From contig JAEPNO010000020.1 in assembly GCA_017643365.1 (NCBI GenBank), positions 1 to 54,064 on the forward strand: a stretch of DNA of 54,064 bases, read 5' to 3'. Below the pieces are notes generated by a model. That model worked only from the letters and a program-made list of their open reading frames with translations, searched no databases and had not been told where the DNA came from. Made by a program: the position numbers and the translations under genes. Positions 1 through 54,064 of the stretch are shown here, piece by piece (position 1 is the first letter of the stretch; each line of letters starts with the position of its first letter). Source of the stretch: Balneolaceae bacterium (GTDB lineage: Bacteria; Bacteroidota; Rhodothermia; Balneolales; Balneolaceae).

Positions 1-428
1 CAAGTAAAACATCAGCGCTGATGTACATTGGTATGCATGGCATTATGCTTTGCTCTTTTATCCGTTTAGATCCTTCAGAAGTATCTTCAGGAGGACACTT
101 TAGCTCTAGATCTCTCACTCCGTTCGATATGACAAACCAAGAAAAAACCTCATCTACACCTGCACTCGAATAATGAGTTTCGGTGCATAAATGTCTTCTA
201 CTGAAGGAGAAGGACTTTTTAACTAATCAATAATTCCATCAACGAGCTCCCTCTCCTACAATAGGAGGGCGCCGGGGTGAGGTCAGGACAAAGTACCGAT
301 ATATCGCCGAGTTGTTGATTCTTGAAAATTGATCTTCTACCGTTTGCTTCCCATCCTTTTTTTGGATTTTTTGAGACCGTACAGAAAGAGAACCTTATCA
401 CATATAAAAAATAACAAAGAGGCGAATT
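1..428. repeat. Non-coding leader with fragments of the uvrB-downstream repeat family
   Basis: I see no credible gene here. The stretch shares wording with the block at 7.1-8.5 kb: the segment around 165-225 (ATGAGTTTCGGTGCATAAAT, then a CTGAAGGAGAAGGACTTTTT-like run) recurs at 8158-8180 and 7430-7450, and a CTCCTACAATAGGAG hairpin at about 250-268 followed by GGGGTGAGGT matches the hairpin at 8434-8456. It is a degenerate copy of the same interspersed palindromic family. The short minus-strand reading frame at 219-401 lies inside repeat sequence and is not supported as a gene. Confidence 0.6.
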
Positions 429-1049
429 ATGGCAGCAGAATTCATCAAGTTATACGAAGAGAACACCGATAAAAAAGTATTACGTCACGTTGTGGAAGTC
501 CTCAAAAACGGCGGGTTGGTAATTTTCCCAACTGATTCGGTGTATAGCCTTGGTTGTGATATCATGAACAAAAAAGCTGTAGAACGTGTGGCCCAGATTA
601 AAGGCACAAAAGTGGAAAAGGCTAACCTCTCATTTATTTGCTCTGATTTTAAACAAGTTTCCGATCACATCTCTCAAATCGAAACCAGTACCTTCAAAAT
701 CCTCAAAAGATCTCTACCGGGACCTTACACCTTTCTACTTCCGCACAGTAATATTCTGCCAAATGTTTTCAGAAAGAAGAAAACCGTGGGGATCAGGATT
801 CCCGATAACGCAATTATTCAACAGATTGCCGAGATGCTGGGTAATCCGGTAATTTCAACTTCCATCAAAAAAGACGACGATATTTTGGAATACCCAACCA
901 ACCCGGAGCTGATTTGGGAAGAGTGGCAACATCAGGTAGAAATTGTAATCGATGGGGGAATGGGCGATATCGAACCAACAACCGTAATCGATCTTACCAG
1001 CGGTGACCCGGTTCTGGTTCGCGAAGGAAAAGGAAGCCTAAGGGTGTAA
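429..1049 (+). CDS. L-threonylcarbamoyladenylate synthase family protein (Sua5/YciO/YrdC)
   Basis: 206 aa, a single YrdC-like domain covering nearly the whole protein. Seen: PTDSVYSLGCD near residues 35-45, a PGPYTFLLP segment near 97-105, VGIRIPDN and PVISTS further on. In the family this fold binds ATP, threonine and bicarbonate to make threonylcarbamoyl-AMP, the donor for t6A37 in ANN-decoding tRNAs. The length and the ending at VREGKGSLRV resemble the short YciO/TsaC type rather than full-length Sua5, so it may be a YciO paralogue instead of the essential TsaC. The ATG follows an AAAGAGG ribosome-binding sequence. It is monocistronic, and the next gene is convergent. Confidence 0.88.
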   Translation: MAAEFIKLYEENTDKKVLRHVVEVLKNGGLVIFPTDSVYSLGCDIMNKKAVERVAQIKGTKVEKANLSFICSDFKQVSDHISQIETSTFKILKRSLPGPYTFLLPHSNILPNVFRKKKTVGIRIPDNAIIQQIAEMLGNPVISTSIKKDDDILEYPTNPELIWEEWQHQVEIVIDGGMGDIEPTTVIDLTSGDPVLVREGKGSLRV

Positions 1050-1099
1050 TTTTAAAATTTATGTGATAAATGTTAAATGGGGCTTGATTCCTTGATCTT

Positions 1100-1630
1100 T
1101 CATTTTGAATTTTTCAGAATATATGTGGTGTAGTGCTCCATATCGAATGGCACCATTGGCTCTGTTTTGCGAAGATATAGTGGATGATGAGGATGCCCGG
1201 CTTTTGAAATAGCGCCCCGTCGGAAATAAGAACACCCGGCGGCTTCAAGAATCTCGTACATATCTTGCATGCACTTAGGGAGGTATGGCCTTTTTTCGAT
1301 AAGCGTGCCCCATGCGCACCAAACATCAAGGGGTTTATGCACCAAACGCTCAACTGCGTCCATGTTTTTTTGATGCAATTTTTGCTGAAACCGCTTGTGC
1401 ATGTTGTTAGGATTTGTTGCCCGCTGTGGATATACGTTTAGCATCAGCCAACCATCATACCCTTTTTCAGCTGCATATCTGGCAACACCTGCTACAGTTG
1501 GATCAAGATTCCCCGGCACAGCTGTGCTTGGATTTACACCAATGCCTACCAATGGATTACTGCCTTTTTGCCCCAACGAATATCTGGCTTTCGGTTCGTC
1601 GTGGTCGTAAATCCAGCTATTTTCGCTCAT
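1100..1630 (-). CDS. DUF1643 domain-containing protein
   Basis: 176 aa, soluble, no signal peptide. The sequence follows the DUF1643 pattern: an early RYSLG segment, GVNPSTAVPGNLDPTV near residues 31-46, LMLNVYPQRATNP, a WCAWGTLIEKR segment, and a C-terminal KAGHPHHPLYLRKT motif. The histidine-rich ending and conserved Asn/Pro motif suggest an enzyme, but the activity of the family is not known to me. It lies between a convergent Sua5-like gene and tyrA on the same strand, 81 bp from tyrA, so co-transcription with tyrA is possible. The ATG at 1630 is the only sensible start. Confidence 0.85.
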   Translation of the reverse strand: MSENSWIYDHDEPKARYSLGQKGSNPLVGIGVNPSTAVPGNLDPTVAGVARYAAEKGYDGWLMLNVYPQRATNPNNMHKRFQQKLHQKNMDAVERLVHKPLDVWCAWGTLIEKRPYLPKCMQDMYEILEAAGCSYFRRGAISKAGHPHHPLYLRKTEPMVPFDMEHYTTYILKNSK

Positions 1631-1711
1631 TTTTTAAACTATTTAGTTCAGATATTTGAGTCCTATCACCTCTTTAATTGGACATCATCGCTTTACAACA
1701 CATCTCAAACC

Positions 1712-2845
1712 TCACGCAAATCGATCTGCCAGACGATTTATCAAGTAACCGGATTCCTGAAGCGCTTGCGTTGCAAATTTCCCAAAGAAATCGGTTACGC
1801 CTTCAAACTCCCTGATAAAGCCCTCACGATCGTTATCTCGAACCAAATCAGCTAGTTTTTGATGGTGCTCAAAAAAGTTGGTGAGCAGCTCCCGGCGTTC
1901 TTCATCCGCAAATACAATATCGGCGTACAGCTCAGCGCTCTGGGCAAAAATTCGTCCGGTCATCATGAGCTCAGCACGGTAAATTGGTGAGGAATAATCC
2001 ACCATATCGGCCGGCTTCAGATCGTACTCTTTCATAAAAGAGCCGTGTAATAATGCCACAAAATGTCGCAATCCTTGAACCAGGTGCATCACGTGATCGT
2101 GTTTAGCAGGATCAGCCTGAATGATGCGCATCCCCCAGAGCTCGCATTGCTTCACAAACCAATCAGCCTGCTCGCCTTGACGCGCATTACAAACCACCAT
2201 CAGCTGTTTCGAGAGGTTTTCAACGTCCGGCCCGTGCATGGGATGAAGCCCCAAAACAGGTCCCGAATGAGCATCTAACATGGCCTGTATGGGCTTTGAT
2301 TTGTTTGAGGTGAAATCAGCTAAAATCGTTTTCTCACTCAATCGACCTTTTAATCGCTCAATAACTCCTTCCGTTACATTGATCGGAACCGTGATAATCA
2401 CCATATCGAGTTTATCTGCCAACTCATCCAACTCGTACCAATTACTTTTGTCGATGGAGTAAGCGAGGTGCCCGGTTTGCTCGGTTATTCGCTTATACAA
2501 CTTCCCCATACCGCCCTCTCCACCGATGTATAAAATGTGCTTCGGTTCTTCGGTGGCTATCGGAAACTTTGCCTGCGATTGACTATCGCGAGAAGAGCTC
2601 ATGATCAAACGTAGAAAATCTTCCGCCCACTCCGGTTTAATCCCTCGTTTTACGGCTAATGCTTTAAAGGCATCGGCCTTTTCCTGCTCTCTTTGTGGCA
2701 CAAATACCGGCAGTTGGTTTTCGACTTTTGATTTTATCACTTGCTTAACCGTTGCCGCACGCTCGGCTAATAAGTCGAGTATCTGTTCGTCGATCTCGTC
2801 GATGCGTTTGCGGGAATCCTGCAATTCCTTATGTCGATGGGGCAT
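1712..2845 (-). CDS. tyrA: Bifunctional chorismate mutase / prephenate dehydrogenase (T-protein)
   Basis: 377 aa with two fused domains. Residues 1-90 form an AroQ-class chorismate mutase (RKRIDEIDEQILDLLAERA, then VPQREQEK). From about residue 105 a Rossmann prephenate dehydrogenase begins (HILYIGGEGGMGKLYKRI), with VIITVPINVTEGVIERL and LGLHPMHGPDVENLSKQLMV further on. The fusion turns chorismate into prephenate and then 4-hydroxyphenylpyruvate for tyrosine synthesis in the cytoplasm. The layout matches the enterobacterial T-protein. No separate ACT domain is visible, as in that type. It starts at ATG 2845. Confidence 0.95.
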   Translation of the reverse strand: MPHRHKELQDSRKRIDEIDEQILDLLAERAATVKQVIKSKVENQLPVFVPQREQEKADAFKALAVKRGIKPEWAEDFLRLIMSSSRDSQSQAKFPIATEEPKHILYIGGEGGMGKLYKRITEQTGHLAYSIDKSNWYELDELADKLDMVIITVPINVTEGVIERLKGRLSEKTILADFTSNKSKPIQAMLDAHSGPVLGLHPMHGPDVENLSKQLMVVCNARQGEQADWFVKQCELWGMRIIQADPAKHDHVMHLVQGLRHFVALLHGSFMKEYDLKPADMVDYSSPIYRAELMMTGRIFAQSAELYADIVFADEERRELLTNFFEHHQKLADLVRDNDREGFIREFEGVTDFFGKFATQALQESGYLINRLADRFA

Positions 2846-2971
2846 GATAAAGTATCTGTTTGAGTGAGAACGAGAAACTACGAATAATCAATTTTCTGAT
2901 TTCGGGTATTTCTATTCGTTTTTTTAGCAATTCGAACTCTCTTTTTTCAAACGCTTCGCTGTTTCTAAGCC

Positions 2972-2994
2972 TTCCAGGGTTTAAAACCCTCGAA
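2972..2994. repeat. Single hairpin repeat in the tyrA-nuclease gap
   Basis: An imperfect palindrome (TTCcAGGGTT TAAA ACCCTcGAA) sits in the 262-bp gap between the divergent tyrA and nuclease genes. It is closely related to the hairpin at 4899-4921 and to the AAGGGTTTTAACCCT hairpins of the 19-20 kb array. No U-tract follows on either strand, so I read it as a dispersed repeat rather than a terminator. Nothing else is recognised in this gap. Confidence 0.6.
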
Positions 2995-3107
2995 GGGTTA
3001 TGCACCGGTCGGTTAATCGCGACGGTTGTTAAAACTTCGATCGATTATTTTTTCTACTAAAATTCGGCTTACATTGATCTACACCACTTCACTCACAGGC
3101 CAAAGAC

Positions 3108-4832
3108 TTGAAACTGCAATTCTTCTTTCCACTTTTTTTATTGATCGTTTCCCCATCATTTGCCCAACAAGTGTATATCGATGAATCTCTGTCTGATTGG
3201 GATCAAATCGATCCATTGTATACAGATGGTGAAGATTCATTCAGCCCGGTTAATTTCGGCGTGCTTAAAATCGATAATGACGATCGTTTTCTTTATTTCT
3301 ATCTCGAGGTGGGGGCAGAAATCACCCTACAGGAAAACAACAACGTAACGCTCTTCATCGACACTGATTACAACACCAGCACCGGCAATACGAAAGACGA
3401 AATCGGTGCTGATTTGGAATATAATCTCGGGCAGCGCCGGGGTTCAATCCATCGAAACAGCAGTACAAATATCAATTCGTACAACATCGGGTTAGTCTCG
3501 GCGCCAACAGTGACCTCAACCTGGTTTGAGTTTAAAATCGATCTAAACACAACTATAAACGGTACTCCACTTTTTAAAGGAAATAAAATAGCCGTAGTAA
3601 TTACAAGTGCCTCCGGCGATCAAATTCCTGAGAAAAACCAAGAGCTCACCTACACGTTAAAGTCAGATAAAGTTTTCGAGCCCACTTCCTATCAAATCAA
3701 AAAACCATTGTACTCAGATCTTCGGGTGTTGACTTACAATGTGCTCCGCGACAATCTATTCGATCCATCGAAACAAGAATATTTTCAGCGGATAATTAGT
3801 GCAATCGATCCGGATATTATCGGTTTTCAAGAAATCTATGATAACAGTGGCGAGCAGGCTGCAGCATTGGTTGAAACGTTTTTGCCTTCGGAAGCAGGCG
3901 AGCAATGGTATCATGGCGACACCGGAAACGACAACCTAATCGTCAGCCGATATCCAATCACTAAACAGCAAACAGTCGACGGTAATGCGGCTTATTTACT
4001 CGATTTGGGAACGCGTGATTTATTGGCTTTGGTAGCTCATCCGCCCTGTTGCGCCAATGGCGATACCGGCCGCCAACGCGAGATAAATGCGATGATGGCC
4101 TTCGTTCGAAAGTCAAAGTCGGGAGAAGCATTCGATATTGCTGATAAAACTCCCATCATTATTATGGGCGATATGAACATGGTTGGACAGGCGCAGCAAC
4201 AGCGAACATTGCTCACCGGCGACATCACTAACAACACTAATCACGGTCCTGATTTTGATCCCGATTGGGATGGCTCCGCATTTGAGGATGCCAAGCCTTT
4301 TAACCCCGAAATGCCAACCACATTCACATGGTACAGCTCCGGAAGTTCGTTCAGCGCCGGTCGGCTTGATTATATGGTGTATTCCGGCTCGGTATTGCAT
4401 CTCGATAATACTTTTTCGTTGTTTACACCCGCTCTTCCTGCAGACACGCTAAGCCAATACGGCATTCAATCCGATGATAGCATCATTGCCTCCGATCACC
4501 TTCCGGTTGTGGCTGATTTTACCTTTACCGAACTCAGCTCTAATCAATTCATGGATGAGATTCCTACTTCTGTCGGCTTAATGCAAAACTATCCCAACCC
4601 GTTTAATCCGGGCACCACTCTAACATTTCGATTGGATACTCCATCACGGATTTCATTAAGTGTACAAACCATAACCGGACAAACCGTCGCCGTTTTAGTT
4701 GATAATCAAATGTTGTCCTCCGGTATTCACTCACGGTATTTCGATGCAACCGATTTAGCATCCGGCGTGTATTTGTATCAACTTCAAAGCGGTGAACAAG
4801 TCATCACCAAGAAGATGCTGCTGATAAAGTGA
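3108..4832 (+). CDS. Secreted endonuclease/exonuclease/phosphatase-family protein with C-terminal sorting domain
   Basis: 574 aa. The start is TTG at 3108: it is the only initiation-type codon between the upstream in-frame stop and a clear Sec signal peptide (MKLQFFFPLFLLIVSPSFAQ). An N-terminal beta domain (about 22-190) resembles the domains that precede secreted nucleases. An EEP domain follows (about 200-470), with LRVLTYNVLRDN, IGFQEIYD, IIIMGDMNM and the SDHLPVVADF ending typical of DNase I-like phosphodiesterases. The last 80 residues (from QNYPNPFNPGTTLTF to the KKMLLIK end) form a Por-type/FlgD-like sorting domain, so export and surface attachment or release by a type IX-like system is inferred. 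The substrate (nucleic acid or phospholipid) cannot be told. Confidence 0.88.
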   Translation: MKLQFFFPLFLLIVSPSFAQQVYIDESLSDWDQIDPLYTDGEDSFSPVNFGVLKIDNDDRFLYFYLEVGAEITLQENNNVTLFIDTDYNTSTGNTKDEIGADLEYNLGQRRGSIHRNSSTNINSYNIGLVSAPTVTSTWFEFKIDLNTTINGTPLFKGNKIAVVITSASGDQIPEKNQELTYTLKSDKVFEPTSYQIKKPLYSDLRVLTYNVLRDNLFDPSKQEYFQRIISAIDPDIIGFQEIYDNSGEQAAALVETFLPSEAGEQWYHGDTGNDNLIVSRYPITKQQTVDGNAAYLLDLGTRDLLALVAHPPCCANGDTGRQREINAMMAFVRKSKSGEAFDIADKTPIIIMGDMNMVGQAQQQRTLLTGDITNNTNHGPDFDPDWDGSAFEDAKPFNPEMPTTFTWYSSGSSFSAGRLDYMVYSGSVLHLDNTFSLFTPALPADTLSQYGIQSDDSIIASDHLPVVADFTFTELSSNQFMDEIPTSVGLMQNYPNPFNPGTTLTFRLDTPSRISLSVQTITGQTVAVLVDNQMLSSGIHSRYFDATDLASGVYLYQLQSGEQVITKKMLLIK

Positions 4833-4898
4833 TTTTAGGGAATTGGGCTTTTTCTACCTCACCTTTCTTTCCGTCTTTCTAACCCGTTTTTCAAACCC

Positions 4899-4921
4899 TT
4901 CCAGGGTTCTAAACCCTGGAA
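4899..4921. repeat. Perfect 10-bp-stem hairpin downstream of the nuclease gene
   Basis: TTCCAGGGTT and AACCCTGGAA form a perfect stem around a 3-nt loop, followed by AAGGTTTTGG. It may aid termination after the secreted nuclease, but it belongs to the same dispersed palindrome family as 2972-2994, and the U-tract is poor. Confidence 0.6.
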
Positions 4922-5060
4922 AGGTTTTGGAAAGGGTTATTAGATAGAAATGGTGAGTTAAAAAGAAATCGCCGAACGAAATAATCTTGTATTCTTTTCA
5001 TAGCGTTATTGAAAAGCAGTATCTTTCTGTTTGGTCAAAAATCAGCCTCAAAACTCACTC

Positions 5061-7115
5061 ATGTCTGAATTCAAATTACATTCTCCATTTTCTCCTGCCG
5101 GCGATCAACCCACTGCCATCGCGGATCTAACCGAAGGTGTGGAAGCGGGCGATCGATTTCAGACCTTGCTCGGTATCACAGGATCAGGGAAAACGCGAAC
5201 GGTAGCCAGCGTGATCGAAAACGTGCAGCGCCCTACCTTGGTGATGAGCCACAACAAAACCCTGGCTGCTCAGCTCTTTCGGGAACTGAGTGATTTCTTC
5301 CCCGACAACCGCGTCGAGTTTTTCATTTCGTACTACGACTATTATCAGCCGGAAGCGTACCTCTCGGCGCAGGATAAGTACATCGAAAAAGATTTATCGA
5401 TCAACGAAGAAATTCAGCGACTCCGACTCCGTGCCACCAGCTCATTGCTATCCGGTCGGCGCGATGTGGTGATTGTTTCCTCGGTGAGTTGTATTTACGG
5501 TATTGGGTCTCCGAGTGAATATGCAAAGTTGATCATTTCACTTAACACCGGGATGGAAATCCCCCGCAGAAAGCTGCTTTATGACATGGTAGATCTGCAT
5601 TACACACGCAACGATCACGAGTTTAAACGAGGTGTTTTTAGAGTTAGAGGAGATGTAACGGATGTGTTTCCGGCGTATTCAGATGAAGGGCTTCGCATCA
5701 CGCAATGGGGCGATGAAATTGAGAAACTCCAACTGTTTGATGTGGATACCGGAAACATTATTGAAGAAGTGGATGAGTTTAAAATTTATCCGGCTTCGCA
5801 TTATGTAACGACCAAATCCCGTCTCGAAGACTCCATCAAACAAATACGCGAGGAGCTGCAGTGGCGCACCAAAGTGTTGATTGATGAGGAGAAGTTTTTA
5901 GAGGCCAAGCGACTTGAACAACGCACGCTGTTCGATATCGAAATGATACAGGAAATCGGTTATTGCTCGGGCATCGAGAATTATAGTCGGTATTTATCGG
6001 CGCGAAAACCAGGGGAGCGACCTTATTGTTTGCTCGATTATTTTCCCGACGATTTTCTCTGTGTGGTGGATGAGAGCCATCAAACCATACCACAGATTTC
6101 GGCGATGTACGGTGGTGATCGTTCGCGAAAAGTCCAATTGGTGGATCATGGATTCCGATTGCCCTCGGCTATGGATAACCGCCCGCTCACTTTTGATGAA
6201 TGGGAAGAAATCATCAACCAAGTTATATTTGTAAGCGCCACGCCCAAAGATTACGAGCTTGAAAAAAGTGGCGGAGTGTATGCCGAGCAGATTATTCGCC
6301 CAACCGGTTTGATGGAGCCCGAATTGGAGGTTCGTCCGCTTTCTAATCAAGTGGATGATTTGATGGAGGAAATCCGCAAGCGAGTTGCCAAAAAAGAACG
6401 AGTATTAGTGATTACACTCACCAAACGGTTGTCGGAAGAGCTGAGCGAATACCTCAAAAATGTGGGGGTTTCGGCTGCATACATGCACAGCGAATTGGAT
6501 GCTTTAGAACGCATCGAAGTATTGTATAAATATCGTCGTGGGGATTTTGATGTATTGGTTGGAATCAACTTGTTGCGGGAAGGGATTGATATTCCGGAAT
6601 TAAGTTTGGTGGCCATCATGGATGCCGACAAAGAAGGCTTTTTGCGATCGGCAACATCGTTGTTCCAGATTGTTGGTCGTGCCGCCCGAAACGTTGGCGG
6701 TAAAGCGATTATGTACGCGGATAAGATCACCGATTCTATGCAAAAAGTGATCGATGAAACCGAGCGCCGGCGTAAGATTCAGGCCGAGTACAACGAGAAG
6801 CACGGTATCACTCCTCAAACCATTATCAAAGAACTGAAGCCGTTGGTTGATCCTGCGTTGATCTCGAAAGACAAATTCGATTACAGTGCCGAAGCGGAGA
6901 AATTGGCTGAATCGGATTATCTGGAATCAATCAAAGTGGCGGAAGACGGTATCGCATACAAAGCCTCACCGGCTATGAATGAAGTCACCTTCGAGAGCAA
7001 AGAAAAGCTCATCGACCACTTACGAGCAACCATGATCAACGCAGCCAAAAATATGGAATTTGAAGAAGCTGCAAGAATCCGGGATCAGATTGGGAAACTG
7101 GAGAAAGAACTGTAG
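5061..7115 (+). CDS. uvrB: Excinuclease ABC subunit B
   Basis: 684 aa from the ATG at 5061; a TTG 30 bp upstream is in frame, but the family begins near MSEFKLHSPFSPAGDQP. It is the damage-verifying helicase-like subunit of nucleotide excision repair, loaded by UvrA and recruiting UvrC. Seen: Walker A GITGSGKT (38-45), the beta-hairpin segment YYDYYQPEAY (91-100), DESH, SATPKDYELEKSGG, the DADKEGFLRS and QIVGRAARN helicase motifs, and a C-terminal UVR domain (DHLRATMINAAKNMEFEEAA) that binds UvrC. Full length and intact. It stands alone and is followed by a 1.4-kb repeat block. Confidence 0.98.
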   Translation: MSEFKLHSPFSPAGDQPTAIADLTEGVEAGDRFQTLLGITGSGKTRTVASVIENVQRPTLVMSHNKTLAAQLFRELSDFFPDNRVEFFISYYDYYQPEAYLSAQDKYIEKDLSINEEIQRLRLRATSSLLSGRRDVVIVSSVSCIYGIGSPSEYAKLIISLNTGMEIPRRKLLYDMVDLHYTRNDHEFKRGVFRVRGDVTDVFPAYSDEGLRITQWGDEIEKLQLFDVDTGNIIEEVDEFKIYPASHYVTTKSRLEDSIKQIREELQWRTKVLIDEEKFLEAKRLEQRTLFDIEMIQEIGYCSGIENYSRYLSARKPGERPYCLLDYFPDDFLCVVDESHQTIPQISAMYGGDRSRKVQLVDHGFRLPSAMDNRPLTFDEWEEIINQVIFVSATPKDYELEKSGGVYAEQIIRPTGLMEPELEVRPLSNQVDDLMEEIRKRVAKKERVLVITLTKRLSEELSEYLKNVGVSAAYMHSELDALERIEVLYKYRRGDFDVLVGINLLREGIDIPELSLVAIMDADKEGFLRSATSLFQIVGRAARNVGGKAIMYADKITDSMQKVIDETERRRKIQAEYNEKHGITPQTIIKELKPLVDPALISKDKFDYSAEAEKLAESDYLESIKVAEDGIAYKASPAMNEVTFESKEKLIDHLRATMINAAKNMEFEEAARIRDQIGKLEKEL

Positions 7116-8573
7116 CCGGCCTTACTCCTATCGTCGTAAGGAATTAAAGATTAAAAATTAAGAATGGGATTAGTCCCTTTGCCGAGCACTAGTTTTAAGT
7201 GTCATTCAGATCCGCCAGCTGGCGGAGATGAACCTAGACGGATGAAAGGCACTTATCTTAATTCCCACCGCAATACTTTATCAACGTTGATATAGTACCG
7301 CGTTCCTCGAGCAACGACCCCCTCAAACATCCTCCGTCACATCTCGCGCCGCTCAATGTGCCACCTCCTTCAAAGGAGGACTTTTCGGTCGGCACAAAAG
7401 GACAAGAAAAACACCTCATCTGTCTTCTCCTGAAGGAGAAGGACTTTTTAAGTTATCCAAAGTTAGGATTAGTCACTCCGAGGTATCGAGGAGTCTTCAC
7501 TTCTAATTACTAAGCTGACAATGAGTTTTGCAGATCATTCTCCGCCGGCTGGCGGAGATGAACCTAGTTGGATTATTATTTCTCGCTAGATGAACGGTTT
7601 CATTTTTCATCTACGTTGAATTAGTTCAGCGTGCCTCTGAGCAAAGATCCCTCAAACATCCTCCGTCACATTTCGCGCCGCTCAATGTGCCACCTCCTTC
7701 AAAGGAGGACTTTTCCGGTCGGCACAATAGGACAGTGGATCAGGATGACTTGTTTTCTAAAGTCATTCAGAGCGTAAGCGATGAACCTAGACGGATGAAA
7801 GGCACTAGTCTTAATTCCCACCGCAATACTATATCAACGCTGACACCCCTTTTGGGGGAACCGTATTGACCGAAACCCCGACCAATTCAGATCCTTCGGA
7901 AGTATCCTCAGGATGACTGGTTAGAAAGGTCATTCAGAGCGAAAGCGATGAAACTAGACGGGTTATAATTTCTCGCTCGATGAATGGGATTACCTTATAT
8001 CAACGTTGATTTAGATATGCGTTCCTCGAGCAACGACCCCCTCAAACATCCTCCGTCACATTTCGCGCCGCTCAACGTGCCACCTCCTTCAAAGGAGGAC
8101 TTTTCGGTCGGCACAAAAGGACAAGAAAAACACCTCATCTACACCTGCACTCGAATAATGAGTTTGGTGCATAAATATCTTCTCCTGAAAGAGAGGAACA
8201 GCATGACAGCCTAAAAAAGTCATTCAGATCCGCCAGCTGGCGGAGATGAACCTAGTTGGATTATTATTTCTCGCTAGATGAACGGTTTCATTTTTCATCT
8301 ACGTTGAATTAGTTCAGCGTGCCTCTGAGCAAAGATTCCTTCAAACATCCTCCGTCACATTTCGCGCCGCTCAACGTGCCACCTCCTTCAAAGGAGGACT
8401 TTTTTAACTTATTTAAAGTCAGATCAACGCGCTCCCTCTCCTATTGTAGGAGAGGGTTGGGGTGAGGTAATCCTTCTCCACCAAAAAGTATACACATTAC
8501 GAAATTGTGTATAAGGCTTTAGAGTAGCAGTCTTGCGAAATTGTTTTTATCAATTCAACAAACCAACGTAACG
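7116..8573. repeat. Block of dispersed palindromic repeats between uvrB and the SDR gene
   Basis: No gene is credible here. Two modules alternate. Module A is GTCATTCAG followed by TCCGCCAGCTGGCGGA or AGCGnAAGCG and then GATGAACCTAG, seen at about 7201, 7536, 7762, 7927 and 8219. Module B runs from CCTCAAACATCCTCCGTCAC through CGCGCCGCTCAA to CCACCTCCTTCAAAGGAGG, seen at about 7320, 7649, 8039 and 8338, each copy about 68 bp and nearly identical. Between them are repeated links such as GCGTTCCTCGAGCAACGACC and GCGTGCCTCTGAGCAAAGAT. Most elements are palindromes with 2-6 nt loops. Reading frames inside the block are repeat-derived. Confidence 0.8.
8434..8456. repeat. Perfect hairpin ending the uvrB-SDR repeat block
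   Basis: CCCTCTCCTA and TAGGAGAGGG form a perfect 10-bp stem around a TTG loop, followed by GGGGTGAGGT. The same pairing with different internal bases is present near 249-268. It could be folded in RNA or act as a repeat target. It is not followed by a U-tract. Confidence 0.7.
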
Positions 8574-9524
8574 ATGAAGACAACCCAATTTGGCAATCAA
8601 GGCTGGACACCCGATCGAATCGGATCTCTAAAAGGCAAAACCTATGTGATTACCGGAACTACCAGCGGTACGGGGTTTGAAGCTGCTCGAATTCTGCTTT
8701 CGAAAGGCGCAAAAGTGGTGATGTTAAATCGGAACCCAAAAAAAGTGGAAGAGACCATCACCAAATTAAAAGAAATGCTCGGTTCAGATATCGATGTAAT
8801 CAACATCCAAATGGACTTGGCGGAACAAGCGTCTGTAAAATCCGCAGCCCAAGAAATTCTAGAAAGTGTATCACAAATCGATGCATTGATTTGTAATGCT
8901 GCCATTGCTCAGGTACCCACGCAAAAACTCACGGTGGATGGGTTTGAATCTCAACTGGGAGTAAACCACTACGGACATTTTACCCTTCAAGGGATGTTGT
9001 ATCCGCTCATCGAAAAATCAAAAGGACGCATCGTAACTGTTGGAAGCATGGGATATGATATGGGGCTCAAAACCATCAAGTTTGATGATATGAATTGGGA
9101 TAAGGATTACACCCCGAATGATGCCTACAGCCAAAGTAAGTTAGCGCAGATCATGACGGTGTACGAATTGCAAGACCGATTAAAATCGGCGGGTAAAACA
9201 GCAGTTAAAGTATACGCTTGTCACCCGGGATCTTCTCGGACATCTCTTATCAGTACAAGCGGCAGTTTTATGATGAAAGTTATCTTTGGATTGATGAAGT
9301 TGTCACCGTTGACACAACCTGCCGAAAATGGCGCTTACCCCGCTTTGATGTGTGCTACCGAGGAAGATTAAGATCAAACTGCATTTTATGGTCCAACGGG
9401 TCGTAACAATTGGGTTGGCCCTGTTGGCGCGCATCACCTTGAGCCGCATGCCAAGGATAAAGAAGTAGCTGAGAAACTGTGGGAAGTGTCGGAAAAAGCA
9501 ACCGCGTTTAGCTGGAATATTTGA
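8574..9524 (+). pseudogene. Short-chain dehydrogenase/reductase with an in-frame TAA (retinol-dehydrogenase-like)
   Basis: Start ATG 8574 (an in-frame TTG at 8541 is less likely). The reading frame encodes a classical NAD(P)-dependent SDR: TGTTSGTGFEAARILLSKGA cofactor motif near residues 24-43, a CNAAIAQVP segment, and the catalytic YSQSKLAQ (YxxxK). TAA at 9369-9371 ends it after 265 residues, but the same frame stays open for 50 more codons to TGA 9522-9524 and encodes the usual family ending (DQTAFYGPTGRNNWVGPVG, then a helix ending FSWNI). One T-to-A change of TTA (Leu) would explain it. The catalytic core is complete, so the shortened product may still fold. It is followed 8 bp later by the MBL gene. 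Confidence 0.85.
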
Positions 9525-9532
9525 ACTCAATC

Positions 9533-10648
9533 ATGGATGTAATAAAAAAAATAATGGTAGCATCACTTCTATTGGTAGGCATAATTGGTATTGCAACCGT
9601 AGCATTCATCAACACCAACCGGTTTGGCAAAAACCCTTCCGGCGAGCGACTTTCTTTGATCGAAAACTCGCCAAATTACGCCAACGGTGTATTTAAAAAC
9701 TTAACGGAGACACCGGTACTAACCGAGGGAGTTAGTTATGGCAGTGTGCTGATCGAGTTTCTGTTTTCATCTAAGCCCGGGGAGCCGAAAGACTCTCTAC
9801 CTTCAGTGAAAACTGATTTGAAGTCGTTGGACCCCGATCAAAACGTGATGATTTGGATGGGGCATTCCTCCTATTTCTTACAGATTGATGGTAAGAATAT
9901 TTTAGTTGATCCAGTCTTAAGCGGACATGCATCTCCATTTTCGTTTACAACCAGATCGTATAAAGGAACCGATATCTATTCAACGGAAGAAATTCCAGAC
10001 ATCGACTACGTATTTATTTCGCACGACCACTGGGATCATATGGATGTGAAAACGCTGAAAAGCTTGCAACCTAGGATCGGTAAAGTAATCACCGGCCTGG
10101 GGAATGGAGCTCATTTAGAAAGCTGGGGTTTTAACCCTGATCAGATTTTAGAAGGCGATTGGTATGACAGCATTGAGCTCGATTCAGGAATTGTGGCACA
10201 CGTCACTCCAACCCGTCATTTTTCGGGGAGGGGATTTAAACGAGCGAAAACTCTATGGGCTTCGTTTGTGTATAGCTCACATGGCAAACAGTACTATTTC
10301 GGTGGTGATAGCGGTTATGGAACGCACTTCAAAGAAATTGGAGAGAGATACGGTCCTATGGATTTGGCGGTGCTCGAAAATGGTCAGTATGATGAACATT
10401 GGAAATACATTCATATGCTACCTGGCGAGCAATTCACAGCTGCCAGTGATTTAAACGCGCATACCATATTCCCGGTTCATTCCGGCAAATTTACGCTTGC
10501 AAATCACTCTTGGGATGAGCCATTTTGCAAAATTACAGAGTTATCAAAACAACATAATCAGAGAGTAATTACACCTAAAATTGGAGAAGTCGTTGATTTG
10601 TCCGACCGCTCTCAATTGTTTGAAGAATGGTGGAAATCGGTAAATTGA
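9533..10648 (+). CDS. MBL-fold metallo-hydrolase (NAPE-PLD/UlaG-like) with N-terminal membrane anchor
   Basis: 371 aa from ATG 9533; an in-frame TTG at 9521 overlaps the upstream stop. A hydrophobic segment (about 6-25) should anchor or export the protein. The rest is a metallo-beta-lactamase fold of the NAPE-PLD/UlaG type: IWMGHSSYFLQIDGKNILVDP, then FISHDHWDHMD with the metal ligands, TPTRHFSGRG, GGDSGYG and IFPVHSGKFTL. Family members hydrolyse phosphodiester or lactone bonds; the substrate here is unknown. It is tightly spaced with the SDR and AraC genes, which suggests one transcriptional unit. Confidence 0.88.
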   Translation: MDVIKKIMVASLLLVGIIGIATVAFINTNRFGKNPSGERLSLIENSPNYANGVFKNLTETPVLTEGVSYGSVLIEFLFSSKPGEPKDSLPSVKTDLKSLDPDQNVMIWMGHSSYFLQIDGKNILVDPVLSGHASPFSFTTRSYKGTDIYSTEEIPDIDYVFISHDHWDHMDVKTLKSLQPRIGKVITGLGNGAHLESWGFNPDQILEGDWYDSIELDSGIVAHVTPTRHFSGRGFKRAKTLWASFVYSSHGKQYYFGGDSGYGTHFKEIGERYGPMDLAVLENGQYDEHWKYIHMLPGEQFTAASDLNAHTIFPVHSGKFTLANHSWDEPFCKITELSKQHNQRVITPKIGEVVDLSDRSQLFEEWWKSVN

Positions 10649-10661
10649 TTTTAGAACGACT

Positions 10662-11573
10662 ATGAAACACTTCAAAACTTTATCAGAATATCTGGATTAC
10701 CTGGCACTTCCACGCCCGGAACACCCCATGTTGAGCGTGTTTAAAGCGGGCGATAATGGCTTGATGCCTTGCCCTCGTGAAAGCTCGCCTCCAATTACCA
10801 ACGACTGCTATACCATTAGTTTAAAGAAGATTGTGAAGGGTGATTTAAACTATGGGAGAACTAAATACGATTTCACCAATGGTGCTTTGATCTTTATTGC
10901 CCCAAGGCAAGTGTTGCAATGGGATGAAAGTGTGGTTTTTGATCGAACGGGTTTTTCCATCAACTTTCACGAGGATTTTCTGAAAGGAACCGAGTTGGCG
11001 CATCAGATTAAGAAATTCGGATTCTTTTCCTATTCTGCGAATGAAGCCCTGCATTTATCCCCCAAAGAAGAAAAGCAGATCGAATCGATTGTTGAGAACA
11101 TCTACATCGAATATCAAAATAATCAGGATGAATTCAGCAAAGATATCATCGTTTCGCAACTAAGTACCTTGCTGAAATATGCCAACCGCTTTTACGAACG
11201 ACAGTTTTTAAATCGAAAAGAACTATCCAACGATTTGCTGGAGCAGTTTAATCAGTTTTTAGCCTCTTATTTTGAATCTGGGCAATTGCAGGAGGAAGGC
11301 ATACCCGGTATCGAGCAAATTGCGGATCAGCTTTCGGTTTCTCAACGCTATTTAAGTGATACCCTCAAAAAAGAAACCGGTAAAACCTCCACCGAACATT
11401 TACAGCTTTATCTAATTGATGAAGCCAAGAATATTTTGTTGAATCCACACAAAACCATCTCTGAAGTAGCCTACGATTTAGGATTCGAATACCCGCCCTA
11501 TTTCTCGCGATTATTTAAGAAGAAAGTCGGAATCAGCCCATCGGCATACAGAGAAAAATACACCTTGAATTAA
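10662..11573 (+). CDS. AraC-family transcriptional regulator
   Basis: 303 aa. The N-terminal about 170 residues are a variable sensing region, including GALIFIAPRQVLQWDE, typical of AraC proteins from this group. The C-terminal about 100 residues hold the double helix-turn-helix: IEQIADQLSVSQRYLSDTLK for the first and TISEVAYDLGFEYPPYFSRL for the second, ending in a VGISPSAYR motif. It probably controls the flanking SDR/MBL genes and the membrane-protein gene 2 bp downstream. The inducer is unknown. Confidence 0.93.
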   Translation: MKHFKTLSEYLDYLALPRPEHPMLSVFKAGDNGLMPCPRESSPPITNDCYTISLKKIVKGDLNYGRTKYDFTNGALIFIAPRQVLQWDESVVFDRTGFSINFHEDFLKGTELAHQIKKFGFFSYSANEALHLSPKEEKQIESIVENIYIEYQNNQDEFSKDIIVSQLSTLLKYANRFYERQFLNRKELSNDLLEQFNQFLASYFESGQLQEEGIPGIEQIADQLSVSQRYLSDTLKKETGKTSTEHLQLYLIDEAKNILLNPHKTISEVAYDLGFEYPPYFSRLFKKKVGISPSAYREKYTLN

Positions 11574-11575
11574 TT

Positions 11576-12076
11576 ATGGATATACTAAAAACAGCCACAG
11601 ATTGGGCGAAAGCCGAGATCTTTTCCACCAGCTTTTTCATCGTTTTCGGCATCGTATTTATAATTGCATGTATTGGCTTTTGGCAGCTTGGCAAAACAGA
11701 TATGGCACGGGCTTATATTATTCCGACTTTGGTAGCGGGGATTCTACTTCTAATTATTGGAATAGGTCTGGTGTATACCAACGTAACACGAGTGAATCAA
11801 TTTGAAGCCGACTACAACGCGGATGCCACCGCCTTTGTACAAACTGAAATCGAACGGGTAGACAGGACGCTTCAGGAGTATCGAACCATCGTGTTTAAAG
11901 CCATCCCGATTATTATAATTATAGCGGCACTCATTATACTTTTTATTGACAAACCGGTCTGGCGTGCAAGTGCCATAACCACCATTGCCATGATGGCTGT
12001 AATACTGTTGATCGACGGAACTGCTAAATCCAGAATCGAGGCTTACAACGAGCAATTAGAAGTGGTTGCCGAATAA
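11576..12076 (+). CDS. Predicted four-helix membrane protein, function unknown
   Basis: 166 aa, not recognised. Four hydrophobic stretches are visible: about 20-38, 46-69, 110-124 and 131-145. Between helices 2 and 3 there is a charged about 35-residue segment (VNQFEADYNADATAFVQTEI) that is likely helical. No catalytic motif is visible. It starts 2 bp after the AraC stop, so it is very probably translated from the same mRNA. Confidence 0.75.
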   Translation: MDILKTATDWAKAEIFSTSFFIVFGIVFIIACIGFWQLGKTDMARAYIIPTLVAGILLLIIGIGLVYTNVTRVNQFEADYNADATAFVQTEIERVDRTLQEYRTIVFKAIPIIIIIAALIILFIDKPVWRASAITTIAMMAVILLIDGTAKSRIEAYNEQLEVVAE

Positions 12077-12177
12077 GTTTGTAATCGGCTTTGCCAAACG
12101 ATAGAGCTCAAACATCTTCAATTTAGATTTAGTACTATCCGATAAACGCATTCGCCCAATTTATCGAGTACAATTCT

Positions 12178-13485
12178 ATGCAAAGAAATTTATCCCTCCT
12201 CGCAATTTCCTTTTTACTGCTGATCGCCGGTCTGGCATGTTCTTATCGGGATAAAAACCCTGACATTCTTATCCCCGAACCTGATAAGCTGGATGCTCTG
12301 CTGGATAATTACGTGGACGAGGGATTCTTCCCTTTTGTATATGCCCGACTCGAAGACCTGAATGCAAATGTGATCTATGAACATGGTGCGGTTAATGAGG
12401 ATTTGCTACCGAACACAACCGTAGATGGCGACACCTGGATCAGAATTTGGTCGATGAGTAAAATCGTAACCATTTCGGTGGCGCTTGATTTGGTAGAAGA
12501 CGGAATTATCAATTTGGATGATCCCGTATCGAAATACATACCTGAGTTTGCCGATCTCCAGGTAGCGGCTTCAAGCGAGGGAAAGAGTATAACGGAATAT
12601 GATTATGCGAACAGAGATCAGGCTTGCCCCATCGAGCTTGTGCCGAACGATTCGGTTATGAAGGTGCTTCATCTGATTAATCACGAAGCAGGATTTTATT
12701 ACGCTGTGACCGGATACTCCTGTTTAGATGAATTGGTTGCCGAACAAAATCTGCCAAAAGCTGAAAACTCCGACGATTTAATCAAACGATTGGCAAGCCT
12801 TCCGCTCATTCAACATTCCGGCTCCGATTACTACTATGGCACAAACACCACTGTGCTAGGTTTGGTTGCTGAAAAAGCCACCGGCAAGAGCCTAAGCCAA
12901 TTGGTTCAGGAGCGCGTTACCGATCCCATGAACATTTCCGGCTTGCAATATGGACTTCCGGAAAACCAGAAATTACTCCCAACCTTTACAGGTCGTGATT
13001 CTGTGTTACGAGAAGCACAAAGAGGTGAATTGGACATTTTCGGACCCGATGTGCCTGATTATGACATGGATCATCAACTCTATTTAGGGGGCGAAGGAAT
13101 GCTTGCTACTGCCGATGGATATGCCGATTTCATTCGGATGTTGTTAAAAAGAGGGGAATTAAACGGGCATCGTTTCTTAGATCCTGAAACGGTGGAAGAA
13201 ATCTACGCTCCGCATACGTTAGTTGATAGTCCGTATGGCCACAACGGCTACAATCTCTGGGTGAGCGGCGATACGATGAGAGTGATGAATCAAGGCGAAG
13301 CCGGACTTTGGATTGGTGGCGGATATGAGAACACCTATTTCTGGGCCGATCCTAAGCGTAATTTTGTGGGGATTGTGATGTCTCAAAACAATGAAGTACG
13401 GGCACCCGGTTACGAATTGAACGACAAATTCCGTGCGGAACTGTATCAACAATTTTGGGCCGTGGAAGACTCGGTTGAACAATGA
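12178..13485 (+). CDS. Beta-lactamase/transpeptidase-fold serine hydrolase, lipoprotein
   Basis: 435 aa. A lipobox (IAGLAC, Cys21) indicates a lipid-anchored envelope protein. The catalytic SxxK is S92-M-S-K95 in IWSMSKIVTIS, and a conserved Tyr lies in the YYYGTNTTVLG segment. Near the C-terminus a GEAGLWIGGGYENTYFWADP segment takes the place of the KTG/HxG strand. This arrangement fits the class C-like esterase/D-aminopeptidase group (EstB-like) rather than a true antibiotic-hydrolysing enzyme; the substrate is unknown. It is followed 22 bp later by a cupin gene. Confidence 0.9.
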   Translation: MQRNLSLLAISFLLLIAGLACSYRDKNPDILIPEPDKLDALLDNYVDEGFFPFVYARLEDLNANVIYEHGAVNEDLLPNTTVDGDTWIRIWSMSKIVTISVALDLVEDGIINLDDPVSKYIPEFADLQVAASSEGKSITEYDYANRDQACPIELVPNDSVMKVLHLINHEAGFYYAVTGYSCLDELVAEQNLPKAENSDDLIKRLASLPLIQHSGSDYYYGTNTTVLGLVAEKATGKSLSQLVQERVTDPMNISGLQYGLPENQKLLPTFTGRDSVLREAQRGELDIFGPDVPDYDMDHQLYLGGEGMLATADGYADFIRMLLKRGELNGHRFLDPETVEEIYAPHTLVDSPYGHNGYNLWVSGDTMRVMNQGEAGLWIGGGYENTYFWADPKRNFVGIVMSQNNEVRAPGYELNDKFRAELYQQFWAVEDSVEQ

Positions 13486-13507
13486 AAAACGCACTTAACA
13501 TCAGATT

Positions 13508-13942
13508 ATGAAATCAAAAAATTATATCCCGAGCGGACAGGGTGAGAACTACAACTATTCGCAGGATCATTGTTTTATCAAAGTCTCATCAAATGATACC
13601 AATGGCGAATTATGTTTGGTTGAAGACAAAATTAAGCCCGGGTTCCATCTAAAAAGGCATCATCATAAAATTATGACTGAAATCTTCTACATGCTTGAAG
13701 GAGAAATGGAATTGATCTTCGATGATGAAACCATTCGGCTTAAACCCGGCGATACCATCACGGTGCCACCCAATGTGTGGCACGAGGCAAAATGCAAAGA
13801 CGGCGGAAAGATGCTCACCCTTTTCAAGAATGGTAGGTTCGATGTGTTTCTGCAACAACTATCTACGATGACAGAGGCTGATTTTTCAGATGCGAAACGG
13901 ATGAAGTCGCTAGCGGCCGAATTCGATATTTATGAAGAGTAA
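13508..13942 (+). CDS. Cupin-domain protein
   Basis: 144 aa, a single small beta-barrel. Seen: the cupin metal motif HLKRHHHKIMTEIFYMLEGE, then PGDTITVPPNVWHEA, giving His ligands, a Glu and a final His. Family members are sugar or amino-acid isomerases, dioxygenases, or plain ligand-binding proteins, and the sequence does not decide among them. It is the last gene of the accessory run before the R-M island. Confidence 0.88.
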   Translation: MKSKNYIPSGQGENYNYSQDHCFIKVSSNDTNGELCLVEDKIKPGFHLKRHHHKIMTEIFYMLEGEMELIFDDETIRLKPGDTITVPPNVWHEAKCKDGGKMLTLFKNGRFDVFLQQLSTMTEADFSDAKRMKSLAAEFDIYEE

Positions 13943-14259
13943 TTCTGCGTCCATAAATAGTTCAGTGATAGATTAATTTGTACTTCAAATGATCTAATTG
14001 CTTCCCAACTACCCCCTTTCATTTAAGGCATAAAATGAACATTGCGCCATTGCGAATAATCTTGTTTATTCACCATATCCTTGTAAATCACTGGGATAAA
14101 ATGAATAACACTTACTGAGAAAATAGGGATAAGATGAACTCAGATCGTGGAACTCTATTGTTTGGCAACATACAAAAAGCCCACCGCACAAACAGCACAT
14201 TTTGTTATTTCCAACGCTCAAAAAAGCACTATCTGAATACCAACCTTAAAAAAATTATC
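13943..14259. other. Gap before the R-M island with 33-bp-phased direct repeats
   Basis: No gene is seen. Three copies of a GGnATAAnATGAA word lie at 14027, 14093 and 14126, spaced 66 and 33 bp, that is three helical turns or a multiple. They could be operator sites for the island's lost controller or remains of an older coding repeat. Around 14161-14170 is TTTGGCAACA, nearly repeated as TTTGCCAACA at 17106-17115 beyond the island. Confidence 0.45.
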
Positions 14260-14267
14260 TATATTTG
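14260..14267 (+). promoter_or_regulatory. Possible -7 element for the R-M operon
   Basis: TATATTTG fits the TAnnTTTG -7 box of Bacteroidota sigma factors and lies about 29 bp before the lost start codon of the controller pseudogene. No clear TTG is found at the -33 spacing, so this is tentative. Confidence 0.35.
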
Positions 14268-14295
14268 ACACATAGTGTCAGTTTATAAATTTTAA

Positions 14296-14604
14296 ATAAA
14301 AACAATCGGACAAATATTAAGGAACAAAAGACAAGAGTTAGGACTGTTTTTAAGCTAAGTTTCTGCTTATGTTGATTTTGACCAAACAATATTGAGTAAA
14401 ATCGAAAGAAACGAGCGAAAACCAACGAAGGAATTGTTGGAACGACTTGTGGAAATTTTAAAACTCGACAAAGATGAGTTAATGATTCAATTTTTAAGTG
14501 ATAAAATAGCCTACTAAATTGCAAATGAAGATTGTGCAAACAGAGCTTTAAAAGTAGCAGAAAGAAAGATAAAATATTTAAAATATCATCCAGTAAAAAA
14601 TTAA
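14296..14604 (+). pseudogene. Decayed XRE-family controller of the R-M system
   Basis: One uninterrupted frame translates as a small XRE helix-turn-helix protein: TIGQILRNKRQELGL, then DQTILSKIERNERKPTKE, EILKLDKDELMIQFLSDKIA and a C-terminal RALKVAERKIKYLK. It carries three lesions. The expected start codon reads ATA (14296) directly after an in-frame TAA. TAA replaces a codon at 14356-14358 (SQVSAYVD would be usual). A second TAA is at 14515-14517. Everything else is well kept and in frame, so the decay looks recent. Such regulators precede C5-methyltransferases in this bacterial group. The frame ends 2 bp before the methyltransferase ATG, which suggests former translational coupling. Confidence 0.85.
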
Positions 14605-14606
14605 CT

Positions 14607-15971
14607 ATGCGAACATTGACAAAAGATATAGAAAGCACAAGCGTAGTTGAAGAACCACAATTAGCTGTAAAATTCAACTCAAAAGTTGAATTACAAAAAG
14701 AAGAAAAAAAGGACATATCAACTTTAAATATGCTTTCTCTATTTTCAGGCTGTGGAGGAATGGATTTAGGATTTGAAGGCGATTTTTCCGTTTTAAAATC
14801 ATCTGTGAATGAAATTTTAAATCCTGATTTTATAGAAAAAGAACTTGACAATAATTTTGTAAAACTTAAAAAAACTCGCTTCAAAACAGTTTTTGCAAAC
14901 GACATTTTAAAAGATGCCAGAAATGCTTGGGTAAACTATTTTTCCAAAAGAGGACACGATATAGAAGACTATCAAACCGACAGCATTGTTGATTTAGTAA
15001 AACTTCATCAAAGTGGGACTAAAGTATTTCCTGAAAATATCGACATTGTTACAGGCGGTTTTCCTTGCCAAGATTTTAGTGTCGCAGGCAAAAGAAACGG
15101 TTTCAATTCCCATAAAAACCATAAAGGCGAACTAAACACTGAAACTTCTGCCACAGAAGAAACTCGCGGAAAGCTTTATATGTGGATGAAGCAAGTAATT
15201 GAGATTACTCAACCTAAAATTTTCATTGCAGAAAATGTAAAAGGCTTGGTAAACCTTTCAAACGTAAAAGACATTATCCAAACTGATTTTTCATCCACAG
15301 GAGACAATGGATATTTAGTTTTAAAGCCGAGAGTATTACACGCAGCTGATTATGGAGTTCCACAATCCAGAGAAAGAGTTTTCTTTATTGGGATCAAGAA
15401 ATCTGCTTTAAAAAAATCCGCACTCGAAGAATTGGAAAAGGAAATTATCTCAGATAAATTTAATCCCTATCCCAAACCAACTCACGCTTATACAACGGTC
15501 GGTGATAATTTAAAACGTCACGTAGATTTAAAGGAACTTTTTGCAAATTTAGAAGAGCCTGAAAAATCTAATGATCTGTCCCAAAAATTTTACTCAAAAG
15601 CAAAGTTTATGGGTAAACATTGTCAAGGGCAAATAGAAATTAAACCTGATGGAATTAGCCCAACAATCCGGGCAGAACATCACGGGAATATCGAGTTCAG
15701 ACGTTTATCCAAAAAAAATGGGGGTATTTTAACCGAAGAACTTTCAAAAGGACTAAAAGAAAGACGTTTAACACCAAGAGAATGTGCTTTAATACAGACT
15801 TTTCCACCCGATTATGAATTTGTGATTGAGAAAAAACAAGGTCGTAAAGGTTCATATTTGGTAAGTCCATCAAAAGCATATAAAATAATTGGAAATGCCG
15901 TTCCGCCTCTACTCGCTTATAATTTAGCAAAGAGAATAGAAGATGTTTGGGACTTATATTTTAAAAAATAA
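14607..15971 (+). CDS. DNA (cytosine-5-)-methyltransferase of a type II R-M system
   Basis: 454 aa from the ATG at 14607; a further-upstream TTG lies inside the controller pseudogene and is rejected. All core C5-MTase motifs are present: motif I MLSLFSGCGGMDLGFEGDF (42-60), catalytic motif IV GGFPCQDFSVAGKR (Pro-Cys 153-154), motif VI ENV (209-211), motif VIII VPQSRERVFFIG, motif IX RRLTPRECALIQTFPPDYEF and motif X KIIGNAVPPLLAYNLAKRI. The target-recognition region lies between VIII and IX (GKHCQGQIEIKPDGISPTIR). It should protect host DNA from the adjacent endonuclease. The recognition sequence cannot be read from the protein. Codon use is clearly A+T-richer than in flanking genes. Confidence 0.95.
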   Translation: MRTLTKDIESTSVVEEPQLAVKFNSKVELQKEEKKDISTLNMLSLFSGCGGMDLGFEGDFSVLKSSVNEILNPDFIEKELDNNFVKLKKTRFKTVFANDILKDARNAWVNYFSKRGHDIEDYQTDSIVDLVKLHQSGTKVFPENIDIVTGGFPCQDFSVAGKRNGFNSHKNHKGELNTETSATEETRGKLYMWMKQVIEITQPKIFIAENVKGLVNLSNVKDIIQTDFSSTGDNGYLVLKPRVLHAADYGVPQSRERVFFIGIKKSALKKSALEELEKEIISDKFNPYPKPTHAYTTVGDNLKRHVDLKELFANLEEPEKSNDLSQKFYSKAKFMGKHCQGQIEIKPDGISPTIRAEHHGNIEFRRLSKKNGGILTEELSKGLKERRLTPRECALIQTFPPDYEFVIEKKQGRKGSYLVSPSKAYKIIGNAVPPLLAYNLAKRIEDVWDLYFKK

Positions 15972-17026
15972 TGGTAGTATCAGTAAATTCAGAACCGCAT
16001 AAAAGCGAGTTCAACACTTTGCTTGATTCAACAATTATTGAATTAAACGCACACGCCAAAAAATCCCCAAAAAAGATAGAGCAACTTAAAGGCAACAAAC
16101 TTGAACCTTATGTTGGAGATGTAATGACCGAATTGGCAGTGGGAACTGCTTTTGAAAATTCAATTGAAGTTATTGGCGGGCAAAAATTCCCTGACATTAT
16201 CGCAAATAAATTTTACGGGATAGAAGTAAAAACTACTACTCAAAATCATTGGAAAACAACAGGAAATAGTGTTTTAGAATCGACAAGAGTTGAAGATGTT
16301 GAAAGAATATTTATGTTATTTGGCAAACTCGGCAAACCGATTGAGTTTAAATGCCGAGCGTATGAAGAATGTTTGTCAGAGGTTGTTGTAACTCATTCGC
16401 CAAGATATTTAATAGATATGAACTTGGAGAAAGGCAAAACAATATTTGACAAAATAAATACGCCTTACGACACTTTGCGACTAAAGCAAAATCCGATTAA
16501 GCCAATTACAGATTACTATAAAAGTAAATTGAAACCTGGACAAGATTTGTGGTGGATTCAAGACACAGAGCAAGCAAGTAACCTTGTTATCAACATTTGG
16601 AACAATCTAACTCAAAAAGAAAAGCAAGAATTAAAAAATAGAGCAATGGTTTACTTTCCAGAGGTTTTTAGCAATCGAGGAGACAAGTTTGCTCGACTAG
16701 CAATTTGGTTAGTAACAAAAGAATCTGTTGTATGTCCTAATATTAGAGACTTATTTACGGCAGGTGGAAAAGACGATTATCTAATCAAGAATAAGACGTA
16801 CAAAAGTATTCCAAGAATCTATATTAAATTGTTTGAGAATATTGACTCGGTTTTAGAGGTTTTGATTAACACATCATCAATTGAGTTAACCGAATATTGG
16901 AATGAGAAGACGGGCGAAAAGAGAAAAATAATGGATTGGATAGAGTTGGTTTCAATGAATTCAAAAACTGTTAGTGGAGCAAAACATCTGAACTTAAAAC
17001 AGATGCTGAGCGAAATAATTTTGTAA
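15971..17026 (+). CDS. Type II restriction endonuclease, PD-(D/E)xK fold
   Basis: 351 aa. Its ATG overlaps the methyltransferase stop by one base (TAATG), which is tight coupling. The nuclease core is visible as FPDIIANKFYGIEVKTT: Pro74-Asp75, then Glu85-Val86-Lys87. Upstream, a helical segment (LEPYVGDVMTELAVGTAF) carries the usual acidic residue before the core. About 250 further residues have no motif I know and presumably hold the specificity and dimer parts. With the methylase this makes a two-gene R-M unit. I do not recognise the precise endonuclease family. It has the same A+T-rich composition as the methylase gene. Confidence 0.85.
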   Translation: MVVSVNSEPHKSEFNTLLDSTIIELNAHAKKSPKKIEQLKGNKLEPYVGDVMTELAVGTAFENSIEVIGGQKFPDIIANKFYGIEVKTTTQNHWKTTGNSVLESTRVEDVERIFMLFGKLGKPIEFKCRAYEECLSEVVVTHSPRYLIDMNLEKGKTIFDKINTPYDTLRLKQNPIKPITDYYKSKLKPGQDLWWIQDTEQASNLVINIWNNLTQKEKQELKNRAMVYFPEVFSNRGDKFARLAIWLVTKESVVCPNIRDLFTAGGKDDYLIKNKTYKSIPRIYIKLFENIDSVLEVLINTSSIELTEYWNEKTGEKRKIMDWIELVSMNSKTVSGAKHLNLKQMLSEIIL

Positions 17027-17094
17027 TGGAAAAGCCAATGCTAAAAGATATACACATTTACAGTCGTATCATCCATGTTTCACCAAAACTGTAA
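17026..17094 (+). pseudogene. 22-codon stub, possible remnant of a third R-M operon gene
   Basis: The endonuclease stop again overlaps an ATG in the form TAATG, exactly like the methylase-endonuclease junction. The new frame reads MEKPMLKDIHIYSRIIHVSP and ends at TAA 17092-17094. The repeated coupling suggests that a third gene once followed and has been cut short, or that this is a tiny leader-like peptide. No homology is recognised. Confidence 0.4.
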
Positions 17095-17556
17095 AAGAGT
17101 ATGTCTTTGCCAACACTAGCAAGTTTGCGGAATAAAAGCCAACAGGAAACAAAGTGTATAATTCATTGCTAGTTATGGCTTACTTACGAAAGTCCTAGCG
17201 GACTTTCTATCTGTGATTTATTTGCTAAATTAGTTGCTGAAACACGCAACGTAATCATACATAAATACATTGGTACGGCAATCCTGGAAAGGAAAAAACA
17301 CATCGACACGGAGTAACTTCCTTCTATAAACGTTCTTTGTTTAGAGCCAATAATCAAGTTCGCTACTTCCTCCACAACCCATTTTTATTATTCGTATCTT
17401 GACGGTCTACAGAATGCAATCATTCGCCGGTCAAGCTGAGTAATAAATTCCTCGCCCCTCTTATATTTGTATTCACCACAATTACTCTATAAATCACAGT
17501 ACGCCCGGGACTTTGCATGATGCATTGAATTTCCCCGCTACTTCTTAAACTAATAC
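17095..17556. other. Structured non-coding segment at the 3' edge of the R-M island
   Basis: No gene is credible. An imperfect inverted repeat pairs GCCAACACTAGCAA (from 17110) with TTGCTAGTTATGGC (from 17166). A perfect hairpin follows, GAAAGTCC TAGC GGACTTTC (17188-17207), then GTTGC-n8-GCAAC (17233-17250). The three stems in 140 bp look like a folded recombination site or a structured RNA. TTTGCCAACA at 17106 nearly repeats TTTGGCAACA at 14161 across the island. A TATATTTG box at 17462-17469 could be the -7 element for the helicase gene downstream. Confidence 0.55.
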
Positions 17557-18834
17557 ATGACTTTTAAAGACCTTCATTTAATTCCATCGATACTTAAAGC
17601 GCTGGAAGATGAAAACTATACGGCCCCTACCGATATTCAAGCTAAATCGATTCCATTAATTTTGGATCGAAAAGATGTGCTCGGAAGCGCACAAACCGGA
17701 ACAGGGAAAACCGCTGCTTTTGCCATCCCGATCATTCAACATTTGGCCAAAGAGAAAGAACAACACGGCAACTCAAATCATCCTAAGATTACTACCCTGG
17801 TTGTTACCCCAACGCGAGAGCTCGCTATTCAAATTGATGAGAGCTTTTCGACTTATGGCAAATACACCGACATCAAAAACACCGTGATATTTGGTGGTGT
17901 GAAACAAGGTCGGCAGGTAAAACGCATCGAGCGCGGTGTGGATGTGTTAATCGCAACTCCGGGTCGTTTACTCGATTTGATGAATCAGCGTTTGGTTTCC
18001 CTTAAAGACATCAAATACTTTGTGCTGGATGAAGCCGATCGCATGCTGGACATGGGCTTTATCAACGATATCAAAAAGATCATCGCTCAACTCCCGAAGA
18101 AAAGACAATCGCTCTTTTTCTCCGCTACGATGCCGCAAAACATCATCGATCTCTCCCGAAAGATTCTTCATCAACCGGAAAAGATTGCGGTGAATCCGGT
18201 TTCATCCACCGCCGAAACCATTCAACAGTTTGTGTACCCGACCAACAAGAATCTGAAGACGAAGTTACTCCTTGATATTTTGGATAATAAGGACATCGAG
18301 CAAGTTTTGTTGTTTTCCAGAACCAAACATGGAGCCGATCGCATAGTTCGTACACTGAAGAAGGAAAGAATTACATCTGCTGCAATTCATGGGAACAAGG
18401 CGCAAAATCAACGCCAGAAAGTGCTCGGTGAGTTTAAAGATGGCACTATTCGTGTGCTTGTTGCCACCGACATCGCCGCACGTGGAATCGATATCGATAA
18501 ACTCCGATATGTGATCAATTACGACATCCCGAACGAGCCTGAAACGTATGTTCATCGCATCGGGAGATGCGGTCGCGCCGGCGAAGATGGCATTGCTATA
18601 TCGATCTGTGAGCCGGAAGAAAATGCGTTCCTCCGCGACATCGAAAAGCTTACGAAGCAAAAACTTCAGGTTGTAGAAGACAATCCGTTTCCCCAAACGG
18701 ATAAACCGATGAACAATGCCGAAAAGAAAGAAGCGGAAAAAGAGAAACAACGCAGAAAACAAGAGTTTTTCGCTAATCGGAATAAAAACCGTTCAGCTCA
18801 AAAAGCAAAGCCAAGAGGCAAAAAGCGGAGGTAG
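17557..18834 (+). CDS. DEAD-box ATP-dependent RNA helicase, RhlE-like
   Basis: 425 aa. Both RecA-like domains are complete: Q motif around TAPTDIQAKSIP, motif I AQTGTGKT (45-52), PTRELA, TPGR, DEAD (158-161), SAT, then ARGIDI and HRIGRCGRAG. The usual Thr of HRIGRTGRAG is Cys here. The C-terminus is a basic, disordered tail (KEKQRRKQEFFANRNKNRS, ending GKKRR) that binds RNA. The family unwinds short RNA duplexes in ribosome assembly and RNA decay. It is monocistronic and followed directly by the hairpin array. Confidence 0.93.
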   Translation: MTFKDLHLIPSILKALEDENYTAPTDIQAKSIPLILDRKDVLGSAQTGTGKTAAFAIPIIQHLAKEKEQHGNSNHPKITTLVVTPTRELAIQIDESFSTYGKYTDIKNTVIFGGVKQGRQVKRIERGVDVLIATPGRLLDLMNQRLVSLKDIKYFVLDEADRMLDMGFINDIKKIIAQLPKKRQSLFFSATMPQNIIDLSRKILHQPEKIAVNPVSSTAETIQQFVYPTNKNLKTKLLLDILDNKDIEQVLLFSRTKHGADRIVRTLKKERITSAAIHGNKAQNQRQKVLGEFKDGTIRVLVATDIAARGIDIDKLRYVINYDIPNEPETYVHRIGRCGRAGEDGIAISICEPEENAFLRDIEKLTKQKLQVVEDNPFPQTDKPMNNAEKKEAEKEKQRRKQEFFANRNKNRSAQKAKPRGKKRR

Positions 18835-18848
18835 GGTTTTTTTTATGT

Positions 18849-20345
18849 GAAGGAAAGAAGTCCTTCACTTGAGAAATTCTTTGTTCAGGAATATTTCCAT
18901 TTTGCAATAATCTCATCGTCATCCCTGCGTGTTGTCGTGAAGGACTGAAGTCCTTCACTTGGGAAATTCATTTTTTAGGAATATTTCCATTTTGCAATAA
19001 TCTCATCGTCATCCCTGCGAAGGCAGGGATCTGTGGTTATTTAGAAGCTAGTTATATGGTTTTAACCCTGCGTGTTGTTGCGAAGGACTAACGTCCTTCC
19101 CTTGGGAAAATCTTGAACTCGATAACCTTTTACCAAATGAACGGTTTCAACCGTTCAGCATACTCAAGAACTTCGCTTCGGGAAACAGACTCCGTTCAAA
19201 AGGAACCACAAATCAACTTTACGGGACTAAAGTCCCTGCCTGTCAGCCGAAGTTTTTAACGTAGGCTGGCTTGATTCTTACCGTGGCCTAACCTCGAACA
19301 TAATCAAGCAAGGGTTTTAACCCTGCGTTTATTTCGTACCGGAATCGCAATCGCATGGATAAAGCGCCAGTAATTATTTCCCGTTCGCTATTATCTCATC
19401 GTCATCCCTGCGTAGGCAGGGATCTGTGGTTGCTTAGAAGCTAGATTTATGGTTTTAGCTCTGCGTGTGGTTGTGAAGGACTGAAGTCCTTCACTTGGTA
19501 AATCTTTGTTTAGATAAACTTTTACCAAATGTACGGTTTCAACCGTTCATCGAACTCGCGAATTTCGATTAGCAAACAGACTCAGGTCAATAGAAACATC
19601 AATCAAAATTACGGGACTAAAGTCCCTGCCTGTCAGCCGAAGTTTTTAACGTAGGCTGGCTTGTTTATTACCGTGGTCTAAACTCGAACATAATCAAGCA
19701 AGGGTTTTAACCCTGCGTTATCGGGCGAAGGAATAGTTATTACACGGGGAAATAGCGCCGGGAAAAGATTCCACGCCTTTCGCTATAATCTCAACGTCAT
19801 CCCTGCGCAGGCAGAGATCTTAGGTTATTTAGAAGCTAGATTTATAGTTTTAGCTCTGCGTGTGGTTGCGAAGGACTAAAGTCCTTCACTTGGGAAAATC
19901 TTGATTTCGATAAGCTTTTACCAAATGAACGGTTTCAACCGTTCAGCATACTCAAGAACTTCGCTTCGGGAAACAGACTCCGTTCAAAAGGAACCACAAA
20001 TCAACTTTACGGGACTAAAGTCCCTGCCTGTCAGCCGAAGTTTTTAACGTAGGCTGGCTTGATTATTACCGTGGTCTAAACTCGAACATAATCAAGCAAG
20101 GGTTTTAACCCTGCGAGTTTTTGTGTAGGAATAGCCATCATTCGGATAAAAATTCCGGTATTTGATTACCCGCCTTTCGCTATAATCTCAACGTCATCCC
20201 TGCGCAGGCAGTGATCATTGGTTGCTTAGAAGCTTGATTATGGTATTAGCTCTGCGTTTTGTTGCGAAGGACTGAAGTCCTTCCCTTGGGAAAATCTTGA
20301 ACTCGATAACCTTTTACCAAATGAACGGTTTCAACCGTTCCTGCA
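18849..20345. repeat. Tandem array of about 395-bp units composed of short hairpins
   Basis: After a short degenerate start (18849-18990) three complete units follow, 18991-19383, 19384-19778 and 19779-20175, then a partial one, 20176-20345. Each unit carries the same ordered palindromes: a TCCCTGCG..GGCAGGGA stem, GAAGGACTGAAGTCCTTC, GAACGGTTTCAACCGTTC, GGGACTAAAGTCCC, CAGCC..GGCTG and AAGGGTTTTAACCCT. Stems are very well kept while the last about 60 bp of each unit differ, so the hairpins appear to be what is conserved. No ORF is shared by the units. The form resembles REP/BIME arrays rather than CRISPR, because there are no uniform repeat-spacer lengths. Confidence 0.88.
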
Positions 20346-20431
20346 ACAAAATATTCTGATCGCGGGAACAAACTTTCCGTCTCAGGATAAAATCTGAAAA
20401 TCATTTTCAGCAACAGAAAAGCAGATCGCTG

Positions 20432-20469
20432 AAAAAAAAGAGGGAGTAAGCGGATCAAGCTTACCCCCT
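20432..20469 (-). terminator. Rho-independent terminator after the MarR gene
   Basis: Read on the minus strand: AGGGGGTAAGC, a 7-nt loop, GCTTACTCCCT, then CTTTTTTTT. The 11-bp stem contains one G-T pair and is followed by a strong U-tract, about 54 bp beyond the marR stop. Confidence 0.85.
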
Positions 20470-20522
20470 GAGGGATTTATGGAGTTTTTGAAATACACAC
20501 AATAAACCGATAGCACGGTGTT

Positions 20523-20972
20523 TTATTTTGTCTGTACCCCAACTTTTTTGGCTAGCCTGCCAAGTTCCTCCAGCTCCTCAGGAGTTAAAACTTCAAATTC
20601 ACCTACAATACGCTCTAAATGCTTCGGGAAGAAGTCTTCGATAAAGGATTTACCATTTTTGGTAAGGCTGATGATCATAGCCCGGCGATCTTTCGGGTTT
20701 TTCTTGCGTTCAACCCAACCGCTTTTTTCCAGGTTATCAATCACCATGGTGATGTTACCACCACTTTTTAACAATCGAGCACCAAGTTCTTTCTGGTTTT
20801 GAGGCCCTACATGTAGGAGAGCTTCCAAAACACCGAATTGACTAACCGTCAAGTCATTCTCAGAAAGATGCCGTAACAGCCGATTATTAAGGCTTTCGGT
20901 TGATCGCATCAATTTAATGAACGTATTTAGCGTACGGGTTTCTTTTTCCGTGCCTTGATAATGCGTCGGCAT
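20523..20972 (-). CDS. MarR-family transcriptional regulator
   Basis: 149 aa, winged helix-turn-helix. Seen: the long N-terminal dimer helix (TLNTFIKLMRSTESLNNRLL), LTVSQFGVLEALLHVGP, the recognition region KELGARLLKSGGNITMVIDN, and the wing VERKKNPKDRRAMIISLTKNG. The family represses genes until a small ligand or an oxidant releases it. No Cys redox switch is visible. The target is unknown; it has its own terminator at 20432-20469. Confidence 0.93.
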   Translation of the reverse strand: MPTHYQGTEKETRTLNTFIKLMRSTESLNNRLLRHLSENDLTVSQFGVLEALLHVGPQNQKELGARLLKSGGNITMVIDNLEKSGWVERKKNPKDRRAMIISLTKNGKSFIEDFFPKHLERIVGEFEVLTPEELEELGRLAKKVGVQTK

Positions 20973-21026
20973 AATAGTTAGATAATTAATCCATCATTAA
21001 ACAAACAAATCCGATGTTTGTCAATA

Positions 21027-21794
21027 TTAGATGTCGTAGGTAATAGTTACGGGTGCGTGATCAGAGATATCCCACTCCTTTTCGATCACGGCCATAGTTG
21101 CTTTTTCGGCGAGTTCGGGGGTGGCCATTTGATAATCGATCCTCCACCCTTTGTTCTTTCCTTTCGATCCGGCGCGATAACTCCACCAGCTGTATAAATC
21201 GGTTTCTCCGGGATGAAGTTTTCTAAACACGTCTTCAAATCCGGTGGCTAAAAAATCACTTACCCAGGCACGCTCTTCCGGTAAAAACCCCGAGGTTTTA
21301 TGTTGCTTATCCGGATTGTGAATGTCGATGGCTTCATGACAAATATTGAAGTCTCCACAAATGATCGTAGGCTTAGCGTCATCAATAAACTTCACCGCCC
21401 AACGCTGGAAATCGGCCAAAAACTTCATCTTCATTTCCTGTCGGATGTCTCCGGTAGTACCGCTTGGAAAATAAGAGGATACTACACGAAACGAATCATA
21501 CTCTGCGGTAATTACACGACCTTCGCTATCAATCCAGTCAACGCCCATGCCGTTTGTAATAACCGGAACTTCGTTTTTGCTGAAGATTGCCACGCCTGAA
21601 TACCCTTTCTTTTCCGCAGAAAAAACGTGTTGGTGATAATCCAGCTCCGCTAATTCCGGGGGGATTTGAGACTCATCTGCGCGTAATTCCTGAATGCAGA
21701 TAATGTCCGGGTTCGATTGTTCTACCCAATCCACAAAACCTTTTCGATGTGCAGCACGAACGCCGTTGATGTTATAAGAACTAATTTTAAGCAT
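21027..21794 (-). CDS. xth: Exodeoxyribonuclease III (AP endonuclease)
   Basis: 255 aa from the ATG at 21794; its A is shared with the tyrS TGA (TGATG), so translation is coupled. An EEP-fold nuclease: SYNINGVRAAHRKGFVDW, ICIQELRADESQIP, GYSGVAIFSK, IICGDFNICHEAIDIHNP, and SDHAPVTITYDI at the end. It cuts DNA 5' of abasic sites and has 3' exonuclease and phosphatase activities in base-excision repair. It is the last gene of the yqeY-cvpA-tyrS-xth unit. Confidence 0.95.
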   Translation of the reverse strand: MLKISSYNINGVRAAHRKGFVDWVEQSNPDIICIQELRADESQIPPELAELDYHQHVFSAEKKGYSGVAIFSKNEVPVITNGMGVDWIDSEGRVITAEYDSFRVVSSYFPSGTTGDIRQEMKMKFLADFQRWAVKFIDDAKPTIICGDFNICHEAIDIHNPDKQHKTSGFLPEERAWVSDFLATGFEDVFRKLHPGETDLYSWWSYRAGSKGKNKGWRIDYQMATPELAEKATMAVIEKEWDISDHAPVTITYDI

Positions 21795-23008
21795 CAAACT
21801 CCTTTCAGGATCGCAAACTTGCGCTTGCCAACTTTCAGCACGACTTCGTCGCCGGCATTCAGGCTAAGTTCCATGTGTACATCTTCAACTTTGTCACCGT
21901 CTAGACTAACACCACCCTGCTTTATCAAACGACGTGTTTCACCGTTACTAGGCGAGAATTTCAACTCAGAAATGATGTCCATGATTTTCGCCGGTTCATC
22001 GCTTGTGATTTCAAACTCAGGGGCGTCATCCGGAACTTGCTTGTTGATCACCGTTTGCTCAAAATGTGAGCGAGCCTCCTTAGCAGCTTCATCTCCATGA
22101 TATAACGCCGTGATAGCAAAGGCTAAATCGTGCTTAGCGTTTCGAGGATCTTTATCTGCTTTATCTTTGACTGCAGGCAGATCCGCAACCGGCACATCTG
22201 TCACCAACTCGAAATAAGTGTAAATCAAATCATCAGGAATAGAGAGCGATTTACCGTACATATCGTTCGGGTTTTCGTCAATTCCGATGTAGTTATCGTA
22301 CGATTTCGACATCTTAGCTGTGCCATCCGTACCAACCAACAATGGCATCATCAAGCAAACCTGTGGATCAAGATCCATGTCTTTTTGTAGCTGACGACCA
22401 ACCAATAAGTTGAACTTCTGATCGGTTCCACCTAACTCTACATCACTTTCTAGGTGTACAGAATCTTGACCCTGAGCGAGTGGATATAAAAACTCGTGCA
22501 GCGAAATTGGCTCATTGTTACCAAAGCGTTTCGAGAAGTCATCCCGCTCAATCATTCGGGCAACCGTCATTTTTGATGTGAGTCGAATCACATCCATAAA
22601 ATCCATTCCGCCCAACCAATCGTTGTTGTTAACAAGCGTTAGCTTATCAGAATCCAGAATCTTTGCGGCCTGCTCGATGTAGGTTTTGGCGTTCTCTTCA
22701 ACCTCTTCGATAGTAAGAGGCGGGCGTGTAGTATTTTGCCCGGTTGGATCTCCAATCATGGCGGTAAATCCACCTATAATCAAAATAGCTTCGTGCCCTA
22801 AATCCTGAAATTGGCCTAGTTTTCTAAGAATTACCGAATGCCCAAGGTGTAAATCAGGTCGGGTTGGATCAACGCCCAGCTTTATTTTAAGCGGCTTATT
22901 TTCTTTGTGTGATTTTTTGAGCTTCTCAACGAGTTCGTTTTCAGGAACAATCTCAACCGTTCCTCTTTTGATGATCTCCAGTTGTTCTTCTACTGGTAGA
23001 AATGACAT
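21794..23008 (-). CDS. tyrS: Tyrosyl-tRNA synthetase
   Basis: 404 aa, class I synthetase. The HIGH signature appears as HLGH (54-57) in [14 protein letters not shown] and the KMSKS loop as [10 protein letters not shown] near 232-241. A C-terminal S4 RNA-binding domain begins near residue 340 ([20 protein letters not shown]). The form matches the TyrZ-like bacterial type. It charges tRNA-Tyr in the cytoplasm. It lies 8 bp after cvpA and overlaps xth by one base. Confidence 0.97.
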
Positions 23009-23016
23009 GTGCGTTC

Positions 23017-23580
23017 TTAGTTATCGTTTAAGATTGGTAGGTTATCAATCGGGTTGTATTTACTCAGATTCTCTTGAATCGTCTCGGTATAATTTTCTGC
23101 GCCGGGATAAATCAAGGCAACGGCATCATAGGCCCAAGGTCCCATATAAATGATGTAAGGGTAGAGCGCGGATTCATTGCGTGTTTCTTCGTTGGGGATG
23201 TTAAATCCAGCGGCCAAAAGTAAAATGGTGCTTACTACCAAACCGCTTTTCACGAATCCAAAAATGGCGCCTAACACTCGGTTTACGGTGCTTAGTTTCA
23301 CTGCTTTGAGCAATTCTTTGGTTAGATATCCAATAATGGCAACGATTGTCAACGTGCCTAAGAAGATTAGCGCTGCAGATATAAATGGGATGTAAGTAGA
23401 TGCGGTTTCCTCAAAAAACGGGGTGATGATCACCGCCAAGGCATCCATATATTTAAAAGTGAGAAAGATGGCAAGGGTAATCCCAACAATATTCAGAATC
23501 TCTTTCACGATTCCATTAACAGCGCCTTTATAAATAAAGTACAACAATGGAATCGCGATAATGAGATCGAGAATGTGCAT
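23017..23580 (-). CDS. CvpA-family membrane protein
   Basis: 187 aa with four hydrophobic segments (about 5-25, 29-48, 66-88 and 104-125) and the family pattern of an N-terminal [20 protein letters not shown] stretch and [18 protein letters not shown]. The name comes from colicin V production in E. coli; in other bacteria the family affects envelope integrity, and its exact role is uncertain. Its ATG lies 1 bp after the yqeY stop. Confidence 0.88.
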
Positions 23581-23581
23581 A

Positions 23582-24040
23582 TCAGCCGTTTAACTCCTCT
23601 TTAACCAATTGGCTTACGAGCGACCCGTCTGCTTTGCCTCGCAATTGTCCCATCAGCGGCCCCATCACCTTGCCAATATCTTGTGGACCGGTAGCGCCAA
23701 CGGCAGCAATACGTTCTTTCACAATGTTGCGAACTTCGTCTTCACTCATCATCTCGGGTAAGTAAGCTTCAATTATTTCCAGTTCTACTTTTTCGTTAGC
23801 AGCCAGGTCTTCACGGCCACCATTTTCGAACTGTTCGATCGACTCCTTACGTTGCTTTGCAGCTTTTGTTAGCACCTGGATGGCCTTCTCGTCAGATAAG
23901 CTGGCATTACCTCCTTTGCGCTCTGCAATTTCTGCTTCCATCATCTTAGCCTTTATAGAACGCAGTACTCTTAGCTTGTCTGCATCTTTGGCTTTCATTG
24001 CATCTTTTAGGTCCGAGAAAATTTGATCTTTAACCGACAT
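23582..24040 (-). CDS. GatB/YqeY domain-containing protein
   Basis: 152 aa, all helical, with the whole YqeY fold: KDQIFSDLKDAMKAKDADKL, LRVLRSIKAKMMEAEIA, VELEIIEAYLPEMMSEDE and GPQDIGKVMGPLMGQLRGKA. It resembles the tail domain of GatB, which contacts tRNA in the amidotransferase; the free-standing protein is thought to act on tRNA, but its function is not settled. First gene of the unit leading to tyrS and xth. Confidence 0.92.
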   Translation of the reverse strand: MSVKDQIFSDLKDAMKAKDADKLRVLRSIKAKMMEAEIAERKGGNASLSDEKAIQVLTKAAKQRKESIEQFENGGREDLAANEKVELEIIEAYLPEMMSEDEVRNIVKERIAAVGATGPQDIGKVMGPLMGQLRGKADGSLVSQLVKEELNG

Positions 24041-24071
24041 AGTAGTGTGATTTGAAAGTGGAAAATAAGCA

Positions 24072-24106
24072 AAAAAAAAGGTTACACAATCTGCTTGTGT
24101 AACCTT
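24072..24106 (-). terminator. Rho-independent terminator of the rpmB-rpmG-DUF4295 operon
   Basis: On the minus strand AAGGTTACACAA, a 5-nt loop and TTGTGTAACCTT form a perfect 12-bp stem followed by a run of T residues. It lies 20 bp after the DUF4295 stop and separates the ribosomal operon from yqeY. Confidence 0.93.
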
Positions 24107-24125
24107 AAAATCTTCAGGAAGTTAC

Positions 24126-24296
24126 TTAGGCTTTATTCTTCTGAATGAAGTCTTTTACGTTGTCCTGATCAACCATTGATTCCTGGTAAGAGAACTTACC
24201 ATTCGCATTTTTTGTGGAGATCACTACTTTAGCCATTCTTCTAGCAGATGCTTTTGCTTGTAGTGCCTCTGAACCGAATACTTGTTTCTTAGCCAT
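24126..24296 (-). CDS. DUF4295-family small protein linked to ribosomal genes
   Basis: 56 aa, translated as MAKKQVFGSEALQAKASARR and ending DNVKDFIQKNKA. This matches the short basic DUF4295 proteins that follow rpmG in Bacteroidota. It is probably ribosome-associated, by context and charge; no activity is known to me. It starts 7 bp after the rpmG stop, as third gene of the operon. Its presence is a useful lineage marker. Confidence 0.9.
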   Translation of the reverse strand: MAKKQVFGSEALQAKASARRMAKVVISTKNANGKFSYQESMVDQDNVKDFIQKNKA

Positions 24297-24303
24297 ATCT
24301 CAG

Positions 24304-24468
24304 TTACTTAATTTCTTTATGAGTGGTATGCTTGCGAAGTACAGGATTGTACTTTTTCAGTTCCATACGTTCTGTTTGTGTACGGCGATTTTTCGTAGTC
24401 ACATATCGAGAAGAACCCGGTTTTTCTGTGCACTCAAGAATCACTTGTACTCTGTTGCCTTTTGCCAT
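24304..24468 (-). CDS. rpmG: 50S ribosomal protein L33
   Basis: 54 aa: [20 protein letters not shown], then [20 protein letters not shown] and [14 protein letters not shown]. Length and sequence are typical of L33. One Cys is present in the first motif and the other zinc-type Cys residues are missing, so it is the zinc-free (C-) form. It starts 3 bp after the rpmB stop. Confidence 0.96.
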
Positions 24469-24471
24469 GGA

Positions 24472-24717
24472 TTATACTTGTTTTAAAAGGGTTCCTTTCT
24501 TACGCGCGTCTTTCAACACTTCGGTAATTCCCTTTTTGTTGATGGTCTTCAACGTTTTAGTGGATACTTTTAACGTAATCCACTTGTCTTCTTCGGGAAC
24601 GTAGAAGCGGCGCTTTTGTAAATTTAAATGGAAACGGTGTTTCGTCTTATTGTTGGCTTTGGATGAACGATATCCGTTCATCGCTTTTCTGCCAGTAATA
24701 TCGTCTCTTCGCGACAT
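24472..24717 (-). CDS. rpmB: 50S ribosomal protein L28
   Basis: 81 aa: MSRRDDITGRKAMNGYRSSK, KANNKTKHRFHLNLQKRRFY and ISTKTLKTINKKG-like motifs (here VSTKTLKTINKKG) typical of L28. The N-terminal Cys of zinc-type L28 is absent. First gene of the ribosomal operon and preceded by a consensus Bacteroidota promoter at 24750-24779. Confidence 0.96.
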   Translation of the reverse strand: MSRRDDITGRKAMNGYRSSKANNKTKHRFHLNLQKRRFYVPEEDKWITLKVSTKTLKTINKKGITEVLKDARKKGTLLKQV

Positions 24718-24749
24718 TGGTTTTCACTTTTCGTTTTGCAGATAGACTC

Positions 24750-24779
24750 CAAAGATAAGGGAATTTTACCTTAATTCAA
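24750..24779 (-). promoter_or_regulatory. Bacteroidota-type promoter of the rpmB operon
   Basis: On the minus strand a -33 TTG (24779-24777), a 19-nt spacer and a -7 TATCTTTG (24757-24750) fit TTG-N19-TAnnTTTG exactly. It lies about 33 bp before the rpmB start codon. It supports use of the Bacteroidota primary sigma factor in this organism. Confidence 0.8.
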
Positions 24780-24833
24780 TCCTTTGTAGTACGAAAAGTT
24801 CTAAAAAATTGAGTTTTCCACCAAAAACCGAAA

Positions 24834-24842
24834 TTATCCACA
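24834..24842 (+). promoter_or_regulatory. Consensus DnaA box in the rpmB-gyrB gap
   Basis: TTATCCACA is identical to the consensus DnaA box. A weaker form, TTTTCCACC, lies 20 bp upstream (24814-24822). The 277-bp gap is A+T-rich and divergent. It may be a DnaA-controlled site for gyrB or part of an origin region; a single good box is not enough to call oriC. Confidence 0.5.
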
Positions 24843-24973
24843 TTAAAATTGAACTTGATTTTTTTCAAATTTCGCCTGTGGCTTTCAATCTTTTCTTTTT
24901 TCGATAACGGGGTCGTCTATTTTTGTTTTTGCACGTAATAGCCCTATTTTCCTGCGTTAAAATACTCATCTAA

Positions 24974-26932
<1,959 letters not shown>

Positions 26933-27006
26933 CAATTTTAATGAGAAACCGGTGGGTGAGCTTGCCGAACCCCCGAATCATTCTACATATTTACTAAATA
27001 AGTTTT

Positions 27007-29469
27007 ATGGCTAGAGAAAAAATTATTCCAATAACCATTGAAGATGAAATGCAGTCATCCTACATCGATTATTCGATGTCGGTTATTGTTTCACGTGCGC
27101 TGCCGGATGTTCGAGACGGACTAAAACCGGTTCACAGGCGTGCTTTATATGGGATGAGCGAACTGGGAATGTTGCACAACCGCGGGTACAAAAAAAGTGC
27201 GCGTATTGTAGGTGAGGTTCTGGGTAAGTATCACCCGCATGGTGACACTGCCGTTTATGATACCATCGTGCGTATGGTGCAGGATTTCTCCCTTCGATAT
27301 CCGCTGGTGGATGGACAGGGTAACTTCGGCTCGGTTGATGGTGACTCTGCAGCTGCTATGCGTTATACGGAAGTTCGCATGGATCGAATTGCGGAAGAAT
27401 TGTTGACCGACATCAACAAAGAAACCGTTGATTACCAGCCAAACTTTGATGACACTTTGCAAGAACCGGTGGTTCTGCCGGGTGCCCTTCCAAATTTATT
27501 GGTGAACGGAGCTTCGGGTATTGCCGTAGGTATGGCTACCAACATGGCGCCGCATAATTTAACGGAAGTTGTGGATGGAATTGTTGCTTATGTGAACAAT
27601 CCCGAGATCGAAACTAAAGAATTGATGGAGCATATTACCGCTCCTGATTTCCCAACCGGTGGTATTATTTACGGCTACGAAGGCGTAAAAGAAGCCTACG
27701 AAACCGGTCGCGGAAAAGTAACGCTAAGAGCACGTGCCAATACTGAAGAATTACGTGGTGGTCGCGAGCAGATTGTAGTTACCGAGATTCCATATCAGGT
27801 GAACAAAGCTACTATGGTACAAAAAATCGCCGAGCTCGTTCGTGATGAGAAAATCACCGAGATTTCTGAAGTTCGTGATGAGTCGGATCGTGAAGGTATG
27901 CGCCTTGTGATTATCCTCAAGCGTTCTGCAAATGCCGGCGTGGTACTAAATCAGCTTTATAAGTACACGCAGATGCAAACCACTTTCGGTATCATCAATT
28001 TGGCGCTGGTTCAAGGCCGACCAAAAGTGATGCAACTGAAAGAGTTGATCCACCATTATGTGGAGCATCGCATCGAGATTATTATCCGTCGTACGATATA
28101 TGATTTAGAAGCAGCAGAATCTCGCGCACACATTTTAGAGGGATTAAAAATCGCCCTCGACAACCTGGATGAAGTAATCAAAACCATCCGCGCGGCTAAA
28201 AACCCACAGGTAGCCAATGTGGAACTTCGTAAGAAGTTTGCATTGACAGACATTCAGGCGAAAGCGATTCTGGAGATGCGTCTTCAAAAGCTAACTGGTC
28301 TTGAGCGTGATAAAATCGACACCGAGTACCGCGAAATCGTGGATAAAATTGAAGAGTTCCGCGTGATTCTATCAGATAGATCTCGTCAAACTGCGATTGT
28401 GATCGAAGAGTTGGAAGACTTGAAAGCACGTTATGGCGATGAGCGCCGTACGCAAATTGTGTATTCTGCTGAAGACTTCAACGTGGAAGACATGATTGCC
28501 GATGAAGATGTTGTAGTTACCATTTCGAACAAAGGCTTCATCAAACGTATGCCTGTGAGCGGTTATCGCCGACAGCGCCGTGGTGGAAAAGGAATGAAAG
28601 GCACCACTACACGTGATGAGGAATATGTAGAACATTTATTTGTGGCCACGAACCACAATTACATCCTGTTCTTTACCGAGAAAGGAAAATGCTACTGGTT
28701 GAAAGTTTATGAGATTCCGGAAGGTGGACGATTAGCGCGTGGACGTGCGATTGTGAACCTGATCGAAATCGACAAAGAAGACACCATTAAAGCTTTTGTT
28801 CCGGTTAAAACGCTCGACGATGAAGCCTATGTAAAAGGTCATTCTATTGTGATGAGTACGAAAGAAGGTCAGATTAAGAAGACTTCTTTGGAAGCCTACA
28901 GCCGACCTCGTCGTGACGGCATTATTGCCATCAATATTAAAGATGATGATAGCCTGCTTGGTGCGGCGCTTACTGATGGCGATTCTAATATCATTCTTGC
29001 CAATAAAAATGGACGCGCTATTCGTTTCCATGAAAGCGATGTTCGCGAAATGGGTCGTAACACTTCGGGTGTGCGTGGAATGAACCTGGATAAAGGCGAT
29101 GAAATCGTTGATATGGTTGTGATTAAGAATTCACACGAAGCTACGGTGCTGGCTATCTCAGAAAATGGCTATGGAAAGCGTTCGTTGGTGGATGATTACC
29201 GAGAGCAAAGTCGAGGTGGTAAAGGGGTAATCACGCTGAAAGTGACGCCAAAAACCGGCGACTTAATTGCCTTGAAGGAAGTTACCGATCAGGATGATTT
29301 GATGATTATTACCGAGCGCGGTAAAGTGATTCGAATGAGCTGCTCGGGCATCCGAACCATGGGCCGAAACACGCAGGGCGTTCGCATTATGCGTCTGGAT
29401 AGCGACGGCGCTATTGCCGCGGTAACCCGTGTAGTTAATGAAGAGGATGATGAAGCAGAAGAGATTTAA
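27007..29469 (+). CDS. gyrA: DNA gyrase subunit A
   Basis: 820 aa. The catalytic tyrosine is Tyr120 in [11 protein letters not shown]. The quinolone region reads [15 protein letters not shown] with Thr81 where E. coli has Ser83 and Asp85 where it has Asp87. The GyrA box [13 protein letters not shown] confirms gyrase rather than topoisomerase IV, and the C-terminal domain repeats its blade motif (for example [13 protein letters not shown]). The acidic tail ([10 protein letters not shown]) is typical. With GyrB it introduces negative supercoils. A strong terminator follows. Confidence 0.98.
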
Positions 29470-29497
29470 ACTCTGTTCTTTTTCTGAATGGAAATTA

Positions 29498-29529
29498 AAC
29501 CCCGATCATTAAGTTGGTCGGGGTTTTTT
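29498..29529 (+). terminator. Rho-independent terminator after gyrA
   Basis: AACCCCGATCA and a TTGGTCGGGGTT arm (one G-T pair) form a stem around a short loop, followed by TTTTTTG. It lies 28 bp after the gyrA stop. Confidence 0.92.
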
Positions 29530-29624
29530 GTTGAACTATTCGCTCAATCAATAAACGATCATCATGAAAAATTCAGTAGATAACCTTGATAATTTTAAAG
29601 TCCTACTGAGCTTTTGTATGAAGG

Positions 29625-29694
29625 GTCATCGAAATTTCATTTACTGTCTCTAAGCTTCGTGCTGTTTATTCTTCAGCAGTAGCTTCAGAATGAC
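29625..29694. repeat. GTCAT...ATGAC-bounded repeat downstream of gyrA
   Basis: A 70-bp segment begins GTCATCGAAATTTC and ends CTTCAGAATGAC, so its ends are inverted copies. The inner CTTCAGCAGTAGCTTCAG wording resembles the repeats near 60-90 and 7900. Nothing else is seen in this 232-bp gap. Confidence 0.5.
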
Positions 29695-29701
29695 TTTTAA
29701 A

Positions 29702-30853
29702 TCACAGCAACCCAAATAAGTAAATCGTCAGCATTCCCCAGCTGGTTCCGGTTACCATACTTAAGATTGCAAGCACGATGGCGTGTGGCATTAGCTCTTT
29801 TTTATAGGCAGAAGTAACTGCCGGCGCTGTGGAAATCCCGCCTAAATTTGCCATGCTACCAATGGCCACCCACGCAATGTTTGTTTTTAGAATTCGAGCG
29901 GTAGCAAGCATCGCTACAAAATGTAGAATCAACCAGATGAGCACCAGAATTATCAGATTAACCGGCAAACTTAGGTTGCTGAAATTCAACTTTAAACCCA
30001 ATATGGCCATGATCAAAACTATACTAACTCCGGCTACTTTAAGAACTAGTGCATGATTCCAGATTGGAATGATATTTCCCAAAAGTAATCCCGCGATGGA
30101 AAGCACAACAATACTCATTAGAAAACTCATCGGGATAAAGTAGGTGCCGATCATTATTGCCAGTATCACACCTAGGGTGATGGCGTTTATCTTCCATAAT
30201 GAGAGTTCATTGTTGGGTGTTGGTGGTTCAACTATCGGGAATTCCGGGTCGATGCCCCATCGTGCATTCAAGCGATTACTTTGCTTGATAAACTGGAACA
30301 TTAAAATCGTCCAGATATTCACTAAAATATTATCCAACACCAAAATGGAAAGGAATAAAGCCTCGGGTGTTTCGGCCAGTTCTTTAAGAATAAGCTGGCT
30401 GGTGCTTCCTCCAATCCATCCCCCAACAATTGGAGCGAGTCCTTTCCAGTATTCCTGTCCTATAAAAAGCTCGGTGTTTTCGGGATTAAGCCACCCGAAA
30501 ATGATTACTAACAAAACTGGAAGCGTAGCAATTACCAACGAGCCGGCCACAAATACGATAATTGGTTTTACGCCAACAATCTTCAGCTGCTTAAATGAGA
30601 GGGCGCTCATTACCGTTAAAATAGTAAATGGAATAATCCATGAGCGACTTAGATCGTGCAAGTACACGGTGGATAAGTCGTAATTAAACAAATGGGTAAA
30701 GCCTGCCGGAATTACATATGCGAATAAAATGGTCGGGAACCAATCCAGAATAACTTTAACCACTTTATGCTCCACTTTGTTGATTGATTGAACAAAGCCA
30801 ACGGTTAAAATCACAACAATAAAGCCAATTACTTCTGTTGATAAGCTATTCAT
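29702..30853 (-). CDS. DUF819-family integral membrane protein
   Basis: 383 aa, almost entirely hydrophobic with about ten membrane segments. Family features: an internal GLAPIVGGWIGGSTSQLIL motif and a late GSMANLGGISTAPAVTSAYK motif, one in each half, which suggests the inverted-repeat fold of a secondary transporter. The family is annotated YjcL-like; the substrate is unknown. Its start overlaps the upstream peptidase stop by 8 bp, so the pair is probably co-expressed. Peptide or amino-acid transport is a guess from that partner only. Confidence 0.88.
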   Translation of the reverse strand: MNSLSTEVIGFIVVILTVGFVQSINKVEHKVVKVILDWFPTILFAYVIPAGFTHLFNYDLSTVYLHDLSRSWIIPFTILTVMSALSFKQLKIVGVKPIIVFVAGSLVIATLPVLLVIIFGWLNPENTELFIGQEYWKGLAPIVGGWIGGSTSQLILKELAETPEALFLSILVLDNILVNIWTILMFQFIKQSNRLNARWGIDPEFPIVEPPTPNNELSLWKINAITLGVILAIMIGTYFIPMSFLMSIVVLSIAGLLLGNIIPIWNHALVLKVAGVSIVLIMAILGLKLNFSNLSLPVNLIILVLIWLILHFVAMLATARILKTNIAWVAIGSMANLGGISTAPAVTSAYKKELMPHAIVLAILSMVTGTSWGMLTIYLFGLL

Positions 30854-32363
30854 ACGCGGTAGTTAAAATGCCTAAACACATCATCAATCCTTCTTTGAAA
30901 TTTCCTAGTCGGAGGTTCTCGTTCGGTGCATGAATGCTATTATCAGGGTTGGGAATTCTAACGGATATAGCCGGAATGCCGAGGGTTGAAATAAATGGAG
31001 CAATGGGTTGTGAGCCGCCGGTATTTTGCATCCGATAGTAGTTTCCCTCACCAAAAACATGGTCCATAGCATCACCAAGCCAATCCCCCAGTGGTGAATC
31101 TAAAGGCGTTTTAAAGGGTAACGAACCGATCCTATATTCCACCTTGATAAGTTTATCGTGGATGCGTCTTTCTTCGTCTGTCGGGTCTCGATCGAGCACC
31201 TTATATCCTAAACCTTCGATATGGCCTATCACCTTTTGCACTTGTTGTTCACCCGGCGTTTCCGGAACCAATCTCATATCAATTTCTGCAATTGCTTCGG
31301 CAGGGATAATGGTTCGAACTTCTTCGCCCGTCCAGGCAGCGCGTAGCCCCCGAACATTTAGCGATGGATATTGCAATGCTTCCTGATAAGTGTCTCCAAC
31401 ATGTTCCGCTACTGATATTCCCAAAGTTGAAAGTAGTTCATCACGATCCACCGGAACTCTATTTATCAGATCTTTATAGGCATCACTTAGCTCAATGCCA
31501 TCGTAAAACCCGGGTATAAGCACTTTCCCATTCTCGTCTTTCATCGATGCCAATATTCTTGATAAATCAAAAACTGGATTAGGTGCAAAATTCCCATACT
31601 GTCCGGAGTGCAGATTGTTTTTAGGCCCGAACACCGTCAATTTCATCGTAGCAATTCCCCTTGCGCCAAACGTTAAAGTTGGGAGGTTCCCCGGGGGTCT
31701 GGTGCCATCCATAATGAGTAAAGCATCTGCATCAAATATTTGTGGATTCCTTTCAACTAATTTTGGAAGCGTTGGTGAGCCCAACTCCTCCTGAAAGTCC
31801 ATAATTACCTTGATGTTGAAAGCCGGCTCTAAACCTTGATCTTGTAATATTTGTAGTGATTGAATAAAGGCTATTGCCGGTCCTTTAGAATCTGATGCCG
31901 ACCTTGCGAATATTTTCCAATCAGGGTTGTAGCCGTAGTTTAATTTTTCCCGATCAATCTCAGTGCAGTTATCATTAATGCATTCTTTCAAAACGGGAAT
32001 AAACGGACTTTCCTGATTCCATTGAGTTGAATCAACGGGCTGTCCATCAATTTGTAAATAGAAAAGAATCGTCGGCTTATCGGGATTGATAATTTTTTCT
32101 GCAAATAGGTGATCAACACCTGCAGAATTCATAGTGATTAGTTCATACTCCAATTCTGTAAACACATTATGTAACCATTTACGGTTATTCTCAATATCAG
32201 CCGGATTCCCACCATAGTTTGGGATATGTAGGAATTCGATCAACTGATCAATGCCCTCCATAAAGTATTGATTCGATAACTCTTCAATGGTATCGGCAGT
32301 AAGAGATTGACCGCGCACCATCGTAAATGGTAACAAGAAAAAAGCGATCAGTAGAAATCGCAT
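30846..32363 (-). CDS. Secreted M20-family metallo-hydrolase with an altered zinc motif
   Basis: 505 aa with a signal peptide (first about 18 residues, MRFLLIAFFLLPFTMVRGQS). The M20 frame is clear: KIFARSASDSKGPAIAFIQS, VIMDFQEELGSPTLPKL (Glu-Glu pair), DALLIMDGTRPPG, a dimerisation (lid) domain with LHSGQYGNFAPNPVFDL, and NSIHAPNE near the end. The first zinc motif, usually YGHYDVQP, reads YLQIDGQP, so the metal His is Gln; DDKG also reads DSKG. Either metal binding differs or this is a divergent subfamily. It overlaps the DUF819 gene by 8 bp. Confidence 0.88.
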   Translation of the reverse strand: MRFLLIAFFLLPFTMVRGQSLTADTIEELSNQYFMEGIDQLIEFLHIPNYGGNPADIENNRKWLHNVFTELEYELITMNSAGVDHLFAEKIINPDKPTILFYLQIDGQPVDSTQWNQESPFIPVLKECINDNCTEIDREKLNYGYNPDWKIFARSASDSKGPAIAFIQSLQILQDQGLEPAFNIKVIMDFQEELGSPTLPKLVERNPQIFDADALLIMDGTRPPGNLPTLTFGARGIATMKLTVFGPKNNLHSGQYGNFAPNPVFDLSRILASMKDENGKVLIPGFYDGIELSDAYKDLINRVPVDRDELLSTLGISVAEHVGDTYQEALQYPSLNVRGLRAAWTGEEVRTIIPAEAIAEIDMRLVPETPGEQQVQKVIGHIEGLGYKVLDRDPTDEERRIHDKLIKVEYRIGSLPFKTPLDSPLGDWLGDAMDHVFGEGNYYRMQNTGGSQPIAPFISTLGIPAISVRIPNPDNSIHAPNENLRLGNFKEGLMMCLGILTTAYE

Positions 32364-32590
32364 AATAATATCTGTTTAGTTGAACCGAGAACGTACTTAT
32401 AAAAAATCAGAAGCGATATAGTTTCTATACTTGATCACAAAAAAAATGATCTGCATTAAAAATCCTCATTTGATGATTGCTTATAGTTCCCTTGAAAAAA
32501 ATGCGATGTGCGTAATAATTTAATCCCTCATAATCTTTTGTATTTCATTCCGGTATTTATTTTAATTCGGAATCATTAATCCCATTCCAC

Positions 32591-32959
32591 ATGCCAACAA
32601 CAACTCCCGAACATGATGCCCGTGTAGCAGCGTTAACCTTTGCCGGGGTGTATCCGCATTATGTTACCAAAATTGAAAGTAAAGGCCGAAACAAGGCAGA
32701 ATTGCACCAAGTTATTGAATGGCTAACCGGCTTTGATGAAGCAAAACTACAGGAGCTCATCGAGCAAAAAGTGACCTTTGAAGAATTCTTTGATCAAGCA
32801 AAACTGAACCCAAATGCTGATCAGATTAAAGGCGTGATTTGTGGGTATAGAATCGAAGACATCGAGACGCCACTTACTCGCCAAGCTCGTTATTTAGACA
32901 AGGTGGTTGAAGAACTTGCCAAGGGGAAGAAGATCGAAAAGATTATGCGAGCTTCTTGA
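32591..32959 (+). CDS. DUF2200-family protein
   Basis: 122 aa, soluble. The sequence matches DUF2200 along its whole length: RVAALTFAGVYPHYVTKIES, the ELHQVIEWLTGFDEAKLQEL stretch, KGVICGYRIEDIETPLTRQA and a LDKVVEELAKGKKIEKIMR tail. The function is unknown; the fold is small and likely helical. Its start is the ATG at 32591. The next gene begins 17 bp beyond its stop. Confidence 0.9.
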   Translation: MPTTTPEHDARVAALTFAGVYPHYVTKIESKGRNKAELHQVIEWLTGFDEAKLQELIEQKVTFEEFFDQAKLNPNADQIKGVICGYRIEDIETPLTRQARYLDKVVEELAKGKKIEKIMRAS

Positions 32960-32976
32960 GTTACAAAGGTTCTATA

Positions 32977-33858
32977 ATGAATGCCGATTTTCGAAGCATT
33001 GTTTTATCCGACAATCGTTCGTTAGCCTATGAATCTTATGGCTACCAAAACGGGTTTCCGATAATTGCTCTTCATGGTTTGCCGGGATCAAGAATTTGGT
33101 TTAAAACAGACGATGATATTGCTACATCCTTAGGAGTGCATTTAATTACTGTTGATCGTCCCGGTTATGGCCAAAGCGATATTAATCCTGCTCATTCATT
33201 TCTATCTTTTGCAAGAGATCTAAATGAACTTATTCAGTTTTTAGATATTGAGGAGCATTCCATATTGGGTGTATCAGGAGGTGGTACGTTTGCTGCTGCA
33301 TATGCATTTCAGGCTTCTCATAAATTGAAAAAAGTTGGCTTGATCTCTACTGTTAAGCCTTTTGAGTCTGGCAAACCCCCGAAGGAAATGGCCTTTGCAA
33401 ATCGTGTCTTTTTCAGTTTAGCAAGATTCTTCCCAACTTTACTACGGTTTTTCTTACATCAACAGAAAAAGGCATTGGATCACAAACCTGAAGATTACTT
33501 GATTTCATCACAAAAAAACGTTGCGCATCTTTGTGAATATGATCAGATAATTATGCAGGATTCTGAAATCGCCGAAACAATGTATCTCCATATTACTGAA
33601 GCTTATCGCAATGAAGTTAATGGAGCCGTACAAGAAGCTATTTTATTTACTCAACCGTGGGGATTTGAGCTCAAAAGTATAGAAACTCAAGTGGAACTCT
33701 GGCATGGTACCGCCGATACTTTAGCTCCGATTAGCATGGTTAAAGAAATGTCGCAGTATTTTAGGAATTGCAATGAACATTTTCTTGTGGATAAAGGGCA
33801 TTTTATCAGCGAAGAAGACGAGGTATGGAATAATATGTTAACTTCTTTAAAAGAGTGA
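32977..33858 (+). CDS. Alpha/beta-fold hydrolase
   Basis: 293 aa from the ATG at 32977, which follows an AAAGG ribosome-binding sequence; an earlier TTG at 32956 overlaps the DUF2200 end. Seen: the HGLPGSR oxyanion loop, RPGYGQSD, the nucleophile elbow GVSGGGT (Ser100), then the acid in HGTADTLAP and the base in DKGHFIS. The complete triad indicates an active esterase or related hydrolase; the substrate cannot be inferred. No signal peptide. Confidence 0.92.
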   Translation: MNADFRSIVLSDNRSLAYESYGYQNGFPIIALHGLPGSRIWFKTDDDIATSLGVHLITVDRPGYGQSDINPAHSFLSFARDLNELIQFLDIEEHSILGVSGGGTFAAAYAFQASHKLKKVGLISTVKPFESGKPPKEMAFANRVFFSLARFFPTLLRFFLHQQKKALDHKPEDYLISSQKNVAHLCEYDQIIMQDSEIAETMYLHITEAYRNEVNGAVQEAILFTQPWGFELKSIETQVELWHGTADTLAPISMVKEMSQYFRNCNEHFLVDKGHFISEEDEVWNNMLTSLKE

Positions 33859-33906
33859 TTTCTTCATATAATTTCAAATGATCCCATTAAAAGCACTTCA
33901 TTACTA

Positions 33907-35004
33907 ATGAACAATAAAGTCATGTTTTTTCTCTCTATAGTATTACTGATCAGTGCTTTAAGCTGTACTGAGGATCAAAGTCCTGTTGCCAACGACATTT
34001 CTGTAAACGCTACTCAGGATTTAATCACCTGGTCGGATACCAATGATTTAAATAGTAAAATTGATGAGATTATAGTTTTTGATTACGGTCAGGCTTTGGA
34101 AAGTGAGGTTAATAAAACCATTGGATTTAATACTGATACGACTCAATTAGTTGCTCGTGTTTTTGTTGCCTCAGAGTATAATGACAATTACTTCGATCCG
34201 GATATTTCGAACAATACTGTAACTGTTCAGCTCCGAAAAGTTACTGCCACTGAAGCTGTAGTTCTAAGCGCTGATGGACCCGGGGATACGTATGAATTAA
34301 TCACTTCTGTTTTAGCACCTGGTGCAAACCCGGTAGAACCGCCAGATTGTAATCATCAAGAATTTGGCAGACATATAGATGAAGTATTTGATGACGATTT
34401 GGGAGCCAATGTATTTCGATTTCACATCCATGTTGATCCGGATAACGATAGATGCATTAACTTCGATCGACAACGAAATGAAATTAAGTCCTACAATCAA
34501 TCTCCGAATAACTTGCTGGGTGTTGAGGGTGAAACGGTCATTTATTCCTGGAAATTTAAACTGCTTACCGGCTTTCAATCATCACCAAATTTCACACACA
34601 TTCATCAGTTAAAATCGGTAGGTGGCGAATTCGATAGTATGCCCATGTACACGTTAACCACCCGTAAATCCAATCCCGATATTCTGCAATTACGTTATGC
34701 TGAGGTGGATAAACAAATCACTCTGGCACAAGTTGAGCTGGAATCATTTTTAGGCAATTGGGTTGAGGTTACTGAGAAGATCAAATATGGCTATTCCGGA
34801 AGCTATGAGTTGGACATCAAGAGAATTGGTGATGATATGCTTTTGTTTGAGTACTCCAACAATGACATTATAAACTGGAGAGAAAATGGGGAGTTTGTGC
34901 GTCCGAAATGGGGTGTTTATCGAAGTTTAATTAATGCTCAGGATCTTCGAGATGAGACTGTGCTTTTTGCGGATTTTTCTATCGAAGAGATACTTGAAGA
35001 CTGA
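33907..35004 (+). CDS. Lipoprotein with a probable polysaccharide-lyase-like jelly-roll domain
   Basis: 365 aa. Lipobox LISALSC (Cys20), so it is lipid-anchored. Residues about 25-140 form a beta-rich domain rich in Asp/Asn. From about 145 the pattern FRFHIHVDPDNDRC, ETVIYSWKFKLLTGFQ, FTHIHQLKSVGG, GNWVEVTEKIKYGYSGSYEL and RPKWGVYRSL resembles concanavalin-like polysaccharide lyases (heparin lyase I-like group). The His and Tyr residues expected for such lyases are present, but I cannot confirm activity. Its neighbour is a GH20 hexosaminidase, which fits glycan use. Confidence 0.65.
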   Translation: MNNKVMFFLSIVLLISALSCTEDQSPVANDISVNATQDLITWSDTNDLNSKIDEIIVFDYGQALESEVNKTIGFNTDTTQLVARVFVASEYNDNYFDPDISNNTVTVQLRKVTATEAVVLSADGPGDTYELITSVLAPGANPVEPPDCNHQEFGRHIDEVFDDDLGANVFRFHIHVDPDNDRCINFDRQRNEIKSYNQSPNNLLGVEGETVIYSWKFKLLTGFQSSPNFTHIHQLKSVGGEFDSMPMYTLTTRKSNPDILQLRYAEVDKQITLAQVELESFLGNWVEVTEKIKYGYSGSYELDIKRIGDDMLLFEYSNNDIINWRENGEFVRPKWGVYRSLINAQDLRDETVLFADFSIEEILED

Positions 35005-35112
35005 GTTGGTATTTGGAATAAATTGATCTGACATTTCAATTACAAATTGAACCACTCTTAATCGTTTTTCTGCATTATCTTGCCCAAAATTACCTAACCA
35101 TTTTCAACCGTG

Positions 35113-36657
35113 ATGTTCCAATATCGAGTAATCCATCGCTTCTGTTTATTTTTAAGTGTAGTTCTAATCATTTCGTGTTCGTCGAGTAATGTTACTTCTG
35201 TAAAGAATATCGATTTAAACTCGTCCCCTCTTATCCCTAAGCCATTACACGTAACATCAGCTTCCGGTGAGTTTCAGTTGAACAATAAGCTAGTTATTCA
35301 ACTGGATGATTCTCAATCAGAGTTGCGTTCGATCGGCGAATATTTGGTAAACAAAATTAATGACCGTACGGGTTTGGTTCCTTCCATAAAATCGAATGAA
35401 ATCGGCCCATCTTCGATTTATTTCATTTTAAAAATCCTCGACTCAGATAATCCCGAAGCCTACGAATTAGACATCACACAAAACGCGGTTTATTTATCGG
35501 CCAACACGTTTGAAGGCGCATTTCGCGGAGCACAAACTATTCTTCAGCTAATAGATAATAATGAAGATAGACAATGGGTTATTCCCGCCGGCCAAATCAT
35601 TGATGAGCCACAGTTTTCTTACCGAGGAACCATGTTAGATGTATCTCGACACTTTTTTGGCGTTGATTATTTGAAGAAGTACATCGACATCTTAGCCTAT
35701 TATAAGATCAATCACTTTCATCTGCATTTGTCGGATGATCAAGGCTGGAGAATCGAAATTAAATCATGGCCGTTACTAACCGAGATTGGTGGAAGCACCG
35801 AGGTTGGTGGAGGTCCGGGTGGATTTTATACCCAAGAGGAATTCAGAGAAATTGTTGAATTCGCGGCTGATCGATATATAACTATCGTCCCTGAAATTGA
35901 TATGCCGGGGCATTCGAATGCAGCGACAGCATCTTATCCCATTTTAAATGGAAACGGTATTACACCGGAGCTTTATACCGGCAAAAAAGTTGGTTTTTCA
36001 ACCTTCGATACACGTAGCGATACCGTTTATCAATTTGTCGATGATGTAATTCGCGAAATATCTGCGATTTCGCCGGGACCATATTTTCATATTGGTGGTG
36101 ATGAAAGTCACGTTACCGAAGACGAGGATTATGTGTATTTCATTAATCGCGTTGAAAAAATTGTTCAGAAATACGGTAAGCAAATGATTGGGTGGACAGA
36201 AGTTGCTTAGGCGGATTTAGATTCAACATCCATCGCTCAGTATTGGGTTCATCCCGCAAAAGCCGAAATGGCAATGGACAAAAATATGAAGTTGATTCTT
36301 TCTCCGGCAGAAAAAACCTATCTCGACATGAAGTATGATACGCTTTCACCTTTTGGCTATAACTGGATCGGCTATATTTCTGTTAAAGATGCGTATACCT
36401 GGAATCCTGAAGATTATTTCCCCAACGAATTTGTGATGGGTGTTGAGGCGCCGTTGTGGTCGGAGAATTTTGGATCGGCAGATTCACTAGAGTTTATGGC
36501 TTTTCCTAGATTGATTGGAATCTCTGAACTTGGCTGGACAATTAAGTCACTTCGGGATTGGGAAGATTATCGGCATCGGTTAGCACACCAGGCTTTTTAT
36601 TTGCGAAGAAATAACATCAACTTCTTTGCATCGCCTGATATTGATTGGCCGGAATAA
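35113..36657 (+). pseudogene. GH20 beta-N-acetylhexosaminidase interrupted by an in-frame TAG
   Basis: The full frame is 514 residues from ATG 35113 (a GTG lies just before). Lipobox VLIISC (Cys22), a GH20b N-terminal domain, then the GH20 barrel: FSYRGTMLDVSRHFFGVDYL, FHLHLSDDQGWRIEIKSWP, PEIDMPGHSNAATASYP and the catalytic Asp-Glu in HIGGDESHV. TAG at 36208-36210 stops the protein just after IGWTEVA; the frame continues without another break through IAQYWVHP to GVEAPLWSENFGSADSLEF and FPRLIGISELGWT, which belong to the active site. A single C-to-T change of CAG (Gln) explains it. The shortened product lacks the Trp/Glu part of the pocket and is probably inactive. Confidence 0.88.
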
Positions 36658-36697
36658 ACCCTAAAGGTCTACACTTAATCCTAATTAAAACAACGTG

Positions 36698-37612
36698 ATG
36701 GATTATCTATCAATCATAGAGAAATCGTATCGATATACTGAGAACCTTAAGGATCGTGGGCTGCTTGCAACTTATATACCTGAGCTGGCTAATGTAGATC
36801 CAACAAAGTTTGGAGTACATTTGATCACGGTTGATGGTGACAAATATGGCTTAGGTGATCATCAAGTTAAGTTCTCGATACAGAGTATTTCTAAAGTTCT
36901 ATCACTTACGTTGGCCTATCGAATTCTTGGGGAGAAAATCTGGAAGCGCCTCGATGTTGAGCCTTCCGGCACCAAGTTTGATTCTCTAATTCTTCTCGAG
37001 ACCTTTCAGGGGATTCCGAGAAATCCTTTTGTTAATTCAGGAGCTCTCGTTATTTGCGACATCCTTATTTCTCACTTAGACAATGCTCACGATGAGTTTT
37101 TGGATTTCGTGAGAGACATCAGTGATCTCCCTGATTTAAAGTATTCCGATCATATTGCTGATTCGGAAAAATCAATGGGCTATAGAAACGTAGCGATGTG
37201 TAATTTTATCAAATCGTTTGGGAATATTGAAAACGAACCGGAAGACGTGTTGGATTTCTATTTTGATGTGTGTTCTCTTGAGATGAGTTGTGAACAACTT
37301 GCTCGGACTTTCGGATTTTTCGCAAATGGCGGTTGTAAAATATCTGATGGAAAACGAGTGATACCCAAAAGCCAGACTAAACGAATCAATGCGTTAATGC
37401 TTACCTGTGGATTTTATGATGAATCCGGTGAATTTGCATTCAAAGTTGGGCTTCCCGGAAAGAGTGGAGTTGGCGGCGGTATCGTTGCGGTGTATCCCAA
37501 CAATTATTCTGTTGCGGTTTGGAGTCCGGGCTTGAACCCAAAAGGAAACTCGTATATGGGGATGAAATTTCTAGAAGAACTTACGACTCACTCTGAGCTT
37601 TCGATTTTTTAG
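36698..37612 (+). CDS. glsA: Glutaminase
   Basis: 304 aa from ATG 36698 (a GTG precedes it in frame). A serine-dependent beta-lactamase-like glutaminase: the nucleophile motif FSIQSISK (SxxK), NPFVNSGALVICD, the YRNVAMCNFIKSFGNI segment, and GLPGKSGVGGGIVAVYPNNY near the C-terminus. It releases ammonia from glutamine to give glutamate in the cytoplasm. No STAS or ankyrin extension, so it is the short bacterial type. Convergent with the WYL regulator, 13 bp apart. Confidence 0.95.
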   Translation: MDYLSIIEKSYRYTENLKDRGLLATYIPELANVDPTKFGVHLITVDGDKYGLGDHQVKFSIQSISKVLSLTLAYRILGEKIWKRLDVEPSGTKFDSLILLETFQGIPRNPFVNSGALVICDILISHLDNAHDEFLDFVRDISDLPDLKYSDHIADSEKSMGYRNVAMCNFIKSFGNIENEPEDVLDFYFDVCSLEMSCEQLARTFGFFANGGCKISDGKRVIPKSQTKRINALMLTCGFYDESGEFAFKVGLPGKSGVGGGIVAVYPNNYSVAVWSPGLNPKGNSYMGMKFLEELTTHSELSIF

Positions 37613-37625
37613 AAATTGAAATGTG

Positions 37626-38564
37626 TTAGCCCTCCAACATTTTCTTCAATAGCGCAGCTCTTTTTTCTTTCAATTCTATCGGACCTTCAATTTTTAAGTC
37701 AGCACCAAATTGAAGCAGCCATTGGTTGATGAAGTCTAAATTGTCGAAGAAAAACTCAATCCTAATTTTTTTAGAATTTTCGCGCGATTCCTTAAATATT
37801 TTAGCCGGCAGATTTGCTTTAAATCGATTAACGGCGGCATCATCGAGTATTAGTATTATTTTTTGCTCAAACTCGTTAGATCTAAAAATTAAGCCCTCTA
37901 TGTCGATTTTCGATTTTAGCTCATATTTTTCGTTCACAATTTTCACTTCCGACATTCTATCGAGACGAAAATTGCGAGTGTCTCCTCTAAGGTGCGATCG
38001 TCCGATCATATTCCAGTGATCCTCGAAGTAAACTAAAATGTAAGGATCTACTTTTCGTGTCTTTTTTTCTCCCTTGCTCGATTCGTAAATAAACTCAACG
38101 CGCAACTCTTGCGAGATCGCACTACTAAGTGTGTACCAATCTCCCCCATCCCTTTTTATACCGCCATATTTTTGAAATGGATCAACAATGGTTTTACTGC
38201 TAAGGGAATTCATGAAGTCCTTTAGCTCGACAGGCAAAACGTTTTTAATTTTCAGCTCTACACCTTCCGCATCTTCACTAAGGCCGCTATCAATCTGGGT
38301 TTTCACGAAGTTAAGCCCAACAATAATAGTAGCTAATTCTTTTTCAGAGAACATCAAAGGCGGAATCTTATAGCCTTTCATCATTCCGTAACCGGCGTAT
38401 TTATCCCAGGTTACCGGCACATTTATTTCTTGTAACGCATTGAAATCTCTAAATATAGTGCGCCTACTTACTCCAAATTTTTTTGCAATCTCTTCAACGG
38501 TCAGCTTTTCCCCGGGTTTTTGCAGGAGCAGCATTAGCTTTAATCTTCTTTCAGAGCTTTTCAT
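37626..38564 (-). CDS. WYL-domain transcriptional regulator with N-terminal HTH
   Basis: 312 aa from ATG 38564 (an in-frame TTG precedes it). Residues about 5-60 form an HTH_11-type winged helix (LTVEEIAKKFGVSRRTIFRD). Residues about 135-215 hold the WYL/YafY region, with YILVYFEDHWNMIGRSHLRG and DTRNFRLDRMSEVKI, followed by the WCX C-terminal domain. WYL proteins sense nucleic acids or nucleotides and often regulate defence or stress genes. Its start overlaps the rsmG end by 14 bp, so it takes the place usually held by parA/parB after rsmG. Confidence 0.92.
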   Translation of the reverse strand: MKSSERRLKLMLLLQKPGEKLTVEEIAKKFGVSRRTIFRDFNALQEINVPVTWDKYAGYGMMKGYKIPPLMFSEKELATIIVGLNFVKTQIDSGLSEDAEGVELKIKNVLPVELKDFMNSLSSKTIVDPFQKYGGIKRDGGDWYTLSSAISQELRVEFIYESSKGEKKTRKVDPYILVYFEDHWNMIGRSHLRGDTRNFRLDRMSEVKIVNEKYELKSKIDIEGLIFRSNEFEQKIILILDDAAVNRFKANLPAKIFKESRENSKKIRIEFFFDNLDFINQWLLQFGADLKIEGPIELKEKRAALLKKMLEG

Positions 38565-39204
38565 CAATCTTCTTCACTTTTACGATTGCTTTTCCTTTAT
38601 AGAACGGATCGTCAATGGTTTTATCAAGCTGAATGATTTCACAATTTAATGCTAACTCAACTCTTTGAATCTCATCATACGCCTCTTTCTCTCCTTTCAG
38701 GAATATAATCTGAGACCAATCATTACCATTTAGGTAATCAATCAACTCATCAACCTTAAAGGCATGCTTACTTACGATTAATTCACCCGACTCAATCTGC
38801 TGACTCGCAATGGACCCGATAATTATGTCAAAGTTTTTGCACCCCATTTTTCGCGCGATTTGTTTTACCGCCATCATCTTTTTTGAAACAATGTCATTCA
38901 CCCTGACTGTTTTTTCAGGGAAACACATACTCAATGGCACACCCGGCAATCCCCCGCCCGAACCTGTATCTAAAATGGTTTCCGCATTTTTAACCTCATC
39001 CATCACAGACAACAACAACGAGTGCTGCACATGTTTCACCATGGTTTCATGTGAAACATCTCGGCTAATTAAGTTTACTCTTTTGTTCCACCAGAAAACC
39101 TGACTAATATACTCCAGGTACTTGCCTCGATTTTTCTGAAATAACTCGATTACAACTTCATAGGCTTCGCTTGATAGACTTTTACTGGTAATTTTGTGTT
39201 TCAC
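38551..39204 (-). CDS. rsmG: 16S rRNA (guanine527-N7)-methyltransferase
   Basis: 217 aa, with GTG start codon at 39204 that lies inside the parS palindrome. The Rossmann methyltransferase core is visible: KRVNLISRDVSHETMVKHV, then AETILDTGSGGGLPGVPLSM (SAM-binding) and VRVNDIVSKKMMAVKQIARK. It methylates G527 of 16S rRNA in the decoding region. It lies 7 bp after mnmG, the classic gidA-gidB order found near origins. It has a second parS-like site within its coding sequence. Confidence 0.95.
   Translation of the reverse strand: MKHKITSKSLSSEAYEVVIELFQKNRGKYLEYISQVFWWNKRVNLISRDVSHETMVKHVQHSLLLSVMDEVKNAETILDTGSGGGLPGVPLSMCFPEKTVRVNDIVSKKMMAVKQIARKMGCKNFDIIIGSIASQQIESGELIVSKHAFKVDELIDYLNGNDWSQIIFLKGEKEAYDEIQRVELALNCEIIQLDKTIDDPFYKGKAIVKVKKIDEKL
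39043..39058. promoter_or_regulatory. Degenerate parS-like site inside rsmG
   Basis: GGTTTCATGTGAAACA differs from the parS consensus at two of 16 positions. A further half site, ATGTTTCAC at 39031-39039, makes an inverted repeat with GTGAAACAT at 39051-39059. It lies in codons for the conserved ETMVKHVQHS stretch, so partly it may be chance. Confidence 0.5.
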
Positions 39205-39212
39205 GTGAAACC
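39197..39212. promoter_or_regulatory. parS site (ParB-binding) at the mnmG-rsmG junction
   Basis: TGTTTCACGTGAAACC matches the widely conserved parS consensus TGTTTCACGTGAAACA at 15 of 16 positions. It spans from the last base of the mnmG stop codon to beyond the rsmG start codon; the central CACGTG provides the GTG. ParB binds parS and spreads to organise the origin region for segregation. parA and parB are not in this window. Confidence 0.85.
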
Positions 39213-41095
39213 TAGTTTTTTAAGTATACCATCAGAACAGCTACGTCACTAGCAGAAACCCCGCTTATTCTCGAAGCCTGCCCAATGGTTTCGGGTCTGA
39301 TTTTGGATAGTTTTTGCATTCCTTCGGTAGAAAGGCTTTTTAATTTAGTGTAATCAATCTTCTCAGGAATTGGAGAGTTCTCTTTATTGCTTAGCTCTTC
39401 TACCATCTCATATTCCTTCTGGATGTAGCCGGAATACTTAACCTGAATTTCTACCTGTTCAATGACATATTTATTATCTGTAATGCTTTCTATCTGTGAC
39501 TTCAACTCTTCGTCAGCATCAATCATCGCGTTTAAGTCAACTTGGGGTCTCATTAAAACCGTGTGAGCTTTTACCGGCTGGGAAAGTTTTGAAGTGCCCA
39601 GTCGCTCTAACATTGGGTCCATTTTTTCGGGACGAACCGTGTATTTTGAAACAAGATTGTGCAATTGGTCAATCTCTTCCCGCTTCTTTACGTATCTATC
39701 ATAACGCTCTTGAGAGGCCAACCCTATCTTGTATCCAAGTTCGGTGAGGCGTAAATCGGCGTTGTCTTGGCGCAAAAGAATTCGATGTTCAGCACGAGAA
39801 GTAAACATTCTGTATGGTTCTTCTGTGCCTTTATTGATTAAGTCATCAATTAAAACACCGATGTACCCTTCTGATCTTTTAATAACGAAAGGTTCTTTTT
39901 CCTGAACTTTTAGCGCCGCATTAATACCCGCCATCAACCCCTGGCATGCAGCTTCTTCGTAACCAGTAGTACCATTAATTTGTCCGGCAAAGAATAGTCC
40001 GTCTACAATCTTTGTCTCTAAGCTTCTCTTAACCTGATGCGGAGGAAAGTAATCGTACTCGATGGCGTAGCCGGGTCGAATCATAACTACTTCTTCAAAT
40101 CCGGGAATGGTGCGAAGTGCTTCGATCTGAGTTTCTTCCGGCAAAGAAGTTGAGAATCCATTTAGATACATTTCATAGGTGTTCCAACCCTCAGGCTCAA
40201 GAAACAATTGATGACGATCTTTATCTGCAAACCGGTTGATTTTATCCTCTATACTTGGACAATAACGTGGACCAATAGATTTGATCCGTCCATTAAACAT
40301 CGGGCTGCGATCAAAACCTGTTCTCAAAACATCGTGTACAGCCTCGTTGGTGTATCCAATCCAACATGTTAATTGGTCTTCGGCTTTTGGAAGGTCACCG
40401 TCCGTCATAAAAGAAAACGGTGAGGCATCGTCATCGCCATACTGGATTTCAAGCTTTGAATAATCCACAGAACGACCATCAACTCTAGGTGGTGTTCCTG
40501 TTTTAAGTCTTCCTATTTCGAACCCGAGCTTTTCAAGTGCCGCAGATATTCCTACTGACGCTCTCTCCCCCGATCTACCACCGCCATAATTACTTTCGCC
40601 AATGTGGATTAATCCATTTAAAAAAGTCCCGCTTGTTAGAACTACAGACTTTGCCCTGAATACCTGTCCGGTTTGTGTAATGATCCCTATCACCTGACCA
40701 TCTTCTGTAATCAAATCAACTACATTATCCTGGCGGAAGGTTAAACTAGGAATGCTCTCAAGCTTTTCCCGCATCTTTTGAGCATACAACATCCGATCGC
40801 TTTGGCATCGAGGACTCCACATTGCCGGGCCTTTACTTCGATTCAACATTCGAAATTGAACAGAAGATTCGTCGCTTACAATACCGCTCAAACCACCTAA
40901 AGCATCAATCTCTCTTACTAGTTGTCCTTTAGCCACTCCTCCCATTGCCGGATTACACGACATTTTTGCAATGGCTTCTAAGTTCATTGTTATCAATAAT
41001 GTTTTGGTCCCAAAGCGAGCTGCGGCTCCTGCAGCTTCGCTACCTGCGTGCCCGGCACCAACTACGATAACATCATATGAAGAGTAATTACTCAT
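39212..41095 (-). CDS. mnmG: tRNA uridine-5-carboxymethylaminomethyl modification enzyme MnmG
   Basis: 627 aa. FAD-binding N-terminus ([20 protein letters not shown]), [20 protein letters not shown], the [20 protein letters not shown] segment, [43 protein letters not shown] and a helical C-terminal domain. With MnmE it places cmnm5 on U34 of several tRNAs. Full length. Followed by parS and rsmG on the same strand. Confidence 0.98.
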
Positions 41096-41209
41096 CTATG
41101 TATTTATTATTTTTTAATTTATATGAATTATTTATCAATAAGATATGTTGATAAAGATACGTAAATTTATAACGTATAATTTTTCAACAAAATCAGACCA
41201 AGAGAAGAG

Positions 41210-42457
41210 ATGACAAAATCAACATTGACGGTAGTTTTGATTCTTACCGTGCTAACCGGCTGTTCATTTTTTGGCAACAGTGCCGACGATCAGCGAATAG
41301 TAGTTGTAAATGATGCAGAAGCATTGAGCCTACGCCAGCAGATTAAAGATGAGGCTATTCTTATAGATACAACAGCAACAAATGGGTTCCGATCAAAAAA
41401 AGCTAAAAAAGTAACCTTCGACCTTAAATTAGAATCAGAATTAAGTTCACCAGAAGTTAGTGGAAATGTGCTTCAGGCAACGATGGTAAGTAATGATAAC
41501 TCAAATGCGAAATGGCTGATCAGTTATAATCAAAAGGGGGATAGTTATATAGGTAGCATCGATTTTGCACAAGTTACCGGCAATGGGAAAAATATCGAAG
41601 TTCGTTCTAATGTGAGTTTCACTGATAGTGATGTTAATGCAGTGGATTTGAGCAATAACATTCTTTATGCAGCAATTGCTACGGATAACACATCAATTGT
41701 AAACGGCGCCGATCGATCAGCTATTCAGTCTATTGGAATAAATGGATTTAATATTCAAGAGGACGAAAACACTGAACGGTCATTAAAAAGTTTTGCGGCT
41801 AATTCTATTCATATGGATGATGATCTTATCTATGTTACAAGCGGTAGTAATGGTGGCTTAACTGTTTTTGACGAAGACTTAAGCAATGAAATCGCTTTCG
41901 TAGAAATCGATGGCGCCAGATGGGTAGACATTACAGACGATTATTTAGCCGTTCTTGCCGGTGATACTAATAACGATGGAAATGGCACCATCTACCTCAT
42001 TAATAAATCGAGCTATCAGATAACTGCTGAATACCCTTTTGCAGGAGCAGCTAAGCCGGAGGCTAAGAACACTTTAGAAATAGTAAATGACTATGCATTT
42101 ATCGCTGCAGGTGACGAAGGTGTTCAACTCATGGATTTGAGAACCGGCACGGTAACACACAATATTCCACGACCGGATCCCTCTTCAATTGGATTATCGG
42201 AAGATGTAGTTACAACCAACGCCGTAACTGTGGATGACGATAAAATATTTATTTCAAATGGTGAGGCGGGCGTTTATGTGGCGGAACTCAGTGAAGATGC
42301 AGATGACATCGAAAATGATGATTTCGAAATAACAATGTTAGGCAAGCTTCAGTTTGGCGATGTGGAGTCGGTTAATCACGTTACCTACCGAAATAAACTG
42401 TTGCTTGTAGCCGCAGGTCTTGGTGGAACGAAAGTAGTTTCTCTAACAGATAAATAA
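41210..42457 (+). CDS. Lipoprotein with beta-propeller-like (LVIVD-type) repeats
   Basis: 415 aa. Signal and lipobox LTVLTGC (Cys18), so outer-envelope lipoprotein. From about residue 80 the protein repeats blade-like units: NILYAAIATDNTSIV, DDDLIYVTSGSNGGLTVFDE, DYAFIAAGDEGVQLMDLRTG, DDKIFISNGEAGVYVAELSE and NKLLLVAAGLGGTKVVSL. Such propellers usually bind other proteins or glycans. No enzyme motif is visible. The ATG follows an AGAGAAGAG ribosome-binding sequence. Its stop lies beside the tRNA-Asp terminator on the opposite strand. Confidence 0.75.
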   Translation: MTKSTLTVVLILTVLTGCSFFGNSADDQRIVVVNDAEALSLRQQIKDEAILIDTTATNGFRSKKAKKVTFDLKLESELSSPEVSGNVLQATMVSNDNSNAKWLISYNQKGDSYIGSIDFAQVTGNGKNIEVRSNVSFTDSDVNAVDLSNNILYAAIATDNTSIVNGADRSAIQSIGINGFNIQEDENTERSLKSFAANSIHMDDDLIYVTSGSNGGLTVFDEDLSNEIAFVEIDGARWVDITDDYLAVLAGDTNNDGNGTIYLINKSSYQITAEYPFAGAAKPEAKNTLEIVNDYAFIAAGDEGVQLMDLRTGTVTHNIPRPDPSSIGLSEDVVTTNAVTVDDDKIFISNGEAGVYVAELSEDADDIENDDFEITMLGKLQFGDVESVNHVTYRNKLLLVAAGLGGTKVVSLTDK

Positions 42458-42487
42458 AAAAAAGCCACTAAAGAAAACTTTAGTGGC
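42456..42487 (-). terminator. Rho-independent terminator of tRNA-Asp
   Basis: GCCACTAAAG and CTTTAGTGGC form a perfect 10-bp stem with a 4-nt loop (42464-42487). On the minus strand it is followed by a run of T, so it ends the tRNA transcript; it touches the stop of the convergent lipoprotein gene. Confidence 0.9.
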
Positions 42488-42490
42488 TTG

Positions 42491-42564
42491 CGATCCGGAA
42501 GGGACTCGAACCCTCGACCTCCTGCGTGACAGGCAGGCGTTCTAACCAACTGAACTACCGGACC
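42491..42564 (-). tRNA. tRNA-Asp (GTC)
   Basis: 74 nt on the minus strand. The acceptor arm pairs GGTCCGG with CCGGATC (one G-U pair), G73 is the expected aspartate discriminator, the anticodon loop reads CTGTCAC (GTC), and the T loop reads GGTTCGAGTCC. CCA is not encoded. A promoter and a terminator frame it closely. Confidence 0.95.
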
Positions 42565-42580
42565 ATCTCTTTGAGAGCAT

Positions 42581-42612
42581 CAAATATAAAGAGGTATTGA
42601 ATGCATAGTCAA
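42581..42612 (-). promoter_or_regulatory. Promoter of tRNA-Asp
   Basis: TATATTTG (-7, 42588-42581) lies 16 bp before the tRNA 5' end, and a TTG (42612-42610) lies 21 nt further upstream. The spacing is 2 nt longer than in the rpmB promoter. Confidence 0.6.
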
Positions 42613-42629
42613 CACCTCTTTCATTTTTT

Positions 42630-43169
42630 TTAAAGTAATTCTTTTATCGCCGAAACCAGTTCTTCACTTTCAGGTTTTACCTTACTTCGGAACCTGCGTT
42701 GCAGATTTCCTTCTCTGTCGATTAAGAATTTTTCGAAATTCCATTTAATGTCACCTTCGAAATCTTGATTTGGAAGCGTAGTTAAGTAGTCGAACAACGG
42801 AGCCTTATCATCACCTAATACAGATACTTTTTCAGTCATAGGAAAAGTTACGCCGTAATTGAGCGTACAGAATTGCTTGATGTCTTCCTCGGTACCGGGT
42901 TCTTGTCCTGCAAAATTATTGGCGGGAAAGCCAACAACTACAAGACCATCATCATTGTACTCTTCGTAAATTGCTTGCAAGCCTTCATACTGTGGAGTGT
43001 ATCCGCATTTTGAAGCAACGTTTACAATCAACAAAACTCTACCTTTATATTGTTCTAAGTTCATTTCATTCCCATCAATATCTGAGAGTGAAAAGTCGTA
43101 AATAGAGTTATTCATGTTTGCCATACCAGAGAATAAAACTGTTAGTAGAATAGTTAGTATAATCTTCAT
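42630..43169 (-). CDS. Glutathione peroxidase-family protein, exported
   Basis: 179 aa from ATG 43169; the longer frame from a TTG at 43202 is unlikely because MKIILTILLTVLFSG is a good signal peptide start. The peroxidatic residue is Cys55 (codon TGC, not selenocysteine) in NVASKCGYTPQYEGL, with the partner Gln in FPANNFAGQEPGTEED and the Trp-Asn pair in IKWNFEKFLID. It reduces peroxides, probably using thioredoxin in the periplasm as non-animal members do. Divergent from the barrel-like gene. Confidence 0.93.
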   Translation of the reverse strand: MKIILTILLTVLFSGMANMNNSIYDFSLSDIDGNEMNLEQYKGRVLLIVNVASKCGYTPQYEGLQAIYEEYNDDGLVVVGFPANNFAGQEPGTEEDIKQFCTLNYGVTFPMTEKVSVLGDDKAPLFDYLTTLPNQDFEGDIKWNFEKFLIDREGNLQRRFRSKVKPESEELVSAIKELL

Positions 43170-43229
43170 CGTGTAATATTTGAATGATTCGTTATCAATC
43201 AAAGTTAAACTGTTTTTTATTCATTCCCC

Positions 43230-43949
43230 ATGCACTTAAAAATTATTACTCTTTTACTTATCGGAATTCTATTTCAAACCGATTTTGTACAAGCACAGAT
43301 GTTTTCTGTTTCCGATAAAAGAGAAACCATTACCCAACCAAGATCCATACTGCGGATTGGTACTAGCCTAACTAATTTCACATATGTTGGCAATTCTTCG
43401 GAGGGTGGGCCGGAACAACTAAACGTGGAAAAACCTATTTTAGCCCTTGGTTTTGAGTCGATGGGGCTTTCAGCAAATGTTTTGCTAGGCAACCGATTAT
43501 CCGGAATTAAAGACGCCTCTTTTTTTGATTTAAACATCAAATTCACAAATGGAGTCGCACTCGTTCGCCAACAAAAACTTCAATTTGGGATACCCGTTCA
43601 ATTAAATACCGGGTTAACTACTTCGAACAACGATTTTTATGAAGACCGATTTAACCAATCTTTTTTCTCAGGTGGAACGGGGCTCTTCCTTAATGCGAAT
43701 CCAAGTCGAACGCTTCAAACAAGTGTAACTGGCATTGTTGGTTATGGGTTCAGTAATTCGAATGGCGGATTCTTTGGTGGAAATCTATTCTATTATTCGG
43801 CGAGTACTAGAATTAACTGGTTGAATGCTTTAGGAGACCGTACGCTAAGCTTTGGGTATGATTACATCTTTAGAGGTTATGATATTGATGTTAACTTATA
43901 CGATTATGATCTTTCAGGACATCAGTTCACTTTAGGAATTTCACTTTGA
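43230..43949 (+). CDS. Predicted outer-membrane beta-barrel protein, function unknown
   Basis: 239 aa with a signal peptide (MHLKIITLLLIGILFQTDFVQAQ). The mature part has alternating hydrophobic/polar strands, many Gly/Asn turns and a C-terminal strand HQFTLGISL, as in small outer-membrane barrels. No known family is recognised. Its stop overlaps the TTG start of the next small gene (TTGA), so it begins a three-gene run 43230-45007. Confidence 0.65.
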   Translation: MHLKIITLLLIGILFQTDFVQAQMFSVSDKRETITQPRSILRIGTSLTNFTYVGNSSEGGPEQLNVEKPILALGFESMGLSANVLLGNRLSGIKDASFFDLNIKFTNGVALVRQQKLQFGIPVQLNTGLTTSNNDFYEDRFNQSFFSGGTGLFLNANPSRTLQTSVTGIVGYGFSNSNGGFFGGNLFYYSASTRINWLNALGDRTLSFGYDYIFRGYDIDVNLYDYDLSGHQFTLGISL

Positions 43950-44245
43950 AACCAGACAAACTACTTCTTGAGCTAGAGCAACTTCTCGAGCAATCGGGTT
44001 ACACTCTTAGAAAAGAGCGCGGATCATTTAGGGGCGCCGATTGTGTAATCGAAGGAGATAAACTTGTGATGGTGAACAAGAACAAACCAGCAGAAGCTCA
44101 GCTGGGGACCATTGCTAAAGTTCTGGGACAGGTAGATTTAGCAGAAACCTATATCAAGCCGGCGGTTCGTAAAGAGCTTGAAAAATTATGGGACCGACTA
44201 TCAGTAACACCCGTTGCTGACGACCGCGACTGGGAGATGGGTTAA
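43946..44245 (+). CDS. Small conserved-looking protein of unknown function, TTG start
   Basis: 99 aa. The start TTG overlaps the previous stop by 3 bases; the first internal ATG is near codon 37, after the first half of the fold, so the TTG is preferred. Sequence: LLLELEQLLEQSGYTLRKER, a beta hairpin GADCVIEGDKLVMVNKNKPA, then a helical AQLGTIAKVLGQVDLAETYI. Not recognised. It ends directly at the next ATG (TAAATG), so it is locked into an operon with the MBL gene. Confidence 0.7.
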   Translation: MKPDKLLLELEQLLEQSGYTLRKERGSFRGADCVIEGDKLVMVNKNKPAEAQLGTIAKVLGQVDLAETYIKPAVRKELEKLWDRLSVTPVADDRDWEMG

Positions 44246-45007
44246 ATGAAGCTCACTTTTTTGGGTACCGGAACTTCGATGGGCGTACCCGTTGCCGGCG
44301 GTTTTATGCGAGAAGAACTATTTCATGACCCAAGGAATGAGCGTATGCGTTGCTCTATCTGGGTACAGACGAATGAGTGTTCATTTTTGATTGATGTTGG
44401 ACCGGAGTATCGAATGCAAAGCATCCGAAGCGGTATAAAATCAGTAGATTTTGTTTTAGTCACGCACGAGCATATGGATCACATCGGCGGGCTTGACGAA
44501 CTTCGGATGTATAACTACAAGAAGAAAGGTCCGATAGAAGTTTATACCACCCAGAGCGCCTGCGATTCTATAAAAAACAGGTTTGATTACATGTTTGGCG
44601 AAAAAAAATATCCGGGTTCTACTTCGCTGGATTTAAAAGTTATAACAGCGCCGATGAATATTGGGGATGTAGAAATTACTCCGCTGCCGATTTCACATGG
44701 CTCTCTTGAAATTTTGGGCTACCGACTCAACAATACCGCTTACCTTACCGATGTAAAGCATATTCCGGAATCAACAATTGAACTATTAAACGGCTGTGAA
44801 ACCATCATCCTAAGTGCATTACGCTGGGAGCCGGAACACCCTACTCATCTTACCATTCCAGAGGCGGTAGAAATAATCGAACAGACACAAATATACGAGG
44901 CATATTTGATCCACATGAACAGCTATGTGGATCATGAATCAACAAATAAGAAGTTGCCGCCACATATCAAACTAGCGTTTGATATGCAGACGATTCCACT
45001 TCGCTAA
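44246..45007 (+). CDS. MBL-fold metallo-hydrolase, PhnP/RNase Z-like group
   Basis: 253 aa. Metal motifs: LVTHEHMDHIGGLDELRMYN (HxHxDH), a later ITPLPISHGSLEILGYRL His, YLTDVKH and a final LIHMNSYVDHE. Early GTGTSMGVPVAGG is typical of the PhnP/tRNase Z-like branch. Such proteins act as phosphodiesterases; the substrate is not shown. It begins immediately after the 99-residue gene and ends with a 4-bp convergent overlap with manC. Confidence 0.9.
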   Translation: MKLTFLGTGTSMGVPVAGGFMREELFHDPRNERMRCSIWVQTNECSFLIDVGPEYRMQSIRSGIKSVDFVLVTHEHMDHIGGLDELRMYNYKKKGPIEVYTTQSACDSIKNRFDYMFGEKKYPGSTSLDLKVITAPMNIGDVEITPLPISHGSLEILGYRLNNTAYLTDVKHIPESTIELLNGCETIILSALRWEPEHPTHLTIPEAVEIIEQTQIYEAYLIHMNSYVDHESTNKKLPPHIKLAFDMQTIPLR

Positions 45008-46089
45008 AGAAACTTGTTGAGATCTTCGGCAGATTTCAGGTGTTCCACAATTTGTTTTACACCTTGGGCGGTATTCAAATTACAAACCAAAATTGCTGTT
45101 TCGGTTTCAACCACGGCAATGTTATCAACGCCTACCAAAGAGATCATTTTTTCAGAGTCTGACATAACCAGGTTGTTTTCTGAAGCTGCAAAGGTCGCGA
45201 ACATAGTTTGAACAGCATTACCCAGTTTGTCTTTGTTGGCAAGCTCGTACACCGCCGACCAACTTCCAACATCGTTCCAGCCAAACTCACCGGGAACAAC
45301 AAACACAGATTGCGATCGCTCCATAATGCCATAATCAATCGAAATTGATTCGCAGCTGTAATAAAAATCCTTTATGGCAGCTCCGTGATAGTGGGTATAC
45401 AATTCGTCGCTGGCCTTTTTCAGCTCATCGTACATTTCAGGTAGATGAGACTCTATTTCCCCAAGCACTGTGGCTGCTTTCCAAACAAACATACCGCTAT
45501 TCCAAAAATACTCACCCGATTCTAAAAACTTTTCTGCTGTAGCTAGATCTGGTTTTTCAGTAAATGCCCGAACAGGATGCACCGCATTCTCGCCATAAAC
45601 TTCTTCAGATGCTTTTTCGGCATGAATGTATCCAAAGCCCGTTTCAGGTTTATCCGGATTAATGCCAATGGTGACAAGGTGTTTACCAGATTGGGCCTTC
45701 TCGATCGCTGAGTTCAGAATATGCATAAATCCATCACCATCGGTTATATGATGATCGGCTGGCAACACAACCATCGTTGCGTCAGGATCTTTTTTGTAAA
45801 GCAATTCTGCTGCAATAGCAACACAGGGCGCCGTGTTTTTGGCAACAGGCTCTCCTACAATATTCTCATCAGGAACTTTAGGGAGCTGCTCTTTAACAAT
45901 GTCTACATAACTCTCGTTAGTAACCACCATTATCCGTTCTTGAGGAATAACCGATTCAATTCTCTTGGCCGTATTTTGAATCATCGTTCCTTCGCCAAAA
46001 AGGTTCAAGAATTGTTTAGGAAGTGATTTCGTGCTTTTTGGCCAAAAACGAGTGCCGGATCCACCGGCCATAATTACTGCATAAACCAT
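45004..46089 (-). CDS. manC: Mannose-1-phosphate guanylyltransferase
   Basis: 361 aa. Nucleotidyltransferase signature AVIMAGGSGTRFWPKSTKSL, then LPADHHITDGDGFM, NPDKPETGFGYIHAE, FTEKPDLATAEKFLESGEYF, WNSGMFVWKA and FGWNDVGSW. It makes GDP-mannose from mannose-1-phosphate and GTP for cell-surface polysaccharide. The short form lacks the C-terminal isomerase domain of bifunctional enzymes. It is 41 bp downstream of the histidine kinase gene on the same strand. Confidence 0.95.
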   Translation of the reverse strand: MVYAVIMAGGSGTRFWPKSTKSLPKQFLNLFGEGTMIQNTAKRIESVIPQERIMVVTNESYVDIVKEQLPKVPDENIVGEPVAKNTAPCVAIAAELLYKKDPDATMVVLPADHHITDGDGFMHILNSAIEKAQSGKHLVTIGINPDKPETGFGYIHAEKASEEVYGENAVHPVRAFTEKPDLATAEKFLESGEYFWNSGMFVWKAATVLGEIESHLPEMYDELKKASDELYTHYHGAAIKDFYYSCESISIDYGIMERSQSVFVVPGEFGWNDVGSWSAVYELANKDKLGNAVQTMFATFAASENNLVMSDSEKMISLVGVDNIAVVETETAILVCNLNTAQGVKQIVEHLKSAEDLNKFL

Positions 46090-46130
46090 AAATACTATTG
46101 GTTTTAAATAAGTCTAGTTAAAATTAAAAA

Positions 46131-47204
46131 TCAGGAGGCAATTTTAGACAAACTTACAGAGAAAACCGAACCTTTGTTTGGCTCGCTGGTAATGGTAAGT
46201 TTTTCTCCGTGCGCCTCAATGATGTGCTTAACGATAGCAAGCCCTAAGCCGGTACCGCCACGTTCTCTTGATCGAGATTTATCAACCCTAAAAAAGCGCT
46301 CGGTTACTCGAGGGATATCTGTTTTGTCGATCCCCATTCCCGTGTCCTTCACAAATAAGAAGATTTTTAAATCCGACGGTTCGCAAGGTTCGATACCAAC
46401 TTCTACCTTCCCGCCTTTTTGATTGTACTTAATGCCGTTTTCAATCAAGTTAATAAGTACTTGTCGAAGTTGATTCTTATCCGCTCTAATCTGAATGTTC
46501 TGATCGAAAGGGTGAATAATTAAATCTACTTCTTCTTTATCAGCCTTATACATTAGGCTTTCAACCACATCTTTAACTATCTCAAATAGATAAATATTCT
46601 CGATGTCCGATTTCAATTCCCCGGTTTCTAACTTCGAAATTTCCATCAAATCTTTGGTTAGAAAGATAAGGCGATTAACATTCCGCATGGCTTTCTCGAG
46701 AAACTTCCGATTTACCTCTTCATCTTCAAGGGCTCCATTAAGAAGTGTTTCTATGAATCCCTGAATAGCGAATATCGGTGTTTTTAACTCATGTGAGATA
46801 TCCCCAATAAACTCTTTCCGATAATTTTCGATTCGATTTAAGCGCTGAATTTCACGTTCAACCGTTCGACTTGATTTGATGAGATGCTTGATGATGTAAT
46901 CCAATTCATCATCATATTGAGTGCGTAAGTCTTCAATTTCCTCAAAGCGTTTTTTAGAGATGTTCTTCGATACCCGCTCAAGTACTTTTATCCTTCTAAA
47001 TTGTAGTTTATAGCCAACAAAGTAACTCGTTAGAATGGTGGCACCCAGCACAAGTCCGGAAAGCAATAGGGAACTACTAATGTCTACATTCCCAAAAAAG
47101 TAGATGATTACAAACGTAAGAATTGCAGAGATAAACCCGGTATAAAATGAAATCCTAAGACCAAGCTTATAAAACGCTTTGTCTTTTTTCCTGTGCCTGC
47201 TCAT
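46131..47204 (-). CDS. PhoR-like sensor histidine kinase
   Basis: 357 aa. Two close membrane helices (about 14-32 and 38-60) with almost no periplasmic loop, then a linker, HisKA with the phospho-acceptor His in FIGDISHELKTPIFAIQGFI, and an HATPase_c domain with LINLIENGIKYNQKGG, VKDTGMGIDKTDIPRVTERF and GGTGLGLAIVKHIIEAHG. Its ATG overlaps the response-regulator stop (ATGA). No PAS domain is seen, which full PhoR proteins often have, so the phosphate-sensing role is only an inference from family shape. Confidence 0.92.
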   Translation of the reverse strand: MSRHRKKDKAFYKLGLRISFYTGFISAILTFVIIYFFGNVDISSSLLLSGLVLGATILTSYFVGYKLQFRRIKVLERVSKNISKKRFEEIEDLRTQYDDELDYIIKHLIKSSRTVEREIQRLNRIENYRKEFIGDISHELKTPIFAIQGFIETLLNGALEDEEVNRKFLEKAMRNVNRLIFLTKDLMEISKLETGELKSDIENIYLFEIVKDVVESLMYKADKEEVDLIIHPFDQNIQIRADKNQLRQVLINLIENGIKYNQKGGKVEVGIEPCEPSDLKIFLFVKDTGMGIDKTDIPRVTERFFRVDKSRSRERGGTGLGLAIVKHIIEAHGEKLTITSEPNKGSVFSVSLSKIAS

Positions 47205-47878
47205 TCCTTAAATCGATAACCTACACCTTTAACCGTTTCGATGTAATGATCGCCTAATTTTTCTCTGATTTTTCGCACATGAACATCAACCGTGCGATCT
47301 ACTACATAAATATTATCGCCCCAAACTTTGTTCAATAAGGTTTGGCGATCCATAACCTTGCCTCTTCGGCTTGCTAAAAAGAAAAGTAGCTCAAATTCTT
47401 TTCTTGGCAACTGAAATTCATCCTCCCCTCGTTTTACGATGTATCGATCCTTATCTATTTCAAGATCGTGAACTTCCAATTTATTTAGCGTTTCACCGGA
47501 TTCACCAAAACGCCGCAATACAGCTTTAATACGAGAGACCAACTTTGTGGTGCTGATTGGCTTGGTGATAAAATCATCACCACCTTTGTTTAAGCCTTCA
47601 ATTTCGGTGTTTTCATCACTTCGGGCAGTTAAAAAGATAATGGGAATGCGTTTCAAATCGTCATCTTTGCGCATTATTTCAACGGCTTCAAGGCCGTCCA
47701 TCTTCGGCATCATTATATCAAGCAGTACCAAATCCGGTTTGTGCTCTTTGGCAACTTCGATACCTTCTTGCCCGTTTTCTGCTTTAAGTACTTTAAAACC
47801 TTCCTTTTTTAAATTGTACTCAATTAGATCTAGAAGGTCTTGTTCGTCATCAACTACAAGAATCGTTTTTTTTGACAC
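47201..47878 (-). CDS. PhoB-like (OmpR-family) response regulator
   Basis: 225 aa, GTG start at 47878. Receiver domain: TILVVDDEQDLLDLIEYNL, phospho-acceptor Asp in VLLDIMMPKMDGLEAV, IIFLTARSD and a Lys in FITKPIS. The C-terminal winged helix reads LPRKEFELLFFLASRRGKVM, LLNKVWGDNIYVVDRTVDVH and VRKIREKLGDHYIETVKGVG. It forms a pair with the downstream kinase and probably activates transcription when phosphorylated. Confidence 0.93.
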   Translation of the reverse strand: MSKKTILVVDDEQDLLDLIEYNLKKEGFKVLKAENGQEGIEVAKEHKPDLVLLDIMMPKMDGLEAVEIMRKDDDLKRIPIIFLTARSDENTEIEGLNKGGDDFITKPISTTKLVSRIKAVLRRFGESGETLNKLEVHDLEIDKDRYIVKRGEDEFQLPRKEFELLFFLASRRGKVMDRQTLLNKVWGDNIYVVDRTVDVHVRKIREKLGDHYIETVKGVGYRFKE

Positions 47879-47984
47879 CGAATTATTTGGTTTGTTAAGG
47901 GGAAAACAATTCTACAATTATACTAATCATAGCGTGGAATGTATAATGAAGAAATTGTTACCTACTTAAACTCTGAAGGAAGTA

Positions 47985-48578
47985 TTATTTATTAAGCAAA
48001 CTAAGCGATTTTCGGATAACGGCAGACGAGTCGCTCACTTCTCCGGCGTTAATTACAGCCATCGCTGCTTGCTCCGATTCTTTTTGTTTAAACCCAAGAG
48101 CTTGCAACGCCTGAGCCGCTTCTTCAAATACTCCGGCTTGTGCATTTGTAGTTCCGGAAGTACTACCGGTATCAAATGATTTTAGCTTTTCGCGTAGCTC
48201 AACAATAATTCTTTCTGCGGTTTTCTTTCCGATTCCCGGCACTCGAGAGAGAGCAACGGCATCTGCGCCAGTAATAGCTGCAATGAGATTCGATGCCGGA
48301 AGTCCGCTTAATATTGTAAGTCCTAATTTCGGACCAACCCCTTTCACGGTGATCAACTGCTCAAAGAGATTCTTCTCATCTTTCGTGAAAAAACCAAACA
48401 ATCGCTGATCGCTATCTGTGATGTGATGATAGATCAGAAGCTTAATATCTTTTCCCGCTCCCCTTAATTGATCGATGGTTTGAGTAGAAGCTTCTACTTT
48501 ATACCCCACACCATTTACATCCAGAAAAATGGCGTCTTCGGTGCTTTCTTCAATATGTCCTTTTAAAAACGCGATCAT
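47985..48578 (-). CDS. ruvA: Holliday junction branch-migration protein RuvA
   Basis: 197 aa. The OB-like N-terminal domain (MIAFLKGHIEESTEDAIFLD), then two helix-hairpin-helix motifs (LFEQLITVKGVGPKLGLTIL and ALSRVPGIGKKTAERIIVEL) and a C-terminal domain (AQALQALGFKQKESEQA) that binds RuvB. It holds the four-way junction for RuvB. RuvB is not in this window. RuvC is on the same strand 163 bp upstream. Confidence 0.97.
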   Translation of the reverse strand: MIAFLKGHIEESTEDAIFLDVNGVGYKVEASTQTIDQLRGAGKDIKLLIYHHITDSDQRLFGFFTKDEKNLFEQLITVKGVGPKLGLTILSGLPASNLIAAITGADAVALSRVPGIGKKTAERIIVELREKLKSFDTGSTSGTTNAQAGVFEEAAQALQALGFKQKESEQAAMAVINAGEVSDSSAVIRKSLSLLNK

Positions 48579-48670
48579 AAAAACTCTTTTCGGTTTAAAA
48601 TCCTGTATTGCCCCTGAACTATTTAAAGTAGAGCGTCCTCATTATCGGGAAAATTCTTTTTAATTTCGTT

Positions 48671-48692
48671 CTCCCCCTTATTCAAGGGGGAG
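48671..48692. repeat. Hairpin repeat between ruvC and ruvA
   Basis: CTCCCCCTT, a short loop and AAGGGGGAG form a 9-bp stem, followed by TCAGAGGGGGTG. It is a G/C-run palindrome of the kind dispersed in this group and has no U-tract on either strand. Confidence 0.65.
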
Positions 48693-48741
48693 TCAGAGGG
48701 GGTGAAAATATTTTGAAAATAAGCCTTAGATAAATCCATCA

Positions 48742-49311
48742 TCATTTTCTAACTCTACCCGGGTTTTGCTCCACAAAACTGGCCCAATCCCCTTTTTTAT
48801 TGTTCTGATGAGTTTTTTTGGTGGATGAAGGAATCCTTTGGTTGTTCATCATGTGGCACCAGGCAACAGCAAGTGCATCGGTGGCATCGTTCGAGAGCTT
48901 TTCGTCCGGCAAACGAACCATTTTCTTCAGCATAAACGCTACCTGATCTTTGCTGGCGTTACCATTTCCGGTGATGGATTTCTTAACCACTTTCGGGAAG
49001 TACTCAACCGCTTCCAAGCCGCATTGTTTGATCGCCAGAATTGCAGCTGCCTGAGCGCGACCTAGTTTAAGCATCGCTTGCGGATCCACACCATAAATCG
49101 GAGTTTCTACTGCACATTGGGTGGGTTTGATGGACTTGATGATGCTGGAAATCTGTTCGAAAATGTAATTCAGTCGATCAGAATGCTCCGGGATTTTTGC
49201 CATCCGAATTACATCACAACGCAATGCAATGAGTTTGCCATTCTCCTCGGTAAGTACCGCGTAACCGGTTACCCGCGAGCCGGGATCGATACCGAGGATT
49301 ATTTCTGGCAT
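48742..49311 (-). CDS. ruvC: Crossover junction endodeoxyribonuclease RuvC
   Basis: 189 aa. RNase H-like resolvase with acidic residues in ILGIDPGSRVTGYAVL, AVETPIYGVDPQAMLKLGRA and NDATDALAVAWCHM. It cuts Holliday junctions made by RuvAB. The last about 30 residues (RIPSSTKKTHQNNKKGDW onward) are a basic tail beyond the usual core. It lies 163 bp upstream of ruvA. Confidence 0.96.
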   Translation of the reverse strand: MPEIILGIDPGSRVTGYAVLTEENGKLIALRCDVIRMAKIPEHSDRLNYIFEQISSIIKSIKPTQCAVETPIYGVDPQAMLKLGRAQAAAILAIKQCGLEAVEYFPKVVKKSITGNGNASKDQVAFMLKKMVRLPDEKLSNDATDALAVAWCHMMNNQRIPSSTKKTHQNNKKGDWASFVEQNPGRVRK

Positions 49312-49342
49312 GGTGAAAGGAGTTGAAGTTTACTAAATAAAT

Positions 49343-49408
49343 GTCATTCAGCCGCGAAAGCAGGAATCTCAAACTAACTATTAGGATTCCCGCCTACACG
49401 GGAATGAC
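49343..49408. repeat. GTCATTC...GAATGAC element containing a dRS3-like 20-mer
   Basis: GTCATTC at 49343-49349 and GAATGAC at 49402-49408 bound a 66-bp element. Inside, ATTCCCGCCTACACGGGAAT (49386-49405) fits the ATTCCC-N8-GGGAAT pattern known from Neisseria dRS3 repeats. It sits between fabI and ruvC. Confidence 0.65.
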
Positions 49409-49430
49409 TAAAAATTGCGACTTTGATCGC

Positions 49431-50267
49431 TTACTCTTCGCCTTCTGAATACAGATTAGCAAGATCGTTCATCATCTCTTCCGAAATACCATTGGTAACA
49501 AAGCCACCGTCGTGGAATAGATTCTGCATAGTTACTTTTCGGGTTAGATCAGAGAACAAGGTGAGGCAATAATCCGCGCATTCGTCAGCAGATGGATTGC
49601 CAAGTGGGGCTAATTTCTCTGCAAAAGTGTACATGCCATCAAAGCCTTTAATTCCGGAACCGGCCGAAGTTTTTGTAGGTGCCTGAGAAACCGTATTCAC
49701 ACGAATACCTCGTTTTGCCAATCTACTTCCATAGTTTCGGGCAATGCTTTCGAGCAGCGCTTTTGCATCGTTCATATCCGAATATTTGCTGAAAATTCGC
49801 TGCGCACCGATGTATGATAATGCAACAACTGAACCGCCATCGTTTAACAACCCACCCTCATCTGCGTGATGAAGTATTCGATGCAACGATACCGCAGAAA
49901 TGTCGAGCGACTGCTGATACCATTTGTAATTAATATCAGTGTATTCCTTTTTCTTTCGGATGTTTGGCGACATCCCAATAGCGTGCAAAATAAAGTCAAC
50001 GCCACCACCAAAATGCTCTTTAGTCTTTTCAACCAACTCTTTGATCTGATCATCGCTGGTTACGTCGCATGGAAAAATCGGAGCCCCGGTCTCTTCACCT
50101 AATGCATCAAGAGCACCCATTCGAAGTGCAATAGGAGCATTTGATAACACAAACTCTGCACCTTCCCGCTTACAAGCCAGCGCAATTCGCCATGCTATAC
50201 TGCGCTCATCTAAAGCGCCAAAAATAATTCCTTTTTTCCCTTTTAATAAACCGTAGCCTTCGCTCAT
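49431..50267 (-). CDS. fabI: Enoyl-[acyl-carrier-protein] reductase, NADH-dependent
   Basis: 278 aa. Early GIIFGALDERSIAWRIALAC nucleotide motif, CDVTSDDQIKELVEKTKEHF, then ILHAIGMSPN, LSYIGAQRIFSKYSDMNDAK (catalytic Tyr and Lys of YxxxxxxK) and VNTVSQAPTKTSAGSGI near the substrate loop. It catalyses the last reduction in each round of fatty-acid synthesis. The fold and motifs match the FabI subgroup rather than FabK, FabL or FabV. Confidence 0.95.
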   Translation of the reverse strand: MSEGYGLLKGKKGIIFGALDERSIAWRIALACKREGAEFVLSNAPIALRMGALDALGEETGAPIFPCDVTSDDQIKELVEKTKEHFGGGVDFILHAIGMSPNIRKKKEYTDINYKWYQQSLDISAVSLHRILHHADEGGLLNDGGSVVALSYIGAQRIFSKYSDMNDAKALLESIARNYGSRLAKRGIRVNTVSQAPTKTSAGSGIKGFDGMYTFAEKLAPLGNPSADECADYCLTLFSDLTRKVTMQNLFHDGGFVTNGISEEMMNDLANLYSEGEE

Positions 50268-50357
50268 AATCTTATAACTTTTTGTTGATTAAGTGATGGC
50301 TGAAAATCTTACTTATTCCGCTAAAATGATAGGGGCAATTATTCTAAGGCTATATCG

Positions 50358-51131
50358 TCAATTCACGGAATCAATATCAACAATAGATCCATTTTCGATC
50401 TTAAACACTACCCATTCGTCCCCACGCTGATTGGCGTTTATTCGATACGTTTTAATGAGGCGATTATCCCCATACACCCGAACGGTTGCTCTAGATTTGT
50501 TCGATAAATCGGAACTGCGGCGTTTATTTCGATTAGTATAATCGTGCACTTTATAGGTATAAGTTACAGAATTACTAATTCGGTTTATGGTGATCGTTTC
50601 CGGTCCGTTTCCATTGCGATCATCTCGATCCAAGCGGGTAACCCCATCATCACTGGTTTTTTTATGGCGATAAGAAATGTGATACTCTCCATCTTTGATA
50701 AAATGTGCGTCTAAATCTTTTGGGCGATCTGCCCAATCCAAAACTATTCGATATTGTTCGGGCAGTAAATCCGGCGAGATTGAAATTTGATTCTGAAAAA
50801 CCGAACCAACCATGATTTCAAGGTTAAACTCGGTATTAATAAAGCCGGGTTTTCTAAAAGTGACTGCAAGCTGCCCGTTATCAATATCGGTTTTAAACCG
50901 AATTTTGCCGTTCAAATCCGTTCGATAGGATTGGTTGCTGATCATCACCATGGCGTCAGGGATGTACTCACCGGTTAAGGCATTTACAAATCGAAGGGTG
51001 AGCTCGCCGGTGTTAAGCTCATTAAACATATCATTGGCACGGTCTTGCACACCCGAAGAGCCTGTTTGTGCAATTGCTATGCTACTGCTAAATAGTAGTA
51101 CAAGTAAGGAAAGTAAGCTGTGTTTCTTCAT
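50358..51131 (-). CDS. Secreted YfaP-like protein
   Basis: 257 aa with a signal peptide (MKKHSLLSLLVLLFSSSIAIAQ). Residues about 40-110 form a carboxypeptidase-regulatory-like beta domain (FVNALTGEYIPDAMVMISNQ). Residues about 125-250 carry the YfaP-like pattern LDWADRPKDLDAHF, then YHISYRHKKTSDDG, RLDRDDRNGNGPETITI and VRVYGDNRLIKTYRI. The Asp/Asn cluster could bind calcium. The role is unknown. A single gene. Confidence 0.72.
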   Translation of the reverse strand: MKKHSLLSLLVLLFSSSIAIAQTGSSGVQDRANDMFNELNTGELTLRFVNALTGEYIPDAMVMISNQSYRTDLNGKIRFKTDIDNGQLAVTFRKPGFINTEFNLEIMVGSVFQNQISISPDLLPEQYRIVLDWADRPKDLDAHFIKDGEYHISYRHKKTSDDGVTRLDRDDRNGNGPETITINRISNSVTYTYKVHDYTNRNKRRSSDLSNKSRATVRVYGDNRLIKTYRINANQRGDEWVVFKIENGSIVDIDSVN

Positions 51132-51191
51132 GATCGCGTGCGTACTTCTATAGCAGATTTTTGTTCCCCATGATACAAAGAATCGTTCGAT

Positions 51192-51511
51192 CTAAAGCTC
51201 TCTACGTGTTAAATCTCGTGCAGAATGATGTTCCATTAAAATTTCAATATGAGTATCTGATTTAATTCGGTAGATAATTCTATAAGTCCCTTCGATAATT
51301 TCTCTAATATTTTCATCGCCTTTTTCCGGACTCAGCTTGCGCCAGCGTCCGCTGGTGCAAAAAAGTAAGCTAGCAATTACGCAAAGTAAAGCTTTCAGGT
51401 CCAAGCGGATGCTTGAACCAGCTGCGCATAACGTTTGGAATCAAGAGAGATAAATTCATAGATATCTCGCAAATCATTTTGAGCTGATACTAACCAAGTT
51501 AATCGAACCAC
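51192..51511 (-). pseudogene. ParE/RelE-family toxin split by a hairpin element
   Basis: The N-terminal part starts at GTG 51511, overlapping the antitoxin stop: VRLTWLVSAQNDLRDIYEFI, SLDSKRYAQLVQ, a typical ParE beginning, then stops at TGA 51397-51395. The C-terminal part, in another frame to 51192, encodes SPEKGDENIREIIEGTYRII and YRIKSDTHIEILMEHHSARD, a typical ParE ending. Between them lies the hairpin element of 51339-51419, and about 20 middle codons are missing. The toxin should be inactive. The ORF of 70 residues that spans the C-terminal part starts inside the element and has no toxin N-terminus. Confidence 0.85.
51339..51419. repeat. Two-hairpin mobile-like element inserted in the toxin gene (copy E1)
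   Basis: First hairpin GCGCCAGCGTCCGCTGGTGC (51339-51358), identical in E2; second hairpin with arms TCCAAGC/GCTTGAA (51398-51419), nearly identical in E2. About 40 bp unrelated spacer lies between. It interrupts the ParE gene, so it, or something that duplicated it, has moved recently. No coding capacity. Confidence 0.75.
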
Positions 51512-51681
51512 TTGCTCATTTCTAATTTGAGCTCTTCGTCTGAGATGGATTTTCCCTCATCCGATTCCTGAATTCGCTTTTCAAGTTTATCTATAAAAAC
51601 GAGCCGATCAATCAATTCATCAATGGTCATTTCATCGGGAAAGTGCTCGATATGTGACTTTAGTTTCTCTTTTGTAATCAT
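51499..51681 (-). CDS. Antitoxin of a ParDE/RelBE-like module (orphaned)
   Basis: 60 aa: MITKEKLKSHIEHFPDEMTI, DELIDRLVFIDKLEKRIQES and a SISDEELKLEMSKWFD tail. Small acidic antitoxin of the type that precedes ParE toxins in this group. Its stop overlaps the toxin GTG. The toxin partner is broken, so the antitoxin is likely orphaned. The ATG at 51681 fits. Between here and the M20 gene (51682-51893) nothing is recognised. Confidence 0.8.
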   Translation of the reverse strand: MITKEKLKSHIEHFPDEMTIDELIDRLVFIDKLEKRIQESDEGKSISDEELKLEMSKWFD

Positions 51682-51893
51682 AGCATTGGTGTTCGGTTAT
51701 AGTAAATGTACTTAACACGTAGCAAAATTCATATCAAGGCAAACGATCAGATACCACTTTCGAACTAGATTTTCGATGTTGTTCCGTTCATAAATTTTTA
51801 ACTAATAAAAAATGAATGCTTTCGGAATATCATTTATCACAAACTATATTCATGGCTCTTATATCTTAATGACTTAAAGCGGTAGCATTTATT

Positions 51894-53321
51894 ATGAAAA
51901 AGTTTTTTCTCTCTTTACTTGCGATAATTCTCGTTGTTGTAATGGTATTATTGTACAACACATTCACACTTACCTCAAAACAAGTGGATGCTATTGCAAT
52001 GGTTAGTCCCGAAATTGATGAAGATGTTATTCAGCATTTATCTGAGTCGATTACTTATAAAACAATATCATATAGCGAAGATGCCGAACCGGATTCATTA
52101 TCCTTTACCTCTTTTCATAAATTTTTAGAAACAACCTTTCCACTCGTTCACGAAAACCTTGAGTTAACAAAAATCAGTACTTATAGCCTGTTGTATACCT
52201 GGAAAGGAAACGATGAAGCCAAAAAACCACTCATATTTTTATCCCATCAGGATGTTGTTCCGGTTGATGAACCAACTCTGGAAAAATGGGAGGCCGCCCC
52301 ATTTTCCGGAGAAATTACTGATTCTCACGTAATTGGTCGCGGAACCATGGATGACAAAGGCTCGCTCATGGCCGTGCTAGAAACCGTTGAATTGTTATTG
52401 GAAGAAGGATTCACGCCTTCACAAACCATTTATCTGGCTTTTGGTCACGATGAAGAAGTGGGTGGGGCGAATGGTGCGGCAAAAATTGCAGAGCACTTAA
52501 AACAACAAGGAATACAGGCTGCGTTAACTTTAGACGAAGGCGGCTTTTTGGCAGATGGTTTAATTCCGGGAGTTGATCAAACAGTTGCTGTGGTTAATTT
52601 GGCTGAAAAGGGATTCGCATCGTTTCGTTTAATTGTTGAAACCAATGGCGGACACAGTTCTCAGCCGCCTCGAGAAAACACCATTGGGATTCTTGCTCAA
52701 GCCATCGTTGACTTGGAGAGCAATCAATTACCCTATAAACTAGTGGAACCTATTACTTATCAGCTGGAGCATTTGGGTGCAGAGCTTCCCTTTTTTCAAA
52801 AAGTGGCGTTTGCAAATCCTTGGTTATTCAAAAAGCCGATTCTAGAAGCCATTACTGCGCACACCTCAACGGCGCCTACTATTATTGATGGTGGTTTTAA
52901 GAATAATGTGATTCCAACCGTTGCAGAAGCAACTATCAACTTTCGAATATTACCCGGCGAATCTATCGAAACAGTAAGAGAGCACATAGAACAAACCATA
53001 AGTGATAAAGTTCGAATAGAGACCGTGGGATTCTTAACAAATCCATCGCCCGTTTCGTCGGTGGATTCAAAGAATTATGAGACGCTAGCAACAACTATTC
53101 GATCCACTTTTCCAAATACGATTGTTGTACCGGGATTGATTTCCGGAGGAACCGATGCTCGCTATTTCTATGACATCTCTGACGATGTTTACCGTTTTTA
53201 CCCAATTCGAATTGATGAAGAGTCCCTAACTCGATTTCACGGAATTGACGAAAAAATATCCAAAGAGAACTACAAAGAAATCATCGAGTTCACGTACCAG
53301 TTAATCAAACAATTTGATTGA
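51894..53321 (+). CDS. M20-family carboxypeptidase (CPS1/YscS-like), membrane-anchored
   Basis: 475 aa with an N-terminal hydrophobic anchor or signal (residues about 4-24). Zinc motifs are intact: LIFLSHQDVVPVDEPTLEKW (HxD), VIGRGTMDDKGSLMAV, AFGHDEEVGGANGAAKIA (Glu-Glu), LDEGGFLADG, and SGGTDARYF with a final LTRFHGIDE His. The long form with an N-terminal anchor matches carboxypeptidase S relatives. It probably trims small peptides outside the cytoplasm. Unlike the M20 protein at 30.8 kb, it keeps the first His. Confidence 0.93.
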   Translation: MKKFFLSLLAIILVVVMVLLYNTFTLTSKQVDAIAMVSPEIDEDVIQHLSESITYKTISYSEDAEPDSLSFTSFHKFLETTFPLVHENLELTKISTYSLLYTWKGNDEAKKPLIFLSHQDVVPVDEPTLEKWEAAPFSGEITDSHVIGRGTMDDKGSLMAVLETVELLLEEGFTPSQTIYLAFGHDEEVGGANGAAKIAEHLKQQGIQAALTLDEGGFLADGLIPGVDQTVAVVNLAEKGFASFRLIVETNGGHSSQPPRENTIGILAQAIVDLESNQLPYKLVEPITYQLEHLGAELPFFQKVAFANPWLFKKPILEAITAHTSTAPTIIDGGFKNNVIPTVAEATINFRILPGESIETVREHIEQTISDKVRIETVGFLTNPSPVSSVDSKNYETLATTIRSTFPNTIVVPGLISGGTDARYFYDISDDVYRFYPIRIDEESLTRFHGIDEKISKENYKEIIEFTYQLIKQFD

Positions 53322-53341
53322 GTTCTTTCTGGCTCTTTTTA

Positions 53342-53447
53342 GCGCCAGCGTCCGCTGGTGCTGACTCCACTGTTGCAAAATTAGGTTAGTCCGAGCGAAC
53401 GCTCGAACTTGTTTGAGTTTCCTGGTCCAAGCGGTCGCTTGAACCAG
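53342..53447. repeat. Three-hairpin element (copy E2)
   Basis: Hairpins at 53342-53361 (GCGCCAGCGTCCGCTGGTGC, identical to E1), 53389-53408 (GTCCGAGCGAACGCTCGAAC) and 53422-53447 (arms CTGGTCCAAGC/GCTTGAACCAG, as in E1). It lies just after the M20 gene. It is the most complete copy of the family. Confidence 0.8.
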
Positions 53448-53482
53448 TTGTGTAAAGTGGTTAATCGTCAACATCCATCAAT

Positions 53483-53737
53483 TTAGAAGAAAAGGCTGCG
53501 AAAATGTGTGAATGGATACCAATAGGCTTTTGAGAATGGAATGAGCCAATTTTGCATTTCATCTTCATCAATTTCACCCAATTCATACAACCGAAAACTA
53601 TCTAAATACGGGCGATACACAATCAAATAGAAACACAGAGATAACATACCTACCGTAGTTCCACTAAATTCGAAGACGAAATAATTAACACCCAACGGAA
53701 AGAATAGAAGCAAGAGATAAACGTATTTGTTTCCCAT
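53483..53737 (-). CDS. Small membrane protein, function unknown
   Basis: 84 aa. Two hydrophobic segments (about 4-22 and 27-45) followed by a charged segment (RLYELGEIDEDEMQNW) and an aromatic tail (AYWYPFTHFRSLFF). Not recognised. The alternative frame at 53650-53901 overlaps repeats and is less likely. Support rests on hydrophobic pattern and a clean ATG only. Confidence 0.55.
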   Translation of the reverse strand: MGNKYVYLLLLFFPLGVNYFVFEFSGTTVGMLSLCFYLIVYRPYLDSFRLYELGEIDEDEMQNWLIPFSKAYWYPFTHFRSLFF

Positions 53738-54064
53738 AGTAGTTCACAATTAAAATAACCCAGTGCTTTTATTGAGTAACAAACACACCAATTGTTACAG
53801 TTATCAATTGTTCGGCTAGGTTTGGCCCTCATCTGGCGCCATCGTCCTCGGTGCTCACATACAATGATCCGAGCGGACACTCGAACTGGTTTTTGCAACA
53901 TCTGTCGGACGGGCTCTAGCCGTCAGAAAGTGATGCCCCTATTACTTTATCACCTAATCACAATAACACCCTCAATTCATAATTTAAAATCAATAGCGTC
54001 CTAAACGTTATAAAAAAAGAGAGAAAGAACTTTGTGTATCTCAAATGTATATTTGAGTTGCACA
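53738..54064. repeat. Window end with a degenerate hairpin element (copy E3)
   Basis: No gene is seen. Related but decayed hairpins lie at about 53835-53855 (CGCCATCGTCCTCGGTGC), 53866-53889 (TCCGAGCGGACACTCGAACT) and 53902-53927 (a CTGTCGGACGGGC..AGCCGTCAG stem). The order matches the first two hairpins of E2. The last 60 bp are A+T-rich and may be a promoter region for a gene outside the window. Confidence 0.6.

Follow-up and report, generated by a model that had tools for sequence, protein, structure and literature searches.

A tandem array of hairpins occupies positions 18,847 to 20,340 of the window, one 54-kb contig (C12, 54,064 nucleotides) of a 3.77-Mb Balneolaceae draft genome, and lies between convergent rhlE and marR genes. 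The family assignment follows from a protein with 74% identity in a named Balneolaceae MAG. It is an ordinary kind of element, a composite BIME cluster, with REP and BIME taken in their general sense. Probably, inverted hairpin pairs of two types (A and B) were placed in the rhlE-marR gap by HUH transposases, the resulting block was amplified in tandem, and the stems were kept because only folding copies serve as substrates. No cellular function is needed to explain the array.

Architecture of the array

TRF detected a short 5′ repeat (18847–19019, period 90, 1.9 copies) and a main array (18997–20340, period 396, 3.4 copies, 83% matches) with unit boundaries at about 18997, 19392, 19787 and 20184. 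Spacing from copy to copy was 393, 395 and 397 bp, and pairwise identity between the aligned units ranged from 83 to 90%. With arms of at least 6 nucleotides and loops of at most 4, the array contained 17 palindromes, compared to a mean of 1.9 (sd 1.3, maximum 7) in 200 dinucleotide shuffles. An earlier note on this DNA had described three full units and one partial unit of about 395 bp, each with six ordered hairpins. The tandem arrangement and the number of units were reproduced and the palindromes it named were present where it had placed them, but of the six hairpins per unit only five are clear; the sixth is broken, a degenerate GGTTTTA(A/G)C half-site that follows the C hairpin.

The order within a unit is C hairpin, type-A pair, type-B pair and spacer. 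The C hairpin is CGTC-tagged (CGTC-ATCCCTGC-GAAG-GCAGGGAT) and corresponds to a CGTC-1-type REP (GTCATCCCTGCGAAGGCAGGGAT). It occurs on the plus strand at 19008–19030, 19401–19423, 19796–19818 and 20193–20215, the last two copies (units 3 and 4) having one stem mismatch each. The type-A pairs (19082–19157, 19473–19550, 19870–19945 and 20266–20340, the last element of the array) combine a GAAGGACT..AGTCCTTC with a GAACGGTT..AACCGTTC hairpin in inverted orientation. Their TTGGTAAA-like tails (CTTGGTAAA-like / TTTACCAAA) point inwards, towards each other, and DNA folding predicted two hairpins around an inner stem (z = −5.9 for unit 1 and −6.7 for unit 2). The type-B pairs (19223–19324, 19613–19714 and 20011–20112) consist of GGGACT..AGTCCC and AGGGTT..AACCCT hairpins separated by about 75 bp of conserved DNA, and the second hairpin carries a CTTGATTATG tail, which lies on the minus strand in unit 1. 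Dispersed copies 82–87% identical to the type-B pair of unit 1 were found on contigs C33, C51, C18 and C47. At the 5′ end of the array, repeat and palindrome searches agreed with TRF on the 90-bp tandem duplication, which comprises a type-A REP hairpin, an AT-rich spacer and the start of a C module. It harbors hairpins at 18847–18868 and 18937–18958, the outermost of which has an imperfect stem.

According to the earlier note, the stems hold while about 60 bp at each unit end vary freely. About 60 bp do vary, but as a single spacer reaching from the B pair to the next C hairpin, and the stems are not uniformly preserved, as the C hairpins of units 3 and 4 and the imperfect 18847 copy demonstrate. 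Conversely, conservation extends beyond the hairpins, since the non-hairpin interior of the B module is nearly invariant across units. Given these mismatched C stems and the nearly invariant B interior, the likeness of the array's own units is most simply explained by recent copying of entire modules in tandem. Selection on the stems was dropped as an interpretation of these units because the resemblance covers entire modules and the C stems have deteriorated in units 3 and 4. Of the two alternatives in the earlier note, selection or recent copying of the hairpins, the array itself thus supports copying, and constraint on stems is visible only across dispersed copies.

The upstream neighbor is an rhlE-like DEAD-box RNA helicase gene (17557–18834, plus strand; Pfam DEAD and Helicase_C) that is transcribed towards the array and is 85% identical to its syntenic copy in a sister species (G032). 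The convergent neighbor is a MarR-family regulator gene (20523–20972, minus strand; Pfam MarR). A position between convergent genes, strong folding and 8 terminator-like matches compared to 2.1 in shuffles would be expected of a functional RNA, or of a bidirectional terminator or 3′-end stabilizer for rhlE and marR maintained by selection. However, a good T-run is absent from most array hairpins. The one good intrinsic-terminator-like hairpin (20441–20469, T-run on the minus strand) is located outside the array and is conserved in the sister species, which does not have the array. Moreover, an Rfam search of the surrounding 5.5 kb (16.5–22 kb) gave no match, and the same hairpins recur at many unrelated sites. 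Selection for such an RNA or 3′-end function is highly improbable, and intrinsic termination by the array was judged unlikely.

Dispersed copies of the hairpins

Pattern searches, supplemented by inspection of chosen stretches of the window's genome, revealed 52 sites for GGACTNNAGTCC and 34 for GGGTTNNAACCC (2 each for the reversed patterns) as well as 22 copies of the C hairpin (0 for the reversed pattern). Exact type-A tails were found 28 times compared to 1 in the control, and exact type-B tails 19 times compared to 0. The sites are strongly biased towards extragenic DNA: 7 of 101 fell into a reading frame of at least 110 codons, as opposed to 82.7% of random window positions, and some of these seven look like chance matches to the search pattern. 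Short palindromes in many extragenic copies, and inverted pairs with a linker and facing tails in tandem, as formed by A and B, are characteristic of REP/BIME elements, and the genome search proposed in the earlier note thus bore out its comparison with them. The GT(A/G)G head that marks the stem foot in the GTAG REP superfamily is not present; the feet read TTTACCAA and CATAATCAAG.

Arrays of other composition exist in the same genome. C and B hairpins form an array at C51:85.9–86.6 kb, single B-tailed hairpins are repeated with a 258-bp period on C48, and type-A hairpins are mixed with others at C44:199.5–200.6 kb. The C+A+B order was found at the window array only, and of the 37 relatives none but the sister species G032 contained matching pieces. 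With these related arrays at hand, the long ordered mosaic, which the earlier note had called unusual, is not unique.

In a 4.9-kb segmental duplication on C48 (90300–97600), every copy of one small membrane-protein gene is followed by a B-tailed REP array with a 258-bp period, which gives the arrays the look of recombination sites. Near-identical REP contexts 1.7 kb apart at C14:32500–35800 and 3.2 kb apart at C33:236900–241200 suggest further REP-bounded duplications.

Covariation in type-A stems

The earlier note had recommended a comparison of stems between copies. Type-A sites were gathered by their tail alone so that a stem was not required (n = 28). A complete 8-bp stem was present at 19 of the 28 sites with a 2-nt loop and at one more with a 3-nt loop, and the stems belonged to four sequence types (GAAGGACT, GAAGGGTT, GAACGGTT and GAAGGGCT). 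Pairing was counted over 14 distinct sequences, and 95.5% of the cells were paired, a value raised by the prior removal of five sites, of which four had hardly any stem or none and one was the 3-nt-loop copy. In 13 cells both sides had changed. None of 500 shuffles reached this level of pairing, and slid registers were 29–63% paired. The covariation is carried by three of the eight stem pairs. Type-A stems are under constraint, and the covariation is real, although it comes from few columns in related sequences.

Candidate transposases in the same genome

Four matches to Y1_Tnp (PF01797) were detected in the genome. The match at C44:160078–160419 is part of an intact 147-codon gene with type-A hairpin pairs on both flanks, and the match at C22:88275–88517 belongs to a frameshift-split gene with type-B-like pairs on both flanks. 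In the sister species, one related locus (L037) is flanked by type-A-like hairpins and another (L102) by type-B-like hairpins with CTTGTTTATG tails. By analogy with known systems, these C44 and C22 IS200-like HUH genes are likely the movers of the A and B hairpins. Since the C22 gene is split by a frameshift, type B may now be without an active mover. No mover adjoining the C hairpin was found nearby.

The C-terminal part of the split gene continues in another frame (C22:86775–90017), which reflects either a frameshift or an assembly error. The Y1_Tnp genes at C33:94827 and C33:115386 were rejected as movers, as there are no A, B or C hairpins nearby. The first encodes a Y1_Tnp HUH domain in frame inside the methyltransferase part of a protein of about 1200 residues that resembles Eco57I/MmeI-like restriction-modification enzymes, with the Eco57I match split (C33:93327–96629). 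The second specifies a 211-aa Y1_Tnp protein resembling REP_Tyr_transpos below the cut-off, with REP-like hairpins absent from its surroundings (C33:113886–117209).

By sequence, the C44 protein family comes closest among solved structures to the IS200/IS605 TnpAs of IS608 and ISDra2 (PDB 2a6m and 2xm3), which are hairpin-dependent single-strand transposases, and the proteins match IS200 TnpA models. A hairpin close to either terminus is also a feature of IS200 elements, so that the A and B hairpins might be the ends of ordinary IS200/IS605 elements, that is, dead IS200-like or MITE remnants rather than REPs. IS608 and ISDra2, however, are complete mobile insertion sequences with nearly identical copies, whereas here short gene-less hairpin pairs have spread. 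The C44 gene has no near-identical full copies in its genome; low-copy diverged genes are found instead, with several tandem short hairpin pairs on both sides. Furthermore, the inverted hairpins of dispersed pairs are only 55–90 bp apart at other loci, which leaves no space for transposase remnants between them. An origin as insertion sequence remnants is quite unlikely.

The earlier note had assumed a RAYT-type mover elsewhere. Candidate genes do reside in the same genome, but alignment did not reveal the NP(L/V)(R/K)xG motif by the catalytic tyrosine, which defines RAYTs according to Nunvar et al. 2010 (PMC2817692), and the repeats are devoid of the GT(A/G)G head. The placement is RAYT-like in the sense of Nunvar et al., in that hairpins flank both the C44 and the C22 gene and a palindrome is shared by the two sides in many relatives (see below); the abundance of the repeats was taken from the window's genome only. 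Thus, the C44/C22 movers are not RAYTs in Nunvar's sense, though placed like RAYTs.

Palindromes flank related transposase genes in the Balneolales

A contig scan with the C44 protein yielded one relative; relatives were then collected by a search across genomes. Of 74 relatives from the order, all pre-filtered for Y..Q..H/R, 66 had Y..Q..HH, 58 DHxH, 10 NHxH and, by regular expression, 59 WQ. TnpA-Y1 subclass 1.2, which occurs in Bacteroidetes and Cyanobacteria, is characterized by Y..Q..HH (YIxNQxxHH), WQ and DH[IV]H (Quentin et al. 2018, PMC6006769). The C44 protein itself departs slightly from this signature and reads NHIH and YIYHQEKIH. Placed by motif, the movers would fit subclass 1.2. 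The same survey tabulated REPs as "no" for the subclass, which generally is without terminal IS200 hairpins; this recorded absence, a description and not a criterion, does not hold for the genes studied here.

The same palindrome was present on both sides in 38 of the 72 genes of the order for which both flanks were available, compared to a mean of 0.45 (maximum 2) for mismatched flanks. None of 25 rhlE genes and none of 39 window ORFs, taken as controls within genomes, showed this. Elsewhere in the phylum the count was 8 of 50 compared to 0.4 with mismatched flanks. The loci are not all independent, as there are several per genome and a few near-identical pairs; such cases do not account for the magnitude of the contrast. 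The palindromes differ from gene to gene and were seen in direct as well as inverted orientation. Sharing between loci climbs with protein identity, from about 0–2% of pairs below 60% identity to about 9–11% at 60–80%. The two-flank rule fails in about half of the order's genes and in most genes from elsewhere in the phylum, for which degenerate REPs, assembly edges or another target may be responsible.

A GTAG near the hairpin feet was detected at 5 of the 38 loci compared to 4 at random positions. Over the same loci there was a weak excess of ACAA (16 vs 5) and CAAG (9 vs 3), too weak to be claimed as a universal foot motif. One genome (G067) contains two equal-scoring copies of a subclass-1.2-like gene (C21:48174–48590 and C21:234904–235320), which might have arisen by recent movement of the entire unit.

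A search of the open-access literature yielded no later publication on REPs of subclass 1.2, and the association appears to be new. On balance, we favor the idea that subclass 1.2 represents an independent, IS200-derived lineage of REP-mobilizing HUH enzymes separate from the GTAG-reading RAYTs. These enzymes would use gene-specific perfect palindromes with a tail as guide and would have seeded composite arrays across Balneolales and parts of Bacteroidota.

Comparison with known systems

The closest parallel in overall design is E. coli BIME-2 and its REPtron (TnpAREP, subclass 2.2; REP Y/Z1/Z2). Both consist of two different inverted hairpins with facing tails in tandem, extragenic arrangement, and in both the same genome has a Y1 HUH gene with its own repeats on the flanks. 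In contrast to BIME-2, the Balneolaceae repeats have no GTAG foot, their short stems are perfect instead of bulged, the mover is without the NP motif, and three unrelated hairpin families are joined in each unit. With subclass 1.2 as surveyed (PMC6006769) the genes share DH[VIL]H, WQ, Y..Q..HH, a length of about 150 aa, occurrence in Bacteroidetes and the state of diverged low-copy genes; they differ from it in the gene-specific palindromes on both sides in 38 of 72 cases, where the survey lists no REPs.

The C hairpin has the CGTC tag, 8-bp stem and 4-nt loop by which Di Nocera et al. 2013 (PMC3733652) define CGTC-1 REPs, and its stem begins with AT as in these REPs and Neisseria dRS3. The Neisseria repeats likewise occur in clusters interleaved with other repeat families (PMC3733652). 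The same study found no transposase for CGTC REPs, in line with the lack of a mover near the C hairpin. What differs here is the host, Balneolaceae, and the company of two further REP families within each tandem unit.

Origin of the array

The sister species G032 retains the rhlE-marR-exonuclease order, but its rhlE-marR gap is about 190 bp long compared to about 1.6 kb in the window. It shares the terminator-like hairpin beside marR and holds a different CGTC-like hairpin, GTCCTCCTGAGGATACTTCCGAAGGATCT, to which window copies at 53–96 and 7889–7918 are related. Because the sister gap carries this different hairpin, the gap tolerates REPs and has been colonized differently in the two species. 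Judged from this one outgroup, the array was more probably gained in the lineage of the window than lost in the sister. The CGTC-like palindromic repeat at the two window positions (GATCCTTCGGAAGTATCCTCAGGA) recurs at 1432–1476 of the sister locus L097, within the rhlE-marR gap.

In the proposed mechanism, the HUH transposases from C44:160 kb and C22:88 kb, or related enzymes, would act on single-stranded DNA and recognize a folded hairpin together with its adjacent tail (TTGGTAAA in type A, CTTGATTATG in type B). That such enzymes might read hairpin and tail and move A and B is suggested by analogy to TnpAREP and IS608, where a tetranucleotide on the 5′ side of the palindrome directs cleavage (PMC8266576). 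Cutting and rejoining would place A and B pairs in the gap beside a C hairpin. The entire C+A+B block would then have multiplied through tandem duplication and unequal exchange, a step supported by the similarity of the units and by their fixed order and 393–397 bp spacing. Stems would stay paired because only folding copies are substrates, which would provide a cause for the covariation observed.

The array could have spread by recombination alone. As a plain product of tandem duplication, it would stem from a chance grouping of old REP fossils that replication slippage or unequal crossing-over had multiplied, and transposases would play no part at present. The 83–90% identity of units that keep order and spacing is in line with this, as is the restriction of the C+A+B composite to this locus while other arrays differ in composition, and the 5′ 90-bp duplication shows that duplication occurs. 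Left unexplained are the copies of A, B and C at other sites, their preference for extragenic DNA, the covariation and the clustering at two HUH genes. Duplication without any transposase is thus unlikely; duplication fits better as the later stage of the main explanation, in which HUH-mediated placement would come before tandem amplification.

Biological significance

As a further REP cluster, the array is of less weight than its likely movers. In the Balneolales, these belong by motif to a transposase subclass that had been recorded without REPs and yet sits among gene-specific palindromes. If enzymes and hairpins are functional partners, the domestication of IS200-type transposases into REP-spreading enzymes would have happened outside the GTAG/RAYT lineage, and dozens of enzyme-hairpin pairs would be on hand to probe how stem and tail are read.
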